Part shown: one piece after another, positions 1 to 64,000 of the stretch
How positions within the stretch are numbered: position 1 is the first letter of the stretch
Layout: the number at the start of each line of letters is the position of its first letter
Assembly: GCA_964036045.1 (NCBI GenBank)
Contig: OZ038383.1
Coordinates: 115,840,431 to 115,904,430, forward strand
DNA from: Eutreptiella sp. 'Long Island Sound 2002'
Lineage: Eukaryota > Euglenozoa > Euglenophyceae > Eutreptiales > Eutreptiaceae
DNA: 64,000 bases
Direction: 5' to 3'
Notes under the pieces: generated by a model
Told to the model about the DNA's origin: nothing
Databases searched by the model: none
What the model saw: only the letters and a program-made list of their open reading frames with translations
Position numbers and translations under genes: made by a program

Positions 1-379
1 TTTTAGGAAATTGTTTCATGCCTGTATGTCTACCCCAGCAATGCCTGGCCCTTGTGAATGGGCTCCCACCCCCTGGAGATCCCTTGTTCAGGGAGAGTCC
101 AGGGTGGTGGGTCAGGCTGCAGAGGGTAGGCCACAGACACAGCACGTGTTCCCATGTTTCTGTGCCCGAAAACTTTGAAAATTTTAGGAAATTGTTTTAT
201 GCCTATATGTCTACCCCAGCAATGCCTGGCCCTTGTGAATGGGCTCCCACCCCCTGGAGATCCCTTGTTCAGGGAGAGTCCAGGGTGGTGGGTCAGGCTG
301 CAGAGGGTAGGCCACAGACACAGCACGTGTTCCCATGTTTCTGAGCCCCAAAACTTTGAAAATTTTAGGAAATTGTTTC

Positions 380-2310
380 ATGCCTATATGTCTACCCCAG
401 CAATGCCTGGCCCTTGTGAATGGGCTCCCACCCCCTGGAGATCCCTTGTTCAGGGAGAGTCCAGGGTGGTGGGTCAGGCTGCAGAGTGTAGGCCACAGAC
501 ACAGCACGTGTTCCCATGTTTTTGTGCCCTAAAACTTTGAAAAATTTTCAGGAAATTGTTTTATGCCTATATGTCTACCCCAGCAATGCCTGGCCCTTGT
601 GAATGGGCTCCCACCCCCTGGAGATCCCTTGTTTAGGGAGAGTCCAGGGTGGTTGGTCAGGCTGCAGAGGGTAGGCCACAGACACAGCACGTGTTCCCAT
701 GTTTTTGTGCCCGAATACTTTGAACAATTTTCAGGAAATTGTTTGATGCCTATATGTCTACCCCAGCAATGCCTGGCCCTTGTGAATGGGCTCCCACCCC
801 CTGGAGATCCCTTGTTCAGGGAGAGTCCAGGCTGGTGGGTCAGGCTGCAGAGTGTAGGCCACAGACACAGCACGTGTTCCCATGTTTCTGAGCCCTAAAA
901 CTTTGAAAATTTTAGGAAATTGTTTCATGCCTATATGTCTACCCCAGCAATGCCTGGCCCTTGTGAATGGGCTCCCACCCCCTGGAGATCCCTTGTTCAG
1001 GGAGAGTCCAGGGTGGTGGGTCAGGCTGCAGAGTGTAGGCCACAGACACAGCACGTGTTCCCATGATTTTGTGCCCTAAACCTTTGAAAATTTTAGGAAA
1101 TTGTTTCATGCCTGTATGTCTACCCCAGCAATGCCTGGCCCTTGTGAATGGGCTCCCACCCCCTGGAGATCCCTTGTTCAGGGAGAGTCCAGGGTGGTGG
1201 GTCAGGCTGCAGAGGGTAGGCCACAGACACAGCACGTGTTCCCATGTTTCTGTGCCCGAAAACTTTGAAAATTTTAGGAAATTGTTTTATGCCTATATGT
1301 CTACCCCAGCAATGCCTGGCCCTTGTGAATGGGCTCCCACCCCCTGGAGATCCCTTGTTCAGGGAGAGTCCAGGGTGGTGGGTCAGGCTGCAGAGTGTAG
1401 GCCACAGACACAGCACGTGTTCCCATGTTTTTGTGCCCTAAAACTTTGAAAAATTTTCAGGAAATTGTTTTATGCCTATATGTCTACCCCAGCAATGCCT
1501 GGCCCTTGTGAATGGGCTCCCACCCCCTGGAGATCCCTTGTTTAGGGAGAGTCCAGGGTGGTTGGTCAGGCTGCAGAGGGTAGGCCACAGACACAGAACG
1601 TGTTCCCATGTTTTTGTGCCCGAATACTTTGAACAATTTTCAGGAAATTGTTTGATGCCTATATGTCTACCCCAGCAATGCCTGGCCCTTGTGAATGGGC
1701 TCCCACCCCCTGGAGATCCCTTGTTCAGGGAGAGTCCAGGCTGGTGGGTCAGGCTGCAGAGTGTAGGCCACAGACACAGCACGTGTTCCCATGTTTCTGA
1801 GCCCTAAAACTTTGAAAATTTTAGGAAATTGTTTCATGCCTATATGTCTACCCCAGCAATGCCTGGCCCTTGTGAATGGGCTCCCACCCCCTGGAGATCC
1901 CTTGTTCAGGGAGAGTCCAGGGTGGTGGGTCAGGCTGCAGAGTGTAGGCCACAGACACAGCACGTGTTCCCATGATTTTGTGCCCTAAACCTTTGAAAAT
2001 TTTAGGAAATTGTTTCATGCCTGTATGTCTACCCCAGCAATTCCTGGCCCTTGTGAATGGGCTCCCACCCCCTGGAGATCCCTTGTTCAGGGAGAGTCCA
2101 GGGTGGTGGGTCAGGCTGCAGAGGGTAGGCCACAGACACAGCACGTGTTCCCATGTCTCTGTGCCCGAAAACTTTGAAAATTTTAGGAAATTGTTTTATG
2201 CCTATATGTCTACCCCAGCAATGCCTGGCCCTTGTGAATGGGCTCCCACCCCCTGGAGATCCCTTGTTCAGGGAGAGTCCAGGGTGGTGGGTCAGGCTGC
2301 AGAGTGTAGG
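380..2310 (+). repeat. Higher-order repeat, 909-bp period (5 monomers), about two copies
   Basis: Private variants recur exactly 909 bp apart. The gaaaaattttcagg form at about 536 recurs at 1445, the gaacaattttcagg form at 731 recurs at about 1640, and the catgattttgtg form at 1062 recurs at 1971. Before about 380 and after about 2310 the match fails at diagnostic sites. This is the signature of a recent tandem duplication of a five-monomer block. Confidence 0.85.
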
Positions 2311-2650
2311 CCACAGACACAGAACGTGTTCCCATGTTTCTGCGCCCTAAACCTTTGAAAATTTTAGGAAATTGTTTTATGCCTATATGTCTACCCCAGC
2401 AATGCCTGGCCCTTGTGAATGGGCTCCCACCCCCTGGAGATCCCTTGTTCAGGGAGAGTCCAGGGTGGTGGGTCAGGCTGCAGAGTGTAGGCCACAGACA
2501 CAGCACGTGTTCCCATGTTTTTGTGCCCTAAAACTTTGAAAATTTTAGGAAATTGTTTCATGCCTATATGTCTACCCCAGCAATGCCTGGCCCTTGTGAA
2601 TGGGCTCCCAGCCCCTGGAGATCCCTTGTTTAGGGAGAGTCCAGGGTGGT

Positions 2651-5600
2651 GGGTCAGGCTGCAGGGTGGGTCAAGCTGCAGAGTGTAGGCCACAGACACA
2701 GAACGTGTTCCCATGTTTTTGTGCCCGAAAACTTTGAACAATTTTCAGGAAATTGTTTGATGCCTATATGTCCACCCCAGCAATGCCTGGCCCTTGTGAA
2801 TGGGCTCCCACCCCCTGGAGATCCCTTGTTCAGGGAGAGTCCAGGGTGGTGGGTCAGGCTGCAGAGTGTAGGCCACAGACACAGCACGTGTTCCCATGTT
2901 TTTGTGCCCGAAAACTTTGAAAAATTTTAGGAAATTGTTTCATGCCTATATGTCTACCCCAGCAATGCCTGGCCCTTGTGAATGGGCTCCCACCCCCTGG
3001 AGATCCCTTGTTCAGGGAGAGTCCAGGGTGGTGGGTCAGGCTGCAGAGTGTAGGCCACAGACACAGCACGTGTTCCCATGTTTCTGAGCCCGAAAACTTT
3101 GAAAATTTTAGGAAATTGTTTCATGCCTATATGTCTACCCCAGCAATGCCTGGCCCTTGTGAATGGGCTCCCACCCCCTGGAGATCCCTTGTTCAGGGAG
3201 AGTCCAGGGTGGTGGGTCAGGCTGCAGAGTGTAGGCCACAGACACAGCACGTGTTCCCATGTTTTTGTGCCCTAAAACTTTGAAAATTTTTAGGAAATTG
3301 TTTTATGCCTGTATGTCTACCCCAGCAATGCCTGGCCCTTGTGAATGGGCTCCCACCCCCTGGAGATCCCTTGTTCAGGGAGAGTCCAGGGTGGTGGGTC
3401 AGGCTGCAGAGTGTAGGCCACAGACACAGCACGTGTTCCCATGTTTCTGAGCCCTAAACCTTTGAAAATTTTAGGAAATTGTTTCATGCCTATATGTCTA
3501 CCCCAGCAATGCCTGGCCCTTGTGAATGGGCTCCCACCCCCTGGAGATCCCTTGTTTAGGGAGAGTCCAGGGTGGTGGGTCAGGCTGCAGAGTGTAGGCC
3601 ACAGACACAGCACGTGTTCCCATGTTTCTGTGCCCTAAAACTTTGAAAATTTTAGGAAATTGTTTCATGCCTATATGTCTACCCCAGCAATGCCTGGCCC
3701 TTGTGAATGGGCTCCCACCCCCTGGAGATCCCTTGTTCAGGGAGAGTCCAGGGTGGTGGGTCAGGCTGCAGAGTGTAGGCCACAGACACAGCACGTGTTC
3801 CCATGTTTTTGTGCCCGAAAACTTTGAAATTTTTAGGAAATTGTTTGATGCCTATATGTCTACCCCAGCAATGCCTGGCCCTTGTGAATGGGCTCCCACC
3901 CCCTGGAGATCCCTTGTTTAGGGAGAGTCCAGGGTGGTGGGTCAGGCTGCAGAGTGTAGGCCACAGACACAGCACGTGTTCCCATGTTTCTGTGCCCTAA
4001 AACTTTGAAAATTTTAGGAAATTGTTTCATGCCTATATGTCTACCCCAGCAATGCCTGGCCCTTGTGAATGGGCTCCCACCCCCTGGAGATCCCTTGTTC
4101 AGGGAGAGTCCAGGGTGGTGGGTCAGGCTGCAGAGTGTAGGCCACAGACACAGCACGTGTTCCCATGTTTTTGTGCCCGAAAACTTTGAAATTTTTAGGA
4201 AATTGTTTGATGCCTATATGTCTACCCCAGCAATGCCTGGCCCTTGTGAATGGGCTCCCACCCCCTGGAGATCCCTTGTTCAGGGAGAGTCCAGGGTGGT
4301 GGGTCAGGCTGCAGAGTGGGTCAGGCTGCAGAGTGTAGGCCACAGACACAGCACGTGTTCCCATGTTTTTGTGCCCGAAAACTTTGAAAAATTTTCAGGA
4401 AATTGTTTCATGCCTATATGTCTACCCCAGCAATGCCTGGCCCTTGTGAATGGGCTCCCACCCCCTGGAGATCCCTTGTTCAGGGAGAGTCCAGGGTGGT
4501 GGGTCAGGCTGCAGAGTGTAGGCCACAGACACAGAGCGTGTTCCCATGTTTTTGTGCCCGAAAACTTTGAAAATTTTAGGAAATTGTTTTATGCCTATAT
4601 GTCTACCCCAGCAATGCCTGGCCCTTGTGAATGGGCTCCCACCCCCTGGAGATCCCTTGTTCAGGGAGAGTCCAGGGTGGTGGGTCAGGCTGCAGAGTGT
4701 AGGCCACAGACACAGCACGTGTTCCCATGTTTTTGTGCCCGAAAACTTTGAAAAATTTTTGGGAAATTGTTTTATGCCTATATGTCTACCCCAGCAATGC
4801 CTGGCCCTTGTGAATGGGCTCCCACCCCCTGGAGATCCCTTGTTCAGGGAGAGTCCAGGGTGGTGGGTCAGGCTGCAGAGTGTAGGCCACAGACACAGCA
4901 CGTGTTCCCATGTTTCTGAGCCCGAAATCTTTGAAAATTTTAGGAAATTGTTTTATGCCTATATGTCTACCCCAGCAATGCCTGGCCCTTGTGAATGGGC
5001 TCCCACCCCCTGGAGATCCCTTGTTTAGGAAGAGTCCAGGGTGGTGGGTCAGGCTGCAGAGTGTAGGCCACAGACACAGCACGTGTTCCCATGTTTTTGT
5101 GCCCGAAAACTTTGAAAATTTTTCAGGAAATTGTTTCATGCCTATATGTCTACTCCAGCAATGCCTGGCCCTTGTGAATGGGCTCCCACCCCCTGGAGAT
5201 CCCTTGTTCAGGGAGAGTCCAGGGTGGTGGGTCAGGCTGCAGAGTGTAGGCCACAGACACAGAACGTGTTCCCATGTTTTTGTGCCCGAAAACTTTGAAA
5301 ATTTTAGGAAATTGTTTCATGCCTATATGTCTACCCCAGCAATGCCTGGCCCTTGTGAATGGGCTCCCACCCCCTGGAGATCCCTTGTTCAGGGAGAGTC
5401 CAGGGTGGTGGGTCAGGCTGCAGAGTGTAGGCCACAGACACAGCACGTGTTCCCATGTTTCTGTGCCCGAAAACTTTGAAAATTTTAGGAAATTGTTTTA
5501 TGCCTATATGTCTACCCGAGCAATGCCTGGCCCTTGTGAATGGGCTCCCACCCCCTGGAGATCCCTTGTTCAGGGAGAGTCCAGGGTGGTGGGTCAGGCT

Positions 5601-8600
5601 GCAGAGTGGGTCAGGCTGCAGAGTGTAGGCCACAGACACAGCACGTGTTCCCATGTTTTTGTGCCCGAAAACTTTGAAAAATTTTCAGGAAATTGTTTCA
5701 TGCCTATATGTCTACTCCAGCAATGCCTGGCCCTTGTGAATGGGCTCCCACCCCCTGGAGATCCCTTGTTCAGGGAGAGTCCAGGGTGGTGGGTCAGGCT
5801 GCAGAGTGTAGGCCACAGACACAGCACGTGTTCCCATGTTTTTGTGCCCGAAAACTTTGAAAATTTTAGGAAATTGTTTCATGCCTATATGTCTACCCCA
5901 GCAATGCCTGGCCCTTGTGAATGGGCTCCCACCCCCTGGAGATCCCTTGTTCAGGGAGAGTCCAGGGTGGTGGGTCAGGCTGCAGAGTGTAGGCCACAGA
6001 CACAGCACGTGTTCCCATGTTTCTGTGCCCGAAAACTTTGAAAATTTTAGGAAATTGTTTTATGCCTATATGTCTACCCGAGCAATGCCTGGCCCTTGTG
6101 AATGGGCTCCCACCCCCTGGAGATCCCTTGTTCAGGGAGAGTCCAGGGTGGTGGGTCAGGCTGCAGAGTGGGTCAGGCTGCAGAGTGTAGGCCACAGACA
6201 CAGCACGTGTTCCCATGTTTTTGTGCCCGAAAACTTTGAAAATTTCAGGAAATTGTTTTATGCCTATATGTCTACCCCAGCAATGCCTGGCCCTTGTGAA
6301 TGGGCTCCCACCCCCTGGAGATCCCTTGTTCAGGGAGAGTCCAGGGTGGTGGGTCAGGCTGCAGAGTGTAGGCCACAGACACAGAACGTGTTCCCATGTT
6401 TTTGTGCCAGAAAACTTTGAAAATTTTAGGAAATTGTTTCATGCCTATATGTCTACCCCAGCAATGCCTGGCCCTTGTGAATGGGCTCCCACCCCCTGGA
6501 GATCCCTTGTTCAGGGAGAGTCCAGGGTGGTGGGTCAGGCTGCAGAGGGTAGGCCACAGACACAGCACGGGTTCCCATGTTTCTGTGCCCGAAAACTTTG
6601 AAAATTTTAGGAAATTGTTTTATGCCTATATGTCTACCCCAGCAATGCCTGGCCCTTGTGAATGGGCTCCCACCCCCTGGAGATCCCTTGTTCAGGGAGA
6701 GTCCAGGGTAGTGGGTCAGGCTGCAGAGTGGGTCAGGCTGCAGAGTGTAGGCCACAGACACAGCACGTGTTCCCATGTTTTTGTGCCCGAAAACTTTGAA
6801 AAATTTTCAGGAAATTGTTTCATGCCTATATGTCTACCCCAGCAATGCCTGGCCCTTGTGAATGGGCTCCCACCCCCTGGAGATCCCTTGTTCAGGGAGA
6901 GTCCAGGGTGGTGGGTCAGGCTGCAGAGTGTAGGCCACAGACACAGCACGTGTTCCCATGTTTTTGTGCCCGAATACTTTGATAAATTTTAGGAAATTGT
7001 TTTATGCCTATATGTCTACCCCAGCAATGCCTGGCCCTTGTGAATGGGCTCCCACCCCCTGGAGATCCCTTGTTCAGGGAGAGTCCAGGGTGGTGGGTCA
7101 GGCTGCAGAGTGTAGGCCACAGACAGAGAACGTGTTCCCATGTTTTTGTGCCCGAATACTTTGAAAATTTTAGGAAATTGTTTCATGCCTATATGTCTAC
7201 CCCAGCAATGCCTGGCCCTTGTGAATGGGCTCCCACCCCCTGGAGATCCCTTGTTCAGGGAGAGTCCAGGGTGGTGGGTCAGGCTGCAGAGTGTAGGCCA
7301 CAGACACAGCACGTGTTCCCATGTTTCTGTGCCCGAAAACTTTGAAAATTTTAGGAAATTGTTTTATGCCTATATGTCTACCCCAGCAATGCCTGGCCCT
7401 TGTGAATGGGCTCCCACCCCCTGGAGATCCCTTGTTCAGGGAGAGTCCAGGAGGGTGGGTCAGGCTGCAGAGTGGGTCAGGCTGCAGAGTGTAGGCCACA
7501 GACACAGAACGTGTTCCCATGTTTTTGTGCCCGAAAACTTTGAAAAATTTTCAGGAAATTGTTTCATGCCTATATGTCTACCCCAGCAATGCCTGGCCCT
7601 TGTGAATGGGCTCCCACCCCCTGGAGATCCCTTGTTCAGGGAGAGTCCAGGGTGGTGGGTCAGGCTGCAGAGTGTAGGCCACAGACACAGCACGTGTTCC
7701 CATGTTTTTGTGCCCGAAAACTTTGAAAAATTTTAGGAAATTGTTTTATGCCTATATGTCTACCCCAGCAATGCCTGGCCCTTGTGAATGGGCTCCCACC
7801 CCCTGGAGATCCCTTGTTCAGGGAGAGTCCAGGGTGGTGGGTCAGGCTGCAGAGTGTAGGCCACAGACACAGCACGTGTTCCCATGTTTCTGTGCCCTAA
7901 AACTTTGAAAACTTTAGGAAATTGTTTTACGCCTATATGTCTACCCCAGCAATGCCTGGCCCTTGTGAATGGGCTCCCACCCCCTGGAGATCCCTTGTTT
8001 AGGGAGAGTCCAGGGTGGTGGGTCAGGCTGCAGAGTGGGTCAGGCTGCAGAGTGTAGGCCACAGACACAGCACGTTTTCCCATGTTTTTGTGCCCAAAAA
8101 CTTTCAAAAATTTGCAGGAAATTGTTTCATGCCTATATGTCTACCCCAGCAATGCCTGGCCCTTGTGAATGGGCTCCCACCCCCTGGAGATCCCTTGTTC
8201 AGGGAGAGTCCAGGGTGGTGGGTCAGGCTGCAGAGTGTAGGCCACAGACACAGCACGTGTTCCCATGTTTTTGTGCCCGAAAACTTTGAAAATTTTGGGA
8301 AATTGTTTTACGCCTATATGTCTACCCCAGCAATGCCTGGCCCTTGTGAATGGGCTCCCACCCCCTGGAGATCCCTTGTTCAGGGAGAGTCCAGGGTGGT
8401 GGGTCAGGCTGCAGAGTGTAGGCCACAGACACAGAACGTGTTCCCATGTTTTTGTGCCCTAAAACGTAAAATTTTTCAGGAAATTGTTTCATGCCTATAT
8501 GTGTGTGTACCCCAGCAATGCCTGGCCCTTGTGAATGGGCTCCCACCCCCTGGAGATCCCTTGTTCAGGGAGAGTCCAGGGTGGTGGGTCAGGCTGCAGA

Positions 8601-11569
8601 GTGTAGGCCACAGACACAGCACGTGTTCCCATGTTTTTGTGCCCTAAAACTTTGAAAATTTTAGGAAATTGTTTCATGCCTATATGTCTACCCCAGCAAT
8701 GCCTGGCCCTTGTGAATGGGCTCCCACCCCCTGGAGATCCCTTGTTCAGGGAGAGTCCAGGGTGGTGGGTCAGGCTGCAGAGTGTAGGCCACAGACACAG
8801 CACGTGTTCCCATGTTTTTGTGCCCTAAAACTTTGAAAATTTTAGGAAATTGTTTCATGCCTATATGTCTACCCCAGCAATGCCTGGCCCTTGTGAATGG
8901 GCTCCCACCCCCTGGAGATCCCTTGTTTAGGGAGAGTCCAGGGTGGTGGGTCAGGCTGCAGAGTGTAGGCCACAGACACAGCACGTGTTCCCATGTTTTT
9001 GTGCCCAAAAACTTTCAAAAATTTGCAGGAAATTGTTTCATGCCTATATGTCTACCCCAGCAATGCCTGGCCCTTGTGAATGGGCTCCCACCCCCTGGAG
9101 ATCCCTTGTTCAGGGAGAGTCCAGGGTGGTGGGTCAGGCTGCAGAGGGTAGGCCACAGACACAGCACGTGTTCCCATGTTTTTGTGCCCTAAAACGTAAA
9201 ATTTTTCAGGAAATTGTTTCATGCCTATATGTGTGTGTACCCCAGCAATGCCTGGCCCTTGTGAATGGGCTCCCACCCCCTGGAGATCCCTTGTTTAGGG
9301 AGAGTCCAGGGTGGTGGGTCAGGCTGCAGAGTGTAGGCCACAGACACAGAACGTGTTCCCATGTTTCTGTGCCCTAAAACTTTGAAAATTTTAGGAAATT
9401 GTTTCATGCCTATATGTCTACCCCAGCAATGCCTGGCCCTTGTGAATGGGCTCCCACCCCCTGGAGATCCCTTGTTCAGGGAGAGTCCAGGGTGGTGGGT
9501 CAGGCTGCAGAGTGTAGGCCACAGACACAGCACGTGTTCCCATGTTTCTGTGCCCTAAAACTTTGAAAATTTTAGGAAATTGTTTCATGCCTATATGTCT
9601 ACCCCAGCAATGCCTGGCCCTTGTGAATGGGCTCCCACCCCCTGGAGATCCCTTGTTCAGGGAGAGTCCAGGGTGGTGGGTCAGGCTGCAGAGTGTAGGC
9701 CACAGACACAGCACGTGTTCCCATGTTTTTGTGCCCTAAAACTTTGAAAATTTTAGGAAATTGTTTCATGCCTGTATGTCTACCCCAGCAATGCCTGGCC
9801 CTTGTGAATGGGCTCCCACCCCCTGGAGATCCCTTGTTCAGGGAGAGTCCAGGGTGGTGGGTCAGGCTGCAGAGTGGGTCAGGCTGCAGAGTGTAGGCCA
9901 CAGACACAGCACGTGTTCCCATGTTTTTGTGCCCGAAAACTTTGAAAAATTTTCAGGAAATTGTTTCATGCCTATATGTCTACCCCAGCAATGCCTGGCC
10001 CTTGTGAATGGGCTCCCACCCCCTGGAGATCCCTTGTTCAGGGAGAGTCCAGGGTGGTGGGTCAGGCTGCAGAGTGTAGGCCACAGACACAGCACGTGTT
10101 CCCATGTTTTTGTGCCCTAAAACTTTGAAAATTTTAGGAAATTGTTTCATGCCTATATGTGTGTGTACCCCAGCAATGCCTGGCCCTTGTGAATGGGCTC
10201 CCACCCCCTGGAGATCCCTTGTTTAGGGAGAGTCCAGGGTGGCGGGTCAGGCTGCAGAGTGTAGGCCACAGACACAGAACGTGTTCCCATGTTTCTGTGC
10301 CCTAAAACTTTGAAAATTTTAGGAAATTGTTTCATGCCTATATGTCTACCCCAGCAATGCCTGGCCCTTGTGAATGGGCTCCCACCCCCTGGAGATCCCT
10401 TGTTCAGGGAGAGTCCAGGGTGGTGGGTCAGGCTGCAGAGTGTAGGCCACAGACACAGCACGTGTTCCCATGTTTTTGTGCCCTAAAACGTAAAATTTTT
10501 CAGGAAATTGTTTCATGCTTATATGTATGTGTACCCCAGCAATGCCTGGCCCTTGTGAATGGGCTCCCACCCCCTGGAGATCCCTTGTTCAGGGAGAGTC
10601 CAGGGTGGTGGGTCAGGCTGCAGAGTGTAGGCCACAGACACAGAACGTGTTCCCATGTTTTTGTGCCCTGGAACTTTGAAAATTTTAGGAAATTGTTTCA
10701 TGCCTATATGTCTACCCCAGCAATGCCTGGCCCTTGTGAATGGGCTCCCACCCCCTGGAGATCCCTTGTTCAGGGAGAGTCCAGGGTGGTGGGTCAGGCT
10801 GCAGAGTGGGTCAGGCTGCAGAGTGTAGGCCACAGACACAGCACGTGTTCCCATGTTTTTGTGCCCGAAAACTTTGAAAATTTTTCAGGAAATTGTTTCA
10901 TGCCTATATGTCTACCCCAGCAATGCCTGGCCCTTGTGAATGGGCTCCCACCCCCTGGAGATCCCTTGTTCAGGGAGAGTCCAGGGTGGTGGGTCAGGCT
11001 GCAGAGTGTAGGCCACAGACACAGCACGTGTTCCCATGTTTTTGTGCCCAAAAACTTTGAAAAATTTTAGGAAATTTTTTTATGCCTATATGTCTACCCC
11101 AGCAATGCCTGGCCCTTGTGAATGGGCTCCCACCCCCTGGAGATCCCTTGTTCAGGGAGAGTCCAGGGTGGTGGGTCAGGCTGCAGAGTGTAGGCCACAG
11201 ACACAGCACGTGTTCCCATGTTTTTGTGCCCGAAAACTTTGACAAATTTTAGGAAATTGTTTTATGCCTATATGTCTACCCCAGCAATGCCTGGCCCTTG
11301 TGAATGGGCTCCCACCCCCTGGAGATCCCTTGTTCAGGGAGAGTCCAGGGTGGTGGGTCAGGCTGCAGAGTGTAGGCCACAGACACAGCACGTGTTCCCA
11401 TGTTTCTGTGCCCAAAAACTTTGAAAATTTTAGGAAATTGTTTTATGCCTATATGTCTACCCCAGCAATGCCTGGCCCTTGTGAATGGGCTCCCACCCCC
11501 TGGAGATCCCTTGTTCAGGGAGAGTCCAGGGTGGTGGGTCAGGCTGCAGAGTGGGTCAGGCTGCAGAGT
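2651..11569 (+). repeat. Zone of long (~198-bp) monomers with an internal 17-bp duplication
   Basis: Ten monomers contain the 17-bp segment gggtcaggctgcagagt twice in tandem. The doubled segments start at 2651 (imperfect), 4301, 5591, 6153, 6713, 7457, 8030, 9859, 10791 and 11536. The extra 17 bp makes these monomers about 198 bp. None occurs after 11.6 kb. Adjacent monomers usually carry the ttttcagg form, so the long monomer has been copied as part of larger multi-monomer blocks. Confidence 0.9.
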
Positions 11570-12230
11570 GTAGGCCACAGACACAGCACGTGTTCCCATG
11601 TTTTTGTGCCCAAAAACTTTCAAAAATTTGCAGGAAATTGTTTCATGCCTATATGTCTACCCCAGCAAATGCCTGGCCCTTGTGAATGGGCTCCCACCCC
11701 CTGGAGATCCCTTGTTCAGGGAGAGTCCAGGGTGGTGGGTCAGGCTGCAGAGTGTAGGCCACAGACACAGCACGTGTTCCCATGTTTTTGTGCCCTAAAA
11801 CGTAAAATTTTTCAGGAAATTGTTTCATGCCTATATGTGTGTGTACCCCAGCAATGCCTGGCCCTTGTGAACGGGCTCCCACCCCCTGGAGATCCCTTGT
11901 TTAGGGAGAGTCCAGGGTGGTGGGTCAGGCTGCAGAGTGTAGGCCACAGACACAGAACGTGTTACCATGTTTCTGTGCCCTAAAACTTTGAAAATTTTAG
12001 GAAATTGTTTCATGCCTATATGTCTACCCCAGCAATGCCTGGCCCTTGTGAATGGGCTCCCACCCCCTGGAGATCCCTTGTTCAGGGAGAGTCCAGGGTG
12101 GTGGGTCAGGCTGCAGAGTGTAGGCCACAGACACAGCACGTGTTCCCATGTTTTTGTGCCCTAAAACGTAAAATTTTTCAAGAAATTGTTTCATGCTTAT
12201 ATGTGTGTGTACCCCAGCAATGCCTGGCCC
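8461..12230 (+). repeat. Variant monomers with cgtaaaattttt and tatgtgtgtgtacc
   Basis: Five monomers (starting near 8465, 9195, 10488, 11810 and 12167) replace the usual actttgaaaatttt with acgtaaaattttt. Most of these, plus the monomer at about 10158, carry tatgtgtgtgtacccc instead of tatgtctacccc, a small TG expansion (tatgtatgtgtacc at about 10522). The variants occur only in this stretch and mark a local subfamily near the left, more diverse part of the array. Confidence 0.85.
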
Positions 12231-15200
12231 TTGTGAATGGGCTCCCACCCCCTGGAGATCCCTTGTTTAGGGAGAGTCCAGGGTGGTGGGTCAGGCTGCA
12301 GAGTGTAGGCCACAGACACAGAACGTGTTACCATGTTTTTGTGCCCGAAAACTTTGAAAATTTTAGGAAATTGTTTTATGCCTATATGTCTACCCCAGCA
12401 ATGCCTAGCCCTTGTGAATGGGCTCCCACCCCCTGGAGATCCCTTGTTCAGGGAGAGTCCAGGGTGGTGGGTCAGGCTGCAGAGTGTAGGCCACAGACAC
12501 AGCACGTGTTCCCATGTTTTTGTGCCCGAAAACTTTGAAAAATTTTAGGAAATTGTTTCATGCCTATATGTCTACCCCAGCAATGCCTGGCCCTTGTGAA
12601 TGGGCTCCCACCCCCTGGAGATCCCTTGTTCAGGGAGAGTCCAGGGTGGTGGGTCAGGCTGCAGAGTGTAGGCCACAGACACAGCACGTGTTCCCATGTT
12701 TCTGTGCCCTAATACTTTGAAAATTTTAGGAAATTGTTTCATGCCTATATGTCTACCCCAGCAATGCCTGGCCCTTGTGAATGGGCTCCCACCCCCTGGA
12801 GATCCCTTGTTCAGGGAGAGTCCAGGGTGGTGGGTCAGGCTGTAGAGTGTAGGCCACAGACGGAGCACGTGTTCCCATGTTTTTGTGCCCTAAAACTTTG
12901 ACAAATTTTAGGAAATTGTTTCATGCCTATATGTCTACCCCAGCAATGCCTGGCCCTTGTGAATGGGCTCCCACCCCCTGGAGATCCCTTGTTTAGGGAG
13001 AGTCCAGGGTGGTGGGTCAGGCTGCAGAGTGTAGGCCACAGACACAGAACGTGTTCCCATGTTTTTGTGCCCTAAAACGTTGAAAATTTTAGGAAATTGT
13101 TTCATGCCTGTATGTCTACCCCAGCAATGCCTGGCCCTTGTGAATGGGCTCCCACCCCCTGGAGATCCCTTGTTCAGGGAGAGTCCAGGGTGGTGGGTCA
13201 GGCTGCAGAGTGTAGGCCACAGACACAGCACGTGTTCCCATGTTTTTGTGCCCGAAATCTTTGAAAAATTTTAGGAAATTGTTTTATGCCTATATGTCTA
13301 CCCCAGCAATGCCTGGCCCTTGTGAATGGGCTCCCACCCCCTGGAGATCCCTTGTTTAGGGAGAGTCCAGGGTGGTGGGTCAGGCTGCAGAGTGTAGGCC
13401 ACAGACACAGCACGTGTTCCCATGTTTTTGTGCCCTGAAACTTTGAAAATTTTAGGAAATTGTTTCATGCCTATATGTCTACCCCAGCAATGCCTGGCCC
13501 TTGTGAATGGGCTCCCACCCCCTGGAGATCCCTTGTTCAGGGAGAGTCCAGGGTGGTGGGTCAGGCTGCAGAGTGTAGGCCACAGACACAGCACGTGTTC
13601 CCATGTTTTTGTGCCCTAAAACTTTGAAAATTTTTAGGAAATTGTTTTATGCCTATATGTCTACCCCAGCAATGCCTGGCCCTTGTGAATGGGCTCCCAC
13701 CCCCTGGGGATCCCTTGTTCAGGGAGAGTCCAGGGTGGTGGGTCAGGCTGCAGAGTGTAGGCCACAGACGCAGCACGTGTTCCCATGTTTTTGTGCCCGA
13801 AAACTTTGAAAATTTTAGGAAATTGTTTTATGCCTATATGTCTACCCCAGCAATGCCTAGCCCTTGTGAATGGGCTCCCACCCCCTGGATATCCCTTGTT
13901 CAGGGAGAGTCCAGGGTGGTGGGTCAGGCTGCAGAGTGTAGGCCACAGACACAGCACGTGTTCCCATGTTTTTGTGCCCTAAAACTTTGAAAAATTTTAG
14001 GAAATTGTTTTATGCCTATATGTCTACCCCAGCAATGCCTGGCCCTTGTGAATGGGCTCCCACCCCCTGGAGATCCCTTGTTCAGGGAGAGTCCAGGGTG
14101 GTGGGTCAGGCTGCAGAGTGTAGGCCACAGACACAGCACGTGTTCCCATGTTTCTGTGCCCTAAAACTTTGAAAATTTTAGGAAATTGTTTCATGCCTAT
14201 ATGTCTACCCCAGCAATGCCTGGCCCTTGTGAATGGGCTCCCACCCCCTGGAGATCCCTTGTTCAGGGAGAGTCCAGGGTGGTGGGTCAGGCTGCAGAGT
14301 GTAGGCCACAGACACAGAACGTGTTCCCATGTTTTTGTGCCCTAAAACTTTGAAAATTTTTAGGAAATTGTTTTATGCCTGTATGTCTACCCCAGCAATG
14401 CCTGGCCCTTGTGAATGGGCTCCCACCCCCTGGAGATCCCTTGTTCAGGGAGAGTCCAGGGTGGTGGGTCAGGCTGCAGAGTGTAGGCCACAGACACAGC
14501 ACGTGTTCCCATGTTTTTGTGCCCGAAAACTTTGAAAATTTTAGGAAATTGTTTCATGCCTATATGTCTACCCCAGCAATGCCTGGCCCTTGTGAATGGG
14601 CTCCCACCCCCTGGAGATCCCTTGTTCAGGGAGAGTCCAGGGTGGTGGGTCAGGCTGCAGAGTGTAGGCCACAGACACAGCACGTGTTCCCATGTTTTTG
14701 TGCCCGAAAACTTTGAAAAATTTTAGGAAATTGTTTTATGCCTATATGTCTACCCCAGCAATGCCTGGCCCTTGTGAATGGGCTCCCACCCCCTGGAGAT
14801 CCCTTGTTCAGGGAGAGTCCAGGGTGGTGGGTCAGGCTGCAGAGTGTAGGCCACAGACACAGCACGTGTTCCCATGTTTCTGTGCCCTAAAACTTTGAAA
14901 ATTTTAGGAAATTGTTTCATGCCTGTATGTCTACCCCAGCAATGCCTGGCCCTTGTGAATGGGCTCCCACCCCCTGGAGATACCTTGTTCAGGGAGAGTC
15001 CAGGGTGGTGGGTCAGGCTGCAGAGGGTAGGCCACAGACACAGCACGTGTTCCCATGTTTTTGTGCCCTAAAACTTTGAAAATTTTAGGAAATTGTTTTG
15101 TGCCTGTATGTCTACCCCAGCAATGCCTGGCCCTTGTGAATGGGCTCCCACCCCCTGGAGATCCCTTGTTCAGGGAGAGTCCAGGGTGGTGGGTCAGGCT

Positions 15201-17049
15201 GCAGAGGGTAGGCCACAGACACAGCACGTGTTCCCATGTTTTTGTGCCCGAAAACTTTGAAAATTTTAGGAAATTGTTTCATGCCTATATGTCTACCCCA
15301 GCAATGCCTGGCCCTTGTGAATGGGCTCCCACCCCCTGGAGATCCCTTGTTCAGGGAGAGTCCAGGGTGGTGGGTCAGGCTGCAGAGTGTAGGCCACAGA
15401 CACAGCACGTGTTCCCATGTTTCTGTGCCCTAAAACTTTGAAAATTTTAGGAAATTGTTTTATGCCTATATGTCTACCCCAGCAATGCCTGGCCCTTGTG
15501 AATGGGCTCCCACCCCCTGGAGATCCCTTGTTCAGGGAGAGTCCAGGGTGGTGGGTCAGGCTGCAGAGGGTAGGCCACAAACACAGCACGTGTTCCCATG
15601 TTTTTGTGCCCTAAAACTTTGAAAATTTTTAGGAAATTGTTTTATGCCTGTATGTCTACCCCAGCAATGCCTGGCCCTTGTGAATGGGCTCCCACCCCCT
15701 GGAGATCCCTTGTTCAGGGAGAGTCCAGGGTGGTGGGTCAGGCTGCAGAGTGTAGGCCACAGACACAGCACGTGTTCCCATGTTTTTGTGCCCTAAACCT
15801 TTGAAAATTTTTAGGAAATTGTTTCATGCCTGTATGTTTACCCCAGCAATGCCTGGCCCTTGTGAATGGGCTCCCACCCCCTGGAGATCCCTTGTTCAGG
15901 GAGAGTCCAGGGTGGTGGGTCAGGCTGCAGAGTGTAGGCCACAGACACAGCACGTGTTCCCATGTTTTTGTGCCCGAAAACTTTGAAAATTTTAGGAAAT
16001 TGTTTTATGCCTATATGTCTACCCCAGCAATGCCTGGCCCTTGTGAATGGGCTCCCACTCCCTGGAGATCCCTTGTTCAGGGAGAGTCCAGGGTGGTGGG
16101 TCAGGCTGCAGAGTGTAGGCCACAGACACAGCACGTGTTCCCATGTTTTTGTGCCCTAAAACTTTGAAAAATTTTTAGGAAATTGTTTTATGCCTGTATG
16201 TCTACCCCAGCAATGCCTGGCCCTTGTGAATGGGCTCCCACCCCCTGGAGATCCCTTGTTCAGGGAGAGTCCAGGGTGGTGGGTCAGGCTGCAGAGTGTA
16301 GGCCACAGACACAGCACGTGTTCCCATGTTTTTGTGCCCTAAAACTTTGAAAATTTTAGGAAATTGTTTCATGCCTATATGTCTACCCCAGCAATGCCTG
16401 GCCCTTGTGAATGGGCTCCCACCCCCTGGAGATCCCTTGTTTAGGGAGAGTCCAGGGTGGTGGGTCAGGCTGCAGAGTGTAGGCCACAGACACAGCACGT
16501 GTTCCCATGTTTTTGTGCCCGAAAACTTTGAAAATTTTAGGAAATTGTTTTATGCCTAAATGTTTACCCCAGCAATGCCTGGCCCTTGTGAATGGGCTCC
16601 CACCCCCTGGAGATCCCTTGTTCAGGGAGAGTCCAGGGTGGTGGGTCAGGCTGCAGAGTGTAGGCCACAGACACAGCACGTGTTCCCATGTTTTTGTGCC
16701 CGAAAACTTTGAAAATTTTAGGAAATTGTTTTATGCCTATATGTCTACCCCAGCAATGCCTGGCCCTTGTGAATGGGCTCCCACCCCCTGGAGATCCCTT
16801 GTTCAGGGAGAGTCCAGGGTGGTGGGTCAGGCTGCAGAGTGTAGGCCACAGACACAGCACGTGTTCCCATGTTTCTGTGCCCTAAAACTTTGAAAATTTT
16901 AGGAAATTGTTTTATGCCTGTATGTCTACCCCAGCAATGCCTGGCCCTTGTGAATGGGCTCCCACCCCCTGGAGATCCCTTGTTCAGGGAGAGTGCAGGG
17001 TGGTGGGTCAGGCTGCAGAGTGTAGGCCACAGACACAGCACGTGTTCCC

Positions 17050-20000
17050 ATGTTTTTGTGCCCTAAAACTTTGAAAATTTGAGGAAATTGTTTCATGCCT
17101 ATATGTCTACCCCAGCAATGCCTGGCCCTTGTGAATGGGCTCCCACCCCCTGGAGATCCCTTGTTCAGGGAGAGTCCAGGGTGGTGGGTCAGGCTGCAGA
17201 GTGTAGGCCACAGACACAGCACGTGTTCCCATGTTTCTGTGCCCGAAAACTTTGAAAATTTTAGGAAATTGTTTCATGCCTATATGTCTACCCCAGCAAT
17301 GCCTGGCCCTTGTGAATGGGCTCCCAGCCCCTGGAGATCCCTTGTTCAGGGAGAGTCCAGGGTGGTGGGTCAGGCTGCAGAGTGTAGGCCACAGACACAG
17401 CACGTGTTCCCATGTTTTTGTGCCCGAAAACTTTGAAAATTTTAGGAAATTGTTTTATGCCTATATGTCTACCCCAGCAATGCCTGGCCCTTGTGAATGG
17501 GCTCCCACTCCCTGGAGATCCCTTGTTCAGGGAGAGTCCAGGGTGGTGGGTCAGGCTGCAGAGTGTAGGCCACAGACACAGCACGTGTTCCCATGTTTCT
17601 GTGCCCTAAAACTTTGAAAATTTTAGGAAATTGTTTCATGCCTATATGTCTACCCCAGCAATGCCTGGCCCTTGTGAATGGGCTCCCACCCCCTGGAGAT
17701 CCCTTGTTCAGGGAGAGTCCAGGGTGGTGGGTCAGGCTGCAGAGGGTAAGCCACAGACACAGCACGTGTTCCCATGTTTTTGTGCCCGAAAACTTTGAAA
17801 ATTTTAGGAAATTGTTTTATGCCTGTATGTCTACCCCAGCAATGCCTAGCCCTTGTGAATGGGCTCCCACCCCCTGGAGATCCCTTGTTCAGGGAGAGTC
17901 CAGGGTGGTTGGTCAGGCTGCAGAGTGTAGGCCACAGACACAGCACGTGTTCCCATGTTTCTGTGCCCGAAAACTTTGAAAATTTTAGGAAATTGTTTCA
18001 TGCCTATATGTCTACCCCAGCAATGCCTGGCCCTTGTGAATGGGCTCCCACCCCCTGGAGATCCCTTGTTCAGGGAGAGTCCAGGGTGGTGGGTCAGGCT
18101 GCAGAGTGTAGGCCACAGACACAGAACGTGTTCCCATGTTTTTGTGCCCGAAAACTTTGAAAATTTGTGGAAATTGTTTCATGCCTATATGTCTACCCCA
18201 GCAATGCCTGGCCCTTGTGAATGGGCTCCCACCCCCTGGAGATCCCTTGTTCAGGGAGAGTCCAGGGTGGTGGGTCAGGCTGCAGAGTGTAGGCCACAGA
18301 CACAGCACGTGTTCGCATGGTTCTGTGCCCGAAAACTTTGAAAATTTTAGGAAATTGTTTCATGCCTATATGTCTACCCCAGCAATGCCTGGCCCTTGTG
18401 AATGGGCTCCCACCCCCTGGAGATCCCTTGTTCAGGGAGAGTCCAGGGTGGTGGGTCAGGCTGCAGAGTGTAGGCCACAGACACAGCACGTGTTCCCATG
18501 TTTTTGTGCCCTAAAACTTTGAAAAATTCTAGGAAATTGTTTTATGCCTGTATGTCTACCCCAGCAATGCCTGGCCCTTGTGAATGGGCTCCCACCCCCT
18601 GGAGATCCCTTGTTCAGGGAGAGTCCAGGGTGGTGGGTCAGGCTGCAGAGGGTAGGCCACAGACACAGCACGTGTTTCCATGTTTTTGTGCCCGAAAACT
18701 TTGAAAAATTTTAGGAAATTGTTTCATGCCTATATGTCTACCCCAGCAATGCCTGGCCCTTGTGAATGGGCTCCCACCCCCTGGAGATCCCTTGTTCAGG
18801 GAGAGTCCAGGGTGGTGGGTCAGGCTGCAGAGTGTAGGCCACAGACACAGCACGTGTTCCCATGTTTTTGTGCCCTAAAAGTTTGAAAAATTCTAGGAAA
18901 TTGTTTTATGCCTGTATGTCTACCCCAGCAATGCCTGGCCCTTGTGAATGGGCTCCCACCCCCTGGAGATCCCTTGTTCAGGGAGAGTCCAGGGTGGTGG
19001 GTCAGGCTGCAGAGTGTAGGCCACAGACACAGCACGTGTTCCCATGTTTCTGTGCCCTAAAAGTTCGAAAATTTTAGGAAATTGTTTTATGCCTATATGT
19101 CTACCCCAGCAATGCCTGGCCCTTGTGAATGGGCTCCCACCCCCTGGAGATCCCTTGTTCAGGGAGAGTCCAGGGTGGTGGGTCAGGCTGCAGAGTGTAG
19201 GCCACAGACAGAGAACGTGTTCCCATGTTTTTGTGCCCTAAAACTTTGAAAATTTTAGGAAATTGTTTTATGCCTGTATGTCTACCCCAGCAATGCCTGG
19301 CCCTTGTGAATGGGCTCCCACCCCCTGGAGATCCCTTGTTCAGGGAGAGTCCAGGGTGGTGGGTCAGGCTGCAGAGTGTAGGCCACAGACACAGCACGTG
19401 TTCCCATGTTTTTGTGCCCTAAAGCTTTGAAAAATTTTAGGAAATTGTTTTATGCCTGTATGTCTACCCCAGCAATGCCTGGCCCTTGTGAATGGGCTCC
19501 CACCCCCTGGAGATCCCTTGTTCAGGGAGAGTCCAGGGTGGTGGGTCAGGCTGCAGAGGGTGAGCCACAGACACAGCACGTGTTCCCATGTTTTTGTGCC
19601 CGAAAACTTTGAAAATTTTAGGAAATTGTTTTATGCCTGTATGTCTACCCCAGCAATGCCTGGCCCTTGTGAATGGGCTCCCAGCCCCTGGAGATCCCTT
19701 GTTCAGGGAGAGTCCAGGGTGGTGGGTCAGGCTGCAGAGTGTAGGCCACAGACACAGCACGTGTTCCCATGTTTTTGTGCCCTAAAACTTTGAAAATTTT
19801 AGGAAATTGTTTCATGCCTATATGTCTACCCCAGCAATGCCTGGCCCTTGTGAATGGGCTCCCACCCCCTGGAGATCCCTTGTTCAGGGAGAGTCCAGGG
19901 TGGTGGGTCAGGCTGCAGAGTGTAGGCCACAGACACAGAACGTGTTCCCATGTTTTTGTGCCCGAAAACTTTGAAAATTTGAGGAAATTGTTTCATGCCT

Positions 20001-22320
20001 ATATGTCTACCCCAGCAATGCCTGGCCCTTGTGAATGGGCTCCCACCCCCTGGAGATCCCTTGTTCAGGGAGAGTCCAGGGTGGTGGGTCAGGCTGCAGA
20101 GTGTAGGCCACAGACACAGCACGTGTTCCCATGTTTCTGTGCCCGAAAACTTTGAAAATTTTAGGAAATTGTTTCATGCCTATATGTCTACCCCAGCAAT
20201 GCCTGGCCCTTGTGAATGGGCTCCCACCCCCTGGAGATCCCTTGTTCAGGGAGAGTCCAGGGTGGTGGGTCAGGCTGCAGAGTGTAGGCCACAGACACAG
20301 CACGTGTTCCCATGTTTTTGTGCCCGAAAACTTTGAAAATTTTAGGAAATTGTTTTATGCCTATATGTCTACCCCAGCAATGCCTGGCCCTTGTGAATGG
20401 GCTCCCACTCCCTGGAGATCCCTTGTTCAGGGAGAGTCCAGGGTGGTGGGTCAGGCTGCAGAGTGTAGGCCACAGACACAGCACGTGTTCCCATGTTTCT
20501 GTGCCCTAAAACTTTGAAAATTTTAGGAAATTGTTTCATGCCTATATGTCTACCCCAGCAATGCCTGGCCCTTGTGAATGGGCTCCCACCCCCTGGAGAT
20601 CCCTTGTTCAGGGAGAGTCCAGGGTGGTGGGTCAGGCTGCAGAGGGTAAGCCACAGACACAGCACGTGTTCCCATGTTTTTGTGCCCGAAAACTTTGAAA
20701 ATTTTAGGAAATTGTTTTATGCCTGTATGTCTACCCCAGCAATGCCTAGCCCTTGTGAATGGGCTCCCACCCCCTGGAGATCCCTTGTTCAGGGAGAGTC
20801 CAGGGTGGTTGGTCAGGCTGCAGAGTGTAGGCCACAGACACAGCACGTGTTCCCATGTTTCTGTGCCCGAAAACTTTGAAAATTTTAGGAAATTGTTTCA
20901 TGCCTATATGTCTACCCCAGCAATGCCTGGCCCTTGTGAATGGGCTCCCACCCCCTGGAGATCCCTTGTTCAGGGAGAGTCCAGGGTGGTGGGTCAGGCT
21001 GCAGAGTGTAGGCCACAGACACAGAACGTGTTCCCATGTTTTTGTGCCCGAAAACTTTGAAAATTTGAGGAAATTGTTTCATGCCTATATGTCTACCCCA
21101 GCAATGCCTGGCCCTTGTGAATGGGCTCCCACCCCCTGGAGATCCCTTGTTCAGGGAGAGTCCAGGGTGGTGGGTCAGGCTGCAGAGTGTAGGCCACAGA
21201 CACAGCACGTGTTCGCATGGTTCTGTGCCCGAAAACTTTGAAAATTTTAGGAAATTGTTTCATGCCTATATGTCTACCCCAGCAATGCCTGGCCCTTGTG
21301 AATGGGCTCCCACCCCCTGGAGATCCCTTGTTCAGGGAGAGTCCAGGGTGGTGGGTCAGGCTGCAGAGTGTAGGCCACAGACACAGCACGTGTTCCCATG
21401 TTTTTGTGCCCGAAAACTTTGAAAATTTTAGGAAATTGTTTTATGCCTATATGTCTACCCCAGCAATGCCTGGCCCTTGTGAATGGGCTCCCACCCCCTG
21501 GAGATCCCTTGTTCAGGGAGAGTCCAGGGTGGTGGGTCAGGCTGCAGAGTGTAGGCCACAGACACAGCACGTGTTTCCATGTTTTTGTGCCCGAAAACTT
21601 TGAAAAATTTTAGGAAATTGTTTCATGCCTATATGTCTACCCCAGCAATGCCTGGCCCTTGTGAATGGGCTCCCACCCCCTGGAGATCCCTTGTTCAGGG
21701 AGAGTCCAGGGTGGTGGGTCAGGCTGCAGAGTGTAGGCCACAGACACAGCACGTGTTCCCATGTTTTTGTGCCCTAAAACTTTGAAAAATTCTAGGAAAT
21801 TGTTTTATGCCTGTATGTCTACCCCAGCAATGCCTGGCCCTTGTGAATGGGCTCCCACCCCCTGGAGATCCCTTGTTCAGGGAGAGTCCAGGGTGGTGGG
21901 TCAGGCTGCAGAGTGTAGGCCACAGACACAGCACGTGTTCCCATGTTTCTGTGCCCTAAAACTTCGAAAATTTTAGGAAATTGTTTTATGCCTATATGTC
22001 TACCCCAGCAATGCCTGGCCCTTGTGAATGGGCTCCCACCCCCTGGAGATCCCTTGTTCAGGGAGAGTCCAGGGTGGTGGGTCAGGCTGCAGAGTGTAGG
22101 CCACAGACAGAGAACGTGTTCCCATGTTTTTGTGCCCTAAAACTTTGAAAATTTTAGGAAATTGTTTTATGCCTGTATGTCTACCCCAGCAATGCCTGGC
22201 CCTTGTGAATGGGCTCCCACCCCCTGGAGATCCCTTGTTCAGGGAGAGTCCAGGGTGGTGGGTCAGGCTGCAGAGTGTAGGCCACAGACACAGCACGTGT
22301 TCCCATGTTTTTGTGCCCTA
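17050..22320 (+). repeat. Tandem duplication with 2,900-bp period (16 monomers)
   Basis: Rare variants recur 2,899-2,900 bp apart: gaaaatttgagg at about 17081 and 19981, ctcccactccctgg at about 17506 and 20406, cagagggtaagcc at about 17743 and 20643, the unusual gttcgcatggttctg at about 18311 and 21211, and cagacagagaacg at about 19207 and 22107. A few single-base differences between the copies show that the event is recent but not zero-age. Confidence 0.88.
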
Positions 22321-23230
22321 AAACTTTGAAAAATTTTAGGAAATTGTTTTATGCCTGTATGTCTACCCCAGCAATGCCTGGCCCTTGTGAATGGGCTCCC
22401 ACCCCCTGGAGATCCCTTGTTTAGGGAGAGTCCAGGGTGGTGGGTCAGGCTGCAGAGTGTAGGCCACAGACACAGCACGTGTTCCCATGTTTTTGTGCCC
22501 TGAAACTTTGAAAATTTTAGGAAATTGTTTCATGCCTATATGTCTACGCCAGCAATGCCTGGCCCTTGTGAATGGGCTCCCACCCCCTGGAGATCCCTTG
22601 TTCAGGGAGAGTCCAGGGTGGTGGGTCAGGCTGCAGAGTGTAGGCCACAGACACAGCACGTGTTCCCATGTTTTTGTGCCCTAAAACTTTGAAAAATTTT
22701 AGGAAATTGTTTTATGCCTGTATGTCTACCCCAGCAATGCCTGGCCCTTGTGAATGGGCTCCCACCCCCTGGAGATCCCTTGTTCAGGGAGAGTCCAGGG
22801 TGGTGGGTCAGGCTGCAGAGTGTAGGCCACAGACACAGCACGTGTTCCCATGTTTTTGTGCCCTAAAACTTTGAAAAATTTTAGGAAATTGTTTTATGCC
22901 TGTATGTCTACCCCAGCAATGCCTGGCCCTTGTGAATGGGCTCCCACCCCCTGGAGATCCCTTGTTTAGGGAGAGTCCAGGGTGGTGGGTCAGGCTGCAG
23001 AGTGTAGGCCACAGACACAGCACGTGTTCCCATGTTGTTGTGCCCTGAAACTTTGAAAATTTTAGGAAATTGTTTCATGCCTATATGTCTACGCCAGCAA
23101 TGCCTGGCCCTTGTGAATGGGCTCCCACCCCCTGGAGATCCCTTGTTCAGGGAGAGTCCAGGGTGGTGGGTCAGGCTGCAGAGTGTAGGCCACAGACACA
23201 GCACGTGTTCCCATGTTTTTGTGCCCGAAA
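22320..23230 (+). repeat. 545-bp period duplication (3 monomers)
   Basis: A three-monomer block with the rare tctacgccagcaatg variant (about 22544 and 23089) and the gccctgaaac form (about 22497 and 23042) is present twice in tandem, 545 bp apart. The second copy has one private change (catgttgttg). Confidence 0.8.
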
Positions 23231-26200
23231 ACTTTGAAAATTTTAGGAAATTGTTTTATGCCTATATGTCTACCCCAGCAATGCCTGGCCCTTGTGAATG
23301 GGCTCCCACCCCCTGGAGATCCCTTGTTCAGGGAGAGTCCAGGGTGGTGGGTCAGGCTGCAGAGTGTAGGCCACAGACACAGAACGTGTTCCCATGTTTT
23401 TGTGCCCGAAAACTTTGAAAATTTTAGGAAATTGTTTTATGCCTATATGTCTACCCCAGCAATGCCTGGCCCTTGTGAATGGGCTCCCACCCCCTGGAGA
23501 TCCCTTGTTCAGGGAGAGTCCAGGGTGGTGGGTCAGGCTGCAGAGTGTAGGCCACAGACACAGCACGTGTTCCCGTGTTTTTGTGCCCTAAAACTTTGAA
23601 AATTTTTAGGAAATTGTTTTATGCCTATATGTCTACCCCAGCAATGCCTGGCCCTTGTGAATGGGCTCCCACCCCCTGGAGATCCCTTGTTCAGGGAGAG
23701 TCCAGGGTGGTGGGTCAGGCTGCAGAGTGTAGGCCACAGACACAGCACGTGTTCCCATGTTTCTGTGCCCTAAAACTTTGAAAATTTTAGGAAATTGTTT
23801 CATGCCTATATGTCTACCCCAGCAATGCCTGGCCCTTGTGAATGGGCTCCCACCCCCTGGAGATCCCTTGTTCAGGGAGAGTCCAGGGTGGTGGGTCAGG
23901 CTGCAGAGTGTAGGCCACAGACACAGCACGTGTTCCCATGTTTTTGTGCCCGAAAACTTTGAAAATTTTAGGAAATTGTTTTATGCCTATATGTCTACCC
24001 CAGCAATGCCTGGCCCTTGTGAATGGGCTCCCACCCCCTGGAGATCCCTTGTTCAGGGAGAGTCCAGGGTGGTGGGTCAGGCTGCAGAGTGTAGGCCACA
24101 GACACAGCACGTGTTCCCATGTTTCTGTGCCCTAAAACTTTGAAAATTTTAGGAAATTGTTTCATGCCTATATGTCTACCCCAGCAATGCCTGGCCCTTG
24201 TGAATGGGCTCCCACCCCCTGGAGATCCCTTGTTCAGGGAGAGTCCAGGGTGGTGGGTCAGGCTGCAGAGTGTAGGCCACAGACACAGAACGTGTTCCCA
24301 TGTTTTTGTGCCCTAAAACTTTGAAAATTTTAGGAAATTGTTTTATGCCTATATGTCTACCCCAGCAATGCCTGGCCCTTGTGAATGGGCTCCCACCCCC
24401 TGGAGATCCCTTGTTCAGGGAGAGTCCAGGGTGGTGGGTCAGGCTGCAGAGTGTAGGCCACAGACACAGCACGTGTTCCCATGTTTTTGTGCCCGAAAAC
24501 TTTGAAAATTTTAGGAAATTGTTTCATGCCTATATGTCTACCCCAGCAATGCCTGGCCCTTGTGAATGGGCTCCCACCCCCTGGAGATCCCTTGTTCAGG
24601 GAGAGTCCAGGGTGGTGGGTCAGGCTGCAGAGTGTAGGCCACAGACACAGAACGTGTTACCATGTTTTTGTGCCCTAAAACTTTGAAAATTTTAGGAAAT
24701 TGTTTCATGCCTATATGTCTACCCCAGCAATGCCTGGCCCTTGTGAATGGGCTCCCACCCCCTGGAGATCCCTTGTTCAGGGAGAGTCCAGGGTGGTGGG
24801 TCAGGCTGCAGAGTGTAGGCCACAGACACAGCACGTGTTCCCATGTTTTTGTGCCCTAAAACTTTGAAAATTTTAGGAAATTGTTTCATGCCTATATGTC
24901 TACCCCAGCAATGCCTGGCCCTTGTGAATGGGCTCCCACCCCCTGGAGATCCCTTGTTCAGGGAGAGTCCAGGGTGGTGGGTCAGGCTGCAGAGGGTGGG
25001 CCACAGACACAGAACGTGTTCCCATGTTTTTGTGCCCGAAAACTTTGAAAATTTTAGGAAATTGTTTTATGCCTATATGTCTACCCCAGCAATGCCTGGC
25101 CCTTGTGAATGGGCTCCCACCCCCTGGAGATCCCTTGTTCAGGGAGAGTCCAGGGTGGTGGGTCAGGCTGCAGAGTGTAGGCCACAGACACAGCACGTGT
25201 TCCCATGTTTCTGTGCCCTAAAACTTTGAAAATTTTAGGAAATTGTTTCATGCCTATATGTCTACCCCAGCAATGCCTGGCCCTTGTGAATGGGCTCCCA
25301 CCCCCTGGAGATCCCTTGTTCAGGGAGAGTCCAGGGTGGTGGGTCAGGCTGCAGAGTGTAGGCCACAGACACAGCACGTGTTCCCATGTTTTTGTGCCCG
25401 AAAACTTTGAAAATTTTAGGAAATTGTTTCATGCCTATATGTCTACCCCAGCAATGCCTGGCCCTTGTGAATGGGCTCCCACCCCCTGGAGATCCCTTGT
25501 TTAGGGAGAGTCCAGGGTGGTGGGTCAGGCTGCAGAGTGTAGGCCACAGACACAGCACGTGTTCCCATGTTTTTGTGCCCGAAAACTTTGAAAATTTTAG
25601 GAAATTGTTTTATGCCTATATGTCTACCCCAGCAATGCCTGGCCCTTGTGAATGGGCTCCCACCCCCTGGAGATCCCTTGTTCAGGGAGAGTCCAGGGTG
25701 GTGGGTCAGGCTGCAGAGTGTAGGCCACAGACACAGAACGTGTTCCCATGTTTTTGTGCCCGAAAACTTTGAAAATTTTAGGAAATTGTTTTATGCCTAT
25801 ATGTCTACCCCAGCAATGCCTGGCCCTTGTGAATGGGCTCCCACCCCCTGGAGATCCCTTGTTCAGGGAGAGTCCAGGGTGGTGGGTCAGGCTGCAGAGT
25901 GTAGGCCACAGACACAGCACGTGTTCCCATGTTTTTGTGCCCGAAAACTTTGAAAATTTTAGGAAATTGTTTCATGCCTATATGTCTACCCCAGCAATGC
26001 CTGGCCCTTGTGAATGGGCTCCCACCCCCTGGAGATCCCTTGTTTAGGGAGAGTCCAGGGTGGTGGGTCAGGCTGCAGAGTGTAGGCCACAGATACAGCA
26101 CGTGTTCCCATGTTTTTGTGCCCGAAAACTTTGAAAATTTTAGGAAATTGTTTTATGCCTATATGTCTACCCCAGCAATGCCTGGCCCTTGTGAATGGGC

Positions 26201-29200
26201 TCCCACCCCCTGGAGATCCCTTGTTCAGGGAGAGTCCAGGGTGGTGGGTCAGGCTGCAGAGTGTAGGCCACAGACACAGCACGTGTTCCCATGTTTTTGT
26301 GCCCTAAAACTTTGAAAAATTTTAGGAAATTGTTTTATGCCTATATGTCTACCCCAGCAATGCCTGGCCCTTGTGAATGGGCTCCCACCCCCTGGAGATC
26401 CCTTGTTCAGGGGGAGTCCAGGGTGGTGGGTCAGGCTGCAGAGTGTAGGCCACAGACACAGCACGTGTTCCCATGTTTCTGTGCCCTAAAACTTTGAAAA
26501 TTTTAGGAAATTGTTTCATGCCTGTATGTCTACCCCAGCAATGCCTGGCCCTTGTGAATGGGCTCCCACCCCCTGGAGATCCCTTGTTCAGGGAGAGTCC
26601 AGGGTGGTGGGTCAGGCTGCAGAGTGTAGGCCACAGACACAGCACCTGTTCCCATGTTTTTGTGCCCGAAAACTTTGAAAATTTTAGGAAATTGTTTCAT
26701 GCCTATATGTCTACCCCAGCAATGCCTGGCCCTTGTGAATGGGCTCCCACCCCCTGGAGATCCCTTGTTCAGGGAGAGTCCAGGGTGGTGGGTCAGGCTG
26801 CAGAGTGTAGGCCACAGACACAGCACGTGTTCCCATGTTTCTGTGCCCTAAAACTTCGAAAATTTTAGGAAATTGTTTCATGCCTATATGTCTACCCCAG
26901 CAATGCCTGGCCCTTGTGAATGGGCTCCCACCCCCTGGAGATCCCTTGTTCAGGGAGAGTCCAGGGTGGTGGGTCAGGCTGCAGAGTGTAGGCCACAGAC
27001 AGAGAACGTGTTCCCATGTTTTTGTGCCCTAAAACTTTGAAAAGTTTAGGAAATTGTTTTATGCCTGTATGTCTACCCCAGCAATGCCTGGCCCTTGTGA
27101 ATGGGCTCCCACCCCCTGGAGATCCCTTGTTCAGGGAGAGTCCAGGGTGGTGGGTCAGGCTGCAGAGTGTAGGCCACAGACACAGCACGTGTTCCCATGT
27201 TTTTGTGCCCTAAAACTTTGAAAAATTTTAGGAAATTGTTTTATGCCTGTATGTCTACCCCAGCAATGCCTGGCCCTTGTGAATGGGCTCCCACCCCCTG
27301 GAGATCCCTTGTTTAGGGAGAGTCCAGGGTGGTGGGTCAGGCTGCAGAGTGTAGGCCACAGACACAGCACGTGTTCCCATGTTTTTGTGCCCGAAAACTT
27401 TGAAATATTTAGGAAATTGTTTTATGCCTATATGTCTACCCCAGCAATGCCTGGCCCTTGTGAATGGGCTCCCACCCCCTGGAGATCCCTTGTTCAGGGA
27501 GAGTCCAGGGTGGTGGGTCAGGCTGCAGAGTGTAGGCCACAGACACAGCACGTGTTCCCATGTTTTTGTGCCCTAAAACTTTGAAAATTTTTAGGAAATT
27601 GTTTTATGCCTGTATGTCTACCCCAGCAATGCCTGGCCCTTGTGAATGGGCTCCCACCCCCTGGAGATCCCTTGTTCAGGGAGAGTCCAGGGTGGTGGGT
27701 CAGGCTGCAGAGTGTAGGCCACAGACACAGAACGTGTTACCATGTTTTTGTGCCCGAAAACTTTGAAAATTTTAGGAAATTGTTTCATGCCTATATGTCT
27801 ACCCCAGCAATGCCTGGCCCTTGTGAATGGGCTCCCACCCCCTGGAGATCCCTTGTTCAGGGAGAGTCCAGGGTGGTGGGTCAGGCTGCAGAGTGTAGGC
27901 CACAGACACAGCACGTGTTCCCATGTTTTTGTGCCCTAAAACTTTGAAAATTTTAGGAAATTGTTTCATGCCTATATGTCTACCCCAGCAATGCCTGGCC
28001 CTTGTGAATGGGCTCCCACCCCCTGGAGATCCCTTGTTCAGGGAGAGTCCAGGGTGGTGGGTCAGGCTGCAGAGTGTAGGCCACAGACACAGAACGTGTT
28101 CCCATGTTTTTGTGCCCGAAAACTTTGAAAATTTTAGGAAATTGTTTTATGCCTATATGTCTACCCCAGCAATGCCTGGCCCTTGTGAATGGGCTCCCAC
28201 CCCCTGGAGATCCCTTGTTCAGGGAGAGTCCAGGGTGGTGGGTCAGGCTGCAGAGTGTAGGCCACAGACACAGCACGTGTTCCCATGTTTTTGTGCCCTA
28301 AAACTTTGAAAATTTTTAGGGAATTGTTTCATGCCTGTATGTCTACCCCAGCAATGCCTGGCCCTTGTGAATGGGCTCCCACCCCCTGGAGATCCCTTGT
28401 TCAGGGAGAGTCCAGGGTGGTGGGTCAGGCTGCAGAGTGTAGGCCACAGACACAGCACGTGTTCCCATGTTTCTGTGCCCTAAAACTTTGAAAATTTTAG
28501 GAAATTGTTTCATGCCTATATGTCTACCCCAGCAATGCCTGGCCCTTGTGAATGGGCTCCCACCCCCTGGAGATCCCTTGTTCAGGGAGAGTCCAGGGTG
28601 GTGGGTCAGGCTGCAGAGTGTAGGCCACAGACACAGAACGTGTTCCCATGTTTTTGTGCCCGAAAACTTTGAAAATTTTAGGAAATTGTTTTATGCCTAT
28701 ATGTCTACCCCAGCAATGCCTGGCCCTTGTGAATGGGCTCCCACCCCCTGGAGATCCCTTGTTCAGGGAGAGTCCAGGGTGGTGGGTCAGGCTGCAGAGT
28801 GTAGGCCACAGACACAGCACGTGTTCCCATGTTTCTGTGCCCTAAAACTTTGAAAATTTTTAGGGAATTGTTTTATGCCTATATGTCTACCCCAGCAATA
28901 CCTGGCCCTTGTGAATGGGCTCCCACCCCCTGGAGATCCCTTGTTCAGGGAGAGTTCAGGGTGGTGGGTCAGGCTGCAGAGTGTAGGCCACAGACACAGC
29001 ACGTGTTCCCATGTTTCTGTGCCCTAAAACTTTGAAAATTTTAGGAAATTGTTTCATGCCTATATGTCTACCCCAGCAATGCCTGGCCCTTGTGAATGGG
29101 CTCCCACCCCCTGGAGATCCCTTGTTCAGGGAGAGTCCAGGGTGGTGGGTCAGGCTGCAGAGTGTAGGCCACAGACACAGCACGTGTTCCCATGTTTTTG

Positions 29201-30439
29201 TGCCCGAAAACTTTGAAAATTTTAGGAAATTGTTTCATGCCTATATGTCTACCCCAGCAATGCCTGGCCCTTGTGAATGGGCTCCCACCCCCTGGAGATC
29301 CCTTGTTTAGGGAGAGTCCAGGGTGGTGGGTCAGGCTGCAGAGTGTAGGCCACAGACACAGCACGTGTTCCCATGTTTTTGTGCCCGAAAACTTTGAAAA
29401 TTTTAGGAAATTGTTTTATGCCTATATGTCTACCCCAGCAATGCCTGGCCCTTGTGAATGGGCTCCCACCCCCTGGAGATCCCTTGTTCAGGGAGAGTCC
29501 AGGGTGGTGGGTCAGGCTGCAGAGTGTAGGCCACAGACACAGCACGTGTTCCCATGTTTTTGTGCCCTAAAACTTTGAAAAATTTTAGGAAATTGTTTTA
29601 TGCCTGTATGTCTACCCCAGCAATGCCTGGCCCTTGTGAATGGGCTCCCACCCCCTGGAGATCCCTTGTTCAGGGAGAGTCCAGGGTGGTGGGTCAGGCT
29701 GCAGAGTGTAGGCCACAGACACAGCACGTGTTCCCATGTTTTTGTGCCCTAAAACTTTGAAAACTTTAGGAAATTGTTTCATGCCTATATGTCTACCCCA
29801 GCAATGCCTGGCCCTTGTGAATGGGCTCCCACCCCCTGGAGATCCCTTGTTCAGGGAGAGTCCAGGGTGGTGGGTCAGGCTGCAGAGTGTAGGCCACAGA
29901 CACAGCACGTGTTCCCATGTTTTTGTGCCCTAAAACTTTGAAAATTTTAGGAAATTGTTTCATGCCTATATGTCTACCCCAGCAATGCCTGGCCCTTGTG
30001 AATGGGCTCCCACCCCCTGGAGATCCCTTGTTCAGGGAGAGTCCAGGGTGGTGGGTCAGGCTGCAGAGTGTAGGCCACAGACACAGAACGTGTTCCCATG
30101 TTTTTGTGCCCGAAAACTTTGAAAATTTTAGGAAATTGTTTTATGCCTATATGTCTACCCCAGCAATGCCTGGCCCTTGTGAATGGGCTCCCACCCCCTG
30201 GAGATCCCTTGTTCAGGGAGAGTCCAGGGTGGTGGGTCAGGCTGCAGAGTGTAGGCCACAGACACAGCACGTGTTCCCATGTTTTTGTGCCCTAAAACTT
30301 TGAAAATTTTTAGGGAATTGTTTCATGCCTGTATGTCTACCCCAGCAATGCCTGGCCCTTGTGAATGGGCTCCCACCCCCTGGAGATCCCTTGTTCAGGG
30401 AGAGTCCAGGGTGGTGGGTCAGGCTGCAGAGTGTAGGCC

Positions 30440-32610
30440 ACAGACACAGCACGTGTTCCCATGTTTCTGTGCCCTAAAACTTTGAAAATTTTAGGAAATT
30501 GTTTCATGCCTATATGTCTACCCCAGCAATACCTGGCCCTTGTGAATGGGCTCCCACCCCCTGGAGATCCCTTGTTCAGGGAGAGTTCAGGGTGGTGGGT
30601 CAGGCTGCAGAGTGTAGGCCACAGACACAGCACGTGTTCCCATGTTTCTGTGCCCTAAAACTTTGAAAATTTTAGGAAATTGTTTCATGCCTATATGTCT
30701 ACCCCAGCAATGCCTGGCCCTTGTGAATGGGCTCCCACCCCCTGGAGATCCCTTGTTCAGGGAGAGTCCAGGGTGGTGGGTCAGGCTGCAGAGTGTAGGC
30801 CACAGACACAGCACGTGTTCCCATGTTTTTGTGCCCGAAAACTTTGAAAAATTTTAGGAAATTGTTTCATGCCTATATGTCTACCCCAGCAATGCCTGGC
30901 CCTTGTGAATGGGCTCCCACCCCCTGGAGATCCCTTGTTTAGGGAGAGTCCAGGGTGGTGGGTCAGGCTGCAGAGTGTAGGCCACAGACACAGCACGTGT
31001 TCCCATGTTTTTGTGCCCGAAAACTTTGAAAATTTTAGGAAATTGTTTTATGCCTATATGTCTACCCCAGCAATGCCTGGCCCTTGTGAATGGGCTCCCA
31101 CCCCCTGGAGATCCCTTGTTCAGGGAGAGTCCAGGGTGGTGGGTCAGGCTGCAGAGTGTAGGCCACAGACACAGCACGTGTTCCCATGTTTCTGTGCCCT
31201 AAAACTCTGAAAATTTTAGGAAATTGTTTCATGCCTATATGTCTACCCCAGCAATGCCTGGCCCTTGTGAATGGGCTCCCACCCCCTGGAGATCCCTTGT
31301 TCAGGGAGAGTCCAGGGTGGTGGGTCAGGCTGCAGAGTGTAGGCCACAGACACAGAACGTGTTCCCATGTTTTTGTGCCCGAAAACTTTGAAAATTTTAG
31401 GAAATTGTTTTATGCCTATATGTCTACCCCAGCGATGCCTGGCCCTTGTGAATGGGCTCCCACCCCCTGGAGATCCCTTGTTTAGGGAGAGTCCAGGGTG
31501 GTGGGTCAGGCTGCAGAGTGTAGGCCACAGACACAGCACGTGTTCCCATGTTTCTGTGCCCTAAAACTTTGAAAATTTTAGGAAATTGTTTCATGCCTAT
31601 ATGTCTACCCCAGCAATACCTGGCCCTTGTGAATGGGCTCCCACCCCCTGGAGATCCCTTGTTCAGGGAGAGTTCAGGGTGGTGGGTCAGGCTGCAGAGT
31701 GTAGGCCACAGACACAGCACGTGTTCCCATGTTTCTGTGCCCTAAAACTTTGAAAATTTTAGGAAATTGTTTCATGCCTATATGTCTACCCCAGCAATGC
31801 CTGGCCCTTGTGAATGGGCTCCCACCCCCTGGAGATCCCTTGTTCAGGGAGAGTCCAGGGTGGTGGGTCAGGCTGCAGAGTGTAGGCCACAGACACAGCA
31901 CGTGTTCCCATGTTTTTGTGCCCGAAAACTTTGAAAAATTTTAGGAAATTGTTTCATGCCTATATGTCTACCCCAGCAATGCCTGGCCCTTGTGAATGGG
32001 CTCCCACCCCCTGGAGATCCCTTGTTTAGGGAGAGTCCAGGGTGGTGGGTCAGGCTGCAGAGTGTAGGCCACAGACACAGCACGTGTTCCCATGTTTTTG
32101 TGCCCGAAAACTTTGAAAATTTTAGGAAATTGTTTTATGCCTATATGTCTACCCCAGCAATGCCTGGCCCTTGTGAATGGGCTCCCACCCCCTGGAGATC
32201 CCTTGTTCAGGGAGAGTCCAGGGTGGTGGGTCAGGCTGCAGAGTGTAGGCCACAGACACAGCACGTGTTCCCATGTTTCTGTGCCCTAAAACTCTGAAAA
32301 TTTTAGGAAATTGTTTCATGCCTATATGTCTACCCCAGCAATGCCTGGCCCTTGTGAATGGGCTCCCACCCCCTGGAGATCCCTTGTTCAGGGAGAGTCC
32401 AGGGTGGTGGGTCAGGCTGCAGAGTGTAGGCCACAGACACAGAACGTGTTCCCATGTTTTTGTGCCCGAAAACTTTGAAAATTTTAGGAAATTGTTTTAT
32501 GCCTATATGTCTACCCCAGCGATGCCTGGCCCTTGTGAATGGGCTCCCACCCCCTGGAGATCCCTTGTTTAGGGAGAGTCCAGGGTGGTGGGTCAGGCTG
32601 CAGAGTGTAG
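30440..32610 (+). repeat. 1,087-bp period higher-order repeat (6 monomers), two copies
   Basis: The pairs cagcaatacctgg with gagagttcaggg (about 30528/30585 and 31615/31672), aaaactctgaaaa (about 31201 and 32288) and cagcgatgcc (about 31431 and 32518) recur 1,087 bp apart. At least six consecutive monomers match, so this is a recent tandem duplication. Confidence 0.85.
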
Positions 32611-35600
32611 GCCACAGACACAGCACGTGTTCCCATGTTTTTGTGCCCGAAAACTTTGAAGTTTTTAGGAAATTGTTTTATGCCTATATGTCTACCCCAG
32701 CAATGCCTGGCCCTTGTGAATGGGCTCCCACCCCCTGGAGATCCCTTGTTCAGGGAGAGTCCAGGGTGGTGGGTCAGGCTGCAGAGTGTAGGCCACAGAC
32801 ACAGCACGTGTTCCCATGTTTTTGTGCCCTAAAACTTTGAAAATTTTTAGGAAATTGTTTTATGCCTATATGTCTACCCCAGCAATGCCTGGCCCTTGTG
32901 AATGGGCTCCCACCCCCTGGAGATCCCTTGTTCAGGGGGAGTCCAGGGTGGTGGGTCAGGCTGCAGAGTGTAGGCCACAGACACAGCACGTGTTCCCATG
33001 TTTCTGTGCCCTAAAACTTTGAAAATTTTAGGAAATTGTTTCATGCCTGTACGTCTACCCCAGCAATGCCTGGCCCTTGTGAATGGGCTCCCACCCCCTG
33101 GAGATCCCTTGTTCAGGGAGAGTCCAGGGTGGTGGGTCAGGCTGCAGAGTGTAGGCCACAGACACAGCACGTGTTCCCATGTTTCTGTGCCCTAAAACTT
33201 TGAAAATTTTAGGAAATTGTTTCATGCCTATATGTCTACCCCAGCAATGCCTGGCCCTTGTGAATGGGCTCCCACCCCCTGGAGATCCCTTGTTCAGGGA
33301 GAGTCCAGGGTGGTGGGTCAGGCTGCAGAGTGTAGGCCACAGACACAGCACGTGTTCCCATGTTTTTGTGCCCGAAAACTTTGAAAATTTTAGGAAATTG
33401 TTTCATGCCTATATGTCTACCCCAGCAATGCCTGGCCCTTGTGAATGGGCTCCCACCCCCTGGAGATCCCTTGTTCAGGGAGAGTCCAGGGTGGTGGGTC
33501 AGGCTGCAGAGTGTAGGCCACAGACACAGCACGTGTTCCCATGTTTTTGTGCCCTAAAACTTTGAAAATTTTAGGAAATTGTTTCATGCCTATATGTCTA
33601 CCCCAGCAATGCCTGGCCCTTGTGAATGGGCTCCCACCCCCTGGAGATCCCTTGTTCAGGGAGAGTCCAGGGTGGTGGGTCAGGCTGCAGAGTGTAGGCC
33701 ACAGACACAGCACGTGTTCCCATGTTTTTGTGCCCTAAAACTTTGAAAATTTTAGGAAATTGTTTTATGCCTATATGTCTACCCCAGCAATGCCTGACCC
33801 TTGTGAATGGGCTCCCACCCCCTGGAGATCCCTTGTTCAGGGAGAGTCCAGGGTGGTGGGTCAGGCTGCAGAGTGTAGGCCACAGACACAGCACGTGTTC
33901 CCATGTTTTTGTGCCCTAAAACTTTGAAAAATTTTAGGAAATTGTTTCATGCCTGTATGTCTACCCCAGCAATGCCTGGCCCTTGTGAATGGGCTCCCAC
34001 CCCCTGGAGATCCCTTGTTCAGGGAGAGTCCAGGGTGGTGGGTCAGGCTGCAGAGTGTAGGCCACAGACACAGCACGTGTTCCCATGTTTTTGTGCCCTA
34101 AAACTTTGAAAAATTTTAGGAAATTGTTTTATGCCTGTATGTCTACCCCAGCAATGCCTGGCCCTTGTGAATGGGCTCCCACCCCCTGGAGATCCCTTGT
34201 TCAGGGAGAGTCCAGGGTGGTGGGTCAGGCTGCAGAGTGTAGGCCACAGACACAGCACGTGTTCCCATGTTTTTGTGCCCGAAAACTTTGAAAATTTTAG
34301 GAAATTGTTTTATGCCTATATGTCTACCCCAGCAATGCCTGGCCCTTGTGAATGGGCTCCCACCCCCTGGAGATCCCTTGTTCAGGGAGAGTCCAGGGTG
34401 GTGGGTCAGGCTGCAGAGGGTAGGCCACAGACACAGCACGTGTTCCCATGTTTTTGTGCCCGAAAACTTTGAAAATTTTAGGAAATTGTTTCATGCCTAT
34501 ATGTCTACCCCAGCAATGCCTGGCCCTTGTGAATGGGCTCCCACCCCCTGGAGATCCCTTGTTCAGGGAGAGTCCAGGGTGGTGGGTCAGGCTGCAGAGT
34601 GTAGGCCACAGACACAGCACGTGTTCCCATGTTTTTGTGCCCTAAAACTTTGAAAAATTTTAGGAAATTGTTTCATGCCTGTATGTCTACCCCAGCAATG
34701 CCTGGCCCTTGTGAATGGGCTCCCACCCCCTGGAGATCCCTTGTTCAGGGAGAGTCCAGGGTGGTGGGTCAGGCTGCAGAGTGTAGGCCACAGACACAGC
34801 ACGTGTTCCCATGTTTTTGTGCCCGAAAACTTTGAAATTTTTAGGAAATTGTTTCATGCCTATATGTCTACCCCAGCAATGCCTGGCCCTTGTGAATGGG
34901 CTCCCACCCCCTGGAGATCCCTTGTTCAGGGAGAGTCCAGGGTGGTGGGTCAGGCTGCAGAGTGTAGGCCACAGACACAGCACGTGTTACCATGTTTTTG
35001 TGCCCGAAAACTTTGAAAATTTTAGGAAATTGTTTCATGCCTATATGTCTACCCCAGCAATGCCTGGCCCTTGTGAATGGGCTCCCACCCCCTGGAGATC
35101 CCTTGTTTAGGGAGAGTCCAGGGTGGTGGGTCAGGCTGCAGAGTGTAGGCCACAGACACAGCACGTGTTCCCATGTTTTTGTGCCCGAAAACTTTGAAAA
35201 ATTTTAGGAAATTGTTTTATGCCTGTATGTCTACCCCAGCAATGCCTGGCCCTTGTGAATGGGCTCCCACCCCCTGGAGATCCCTTGTTCAGGGAGAGTC
35301 CAGGGTGGTGGGTCAGGCTGCAGAGTGTAGGCCACAGACACAGCACGTGTTCCCATGTTTTTGTGCCCGAAAACTTTGAAAATTTTAAGAAATTGTTTTA
35401 TGCCTATATGTCTACCCCAGCAATGCCTGGCCCTTGTGAATGGGCTCCCACCCCCTGGAGATCCCTTGTTCAGGGAGAGTCCAGGGTGGTGGGTCAGGCT
35501 GCAGAGGGTAGGCCACAGACACAGCACGTGTTCCCATGTTTTTGTGCCCGAAAACTTTGAAAATTTTAGGAAATTGTTTTATGCCTATATGTCTACCCCA

Positions 35601-36984
35601 GCAATGCCTGGCCCTTGTGAATGGGCTCCCACCCCCTGGAGATCCCTTGTTCAGGGAGAGTCCAGGGTGGTGGGTCAGGCTGCAGAGTGTAGGCCACAGA
35701 CACAGCACGTGTTCCCATGTTTTTGTGCCCTAAAACTTTGAAAAATTTTAAGAAATTGTTTTATGCCTGTATGTCTACCCCAGCAATGCCTGGCCCTTGT
35801 GAATGGGCTCCCACCCCCTGGAGATCCCTTGTTCAGGGAGAGTCCAGGGTGGTGGGTCAGGCTGCAGAGTGTAGGCCACAGACACAGCACGTGTTCCCAT
35901 GTTTCTGTGCCCGAAAACTTTGAAAATTTTAGGAAATTGTTTCATGCCTATATGTCTACCCCAGCAATGCCTGGCCCTTGTGAATGGGCTCCCACCCCCT
36001 GGAGATCCCTTGTTCAGGGAGAGTCCAGGGTGGTGGGTCAGGCTGCAGAGTGTAGGCCACAGACACAGCACGTGTTCCCATGTTTTTGTGCCCGAAAACT
36101 TTGAAAATTTTAGGAAATTGTTTTATGCCTATATGTCTACCCCAGCAATGCCTGGCCCTTGTGAATGGGCTCCCACCCCCTGGAGATCCCTTGTTCAGGG
36201 AGAGTCCAGGGTGGTGGGTCAGGCTGCAGAGTGTAGGCCACAGACACAGCACGTGTTCCCATGTTTTTGTGCCCGAAAACTTTGAAAATTTTAGGAAATT
36301 GTTTCATGCCTATATGTCTACCCCAGCAATGCCTGGCCCTTGTGAATGGGCTCCCACCCCCTGGAGATCCCTTGTTTAGGGAGAGTCCAGGGTGGTGGGT
36401 CAGGCTGCAGAGTGTAGGCCACAGACACAGCACGTGTTCCCATGTTTTTGTGCCCGAAAACTTTGAAAATTTTAGGAAATTGTTTTATGCCTATATGTCT
36501 ACCCCAGCAATGCCTGGCCCTTGTGAATGGGCTCCCACCCCCTGGAGATCCCTTGTTCAGGGAGAGTCCAGGGTGGTGGGTCAGGCTGCAGAGTGTAGGC
36601 CACAGACACAGCACGTGTTCCCATGTTTTTGTGCCCTAAAACTTTGAAAATTTTAGGAAATTGTTTTATGCCTGTATGTCTACCCCAGCAATGCCTGGCC
36701 CTTGTGAATGGGCTCCCACCCCCTGGAGATCCCTTGTTCAGGGAGAGTCCAGGGTGGTGGGTCAGGCTGCAGAGTGTAGGCCACAGACACAGCACGTGTT
36801 CCCATGTTTTTGTGCCCGAAAACTTTGAAAATTTTAGGAAATTGTTTTATGCCTATATGTCTACCCCAGCAATGCCTGGCCCTTGTGAATGGGCTCCCAC
36901 CCCCTGGAGATCCCTTGTTCAGGGAGAGTCCAGGGTGGTGGGTCAGGCTGCAGAGTGTAGGCCACAGACACAGCACGTGTTCCC

Positions 36985-39900
36985 ATGTTTTTGTGCCCGA
37001 AAACTTTGAAAATTTTAGGAAATTGTTTCATGCCTATATGTCTACCCCAGCAATGCCTGGCCCTTGTGAATGGGCTCCCACCCCCTGGAGATCCCTTGTT
37101 CAGGGAGAGTCCAGGGTGGTGGGTCAGGCTGCAGAGTGTAGGCCACAGACACAGCACGTGTTCCCATGTTTTTGTGCCCTAAAACTTTGAAAAATTTTAA
37201 GAAATTGTTTTATGCCTGTATGTCTACCCCAGCAATGCCTGGCCCTTGTGAATGGGCTCCCACCCCCTGGAGATCCCTTGTTCAGGGAGAGTCCAGGGTG
37301 GTGGGTCAGGCTGCAGAGTGTAGGCCACAGACACAGCACGTGTTCCCATGTTTCTGTGCCCGAAAACTTTGAAAATTTTAGGAAATTGTTTCATGCCTAT
37401 ATGTCTACCCCAGCAATGCCTGGCCCTTGTGAATGGGCTCCCACCCCCTGGAGATCCCTTGTTCAGGGAGAGTCCAGGGTGGTTGGTCAGGCTGCAGAGT
37501 GTAGGCCACAGACACAGCACGTGTTCCCATGTTTTTGTGCCCTAAAACTTTGAAAAATTTTATGAAATTGTTTTATGCCTGTATGTCTACCCCAGCAATG
37601 CCTGGCCCTTGTGAATGGGCTCCCACCCCCTGGAGATCCCTTGTTCAGGGAGAGTCCAGGGTGGTGGGTCAGGCTGCAGAGTGTAGGCCACAGACACAGC
37701 ACGTGTTCCCATGTTTTTGTGCCCGAAAACTTTGAAAATTTTAGGAAATTGTTTTATGCCTATATGTCTACCCCAGCAATGCCTGGCCCTTGTGAATGGG
37801 CTCCCACCCCCTGGAGATCCCTTGTTCAGGGAGAGTCCAGGGTGGTGGGTCAGGCTGCAGAGGGTAGGCCACAGACACAGCACGTGTTCCCATGTTTTTG
37901 TGCCCGAAAACTTTGAAAATTTTAGGAAATTGTTTTATGCCTGTATGTCTACCCCAGCAATGCCTGGCCCTTGTGAATGGGCTCCCACCCCCTGGAGATC
38001 CCTTGTTCAGGGAGAGTCCAGGGTGGTGGGTCAGGCTGCAGAGTGTAGGCCACAGACACAGCACGTGTTCCCATGTTTCTGTGCCCGAAAACTTTGAAAA
38101 ATTTTAAGAAATTGTTTTATGCCTGTATGTCTACCCCAGCAATGCCTGGCCCTTGTGAATGGGCTCCCACCCCCTGGAGATCCCTTGTTCAGGGAGAGTC
38201 CAGGGTGGTGGGTCAGGCTGCAGAGTGTAGGCCACAGACACAGCACGTGTTCCCATGTTTTTGTGCCCTAAAACTTTGAAAATTTTAGGAAATTGTTTCA
38301 TGCCTATATGTCTACCCCAGCAATGCCTGGCCCTTGTGAATGGGCTCCCACCCCCTGGAGATCCCTTGTTCAGGGAGAGTCCAGGGTGGTGGGTCAGGCT
38401 GCAGAGTGTAGGCCACAGACACAGCACGTGTTCCCATGTTTTTGTGCCCTAAAACTTTGAAAAATTTTAAGAAATTGTTTTATGCCTGTATGTCTACCCC
38501 AGCAATGCCTGGCCCTTGTGAATGGGCTCCCACCCCCTGGAGATCCCTTGTTCAGGGAGAGTCCAGGGTGGTGGGTCAGGCTGCAGAGTGTAGGCCACAG
38601 ACACAGCACGTGTTCCCATGTTTCTGTGCCCGAAAACTTTGAAAATTTTAGGAAATTGTTTCATGCCTATATGTCTACCCCAGCAATGCCTGGCCCTTGT
38701 GAATGGGCTCCCACCCCCTGGAGATCCCTTGTTCAGGGAGAGTCCAGGGTGGTTGGTCAGGCTGCAGAGTGTAGGCCACAGACACAGCACGTGTTCCCAT
38801 GTTTTTGTGCCCTAAAACTTTGAAAAATTTTAGGAAATTGTTTTATGCCTGTATGTCTACCCCAGCAATGCCTGGCCCTTGTGAATGGGCTCCCACCCCC
38901 TGGAGATCCCTTGTTCAGGGAGAGTCCAGGGTGGTGGGTCAGGCTGCAGAGTGTAGGCCACAGACACAGCACGTGTTCCCATGTTTTTGTGCCCGAAAAC
39001 TTTGAAAATTTTAGGAAATTGTTTTATGCCTATATGTCTACCCCAGCAATGCCTGGCCCTTGTGAATGGGCTCCCACCCCCTGGAGATCCCTTGTTCAGG
39101 GAGAGTCCAGGGTGGTGGGTCAGGCTGCAGAGGGTAGGCCACAGACACAGCACGTGTTCCCATGTTTTTGTGCCCGAAAACTTTGAAAATTTTAGGAAAT
39201 TGTTTTATGCCTGTATGTCTACCCCAGCAATGCCTGGCCCTTGTGAATGGGCTCCCACCCCCTGGAGATCCCTTGTTCAGGGAGAGTCCAGGGTGGTGGG
39301 TCAGGCTGCAGAGTGTAGGCCACAGACACAGCACGTGTTCCCATGTTTCTGTGCCCGAAAACTTTGAAAAATTTTAAGAAATTGTTTTATGCCTGTATGT
39401 CTACCCCAGCAATGCCTGGCCCTTGTGAATGGGCTCCCACCCCCTGGAGATCCCTTGTTCAGGGAGAGTCCAGGGTGGTGGGTCAGGCTGCAGAGTGTAG
39501 GCCACAGACACAGCACGTGTTCCCATGTTTTTGTGCCCTAAAACTTTGAAAAATTTTAAGAAATTGTTTTATGCCTGTATGTCTACCCCAGCAATGCCTG
39601 GCCCTTGTGAATGGGCTCCCACCCCCTGGAGATCCCTTGTTCAGGGAGAGTCCAGGGTGGTGGGTCAGGCTGCAGAGTGTAGGCCACAGACATAGCACGT
39701 GTTCCCATGTTTCTGTGCCCGAAAACTTTGAAAAATTTTAGGAAATTGTTTCATGCCTATATGTCTACCCCAGCAATTCCTGGCCCTTGTGAATGGGCTC
39801 CCACCCCCTGGAGATCCCTTGTTCAGGGAGAGTCCAGGGTGGTGGGTCAGGCTGCAGAGTGTAGGCCACAGACACAGCACGTGTTCCCATGTTTTTGTGC

Positions 39901-41030
39901 CCTAAAACTTTGAAAAATTTTAGGAAATTGTTTTATGCCTATATGTCTACCCCAGCAATGCCTGGCCCTTGTGAATGGGCTCCCACCCCCTGGAGATCCC
40001 TTGTTCAGGGAGAGTCCAGGGTGGTGGGTCAGGCTGCAGAGTGTAGGCCACAGACACAGCACGTGTTCCCATGTTTTTGTGCCCGAAAACTTTGAAAATT
40101 TTAGGAAATTGTTTTATGCCTATATGTCTACCCCAGCAATGCCTGGCCCTTGTGAATGGGCTCCCACCCCCTGGAGATCCCTTGTTCAGGGAGAGTCCAG
40201 GGTGGTGGGTCAGGCTGCAGAGGGTAGGCCACAGACACAGCACGTGTTCCCATGTTTTTGTGCCCGAAAACTTTGAAAATTTTAGGAAATTGTTTTATGC
40301 CTGTATGTCTACCCCAGCAATGCCTGGCCCTTGTGAATGGGCTCCCACCCCCTGGAGATCCCTTGTTCAGGGAGAGTCCAGGGTGGTGGGTCAGGCTGCA
40401 GAGTGTAGGCCACAGACACAGCACGTGTTCCCATGTTTCTGTGCCCGAAAACTTTGAAAAATTTTAAGAAATTGTTTTATGCCTGTATGTCTACCCCAGC
40501 AATGCCTGGCCCTTGTGAATGGGCTCCCACCCCCTGGAGATCCCTTGTTCAGGGAGAGTCCAGGGTGGTGGGTCAGGCTGCAGAGTGTAGGCCACAGACA
40601 CAGCACGTGTTCCCATGTTTTTGTGCCCTAAAACTTTGAAAAATTTTAAGAAATTGTTTTATGCCTGTATGTCTACCCCAGCAATGCCTGGCCCTTGTGA
40701 ATGGGCTCCCACCCCCTGGAGATCCCTTGTTCAGGGAGAGTCCAGGGTGGTGGGTCAGGCTGCAGAGTGTAGGCCACAGACATAGCACGTGTTCCCATGT
40801 TTCTGTGCCCGAAAACTTTGAAAAATTTTAGGAAATTGTTTCATGCCTATATGTCTACCCCAGCAATTCCTGGCCCTTGTGAATGGGCTCCCACCCCCTG
40901 GAGATCCCTTGTTCAGGGAGAGTCCAGGGTGGTGGGTCAGGCTGCAGAGTGTAGGCCACAGACACAGCACGTGTTCCCATGTTTTTGTGCCCTAAAACTT
41001 TGAAAAATTTTAGGAAATTGTTTTATGCCT
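36985..41030 (+). repeat. Overlapping 1,270-bp (7-mer) and 1,090-bp (6-mer) higher-order repeats
   Basis: The gggtggttggtcagg variant recurs at about 37480 and 38750, and the ttttaagaaattg form recurs across the block, with an offset of 1,270 bp. Further right, the cagacatagcacg form with cagcaattcctgg (about 39689/39772 and 40779/40862) recurs at an offset of 1,090 bp. The two periods overlap, which indicates successive unequal exchanges of different size in the same interval. Confidence 0.82.
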
Positions 41031-42850
41031 ATATGTCTACCCCAGCAATGCCTGGCCCTTGTGAATGGGCTCCCACCCCCTGGAGATCCCTTGTTCAGGG
41101 AGAGTCCAGGGTGGTGGGTCAGGCTGCAGAGTGTAGGCCACAGACACAGCACGTGTTCCCATGTTTCTGTGCCCGAAAACTTTGAAAATTTTAGGAAATT
41201 GTTTCATGCCTATATGTCTACCCCAGCAATGCCTGGCCCTTGTGAATGGGCTCCCACCCCCTGGAGATCCCTTGTTCAGGGAGAGTCCAGGGTGGTGGGT
41301 CAGGCTGCAGAGTGTAGGCCACAGACACAGCACGTGTTCCCATGTTTTTGTGCCCTAAAACTTTGAAAAATTTTAGGAAATTGTTTTATGCCTGTATGTC
41401 TACCCCAGCAATGCCTGGCCCTTGTGAATGGGCTCCCACCCCCTGGAGATCCCTTGTTCAGGGAGAGTCCAGGGTGGTGGGTCAGGCTGCAGAGTGTAGG
41501 CCACAGACACAGCACGTGTTCCCATGTTTCTGTGCCCGAAAACTTTGAAAATTTTAGGAAATTGTTTTATGCCTATATGTCTACCCCAGCAATGCCTGGC
41601 CCTTGTGAATGGGCTCCCACCCCCTGGAGATCCCTTGTTCAGGGAGAGTCCAGGGTGGTGGGTCAGGCTGCAGAGTGTAGGCCACAGACACAGCACGTGT
41701 TCCCATGTTTTTGTGCCCGAAAACTTTGAAAATTTTAGGAAATTGTTTTATGCCTGTATGTCTACCCCAGCAATGCCTGGCCCTTGTGAATGGGCTCCCA
41801 CCCCCTGGAGATCCCTTGTTCAGGGAGAGTCCAGGGTGGTGGGTCAGGCTGCAGAGTGTAGGCCACAGACACAGCACGTGTTCCCATGTTTCTGTGCCCG
41901 AAAACTTTGAAAAATTTTAAGAAATTGTTTTATGCCTGTATGTCTACCCCAGCAATGCCTGGCCCTTGTGAATGGGCTCCCACCCCCTGGAGATCCCTTG
42001 TTCAGGGAGAGTCCAGGGTGGTGGGTCAGGCTGCAGAGTGTAGGCCACAGACACAGCACGTGTTCCCATGTTTCTGTGCCCGAAAACTTTGAAAAATTTT
42101 AGGAAATTGTTTCATGCCTATATGTCTACCCCAGCAATGCCTGGCCCTTGTGAATGGGCTCCCACCCCCTGGAGATCCCTTGTTCAGGGAGAGTCCAGGG
42201 TGGTGGGTCAGGCTGCAGAGTGTAGGCCACAGACACAGCACGTGTTCCCATGTTTTTGTGCCCTAAAACTTTGAAAAATTTTAGGAAATTGTTTTATGCC
42301 TATATGTCTACCCCAGCAATGCCTGGCCCTTGTGAATGGGCTCCCACCCCCTGGAGATCCCTTGTTCAGGGAGAGTCCAGGGTGGTGGGTCAGGCTGCAG
42401 AGTGTAGGCCACAGACACAGCACGTGTTCCCATGTTTCTGTGCCCGAAAACTTTGAAAATTTTAGGAAATTGTTTCATGCCTATATGTCTACCCCAGCAA
42501 TGCCTGGCCCTTGTGAATGGGCTCCCACCCCCTGGAGATCCCTTGTTCAGGGAGAGTCCAGGGTGGTGGGTCAGGCTGCAGAGTGTAGGCCACAGACACA
42601 GCACGTGTTCCCATGTTTTTGTGCCCTAAAACTTTGAAAAATTTTAGGAAATTGTTTTATGCCTGTATGTCTACCCCAGCAATGCCTGGCCCTTGTGAAT
42701 GGGCTCCCACCCCCTGGAGATCCCTTGTTCAGGGAGAGTCCAGGGTGGTGGGTCAGGCTGCAGAGTGTAGGCCACAGACACAGCACGTGTTCCCATGTTT
42801 CTGTGCCCGAAAACTTTGAAAATTTTAGGAAATTGTTTTATGCCTATATG
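40980..42850 (+). repeat. 1,271-bp period duplication (7 monomers)
   Basis: The ordered series of monomer types (c/t and a/g states at the diagnostic sites, plus the extra-A monomers) from about 40980 matches the series from about 42250 with an offset of 1,271 bp. Support is weaker than for the other duplications because no very rare private variant is involved. Confidence 0.65.
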
Positions 42851-44059
42851 TCTACCCCAGCAATGCCTGGCCCTTGTGAATGGGCTCCCACCCCCTGGAG
42901 ATCCCTTGTTCAGGGAGAGTCCAGGGTGGTGGGTCAGGCTGCAGAGTGTAGGCCACAGACACAGCACGTGTTCCCATGTTTTTGTGCCCTAAAACTTTGA
43001 AAATTTTAGGAAATTGTTTTATGCCTATATGTCTACCCCAGCAATGCCTGGCCCTTGTGAATGGGCTCCCACCCCCTGGAGATCCCTTGTTCAGGGAGAG
43101 TCCAGGGTGGTGGGTCAGGCTGCAGAGTGTAGGCCACAGACACAGCACGTGTTCCCATGTTTTTGTGCCCGAAAACTTTGAAAATTTTAGGAAATTGTTT
43201 CATGCCTATATGTCTACCCCAGCAATGCCTGGCCCTTGTGAATGGGCTCCCACCCCCTGGAGATCCCTTGTTCAGGGAGAGTCCAGGGTGGTGGGTCAGG
43301 CTGCAGAGTGTAGGCCACAGACACAGCACATGTTCCCATGTTTTTGTGCCCTAAAACTTTGAAAAATTTTAAGAAATTGTTTTATGCCTGTATGTCTACC
43401 CCAGCAATGCCTGGCCCTTGTGAATGGGCTCCCACCCCCTTGAGATCCCTTGTTCAGGGAGAGTCCAGGGTGGTGGGTCAGGCTGCAGAGTGTAGGCCAC
43501 AGACACAGCACGTGTTCCCATGTTTCTGTGCCCGAAAACTTTGAAAATTTTAGGAAATTGTTTCATGCCTATATGTCTACCCCAGCAATGCCTGGCCCTT
43601 GTGAATGGGCTCCCACCCCCTGGAGATCCCTTGTTCAGGGAGAGTCCAGGGTGGTGGGTCAGGCTGCAGAGTGTAGGCCACAGACACAGCACGTGTTCCC
43701 ATGTTTTTGTGCCCGAAAACTTCGAAAATTTTAGGAAATTGTTTTATGCCTATATGTCTACCCCAGCAATGCCTGGCCCTTGTGAATGGGCTCCCACCCC
43801 CTGGAGATCCCTTGTTCAGGGAGATTCCAGGGTGGTGGGTCAGGCTGCAGAGTGTAGGCCACAGACACAGCACGTGTTCCCATGTTTCTGTGCCCGAAAA
43901 CTTTGAAAATTTTAGGAAATTGTTTTATGCCTATATGTCTACCCCAGCAATGCCTGGCCCTTGTGAATGGGCTCCCACCCCCTGGAGATCCCTTGTTCAG
44001 GGAGAGTCCAGGGTGGTGGGTCAGGCTGCAGAGTGTAGGCCACAGACACAGCACGTGTT

Positions 44060-45910
44060 CCCATGTTTTTGTGCCCTAAAACTTTGAAAAATTTTAGGAA
44101 ATTGTTTTATGCCTGTATGTCTACCCCAGCAATGCCTGGCCCTTGTGAATGGGCTCCCACCCCCTGGAGATCCCTTGTTCAGGGAGAGTCCAGGGTGGTG
44201 GGTCAGGCTGCAGAGTGTAGGCCACAGACACAGCACGTGTTCCATGTTTTTGTGCCCGAAAACTTTGAAAATTTTAGGAAATTGTTTTATGCCTATATGT
44301 CTACCCCAGCAATGCCTGGCCCTTGTGAATGGGCTCCCACCCCCTGGAGATCCCTTGTTCAGGGAGAGTCCAGGGTGGTGGGTCAGGCTGCAGAGTGTAG
44401 GCCACAGACACAGAACGTGTTCCCATGTTTTTGTGCCCGAAAACTTTGAAAATTTTAGAAAATTGTTTCATGCCTATATGTCTACCCCAGCAATGCCTGG
44501 CCCTTGTGAATGGGCTCCCACCCCCTGGAGATCCCTTGTTCAGGGAGAGTCCAGGGTGGTGGGTCAGGCTGCAGAGTGTAGGCCACAGACACAGCACGTG
44601 TTCCCATGTTTTTGTGCCCTAAAACTTTGAAAAATTTTAAGAAATTGTTTTATGCCTGTATGTCTACCCCAGCAATGCCTGGCCCTTGTGAATGGGCTCC
44701 CACCCCCTGGAGATCCCTTGTTCAGGGAGAGTCCAGGGTGGTGGGTCAGGCTGCAGAGGGTAGGCCACAGACACAGCACGTGTTCCCATGTTTTTGTGCC
44801 CTAAAACTTTGAAAATTTTAGGAAATTGTTTCATGCCTATATGTCTACCCCAGCAATGCCTGGCCCTTGTGAATGGGCTCCCACCCCCTGGAGATCCCTT
44901 GTTCAGGGAGAGTCCAGGGTGGTGGGTCAGGCTGCAGAGTGTAGGCCACAGACACAGCACGTGTTCCCATGTTTTTGTGCCTTAAAACTTTGAAAATTTT
45001 AGGAAATTGTTTTATGCCTGTATGTCTACCCCAGCAATGCCTGGCCCTTGTGAATGGGCTCCCACCCCCTGGAGATCCCTTGTTCAGGGAGAGTCCAGGG
45101 TGGTGGGTCAGGCTGCAGAGTGTAGGCCACAGACACAGCACGTGTTCCCATGTTTTTGTGCCCTAAAACTCTGAAAAATTTTAAGAAATTGTTTTATGCC
45201 TGTATGTCTACCCCAGCAATGCCTGGCCCTTGTGAATGGGCTCCCACCCCCTGGAGATCCCTTGTTCAGGGAGAGTCCAGGGTGGTGGGTCAGGCTGCAG
45301 AGTGTAGGCCACAGACACAGCACGTGTTCCCATGTTTTTGTGCCCTAAAACTTTGAAAATTTTAGGAAATTGTTTTATGCCTGTATGTCTACCCCAGCAA
45401 TGCCTGGCCCTTGTGAATGGGCTCCCACCCCCTGGAGATCCCTTGTTCAGGGAGAGTCCAGGGTGGTGGGTCAGGCTGCAGAGTGTAGGCCACAGACACA
45501 GCACGTGTTCCATGTTTTTGTGCCCGAAAACTTTGAAAATTTTAGGAAATTGTTTTATGCCTATATGTCTACCCCAGCAATGCCTGGCCCTTGTGAATGG
45601 GCTCCCACCCCCTGGAGATCCCTTGTTCAGGGAGAGTCCAGGGTGGTGGGTCAGGCTGCAGAGGGTAGGCCACAGACACAGAACGTGTTCCCATGTTTTT
45701 GTGCCCGAAAACTTTGAAAATTTTAGAAAATTGTTTCATGCCTATATGTCTACCCCAGCAATGCCTGGCCCTTGTGAATGGGCTCCCACCCCCTGGAGAT
45801 CCCTTGTTCAGGGAGAGTCCAGGGTGGTGGGTCAGGCTGCAGAGTGTAGGCCACAGACACAGCACGTGTTCCCATGTTTTTGTGCCCTAAAACTTTGAAA
45901 AATTTTAAGA
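44060..45910 (+). repeat. 1,268-bp period duplication marked by a 1-base deletion
   Basis: The normal gtgttcccatg is shortened to gtgttccatg only at about 44239 and 45507, 1,268 bp apart. In both cases the second monomer downstream carries the otherwise rare ttttagaaaattg. The paired private markers make common descent clear. Confidence 0.85.
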
Positions 45911-47639
45911 AATTGTTTTATGCCTGTATGTCTACCCCAGCAATGCCTGGCCCTTGTGAATGGGCTCCCACCCCCTGGAGATCCCTTGTTCAGGGAGAGT
46001 CCAGGGTGGTGGGTCAGGCTGCAGAGGGTAGGCCACAGACACAGCACGTGTTCCCATGTTTTTGTGCCCGAAAACTTTGAAAATTTTAGGAAATTGTTTC
46101 ATGCCTATATGTCTACCCCAGCAATGCCTGGCCCTTGTGAATGGGCTCCCACCCCCTGGAGATCCCTTGTTCAGGGAGAGTCCAGGGTGGTGGGTCAGGC
46201 TGCAGAGTGTAGGCCACAGACACAGCACGTGTTCCCATGTTTTTGTGCCCTAAAACTTTGAAAAATTTTAGGAAATTGTTTTATGCCTGTATGTCTACCC
46301 CAGCAATGCCTGGCCCTTGTGAATGGGCTCCCACCCCCTGGAGATCCCTTGTTCAGGGAGAGTCCAGGGTGGTGGGTCAGGCTGCAGAGTGTAGGCCACA
46401 GACACAGCACGTGTTCCCATGTTTTTGTGCCCTAAAACTCTGAAAAATTTTAGGAAATTGTTTTATGCCTGTATGTCTACCCCAGCAATGCCTGGCCCTT
46501 GTGAATGGGCTCCCACCCCCTGGAGATCCCTTGTTCAGGGAGAGTCCAGGGTGGTGGGTCAGGCTGCAGAGTGTAGGCCACAGACACAGCACGTGTTCCC
46601 ATGTTTTTGTGCCCTAAAACTCTGAAAAATTTTAGGAAATTGATTTATGCCTGTATGTCTACCCCAGCAATGCCTGGCCCTTGTGAATGGGCTCCCACCC
46701 CCTGGAGATCCCTTGTTCAGGGAGAGTCCAGGGTGGTGGGTCAGGCTGCAGAGTGTAGGCCACAGACACAGCACGTGTTCCCATGTTTTTGTGCCCTAAA
46801 ACTTTGAAAAATTTTAGGAAATTGTTTCATGCCTATATGTCTACCCCAGCAATTCCTGGCCCTTGTGAATGGGCTCCCACCCCCTGGAGATCCCTTGTTC
46901 AGGGAGAGTCCAGGGTGGTGGGTCAGGCTGCAGAGTGTAGGCCACAGACACAGCACGTGTTCCCATGTTTTTGTGCCCGAAAACTTTGAAAATTTTAGGA
47001 AATTGTTTTATGCCTATATGTCTACCCCAGCAATGCCTGGCCCTTGTGAATGGGCTCCCACCCCCTGGAGATCCCTTGTTCAGGGAGAGTCCAGGGTGGT
47101 GGGTCAGGCTGCAGAGTGTAGGCCACAGACACAGCACGTGTTCCCATGTTTTTGTGCCCGAAAACTTTGAAAATTTTAGGAAATTGTTTCATGCCTATAT
47201 GTCTACCCCAGCAATGCCTGGCCCTTGTGAATGGGCTCCCGACCCCTGGAGATCCCTTGTTCAGGGAGAGTCCAGGGTGGTGGGTCAGGCTGCAGAGTGT
47301 AGGCCACAGACACAGCACGTGTTCCCATGTTTCTGTGCCCTAAAACTTTGAAAATTTTAGGAAATTGTTTTATGCCTATATGTCTACCCCAGCAATGCCT
47401 GGCCCTTGTGAATGGGCTCCCACCCCCTGGAGATCCCTTGTTCAGGGAGAGTCCAGGGTGGTGGGTCAGGCTGCAGAGTGTAGGCCACAGACACAGAACG
47501 TGTTCCCATGTTTCTGTGCCCTAAAACTTTGAAAAATTTTAGGAAATTGTTTTATGCCTGTATGTCTACCCCAGCAATGCCTGGCCCTTGTGAATGGGCT
47601 CCCACCCCCTGGAGATCCCTTGTTCAGGGAGAGTCCAGG

Positions 47640-49160
47640 GTGGTGGGTCAGGCTGCAGAGTGTAGGCCACAGACACAGCACGTGTTCCCATGTTTTTGTG
47701 CCCGAAAACTTTGAAATTTTAGGAAATTGTTTTATGCCTATATGTCTACCCCAGCAATGCCTGGCCCTTGTGAATGGGCTCCCACCCCCTGGAGATCCCT
47801 TGTTCAGGGAGAGTCCAGGGTGGTGGGTCAGGCTGCAGAGTGTAGGCCACAGACACAGCACGTGTTCCCATGTTTTTGTGCCCGAAAACTTTGAAAATTT
47901 TAGGAAATTGTTTCATGCCTATATGTCTACCCCAGCAATGCCTGGCCCTTGTGAATGGGCTCCCACCCCCTGGAGATCCCTTGTTCAGGGAGAGTCCAGG
48001 GTGGTGGGTCAGGCTGCAGAGTGTAGGCCACAGACACAGCACGTGTTCCCATGTTTTTGTGCCCGAAAACTTTGAAAATTTTAGGAAATTGTTTCATGCC
48101 TATATGTCTACCCCAGCTATGCCTGGCCCTTGTGAATGGGCTCCCACCCCCTGGAGATCCCTTGTTCAGGGAGAGTCCAGGGTGGTGGGTCAGGCTGCAG
48201 AGTGTAGGCCACAGACACAACACGTGTTCCCATGTTTTTGTGCCCGAAAACTTTGAAAATTTTAGGAAATTGTTTCATGCCTATATGTCTACCCCAGCTA
48301 TGCCTGGCCCTTGTGAATGGGCTCCCACCCCCTGGAGATCCCTTGTTCAGGGAGAGTCCAGGGTGGTGGGTCAGGCTGCAGAGTGTAGGCCACAGACACA
48401 GCACGTGTTCCCATGTTTTTGTGCCCGAAAACTTTGAAAATTTTAGGAAATTGTTTCATGCCTATATGTCTACCCCAGCAATGCCTGGCCCTTGTGAATG
48501 GGCTCCCACCCCCTGGAGATCCCTTGTTCAGGGAGAGTCCAGGGTGGTGGGTCAGGCTGCAGAGTGTAGGCCACAGACACAGCACGTGTTCCCATGTTTT
48601 TGTGCCCGAAAACTTTGAAATTTTAGGAAATTGTTTTATGCCTATATGTCTACCCCAGCAATGCCTGGCCCTTGTGAATGGGCTCCCACCCCCTGGAGAT
48701 CCCTTGTTCAGGGAGAGTCCAGGGTGGTGGGTCAGGCTGCAGAGTGTAGGCCACAGACACAGCACGTGTTCCCATGTTTTTGTGCCCGAAAACTTTGAAA
48801 ATTTTAGGAAATTGTTTCATGCCTATATGTCTACCCCAGCAATGCCTGGCCCTTGTGAATGGGCTCCCACCCCCTGGAGATCCCTTGTTCAGGGAGAGTC
48901 CAGGGTGGTGGGTCAGGCTGCAGAGTGTAGGCCACAGACACAACACGTGTTCCCATGTTTTTGTGCCCGAAAACTTTGAAAATTTTAGGAAATTGTTTCA
49001 TGCCTATATGTCTACCCCAGCTATGCCTGGCCCTTGTGAATGGGCTCCCACCCCCTGGAGATCCCTTGTTCAGGGAGAGTCCAGGGTGGTGGGTCAGGCT
49101 GCAGAGTGTAGGCCACAGACACAGCACGTGTTCCCATGTTTTTGTGCCCGAAAACTTTGA
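47640..49160 (+). repeat. Mosaic 904-bp and 723-bp duplications
   Basis: A short ttgaaattttagg monomer occurs at 47711 and 48615 (offset 904 bp). The cacaacacgtg variant occurs at about 48216 and 48939 (offset 723 bp), and the cagctatgcc variant occurs at about 48115, 48296 and 49019. The differing offsets within one interval indicate more than one exchange or conversion event. Confidence 0.78.
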
Positions 49161-50811
49161 AAATTTTAGGAAATTGTTTCATGCCTATATGTCTACCCCA
49201 GCAATGCCTGGCCCTTGTGAATGGGCTCCCACCCCCTGGAGATCCCTTGTTCAGGGAGAGTCCAGGGTGGTGGGTCAGGCTGCAGAGTGTAGGCCACAGA
49301 CACAGCACGTGTTCCCATGTTTTTGTGCCCTAAAACTTTGAAAATTTTAGGAAATTGTTTTATGCCTATATGTCTACCCCAGCAATGCCTGGCCCTTGTG
49401 AATGGGCTCCCACCCCCTGGAGATCCCTTGTTCAGGGAGAGTCCAGGGTGGTGGGTCAGGCTGCAGAGTGTAGGCCACAGACACAGCACGTGTTCCCATG
49501 TTTTTGTGCCCGAAAACTTTGAAAAATTTTAGGAAATTGTTTCATGCCTATATGTCTACCCCAGCAATGCCTGGTCCTTGTGAATGGGCTCCCACCCCCT
49601 GGAGATCCCTTGTTCAGGGAGAGTCCAGGGTGGTTGGTCAGGCTGCAGAGTGTAGGCCACAGACACAGCACGTGTTCCCATGTTTCTGTGCCCTAAAACT
49701 TTGAAAATTTTAGGAAATTGTTTCATGCCTATATGTCTACCCCAGCAATGCCTGGCCCTTGTGAATGGGCTCCCACCCCCTGGAGATCCCTTGTTCAGGG
49801 AGAGTCCAGGGTGGTGGGTCAGGCTGCAGAGTGTAGGCCACAGACACAGAACGTGTGCCCATGTTTCTGTGCCCTAAAACTTTGAAAATTTTAGGAAATT
49901 GTTTTATGCCTATATGTCTACCCCAGCAATGCCTGGCCCTTGTGAATGGGCTCCCACCCCCTGGAGATCCCTTGTTCAGGGAGAGTCCAGGGTGGTGGGT
50001 CAGGCTGCAGAGTGTAGGCCACAGACACAGCACGTGTTCCCATGTTTTTGTGCCCGAAAACTTTGAAAATTTTAGGAAATTGTTTTATGCCTATATGTCT
50101 ACCCCAGCAATGCCTGGCCCTTGTGAATGGGCTCCCACCCCCTGGAGATCCCTTGTTCAGGGAGAGTCCAGGGTGGTGGGTCAGGCTGCAGAGTGTAGGC
50201 CACAGACACAGCACGTGTTCCCATGTTTCTGTGCCCTAAAACTTTGAAAATTTTAGGAAATTGTTTTATGCCTATATGTCTACCCCAGCAATGCCTGGCC
50301 CTTGTGAATGGGCTCCCACCCCCTGGAGATCCCTTGTTCAGGGAGAGTCCAGGGTGGTGGGTCAGGCTGCAGAGTGTAGGCCACAGACACAGCACGTGTT
50401 CCCATGTTTTTGTGCCCTAAAACTTTGAAAATTTTAGGAAATTGTTTCATGCCTATATGTCTACCCCAGCAATGCCTGGCCCTTGTGAATGGGCTCCCAC
50501 CCCCTGGAGATCCCTTGTTCAGGGAGAGTCCAGGGTGGTGGGTCAGGCTGCAGAGTGTAGGCCACAGACACAGCACGTGTTCCCATGTTTCTGTGCCCTA
50601 AAACTTTGAAAATTTTAGGAAATTGTTTTATGCCTATATGTCTACCCCAGCAATGCCTGGCCCTTGTGAATGGGCTCCCACCCCCTGGAGATCCCTTGTT
50701 CAGGGAGAGTCCAGGGTGGTGGGTCAGGCTGCAGAGTGTAGGCCACAGACACAGCACGTGTTCCCATGTTTTTGTGCCCTAAAACTTTGAAAATTTTAGG
50801 AAATTGTTTTA

Positions 50812-51011
50812 NNNNNNNNNNNNNNNNNNNNNNNNNNNNNNNNNNNNNNNNNNNNNNNNNNNNNNNNNNNNNNNNNNNNNNNNNNNNNNNNNNNNNNNNN
50901 NNNNNNNNNNNNNNNNNNNNNNNNNNNNNNNNNNNNNNNNNNNNNNNNNNNNNNNNNNNNNNNNNNNNNNNNNNNNNNNNNNNNNNNNNNNNNNNNNNNN
51001 NNNNNNNNNNN
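50812..51011. other. Assembly gap of 200 N
   Basis: There are exactly 200 Ns. A round number of this kind is normally a placeholder of unknown true size. On the left the sequence stops inside a 181-bp monomer. On the right it resumes inside the A part of the subtelomeric block, at a point matched internally at 56094 and 61946. The satellite/subtelomere junction is therefore not observed. Confidence 0.99.
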
Positions 51012-52170
51012 TCATTTTTGGGCCCATTCATGTGCCATAGCCCATGAAGGTAATAAACTCACAGAGGTAGTGAAATCACAACCAGGGGGACCGGCATACA
51101 TGGGAAACACGTTTCATGAATTGTAGCAAAGGGATTACATTTGGGTTTCAACCCCTTATGGAATCCGTATTTTCTGAGGGGAAAAATATCCCCCAACAAT
51201 TTTCTGTTGGGAACCCCTGAGATCCCCTCACCTAAAAACTCCATTTTTTTTTAGGTTGGATGCAAGCGGCAGGGAGACAGAGCTAGGTTGGCATACTATG
51301 GCCCCTATGCATCACTCACCACCTTGATCCCATTCAATTTTTTCCTTCTACACGGACGCCCTAACAAACGACTGTTGCCAGCATGGGCTGGCTGCAAAAG
51401 TGCATCCTATGTGGCTGCTGGGAATGTGGGGAGGGGCCGGAGGGGGGGGGGGGGTCCGGCAAGTCACATTGAAAAACGCCCCTTTTCCAGCCCGAAGCAC
51501 ACCAATGATCAGCCTGGGTGCGAAGCACAAATCACCTCGCAGAGGTTGTTAGATCAAAGCCAGGCAGGGGTATATATGGGGAAAACGCCACATACCCCCC
51601 ATTTTGGGCCTTTTTGGGCCTATTCGCGTACCCTACCCCAAGGGGTTGAATTGTTAGTTTAACCCCTTGTAAAATCATTATTTTGTCCAATAAATGCATC
51701 CCCCAATGAGTTTTTGGTCCGGACCCCCCCAGACGCCCCCCACTTGAAACCCACTTTTTTGAGGTTTTGAGGGAGGGGGGGGGTGGGGGGGGGGGTCAAA
51801 AATGTCGAAAAAATGACCCCCCCTTTTTTGGGTCGAAAATCATGAATCGTTTGGTTTTTTTTTCGATTTTGAGCCGAAAAAGTGTTTCCGGGTCCCGACT
51901 CCATAGGGTTTGTATGGGGCGGAGTGGGACGAGCGCTGATGCAGTTTATGCACTTTTCAGCCATTTTTGCTATGTTGGTGGTTTTGGCGACCTCGGTGAC
52001 CCCGTGGTATCCACTTTGAGGGGTGCGAGTGGGGATGTTGTGACAGTATATGCCTACTAGGATATCTAAGGACGTTTTTTGCGGTCTGTAGCTGTGCCGA
52101 GGGCCGGTCAGTGCCTGTGCTAAAGACACAGAATGGCCATTTCCACCAGTAATGGCCTAGTGAATGGGCC
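51012..52170 (+). repeat. Subtelomeric A-B-C block, copy 1 (5' part lost in gap)
   Basis: This matches 56094-57260 and 61946-63100 closely. Part A (51012-51250) and part B (from about 51530) are diverged versions of each other, both running from an aaatcac stretch through a tat-rich gggg segment to a run of T and ggt. B carries a tatatata-like stretch at about 51570 and an AATAAA at about 51689. Part C begins with G-runs (about 51773-51795), then a CGAAAA-rich stretch, and ends at aatgggcc just before a ~190-bp monomer. No convincing gene is present; short open frames on both strands are broken or shifted between copies. Confidence 0.85.
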
Positions 52171-52994
52171 GGTACACAACCTGCTTATGTAGTTTTTCAC
52201 CGTGGACAACTCAAAAATCGAAGTTTTCGAAGCTTTTTGAGTTTCTGACCACACAATATGCTGCAGTTACGTGTTTTTCACCCTATTTGGGTATTGGGTG
52301 GGGCGGGGGGAATCCCAAGGGATTGGTACACAACCTGCTGATGCAGCTTTTCACTCTGGACAGCTCAAAATCGAAGTTTTCGAAACTTGTTTTTCTGATA
52401 CCGTGATCACCTAAAATGACCATCCAAGCTATGTAAAGCATGTTTTAGGCTGCAGTTACGTGTTTTATCACCCTATTTGGGTATTGGCCGCACGGGGGGG
52501 GGGGGGGGGGGGGCTCCCAAGGGATTGGTACACAACCTGCTTATGCAGTTTTTCACTCTGGACAGCTCAAAAATCGAAGTTTCGAAACTTGTTTTTCTGA
52601 TACCGTGATCACCTAAAATGACCATCCAAGCTATGTAAAGCATGTTTTGGCCCGTATTTACGCGTTTTTCACCCTATTTGGGTATTGGGTGGGGGGGGGG
52701 GGACTCCCAAGGGATTGGTACACAACCTGCTCATGCAGTTTTTCACTCTGGACAGCTCAGAAATCGAAGTTTTTGAAACTTGTTTTTTTGATCTTGTGAC
52801 CACTTAAAATGACCATCCAAGGTATGTAAAGCATGTTTTAGGCCGTATGTACATGATTTTCACCCTATTTGGGTATAAGGTCCGGGGGGGTTGGGGGGGC
52901 TCCCAAGGGATTGGTACACAACATGCTTATGCAGTTTTTCACCCTAGGCTGCTCAAAAAACGAAGTTTCCGAAACTTGTTTCTTTGATACCGTG
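52171..52994 (+). repeat. Diverged ~190-bp satellite monomers
   Basis: Monomers begin at ggtacacaacc and pass through a pyrimidine-rich cagtttttcac, the palindromic aagtttt/cgaaactt, gataccgtgatcacc, gctatgtaaagcatg and caccctatttgggtattgg, ending in a G-run and ctcccaaggg. The second gctcaaaa mark follows after only 157 bp because the first monomer lacks about 39 bp between cacaatatg and ctgcagtt. A run of 20 G lies at 52494-52513. The last 152 bp (52843-52994) form the left target duplication of the neighbouring insertion. Confidence 0.85.
52843..52994 (+). repeat. Left 152-bp target-site duplication
   Basis: This segment begins at ccgtatgtacatgatttt and ends at gataccgtg. It is repeated at 53288-53438 with only a few differences, and both copies share states absent from other monomers, such as gtacatgatttt, acaacatgct and ctcaaaaaacg. 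The two copies bracket the 293-bp insertion exactly. Confidence 0.85.
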
Positions 52995-53287
52995 GGGCTG
53001 CCCAGGGAGCAGAGGAGGAAGGGGTATGGCGGCGACCCCCCACTGACGGGAGCGTCCTCCGGGGCGCCGGGTAACCCGTCCCGTAAGGGCCCAGCACCGC
53101 CCCGGCGGCTGCACGGACGGGCGAGCTGGGAAGTGACTTAGTCATGACCAGCTCGTCCCTCTGTTCCGCCGTGCACCACAGGCGGGGGGCATTCAGCCCG
53201 GGGGGAGGGCGCAGAACTCTGAGATCGGCCCTTCCCCCTAGCCCCTCGACCTCTGTACATAGGCTCATGGACAGTAAAAGCGCAATA
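52995..53287 (+). mobile_element. 5'-truncated copy (293 bp) of the subtelomeric site-specific element
   Basis: This insert interrupts a ~190-bp monomer and is flanked by an approximately 152-bp duplication. Its 3' end, tggacagtaaaagcgcaata, is the same as that of the long copy ending at 61361. It contains the last ~48 codons of that copy's reading frame (ending at the TAG near 53139), with several amino-acid differences, followed by a 3' untranslated tail almost identical to the long copy. 5' truncation, a constant 3' end and a variable-length target duplication point to target-primed reverse transcription, as known for non-LTR retrotransposons. There is no poly(A) tail. Confidence 0.8.
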
Positions 53288-53658
53288 CCGTATGTACATG
53301 ATTTTCACCCTATTTGGGTATAAGGTCCGGGGGATTGGGGGGGCTCCCAAGGGATTGGTACACAACATGCTTATGCAGTTTTTCACCCTAGGCTGCTCAA
53401 AAAACGAAGTTTTCGAAACTTGTTTCTTTGATACCGTGATCACCTAAAATGATCATCCAAGGTATGTAAAGCATGTTTTAGGCCGTATTTATGTAGTTTC
53501 CACCCTATTTTGGGTGTGTGTTGCTTGGGGTACATTCTCTACGAGGTGGACTTGCCGAAGGCAATAGACTTTTTGCAAAAAAAATTTGATATTGTGACCA
53601 CGCACAATAATGAAATATGCTATGTAAAGCATGTTTTAGCCCCACTTTGTGTGTTTTT
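53288..53658 (+). repeat. Right target duplication and following monomers, including a diverged type
   Basis: 53288-53438 is the second copy of the 152-bp target duplication. From about 53500 the monomer changes to a diverged type with gttgcttggggtacattc and cgaggtggacttgccgaagg, also seen at about 55255 and 58195. The last 20 bases (53639-53658, gccccactttgtgtgttttt) are the left target duplication of the next insertion. Confidence 0.8.
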
Positions 53659-53743
53659 TAAACACGGGCGCCTGAAATTCGACTCGACCCACCTCCCCGC
53701 CCCTCGACCTCTGTACATAGGCCAGTGGACGCTAAAAGACGAA
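53659..53743 (+). mobile_element. Short, older 3' fragment (about 85 bp) of the same element family
   Basis: The insert ends in cgacctctgtacatagg then ccagtggacgctaaaagacgaa, a diverged form of the 3' end at 53287 and 61361. It is flanked by 20-bp near-repeats, gccccactttgtgtgttttt (53639-53658) and ggcccacttggtgtgttttt (53744-53763), with two mismatches. The 3' junction falls at the same monomer position as in the other copies. Heavy 5' truncation and the mismatches suggest an old insertion. Confidence 0.7.
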
Positions 53744-53854
53744 GGCCCACTTGGTGTGTTTTTCAGCCTATTAGGGTGTGGGGGGGGGGGCTACCAAGGG
53801 GGCCAGGGCACAACCTGCTTAGGCAGTTTTCCACCCTCGGTAGCTCAAAAATGG
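53744..53854 (+). repeat. Partial ~190-bp monomer
   Basis: This starts with the right target duplication of the short element and runs through a G-run (about 53779-53790) to tagctcaaaaatgg. It stops there, at the same monomer position where the D block begins at 55623 and 61473. Confidence 0.75.
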
Positions 53855-54520
53855 AAATCACCTCGCAGAGGTTGTTAGATCAAAGCCAGGCAGGCGTATA
53901 TATGGGGAAAACGCCACATACCCCCCATTTTTGGCCTTTTTGGGCCTATTTGTGTGCCCTACCCCAAGGGGTTGAATTGTTAGTTTAACTCCTTGTAAAA
54001 TCATTATTTTGTCCAATAAACGCATCCCCCAATGAGTTTTTGGTCCGGACCCCCCCAGACGCCCCCCACTTGAAACCCACTTTTTTCAGCTTTTCAGGGA
54101 GGGGTGGGGTGGGGGGGGGGGGGGGGGGGGGGGCGGGGGGGGGGGTCAAAAATGTCGAAAAAAACGACCCCCCTTTTTTTGGGTCGAAAATCATGAATCG
54201 TTTGGTTTTTTTTTCGATTTTGAGCCGAAAAAGTGTTTCCGGGTCCCGACTCCATAGGGTTTGTATGGGGCGGAGTGGGACGAGCGCTGATGTAGTTTAT
54301 GCACTTTTCAGCCATTTTTGCTATGTTGGTGGTTTTGGCGACCTCGGTGACCCCGTGGTATCCACTTTGAGGGGTGCGAGTGGGGATGTTGTGACAGTAT
54401 ATGCCTACTAGGATATCTAAGGACGATTTTTGCGGTCTGTAGCTGTGCCGAGGGCCGGTCAAATTCCCGTGCCAACGACATAGAATGGCTGTTTCCACCA
54501 GTAATGGCCCAGTGAATGGC
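53855..54520 (+). repeat. Truncated B-C block (type II)
   Basis: This begins inside part B at aaatcacctcgcagagg and continues to the end of part C at gaatggc, lacking parts D and A. It carries the type II C ending (gtcaaattcccgtgcc and atggctgtttccacc) shared with 57190-57260 but not with 52105-52170 or 63030-63100. The G-tract region contains 23 G (54111-54133), one C, then 11 G (54135-54145). It is flanked by the same 46-bp monomer segment on both sides (53809-53854 and 54526-54571), suggesting insertion into the monomer or block exchange in register. Confidence 0.8.
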
Positions 54521-55408
54521 CGGTACACAACCAGCTCATGCAGTTTTTCACCGTGGACAACTCAAAAATCGAAGTTTTCGAAACTTTTTGATATTGTGAC
54601 CACCTAAAATGACCATCCAAGGTATGTAAAGCATGTTTTAGGCTGCAGTTACGTGTTTTTCACCCTATTTGGGTATTGGGTGGTGGGGGGGGGGACTCCC
54701 AAGGGATTGGTACACAACCTGCTGATGCAGTTTTTCACTCTGGACAGCTCAAAAATCGAAGTTTTCGAAACTTGTTTTTCTGATACCGTGATCACCTAAA
54801 ATGACCATCCAAGCTATGTAAAGCATGTTTTAGGCTGCAGTTACGTGTTTTATCACCCTATTTGGGTATTGGGTAGGGGGGGGGGGGTCTCCCAAGGGAT
54901 TGGTACACAACCTGCTCATGTAGTTTTTCACTCGGGACAGCTCAGAAATCGAAGTTTTCGAAACTTGTTTTTTTGATATTGTGACCACCTAAAATGACCA
55001 TACAAGGTATGAAAAGCATGCTTTAGGCCGTATTTACGTGTTTTTCACTCTATTTGGGTATTACCTCCGAGGGGCGGGGGGGGGGGGGGGTTCCCAAGGG
55101 ATTGTACACAACCGGCAGTTTTTCACCCTAGGTAGCTCAAAACGCGAAGTTTTGGAAACTTATTTTTCTGATACCGTGATCACCTAAAATGACCCTCCAA
55201 GCTATGTAAAGCATTTTTTAGGCCGTATTTATGTCGTTTTTTCCCCATTTTGTGTGTGCGTTGCTTGGAGTAGCTTCTCTGCGAGGTGGGCTTGCCAAAG
55301 GCAATAGAATTTCCTAAACTGATTTTTTTGATATTTTGACCATCCAAAATCATCAAATATCCGATGTACAGCATGTATAGCATTTAGCCCCTCTTTATGT
55401 GTTTTTCA
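54521..55408 (+). repeat. ~190-bp satellite monomers (four plus one diverged)
   Basis: The gctcaaaaatcgaag mark or its variants occur near 54561, 54747, 54940 and 55135. Each monomer has a G-run before ctcccaaggg and the aagttttcgaaactt palindrome (gttttggaaactt in the last). From about 55225 the sequence is the diverged type with ttgcttggagtagc. The final 22 bp (55387-55408) form the left target duplication of the next insertion. Confidence 0.82.
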
Positions 55409-55511
55409 TGCGGGGGTTTGTGGGGGAGGACACAGGCGCCTGAACTCGACTTGGCCCACCTCCCCACCCCTCGACCTCTGTACATATTCCAGTGGACGCT
55501 AAAAGATGAAT
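55409..55511 (+). mobile_element. 103-bp 3' fragment of the site-specific element
   Basis: The insert runs from tgcgggggtttgtggggg to ctaaaagatgaat and shares cccctcgacctctgtacata with the ends at 53287 and 61361. It is flanked by a target duplication of about 20-22 bp, 55387-55408 on the left and gccctctttatgtgttttca (55512-55531) on the right. The same insert, duplicated with the block, is at 58345-58447. Confidence 0.75.
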
Positions 55512-55622
55512 GCCCTCTTTATGTGTTTTCACCCTATTTGGGTGTTGGGGCGGGGGGGCTCCCAAGGGGGCTTGGGCACAACCTGCTCATGCAGTTTTCC
55601 AGCCTCAGCAGCTCAAAAATGG
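55512..55622 (+). repeat. Partial ~190-bp monomer; empty-site counterpart of the long insertion
   Basis: Here gccctctttatgtgttttca continues directly into ccctatttgggtg. At 58448 the same 20 bp are instead followed by the 2.9-kb element. This is therefore the unoccupied version of that target. The monomer stops at gctcaaaaatgg. Confidence 0.85.
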
Positions 55623-57260
55623 TCCTCCCTGTCCCCTCTTCGAGGTGCCTTGCCGGAGGCAACAGAATGTTTGGCCCTGATTAGGGGTGCAGTGCACCTG
55701 CCAACAACAGTTGAACGATTTTCGCCAGCTGGTTACCTTGTGATTGGCATGGCACTATTTGTGCCTTGGGTTGCACCTCATTTTGTTTGGCTCTCACTTG
55801 GGTCCCCCATGGTAACCCTCCTGTGAGGTCCCACAAATGGTGCCATGCTGAGTTCAGGCTATCGCACCATACGGAATCCACACGCCCTGTCACGCACAAG
55901 GCGCACTGGGCAGGGGGTTGGTGCGCAGCCCGAGGGCATGTGCCAGAAATCCTCACACAAATATCCGGAGCATTCCACCTTGTTGTCCAGAACAGCTGCG
56001 CTGCGGGTGGCCTACAAGTGACATTGCCCCCCCCACCCCACCCCCATCCCACGCAGCCTTGATGGCACACACACCCCACACACACCACATACCATCATTT
56101 TTGGGCCCATTCATGTGCCATAGCCCATGAAGGTAATAAACTCACAGAGGTAGTGAAATCACAACCAGGGGGACCGGCATACATGGGAAACACGTTTCAT
56201 GAATTGTAGCAAAGGGATTACATTTGGGTTTCAACCCCTTATGGAATCCGTATTTTCTGAGGGGAAAAATATCCCCCAACAATTTTCTGTTGGGAACCCC
56301 TGAGATCCCCTCACCTAAAAACTCCATTTTTTTTTAGGTTGGATGCAAGCGGCAGGGAGACAGAGCTAGGTTGGCATACTATGGCCCCTATGCATCACTC
56401 ACCACCTTGATCCCATTCAATTTTTTCCTTCTATACGGACGCCCTAACAAACGACTGTTGCCAGCATGGGCTGGCTGCAAAAGTGCATCCTATGTGGCTG
56501 CTGGGAATGTGGGGAGGGGCCGGAGGGGGGGGGGGGTCCGGCAAGTCACATTGAAAAACGCCCCTTTTCCAGCCCGAAGCACACCAATGATCAGCCTGGG
56601 TGCGAAGCACAAATCACCTCGCAGAGGTTGTTAGATCAAAGCCAGGCAGGGGTATATATGGGGAAAACGCCACATACCCCCCATTTTGGGCCTTTTTGGG
56701 CCTATTCGCGTACCCTACCCCAAGGGGTTGAATTGTTAGTTTAACCCCTTGTAAAATCATTATTTTGTCCAATAAATGCATCCCCCAATGAGTTTTTGGT
56801 CCGGACCCCCCCAGACGCCCCCCACTTGAAACCCACTTTTTTGAGGTTTTGAGGGAGGGGGGGGTGGGGGCGGGGGGGGGGGTCAAAAATGTCGAAAAAA
56901 ACGACCCCCCCTTTTTTTGGGTCGAAAATCATGAATCGTTTGGTTTTTTTTTTCGATTTTGAGCCGAAAAAGTGTTTCCGGGTCCCGACTCCATAGGGTT
57001 TGTATGGGGCGGAGTGGGACGAGCGCTGATGCAGTTTATGCACTTTTCAGCCATTTTTGCTATGTTGGTGGTTTTGGCGACCTCGGTGACCCCGTGGTAT
57101 CCACTTTGAGGGGTGCGAGTGGGGATGTTGTGACAGTATATGCCTACTAGGATATCTAAGGACGATTTTTGCGGTCTGTAGCTGTGCCGAGGGCCGGTCA
57201 AATTCCCGTGCCAACGACATAGAATGGCTGTTTCCACCAGTAATGGCCCAGTGAATTGGC
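55623..57260 (+). repeat. D-A-B-C block, complete copy
   Basis: Part D (55623-56093) is found again at 61473-61945 and ends in a CA-rich tract (acacacaccccacacac). Parts A and B follow as in copy 1. Part C begins with a G-rich tract (about 56855-56882). The copy is mosaic: it follows the type I sequence of 51012-52170 through B but ends with the type II form shared with 54440-54520. It is flanked on each side by the same 46-bp monomer segment (55577-55622 and 57266-57311, roughly 80% alike). Open frames of up to 135 codons exist in D on both strands, but no recognisable protein or domain is seen. Confidence 0.85.
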
Positions 57261-58344
57261 CGGTACACAACCAGCTCATGCAGTTTTTCACCGTGGACAA
57301 CTCAAAAATCGAAGTTTTCGAAACTTTTTGAGATTGTGACCACACAATATGACCATCCAAGGTATGTAAAGCATGTTTTAGGCTGCAGTTACGTGTTTTT
57401 CACCCTATTTGGGTATTGGGTATTGGGGGGGGGGGGGACTCCCAAGGGATTGGTACACAACCTGCTGATGCAGCTTTTCACTCTGGACAGCTCAAAAATC
57501 GAAGGTTTCGAAACTTGTTTTTCTGATACCGTGATCACCTAAAATGACCATCCAAGCTATGTAAAGCATGTTTTAGGCTGCAGTTACGTGTTTTATCACC
57601 CTATTTGGGTATTGGGTGGGGGGGGGGGTGGACTCCCAAGGGATTGGTACACAACCTGCTTATGCAGTTTTTCACTCTGGACAGCTCAAAAATCGAAGTT
57701 TCGAAAAATGTTTTTCTGATACCGTGATCACCTAAAATGACCATACAAGCTATGTAAAGCATGTTTTAGCCCGTATTTCCGCGTTTTTCACCCTATTTGG
57801 GTATTGGGTAGGGGGGGGGGTCTCCCAAGGGATTGGTACACAACCTGCTTATGTAGTTTTTCACTCGGGACAGCTCAGAAATCGAAGTTTTCGAAACTTG
57901 TTTTTTTGATATTGTGACCACCTAAAATGACCATACAAGGTATGAAAAGCATGTTTTAGGCCGTATTTACGTGTTTTTCACTCTATTTGGGTATTACCTC
58001 CGAGGGGCGGGGGGGGGGGGGGGGGGTTCCCAAGGGATTGTACACAACCTGCAGTTTTTCACCCTAGGTAGCTCGAAACGCGAAGTTTTGGAAACTTATT
58101 TTTCTGATACCGTGATCACCTAAAATGACCCTCCAAGCTATGTAAAGCATTTTTTAGGCCGTATTTATGTCGTTTTTTCCCCATTTTGTGTGTGCGTTGC
58201 TTGGAGTAGCTTCTCTGCGAGGTGGACTTGCCAAAGGCTATAGAATTTCCTAAACTGATTTTTTTGATATTTTGACCATCCAAAATCATCAAATATCCGA
58301 TGTACAGCATGTACAGCATTTAGCCCCTCTTTATGTGTTTTTCA
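57261..58344 (+). repeat. ~190-bp satellite monomers (five plus one diverged)
   Basis: Monomer marks lie near 57301, 57490, 57686, 57877 and 58072. G-runs interrupt each monomer, for example at about 57425-57437 and 58010-58026. Compared with 54521-55408 there is one extra monomer, carrying gtttcgaaaaatgtttttctg, which also occurs at about 63500. The last 22 bp (58323-58344) are the left target duplication of the 103-bp insertion. Confidence 0.82.
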
Positions 58345-58447
58345 TGCGGGGGCTTGTGGGGGAGGACACAGGCGCCTGAACTCGACTTGGCCCACCTCCC
58401 CACCCCTCGACCTCTGTACATATTCCAGTGGACGCTAAAAGATGAAT
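58345..58447 (+). mobile_element. 103-bp 3' fragment of the element (duplicate of 55409-55511)
   Basis: This is nearly identical to 55409-55511 (ggggcttgtgg instead of ggggtttgtgg), including both junctions, so it arose by duplication of the block and not by a separate insertion. The long element then inserted 20 bp downstream of its end. Confidence 0.78.
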
Positions 58448-58467
58448 GCCCTCTTTATGTGTTTTCA
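58448..58467 (+). repeat. Left 20-bp target-site duplication of the long element
   Basis: gccctctttatgtgttttca is repeated exactly at 61362-61381 and occurs once, uninterrupted, at 55512-55531. Confidence 0.92.
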
Positions 58468-58521
58468 GGCTTCTTGTTGTGAGCCTGCTCGAGGCGAAGC
58501 TGCACTAGCTGAGCCGCAACC

Positions 58522-61215
58522 ATGTTTCTGTCGAGGGGGGCCTCCCAGGCTGCGGGGAGGGCTCCCCTTGGCGCTCTTGCTCCCCGGGAGCTATCCGAGA
58601 GGCACTGGCCCTCTCTGCCGCTAGCGGCGATGGCCGCGCCTGCCGCCCCGCCCTCACGCCGAGGCCGACAGCGCCGGAGCGAAGACCGGAGGAGACCGCT
58701 AGCGGGGGGCACAACGCGTCCCCTCGCAGCAGCGGTCGCAACAGCCATCGCGGCGACGGCTGTGGCGGCGAGCTCGTCGTCGACGCGTCCAGATTCGGGC
58801 GCAAGCGTGGCGCCGAGCGCGGCCCAGGTGGCGGCATGGGCAGCGGCAGCGGCAGTGGCGCCGGCGGCTCTGCCTGCCCGCGGCGCCTTTTACGAGTACG
58901 TTGACTTCTACGCCGAGGACAACGAGGTATGCCCGTTTTGCTGTGGGCAGCTGGGCAGCTGCTACTGCCACGCGGAGCCTCTCGAGGAGGACATTACCGT
59001 GGGGCAGTTTCTGGAGCGGTACGTTACCGCTCCTGCAGTGCAGGCCGCCTCTGTGGCTGCCGTGGCCGCGGGTGTTGTCGCTGCCGGTGCCTTGGGCAGC
59101 CATCAGGGGGCCTCAGACACGCCGGGGGCAGGAGGGGGTGCGTCCCCCAGCGCCCTAGCCCCACGAACTCTGCCTGGCGCGGGGTCATGGGCTGACCTCA
59201 TGGACGCCGACGACGCGGCAGCAGAGAAGGCCTCTGGGGGCTTCAGCCCCCCAATCAGTGGCGCTCTCGGGGCACCTGGGGCTGGTGGGGGTGCGTCCCC
59301 CAGCGCCTGGAGTGCCCCTCGCATAGTTCATGGCAGCCAACAGGCTGCAGGTGGCGCCGATGGTGGCGCGCTCGGGTCACCTGGGGCTGGTGGGGATGCA
59401 TCCCCCAGTGCCCGGAGCACCCTCCGCACAGCTCCTGGCAGCCGCCGGGCTGCAGGTGGCGCCGCTGGTGGCGCTCTAGGGGCATCTGGGGCTGGTGGGG
59501 CTGCATCCCCCAGCGCCCAGAGCGCCCCTCGCACAGTTCCTGGCAGCCACCAGGCTGCAGGTGGTGCCGCTTGTGGCGCTCTCGGGGCTGCATCCCCCAG
59601 CAGTCTAACCCCCTGCTCTGGCCCTAGCTTCCCACCCGCGCCCCGCTTGGGCGCCATCCATAAATCCAAGTGTGGCCTTCCCCCTGACCCGCCCCTAACC
59701 CTACAGGTGACGCCCAGCTCTGGCGCCAGCGCTGGCAGTGCCAGATTCCAGGGCAGAGGCGGCAACAGTGAGGCTGCCCCTGTGCCGCCGTGGTCTGGCA
59801 CAGGTGGCAGCACCAGCAGTGACGTCCAGACCCCCAGGTCTGGCGGAAGCGACAGCACCAGCAGTGACGTCCAAGCCACCAGGTCTGGCGGGAGTGGCAA
59901 CACTGGCAGGGACGTCCAGACCACCAGGATTGGCGGTAGCGGCAGCACCAACAGTGACGTCCAGACCGCCAGGTCTGACAGCTGTTGCAGCACCAGCGGT
60001 GGCGTCCAGACCACCAGGTCCGGCGGAAGTAGCAGCGCCAGCAGAGAAGTCCAGGCCAGGTCTGGCAAAGCCAGCGCCACCAGCAATGGTATCCAGACCG
60101 TCGGGTCTGGCGGAAGCGGTGGCACCCACCATACTGCCCAGGCCACCACTCCTGGCGGCCGAGGCAGCACCGAGCAGGAGGTATCCCTGGGGGGGGAGGG
60201 GGTGCAGAAACCAGCAGACCCCACCCACCAGTTTGGGGTACTCCAGGACGAGGAGGGATGCACCCGCAGGTGCATCCAAGAATTGCAAGCTGCAGTGCTG
60301 GAGCTGCTGCTGCATGGTTTCTGGGAGCAGCGGCTGCACTGTACTGCCCCCCCCTCCCCCATCGGTTTATGCGCTAACCCTCCCCCGGGACGCCTGCCCT
60401 GTGCGGCGCCCCGGGGGACAGCTCCTATATGTCGTAGGGAGGGGTGGGGCTCCACCCCCCCCCTCCATTGCCCAGATAACTGCCCCCTGCCCCCCAGGCC
60501 CCAGGGGAACAGGAGGGGGGTAGTGACGACGGCACTACCTTTGCAGCCACCAGTGCTGCCAATGTTGCAAGGCGTGGCCGGTGCGCTGCGTGCGGACCTT
60601 GCTGCCCGCCCAACCAGTGCAGCGCTCAATGGCGGAGCGCTGCCAGAGGACGGGGGCCTTGTGCTGAGGAGGCCCTCAGGACAGCCTCCTTGCCCCTCCC
60701 CTAACCTGACCCAGGGGCAGGGAAGGGCAGAGTGCTGGGAGGGGGGAGGGCTTGGGTGCCCTGACCCTTCCCCCCCCCCGAAATTGACGGTAGGGGAAGG
60801 TCAAGACCTCCCCCTGCCTGCAGCACGGTGCCCCGACGGAGGGGCGCCCCCAGAGAGACAAGGGGCGATGGGGGACCACAATCACCCCCTCCCCAAGGCG
60901 AGTGCGCGTAGTCTCCCCCTACTCCAAAAGAGGTCGGAGGAGGTGGCGCAGGGCCTCGGCCTGCGGCCGGCCCCGGAGGGGCATGGAGTGATGGGGGAAC
61001 ACGGGGTGGCCGACCCACCCCGGGCAGGGTACAAGGGCGCGCTGCAGGGCCTCGGCCTGTGGCCGGCCCGGGGAGGAGGAGAGAAGCGGCGGGGGGCGGC
61101 CAGCAGCAACCCCCCATTGACGGGCGCGTCCTCCAGGGCGCAGGGTAACCCAGCCCGGAGGGCAAGGGCGCCGCGACGGCGGCTGCACGGGAGGGCGAGC
61201 TCGGAAGTGACTTAG
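58522..61215 (+). CDS. 897-aa low-complexity protein of the inserted element, function unknown
   Basis: I do not recognise this protein. The first ATG has A at -3. An alternative start at 58630 (residue 37, MAAPAAPPSRRG) has G at -3 and +4. The N-terminus is Ala/Arg-rich. Residues about 123-165 form the only compact-looking segment, acidic and aromatic, with CPFCC (137-141) and CYCH (147-150), a possible zinc-binding C-x2-C-x6-C-x-C-H arrangement. Residues about 247-355 are 35-residue repeats (GALGAPGAGGGASPS-type, 105 bp each). Residues about 429-543 are 15-residue repeats (RSGGSGSTSSDVQTT-type, 45 bp each). Residues about 571-607 could form a helix (ELQAAVLELLLHGFWEQ). The rest is Pro/Gly/Arg-rich. 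Both repeat units are multiples of three, which keeps the frame open. It resembles in general character the first ORF of some retrotransposons, but no family is assigned. The stop is TAG at 61213. Confidence 0.6.
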   Translation: MFLSRGASQAAGRAPLGALAPRELSERHWPSLPLAAMAAPAAPPSRRGRQRRSEDRRRPLAGGTTRPLAAAVATAIAATAVAASSSSTRPDSGASVAPSAAQVAAWAAAAAVAPAALPARGAFYEYVDFYAEDNEVCPFCCGQLGSCYCHAEPLEEDITVGQFLERYVTAPAVQAASVAAVAAGVVAAGALGSHQGASDTPGAGGGASPSALAPRTLPGAGSWADLMDADDAAAEKASGGFSPPISGALGAPGAGGGASPSAWSAPRIVHGSQQAAGGADGGALGSPGAGGDASPSARSTLRTAPGSRRAAGGAAGGALGASGAGGAASPSAQSAPRTVPGSHQAAGGAACGALGAASPSSLTPCSGPSFPPAPRLGAIHKSKCGLPPDPPLTLQVTPSSGASAGSARFQGRGGNSEAAPVPPWSGTGGSTSSDVQTPRSGGSDSTSSDVQATRSGGSGNTGRDVQTTRIGGSGSTNSDVQTARSDSCCSTSGGVQTTRSGGSSSASREVQARSGKASATSNGIQTVGSGGSGGTHHTAQATTPGGRGSTEQEVSLGGEGVQKPADPTHQFGVLQDEEGCTRRCIQELQAAVLELLLHGFWEQRLHCTAPPSPIGLCANPPPGRLPCAAPRGTAPICRREGWGSTPPLHCPDNCPLPPRPQGNRRGVVTTALPLQPPVLPMLQGVAGALRADLAARPTSAALNGGALPEDGGLVLRRPSGQPPCPSPNLTQGQGRAECWEGGGLGCPDPSPPPKLTVGEGQDLPLPAARCPDGGAPPERQGAMGDHNHPLPKASARSLPLLQKRSEEVAQGLGLRPAPEGHGVMGEHGVADPPRAGYKGALQGLGLWPARGGGEKRRGAASSNPPLTGASSRAQGNPARRARAPRRRLHGRASSEVT
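59261..59600 (+). repeat. 105-bp minisatellite inside the reading frame
   Basis: The mark gcgctctcggggcacctggg and its variants recur at 59261, 59366, 59471 and 59576, exactly 105 bp (35 codons) apart. Units differ at several bases, and the last is shortened. Confidence 0.9.
59806..60150 (+). repeat. 45-bp minisatellite inside the reading frame
   Basis: The mark gacgtccaga or its variants recurs at 59821, 59866, 59911 and 59956, then in more diverged units to about 60150. This encodes about seven 15-residue repeats. At least one late unit is shortened by a whole number of codons, so the frame is kept. Confidence 0.88.
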
Positions 61216-61361
61216 TCATGACCGCCTCGTCCCTCTGTTCCGCCGTGCACCACAGGCGGGGGGCATTCAGCCCGGGGGGAGGGCGCAGAACTCTGAGATC
61301 GGCCCTTCCCCCCAGCCCCTCGACCTCTGTACATAGGCTCATGGACAGTAAAAGCGCAATA
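61216..61361 (+). other. Conserved 3' tail of the element with potential hairpin
   Basis: This 146-bp tail is nearly identical to the tail at 53140-53287, although the coding sequence just upstream differs far more. It contains ccgcc-gtgcaccaca-ggcgg, a 5-bp stem with a 10-base loop. A structured, conserved 3' end is where non-LTR reverse transcriptases usually bind their RNA, so that role is plausible here. An ATG at 61218 opens a frame that runs off the element end into the target. Confidence 0.6.
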
Positions 61362-61381
61362 GCCCTCTTTATGTGTTTTCA
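61362..61381 (+). repeat. Right 20-bp target-site duplication of the long element
   Basis: Exact repeat of 58448-58467, immediately followed by the monomer sequence ccctatttgggtg as at the empty site. Confidence 0.92.
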
Positions 61382-61472
61382 CCCTATTTGGGTGTTGGGG
61401 CGGGGGGGCTCCCAAGGGGGCTTGGGCACAACCTGCTTATGCAGTTTTCCAGCCTCAGCAGCTCAAAAATGG
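61382..61472 (+). repeat. Partial ~190-bp monomer
   Basis: Continuation of the monomer interrupted by the long element, nearly identical to 55532-55622, ending at gctcaaaaatgg where the next D block begins. Confidence 0.85.
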
Positions 61473-63100
61473 TCCTCCCTGTCCCCTCTTCGAGGTGCCT
61501 TGCCGGAGGCAACAGAATGTTTGGCCCTGATTAGGGGTGCAGTGCACCTGCCAACAACAGTTGAACGATTTTCGCCAGCTGGTTACCTTGTGATTGGCAT
61601 GGCACTATTTGTGCCTTGGGTTGCACCTCATTTTGTTTGGCTCTCACTTGGGTCCCCCATGGTAACCCTCCTGTGAGGTCCCACAAATGGTGCCATGCTG
61701 AGTTCAGGCTATCGCACCATACGGAATCCACACGCCCTGTCACGCACAAGGCGCACTGGGCAGGGGGTTGGTGCGCAGCCCGAGGGCATGTGCCAGAGAT
61801 CCTCACACAAATATCCGGAGCATTCCACCTTGTTGTCCAGAACAGCTGCGCTGCGGGTGGCCTACAAGTGACATTGCCCCCCCCACCCCACCCCCATCCC
61901 ACGCAGCCTTGATGGCACACACACCCCACACACACCACATACCATCATTTTTGGGCCCATTCATGTGCCATAGCCCATGAAGGTAATAAACTCACAGAGG
62001 TAGTGAAATCACAACAGGGGGACCGGCATACATGGGAAACACGTTTCATGAATTGTAGCAAAGGGATTACATTTGGGTTTCAACCCCTTATGGAATCCGT
62101 ATTTTCTGAGGGGAAAAATATCCCCCAACAATTTTCTGTTGGGAACCCCTGAGATCCCCTCACCTAAAAACTCCATTTTTTTTTAGGTTGGATGCAAGCG
62201 GCAGGGAGACAGAGCTAGGTTGGCATACTATGGCCCCTATGCATCACTCACCACCTTGATCCCATTCAATTTTTTCCTTCTACACGGACGCCCTAACAAA
62301 CGACTGTTGCCAGCATGGGCTGGCTGCAAAAGTGCATCCTATGTGGCTGCTGGGAATGTGGGGAGGGGCCGGAGGGGGGGGGGGGGGTCCGGCAAGTCAC
62401 ATTGAAAAACGCCCCTTTTCCAGCCCGAAGCACACCAATGATCAGCCTGGGTGCGAAGCACAAATCACCTCGCAGAGGTTGTTAGATCAAAGCCAGGCAG
62501 GGGTATATATGGGGAAAACGCCACATACCCCCCATTTTGGGCCTTTTTGGGCCTATTCGCGTACCCTACCCCAAGGGGTTGAATTGTTAGTTTAACCCCT
62601 TGTAAAATCATTATTTTGTCCAATAAATGCATCCCCCAATGAGTTTTTGGTCCGGACCCCCCCAGACGCCCCCCACTTGAAACCCACTTTTTTGAGGTTT
62701 TGAGGGAGGGGGGGGTGGGGGGGGGGGAAATGTCGAAAAAACGACCCCCCCTTTTTTGGGGTCGAAAATCATGAATCTTTTGGTTTTTTTCGATTTTGAG
62801 CCGAAAAAGTGTTTCCGGGTCCCGACTCCATAGGGTTTGTATGGGGCGGAGTGGGACGAGCGCTCTGCAGTTTTATTATGCAATTTTCAGCCATTTTTGC
62901 TATGTTGGTGATTTTGGCGACCTCGGTGACCCCGTGGTATCCACTTTGAGGGGTGCGAGTGGGGATGTTGTGACAGTATATGCTTACTAGGATATCTAAG
63001 GACGATTTTTGCGGTCTGTAGCTGTGCCGAGGGCCGGTCAATGCCTGTGCTAAAGACGCAGAATGGCCATTTCCACCAGTAATGGCCTAGTGAATGGGCC
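61473..63100 (+). repeat. D-A-B-C block, second complete copy (type I ending)
   Basis: This is nearly identical to 55623-57190 through D, A and B, with small differences: ccagagatcc at about 61792, loss of one C at about 62015 (acaacaggggg) that breaks a 61-codon antisense frame intact in the other copies, and a different G-tract length. Part C ends in the type I form (atgcctgtgctaaagacg), like copy 1. A local rearrangement changes gctgatgcagtttatgcac to gctctgcagttttattatgc at about 62863. Confidence 0.85.
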
Positions 63101-63914
63101 GGTACACAACCTGCTTATGTAGTTTTTCACCGTGGACAACTCAAAAATCGAAGTTTTCGAAGCTTTTTGAGTTTCTGACCACACAATATGCTGCAGTTAC
63201 GTGTTTTTCACCCTATTTGGGTATTGGGTGGGGCGGGGGGACTCCCAAGGGATTGGTACACAACCTGCTGATGCAGCTTTTCACTCTGGACAGCTCAAAA
63301 ATCGAAGTTTTCGAAACTTGTCTTTCTGATACCGTGATCACCTAAAATGACCATCCAAGCTATGTAAAGCATGTTTTGGCCCGTATTTTCCTGTTTTTCA
63401 CCCTATTGGGGAATTGGGTGGGGGGGGGGGGTGGGCTCCCAAGGGATTGGTACACAACCTGCTTATGCAGTTTTTCACTCTGGACAGCTCAAAAATCGAA
63501 GTTTCGAAAAATGTTTTTCTGATACCGTGATCACCTAAAATGACCATCCAAGCTATTTAAAGCATGTTTTGGCCCGTATTTCCGCGTTTTTCACCCTATT
63601 TGGGTATTGGGTGGGGGGGGGGGGGTTCTCCCAAGGGATTGGTACACAACCTGCTCATGTAGTTTTTCACTCGGGACAGCTCAGAAATCGAAGTTTTCGA
63701 AACTTGTTTTTTTGATATTGTGACCACCTAAAATGACCATACAAGGTATGTAAAGCATGTTTTAGGCCGTATTTATGTGTTTTTCACTCTATTTGGGTAT
63801 TACCTCCGAGGGGCGGGGGGGCTCCCAAGGGATTGGTACACAACCTGCAGCTTTTCACCCTAGGTAGCTCAAAACTCGAAGTTTTGGAAACTTATTTTTC
63901 TGATACCGTGACCA
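63101..63914 (+). repeat. ~190-bp satellite monomers, last one broken
   Basis: Monomer marks lie near 63139, 63294, 63488, 63680 and 63869. As in 52171-52994, the first monomer carries the 39-bp deletion, showing that this segment and copy 1 descend from one ancestor. The last monomer departs from consensus after gataccgtga, where gatcacctaaaatg is expected but gaccagg leads into telomere repeats. Confidence 0.83.
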
Positions 63915-63938
63915 GGTTAGGGTTAGGGTTAGGGTTAG
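63915..63938 (+). repeat. Short interstitial telomere repeat, (GGTTAG)4
   Basis: 24 bp of perfect vertebrate-type telomere sequence with the G-rich strand on +. On the left is a broken satellite monomer; on the right is the interior of a D block. The orientation fits a chromosome end originally pointing right. Confidence 0.95.
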
Positions 63939-64000
63939 TTGAACGATTTTCGCCAGCTGGTTACCTTGTGATTGGCATGGCACTATTTGTGCCTTGGGTT
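63939..64000 (+). repeat. Start of a 5'-truncated D block
   Basis: These 62 bp are identical to 55711-55772 and 61561-61622, beginning 88 bp into part D. Where this copy ends cannot be seen because the window stops. Confidence 0.9.

Follow-up and report, generated by a model that had tools for sequence, protein, structure and literature searches.

A target-specific APE-type non-LTR retrotransposon and its putative protein-coding riders share one point of a satellite monomer in Eutreptiella

Three families of mobile elements join the same point of a dispersed satellite monomer of about 190 bp. We are confident that they comprise a target-site-specific, APE-type non-LTR retrotransposon, named D here, and two families of riders, A and L, which would be copied in trans into its site. 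The fixed site, the partner encoding an APE-type endonuclease and a reverse transcriptase (RT), and the tail common to all three families together lead to this reading of a target-specific APE-type LINE with protein-coding riders. We describe the insertions in the window, by which we mean the whole 64,000-nucleotide stretch analyzed (C6:115840431-115904430, in a 146.9-Mb contig of a 2.28-Gb assembly of 2,205 contigs), and then the related junctions elsewhere in the genome.

Insertions in the window

The window opens with a homogeneous 181-bp satellite (1-50811; about 279 copies, 96% match) that ends in a 200-base run of N (50812-51011). It is followed by four diverged higher-order units of about 3 kb with arrays of the ~190-bp monomer (51500-63914), which are about 87-96% identical over pairwise stretches. 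Four telomere-like GGTTAG repeats (63915-63938) are joined to a broken ~190-bp monomer, and the sequence after them recurs near 55707. At about 31 Mb from the contig end, they make up an interstitial telomeric repeat located at a unit junction.

The 146-bp tail is present twice at high identity, at 61216-61361 and 53142-53287 (143/146 identical), and an older form of it lies at 53692-53738, 55453-55505 and 58389-58441. The tail and the four junctions named in the initial annotation were found where it had placed them, with 58447/58448 belonging to a duplicate of one insertion. No junction in the window is more than about 2 bp away from a single point of the monomer. Target duplications flank the insertions as had been claimed, although their form differs between the insertions, all of which are on the + strand.

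Insertion A (52995..53287) is a 293-bp, 5'-truncated copy of a 2,354-bp non-autonomous family and ends in ...GCGCAATA. Its target duplication is 152 bp long, with the left copy at 52843..52994 (98% identical to 53288-53438) and the right copy at 53288..53438. The monomer that it duplicated is single and uninterrupted in units 2 and 3, and unit 4 ends inside the monomer. The upstream letters of A match the family-A loci found elsewhere, with an ORF ending in ...RRLHGRASWEVT*. This frame agrees with the end of the L ORF and stops at the same codon; A and L are identical at 88 of the last 108 bp of the ORF, next to the 143/146 of the tail.

Insertion B (approximately 53661..53743, the 5' boundary uncertain by about 2 bp) is 5' truncated and belongs to the older tail subfamily. 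Insertion C (approximately 55409..55511) lies between duplications at 55387-55408 and 55512-55531, and has a segmental duplicate at 58345..58447. The target duplications of B and C measure 20-22 bp and contain mismatches. B, C and the duplicate of C align through both flanks, including odd indels and an unusual right-hand monomer, with B lacking 20 bp that are present at the 5' end of C. This colinearity indicates a single event carried by the ~3-kb unit, and B and C are best read from their alignment as one old insertion copied with that unit. The earlier view of four insertions at one point therefore stands for the point, but not for the number of events: four independent insertions are ruled out by the colinear flanks, leaving three (A, B/C and L).

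Element L (58468..61361; 2,894 bp) is a complete non-autonomous element with a fixed 5' end. It is flanked by an exact 20-bp target duplication, GCCCTCTTTATGTGTTTTCA, at 58448..58467 and 61362..61381. L consists of a 54-bp leader, an ORF of 897 aa (58522..61215) and the 146-bp tail or 3' UTR (61216..61361). L was inserted precisely into the right-hand target copy of the C duplicate, and the site has thus served for two insertions at this place. Behind C itself, the unoccupied right duplication (55512..55531) is an empty paralogous site for the L insertion, as seen where 54522-55531 aligns with 57452-58467 and 55453-58118 with 61301-63914.

An autonomous element with the same tail

D, the third family with this tail, lies outside the window and was followed upstream at three places. 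Two copies are full length (9,156 and 9,157 bp), each enclosed by an exact duplication (20 and 21 bp), and the third place is truncated. The longer, RT-bearing relative that the initial annotation had proposed to look for thus exists as a 9,157-bp element with ORF1 and an ORF2 encoding an APE-type endonuclease and an RT. The loci L047 and L048, on different contigs, are 99.7% identical over 9 kb, from which we infer that the D family moved recently.

The ORF2 frame (1,981 codons stop to stop in L047 and 2,081 in L048) carries an endonuclease/exonuclease/phosphatase domain N-terminal to the RT. The endonuclease matched PF03372 at 94-298 (E-value 2.4e-5; 24.6 bits, barely over the cut-off of 24.5) and the RT matched PF00078 at 687-839 (2.9e-8; 34.1 bits, cut-off 29.6), while zf-RVT stayed below its cut-off. 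Among PDB proteins, the best match was an RNA-directed DNA polymerase (4.4e-10), followed by LINE-1 ORF2 proteins (from 6.8e-10) and, more weakly, one R2 protein. ORF2 contains the motifs LLGETRL, GGDFN, RIDGLLVD, GYADD and CPGCGSQHEDEAHALWDC, which we take to be APE endonuclease, RT and CCHC motifs. Its low-complexity end gave a sub-threshold Pfam row, AF-4 (E-value 0.73). The ORF1 frame spans 838 codons (stop to stop). A Pfam search with ORF1 gave no match, the CCHC pattern C-x2-C-x3-5-H-x3-5-C was absent from it when read from the first Met, and its single-sequence structure model had a mean pLDDT of 38.7.

Two putative rider families with long ORFs

Families A (2,354 bp) and L (2,894 bp) each carry an ORF of 717-897 aa, and no RT was seen in either. 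The ORF of L, rich in Ala, Gly, Pro and Ser, had no match in Pfam or PDB, nor did that of A in Pfam, and neither matched D ORF1 or ORF2 by blastp at E 1. The longest open frame of L, at 900 codons, was reached by 0 of 300 Markov shuffles (shuffle maximum 667). Tandem repeats of 105 bp (59258..59588) and 45 bp (59792..60126) lie within it. The 2,894-bp copy had been interpreted as a 5'-truncated RT element; it is instead a complete element with its own ORF, of which only the last 178 bp are common with D.

Copies of family A measure 2,354 bp in six loci (L013, L014, L016, L017, L019 and L024) and are near full length in L025 (2,353 bp), L015 (2,336) and L022 (2,333). These nine, out of eleven family-A loci, keep the fixed 5' end and a stop-to-stop frame of 723-730 codons; the other two are L020, a 5'-truncated copy whose frame continues into flanking sequence, and the short copy L023. 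The full-length A copies, L021 and L in the window all begin with the same fixed 5' end, GGCTTCTTGTTGTGAG. A and L are 96.8% alike over the first ~620 bp and have their ends in common, whereas most of the middle differs, apart from one 314-bp stretch that is 71% alike. In L010 (2,917 bp, tail turned to +), a different N-terminal module (MSLPWGAPREGG...) is fused to the middle part of L. The riders thus look mosaic in sequence, as template switching would produce. Between A and L, dN/dS was 0.65 on 11 changes over 171 codons and 0.41 over 44 codons of the end, values that are only suggestive.

What A and L have in common with D is confined to its last 178 bp, at 93-96% identity (in L, 61185..61361, 178 aligned positions at 96%), and all three families end in GCGCAATA. 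Given this common tail, D would be the element that mobilizes them in trans, but the riders could in principle be served by an autonomous family other than D. Such a family is hinted at by a 66.5%-identical relative of the D RT region in L022 (96-3246; open-frame pieces of 271-393 codons, upstream of a family-A copy), and by the older tails of B/C and L026, which differ. However, the A and L tails match D itself, down to the same ending, and we therefore consider service by another family unlikely and retain D as the probable partner.

The predicted RNA fold of the tail was not significantly better than that of shuffled sequences (z about -1.4 for L and A, and from -0.1 up to +1.3 for C and B). 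Among the 21 pairs of the alignment fold there was one double-sided change. These predictions gave no structural recognition signal for the tail. An Rfam search at gathering scores found no match in window positions 50800-64000.

One target point across the genome

Junctions were collected with two queries, the tail and its last 24 bp, both without target letters. In the tail search, 40 of 837 candidates were scored, giving 41 rows. These represent both tails of the window plus 38 places elsewhere, of which one accounts for two rows. The 40 best rows are 96-100% identical. All 38 places were read, and every one shows an identical joint between the tail and the target behind it, with the last two tail letters differing in L022 and L045. 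The last 24 bp of the tail occur exactly at 116 places in the 2.28-Gb genome, compared to 0 for the reversed control. We read the 100 of these 116 exact 3' ends that were listed, plus three more exact ones, and these tail counts are lower bounds. The resulting 106 junctions are made up of 38 from the tail search, 65 from the 24-mer listing, two from the window and a second tail in L012. An exact 20-mer of the tail was absent from genome_contigs and viral_contigs, collections that may omit this genome.

The target point was hit in 105 of the 106 junctions, 102 at the exact base and three one base off (L099, L108 and L in the window). These include 39 of 40 in L052-L091 and all 25 in L092-L116; the latter were scored by eye. 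In the script, L099, with an additional A and a small duplication inside, scored low. The initial annotation had raised the possibility that the tails lie mainly outside the monomer, and genome-wide this applied to a single one of the 106 junctions read. This exception (L078/L117) adjoins unrelated sequence that begins with CCC, and a diverged D copy lies upstream of L078 (88.8% over 475 positions).

The listed 100 places of the 24-mer are spread along contigs C1 to C22, some near contig ends and many not, and the window itself lies at 115.8-115.9 of 146.9 Mb. Taking contigs for chromosomes, the label "subtelomeric" that had been given to the monomer has to be dropped, and the interior window together with the dispersed copies rules out an element restricted to subtelomeres.

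Left flanks read GTTTTAGC, then CCCTCTTTATGTGTTTTTCA, then the element, and right flanks read CCCTCTTTATGTGTTTTTCA followed by CCCTATTTGGG, with variants. We tabulated the target positions in 78 junctions, namely the first 80 minus L035, a target variant with a 3-bp shift, and L078. All 78 have C at position 2 and T at positions 15 and 17; the most variable position is 5 (C in 62%). To look beyond the joint, 20 loci were carried about 7 kb upstream (the long loci). Sixteen of them contain at least two site-like matches 182-205 bp apart, which identifies the target as a dispersed tandem monomer; L017 and L027 have other spacings, and L025 and L028 a single site. Monomers without an element adjoin those that bear one. 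The exact 35-mer GTTTTAGCCCTCTT... occurs at 4 sites, but it is one C short of the usual empty site, GTTTTAGCCCCTCTT..., so that this count is no measure of abundance.

Duplications, truncations and re-use of the site

A target duplication abuts the element in 16 of the 20 long loci. It is 20 bp long in 15 of the 16 (13 exact; 19/20 in L025 and L028), and L012 has a perfect duplication of 193 bp. The duplication of L010 was seen in an analysis other than the script, which missed it because the 5' part of L010 is absent from the reference elements. Four loci (L011, L018, L020 and L026) lack a clean abutting duplication. In many duplications, private variants such as CCCTCTTGATG, CCCTCTGCATG and CCGTATTTACATGATTTTCA are found on both sides.

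Truncated copies differ in length: 454 bp in L023, 680 in L040, 693 in L009, 796 in L012, 813 in L028, 1,022 in L032, 1,495 in L027 and about 5.7 kb in L049, the last with an exact 20-bp duplication. With a fixed 3' junction, duplications and variable 5' truncation, the proposal of a site-specific non-LTR element that moves by target-primed reverse transcription is supported. The two long duplications, of 152 bp around A in the window and of 193 bp in L012, are both found on truncated copies. In L012 (tail turned to +), the duplication at 6154-6346 and 7143-7335 corresponds to about one monomer around the 796-bp copy, and the second tail, 359 bp downstream, is also on target.

Some sites have been used more than once. 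On contig C19, a D 5' end directly follows a D tail and target copy, with the tails 9,178 bp apart (L109/L110); this is a head-to-tail D pair. L079 has a target copy with other sequence behind it and may represent a third instance of re-use. In L026 (5475-7129), a diverged relative of L with an older, B/C-type tail is followed by the target and then by a 133-bp tail fragment, a stacked insertion. Re-use beside a different left neighbor, as for L in the window and for L110, indicates that the right-hand sequence suffices, and the left part of the site seems dispensable.

The specificity could alternatively lie mainly in tethering to the chromatin or proteins of the satellite, with an endonuclease of weak specificity. 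The variation at some target positions, above all position 5, would be in line with tethering. Conversely, a joint at the exact base in 102 of 106 junctions, a second cut 20 bp away in 15 of the 16 long loci with a duplication, and re-use of the site beside a different left neighbor all argue for recognition of the sequence by the endonuclease, and we regard tethering as the main cause as improbable.

More improbable still is a spread of the copies along with the satellite, through segmental duplication or unequal exchange and without transposition. The duplicate in the B/C set is such a copied event, and common flanks in L066-L068, L073-L077, L081/L082, L095/L096 and L114/L115 point in the same direction. 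However, compared at 70 of 75 letters, the 105 right flanks (the second tail of L012 left out) include 87 distinct ones, duplications are private, truncation points differ and three families occupy the same site. The copies are therefore not all segmental duplicates of one insertion, a possibility that had been raised from the window, and the distinct flanks together with the single off-target junction leave the reading of a site-specific element intact.

Finally, it is scarcely credible that the "target" is the 3' part of the element and the fixed joint internal to one larger repeat: nearly every tail is followed by the same sequence, but the right flanks vary next to 96-100% identical tails (40 best rows), exact private duplications of the target lie to the left of the elements, which contradicts such a repeat unless they are assembly errors, and element-free monomers occur nearby, as does the empty paralogous site in the window.

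A model for insertion

Insertion by the D machinery would proceed as follows. The D endonuclease would nick the bottom strand of the monomer at the left caret of 5'-GTTTTAGC^CCCTCTTTATGTGTTTTTCA^CCCTATTTGGG-3', opposite GC^CCC, and the freed bottom-strand end would prime cDNA synthesis from an RNA that ends in GCGCAATA, within the 146-bp tail. The top strand would then be cut 20 bp downstream, at the right caret. Occasionally this cut may lie much further downstream, in either the same monomer or the one after it, and the duplications of 152 and 193 bp would result. These nicking, priming and cutting steps are modeled on how target-primed reverse transcription is known to work. The RNAs of A and L would be copied in trans by D into the same site, and a site would remain re-usable after insertion, as the right-hand copy keeps the right part. 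The off-target copy L078/L117 and the 4 of 20 long loci without a clean duplication run counter to this model.

A broader interpretation is possible, and we put it forward tentatively. It holds that this is a LINE lineage of strict endonuclease specificity for a satellite, with a guild of mosaic riders, which promotes growth of the satellite. In some insertions the duplicated stretch is roughly monomer-sized (152 and 193 bp), and each insertion would leave a usable site, so that head-to-tail stacks could build up. The rider protein, which is unrelated to the LINE's own proteins, would be made and be of consequence as a second, trans-acting component of the site-specific system. The usable site left by an insertion, together with the occasional duplication of about a monomer, provides a testable link between retrotransposition and satellite growth.

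A strict satellite-monomer target would offer a safe harbor scattered along chromosomes. It also suggests a natural endonuclease whose recognition site is long, which is of interest for targeted insertion by reverse transcription. Judging from the riders, some 178 bp of 3' tail may suffice to borrow the machinery.

Comparison with known systems

The target-specific Tx1/R1 clades of APE LINEs include R1, TRAS, SART and Tx1L, and CCHC knuckles in ORF1 are a feature of these clades. D ORF1 differs from them in having no such knuckles. L1 proper has a poly(A) 3' end and a loose TTTT/A target, unlike D, A and L, which end in AAAAGCGCAATA at a fixed site. In SINE-LINE pairs, a non-autonomous element carries the 3' tail of a LINE. 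The riders do the same, but they are 2.3-2.9 kb long with a long ORF.

D and the APE LINEs of the Tx1/R1 clades, as described in the available part of PMC4640811, both combine an APE endonuclease and RT with a fixed point in a multicopy sequence. Beside this fixed insertion, the D family also shows target duplication and 5' truncation. The targets of site-specific LINEs given in that part of the review are rRNA, spliced leader, tRNA, transposon, microsatellite and telomeric sequences (PMC4640811). The dispersed ~190-bp satellite monomer used by D is unlike the targets listed there for Tx1/R1 elements, to which we liken D by its features. Strict satellite-monomer targets are absent from the target list in the available part of PMC4640811, and the titles and abstract openings of a literature mostly outside subscription papers contained no case of such specificity. 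As far as these sources extend, a satellite monomer is new as a landing site of site-specific retrotransposons.

Other elements resemble D in part. YURECi and YURE-2_Cis of sea squirts, which are relatives of Utopia in the accessible text of PMC4640811, are non-LTR elements with occasional insertions in a U2-derived satellite. D is likewise found in satellite repeats, but with 105 of 106 junctions at one point and an APE-type endonuclease. According to the portion of PMC12857005 at hand, the fungal FoTeR elements have a PD-(D/E)XK (restriction-like) endonuclease and target telomeric repeats. MoTeR and FoTeR keep to one repetitive destination as D does, whereas D is APE-type and uses a dispersed satellite (PMC12857005).

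For the riders, HeT-A of Drosophila, as presented in the available part of PMC4700185, comes closest among known systems, as an ORF element without an RT that is paired with a partner. It has one structural ORF and no RT, and depends on the RT of TART or TAHRE, which share its destination (PMC4700185). A and L resemble it in having one long, putatively structural ORF and no RT. However, HeT-A joins chromosome ends, whereas the riders sit at an internal satellite point with 20-bp duplications (PMC4700185, same part). The rider ORF is also without homology to D ORF1 or ORF2, in contrast to a HeT-A-type Gag/ORF1 homolog of the partner. D itself works like the site-specific APE elements.
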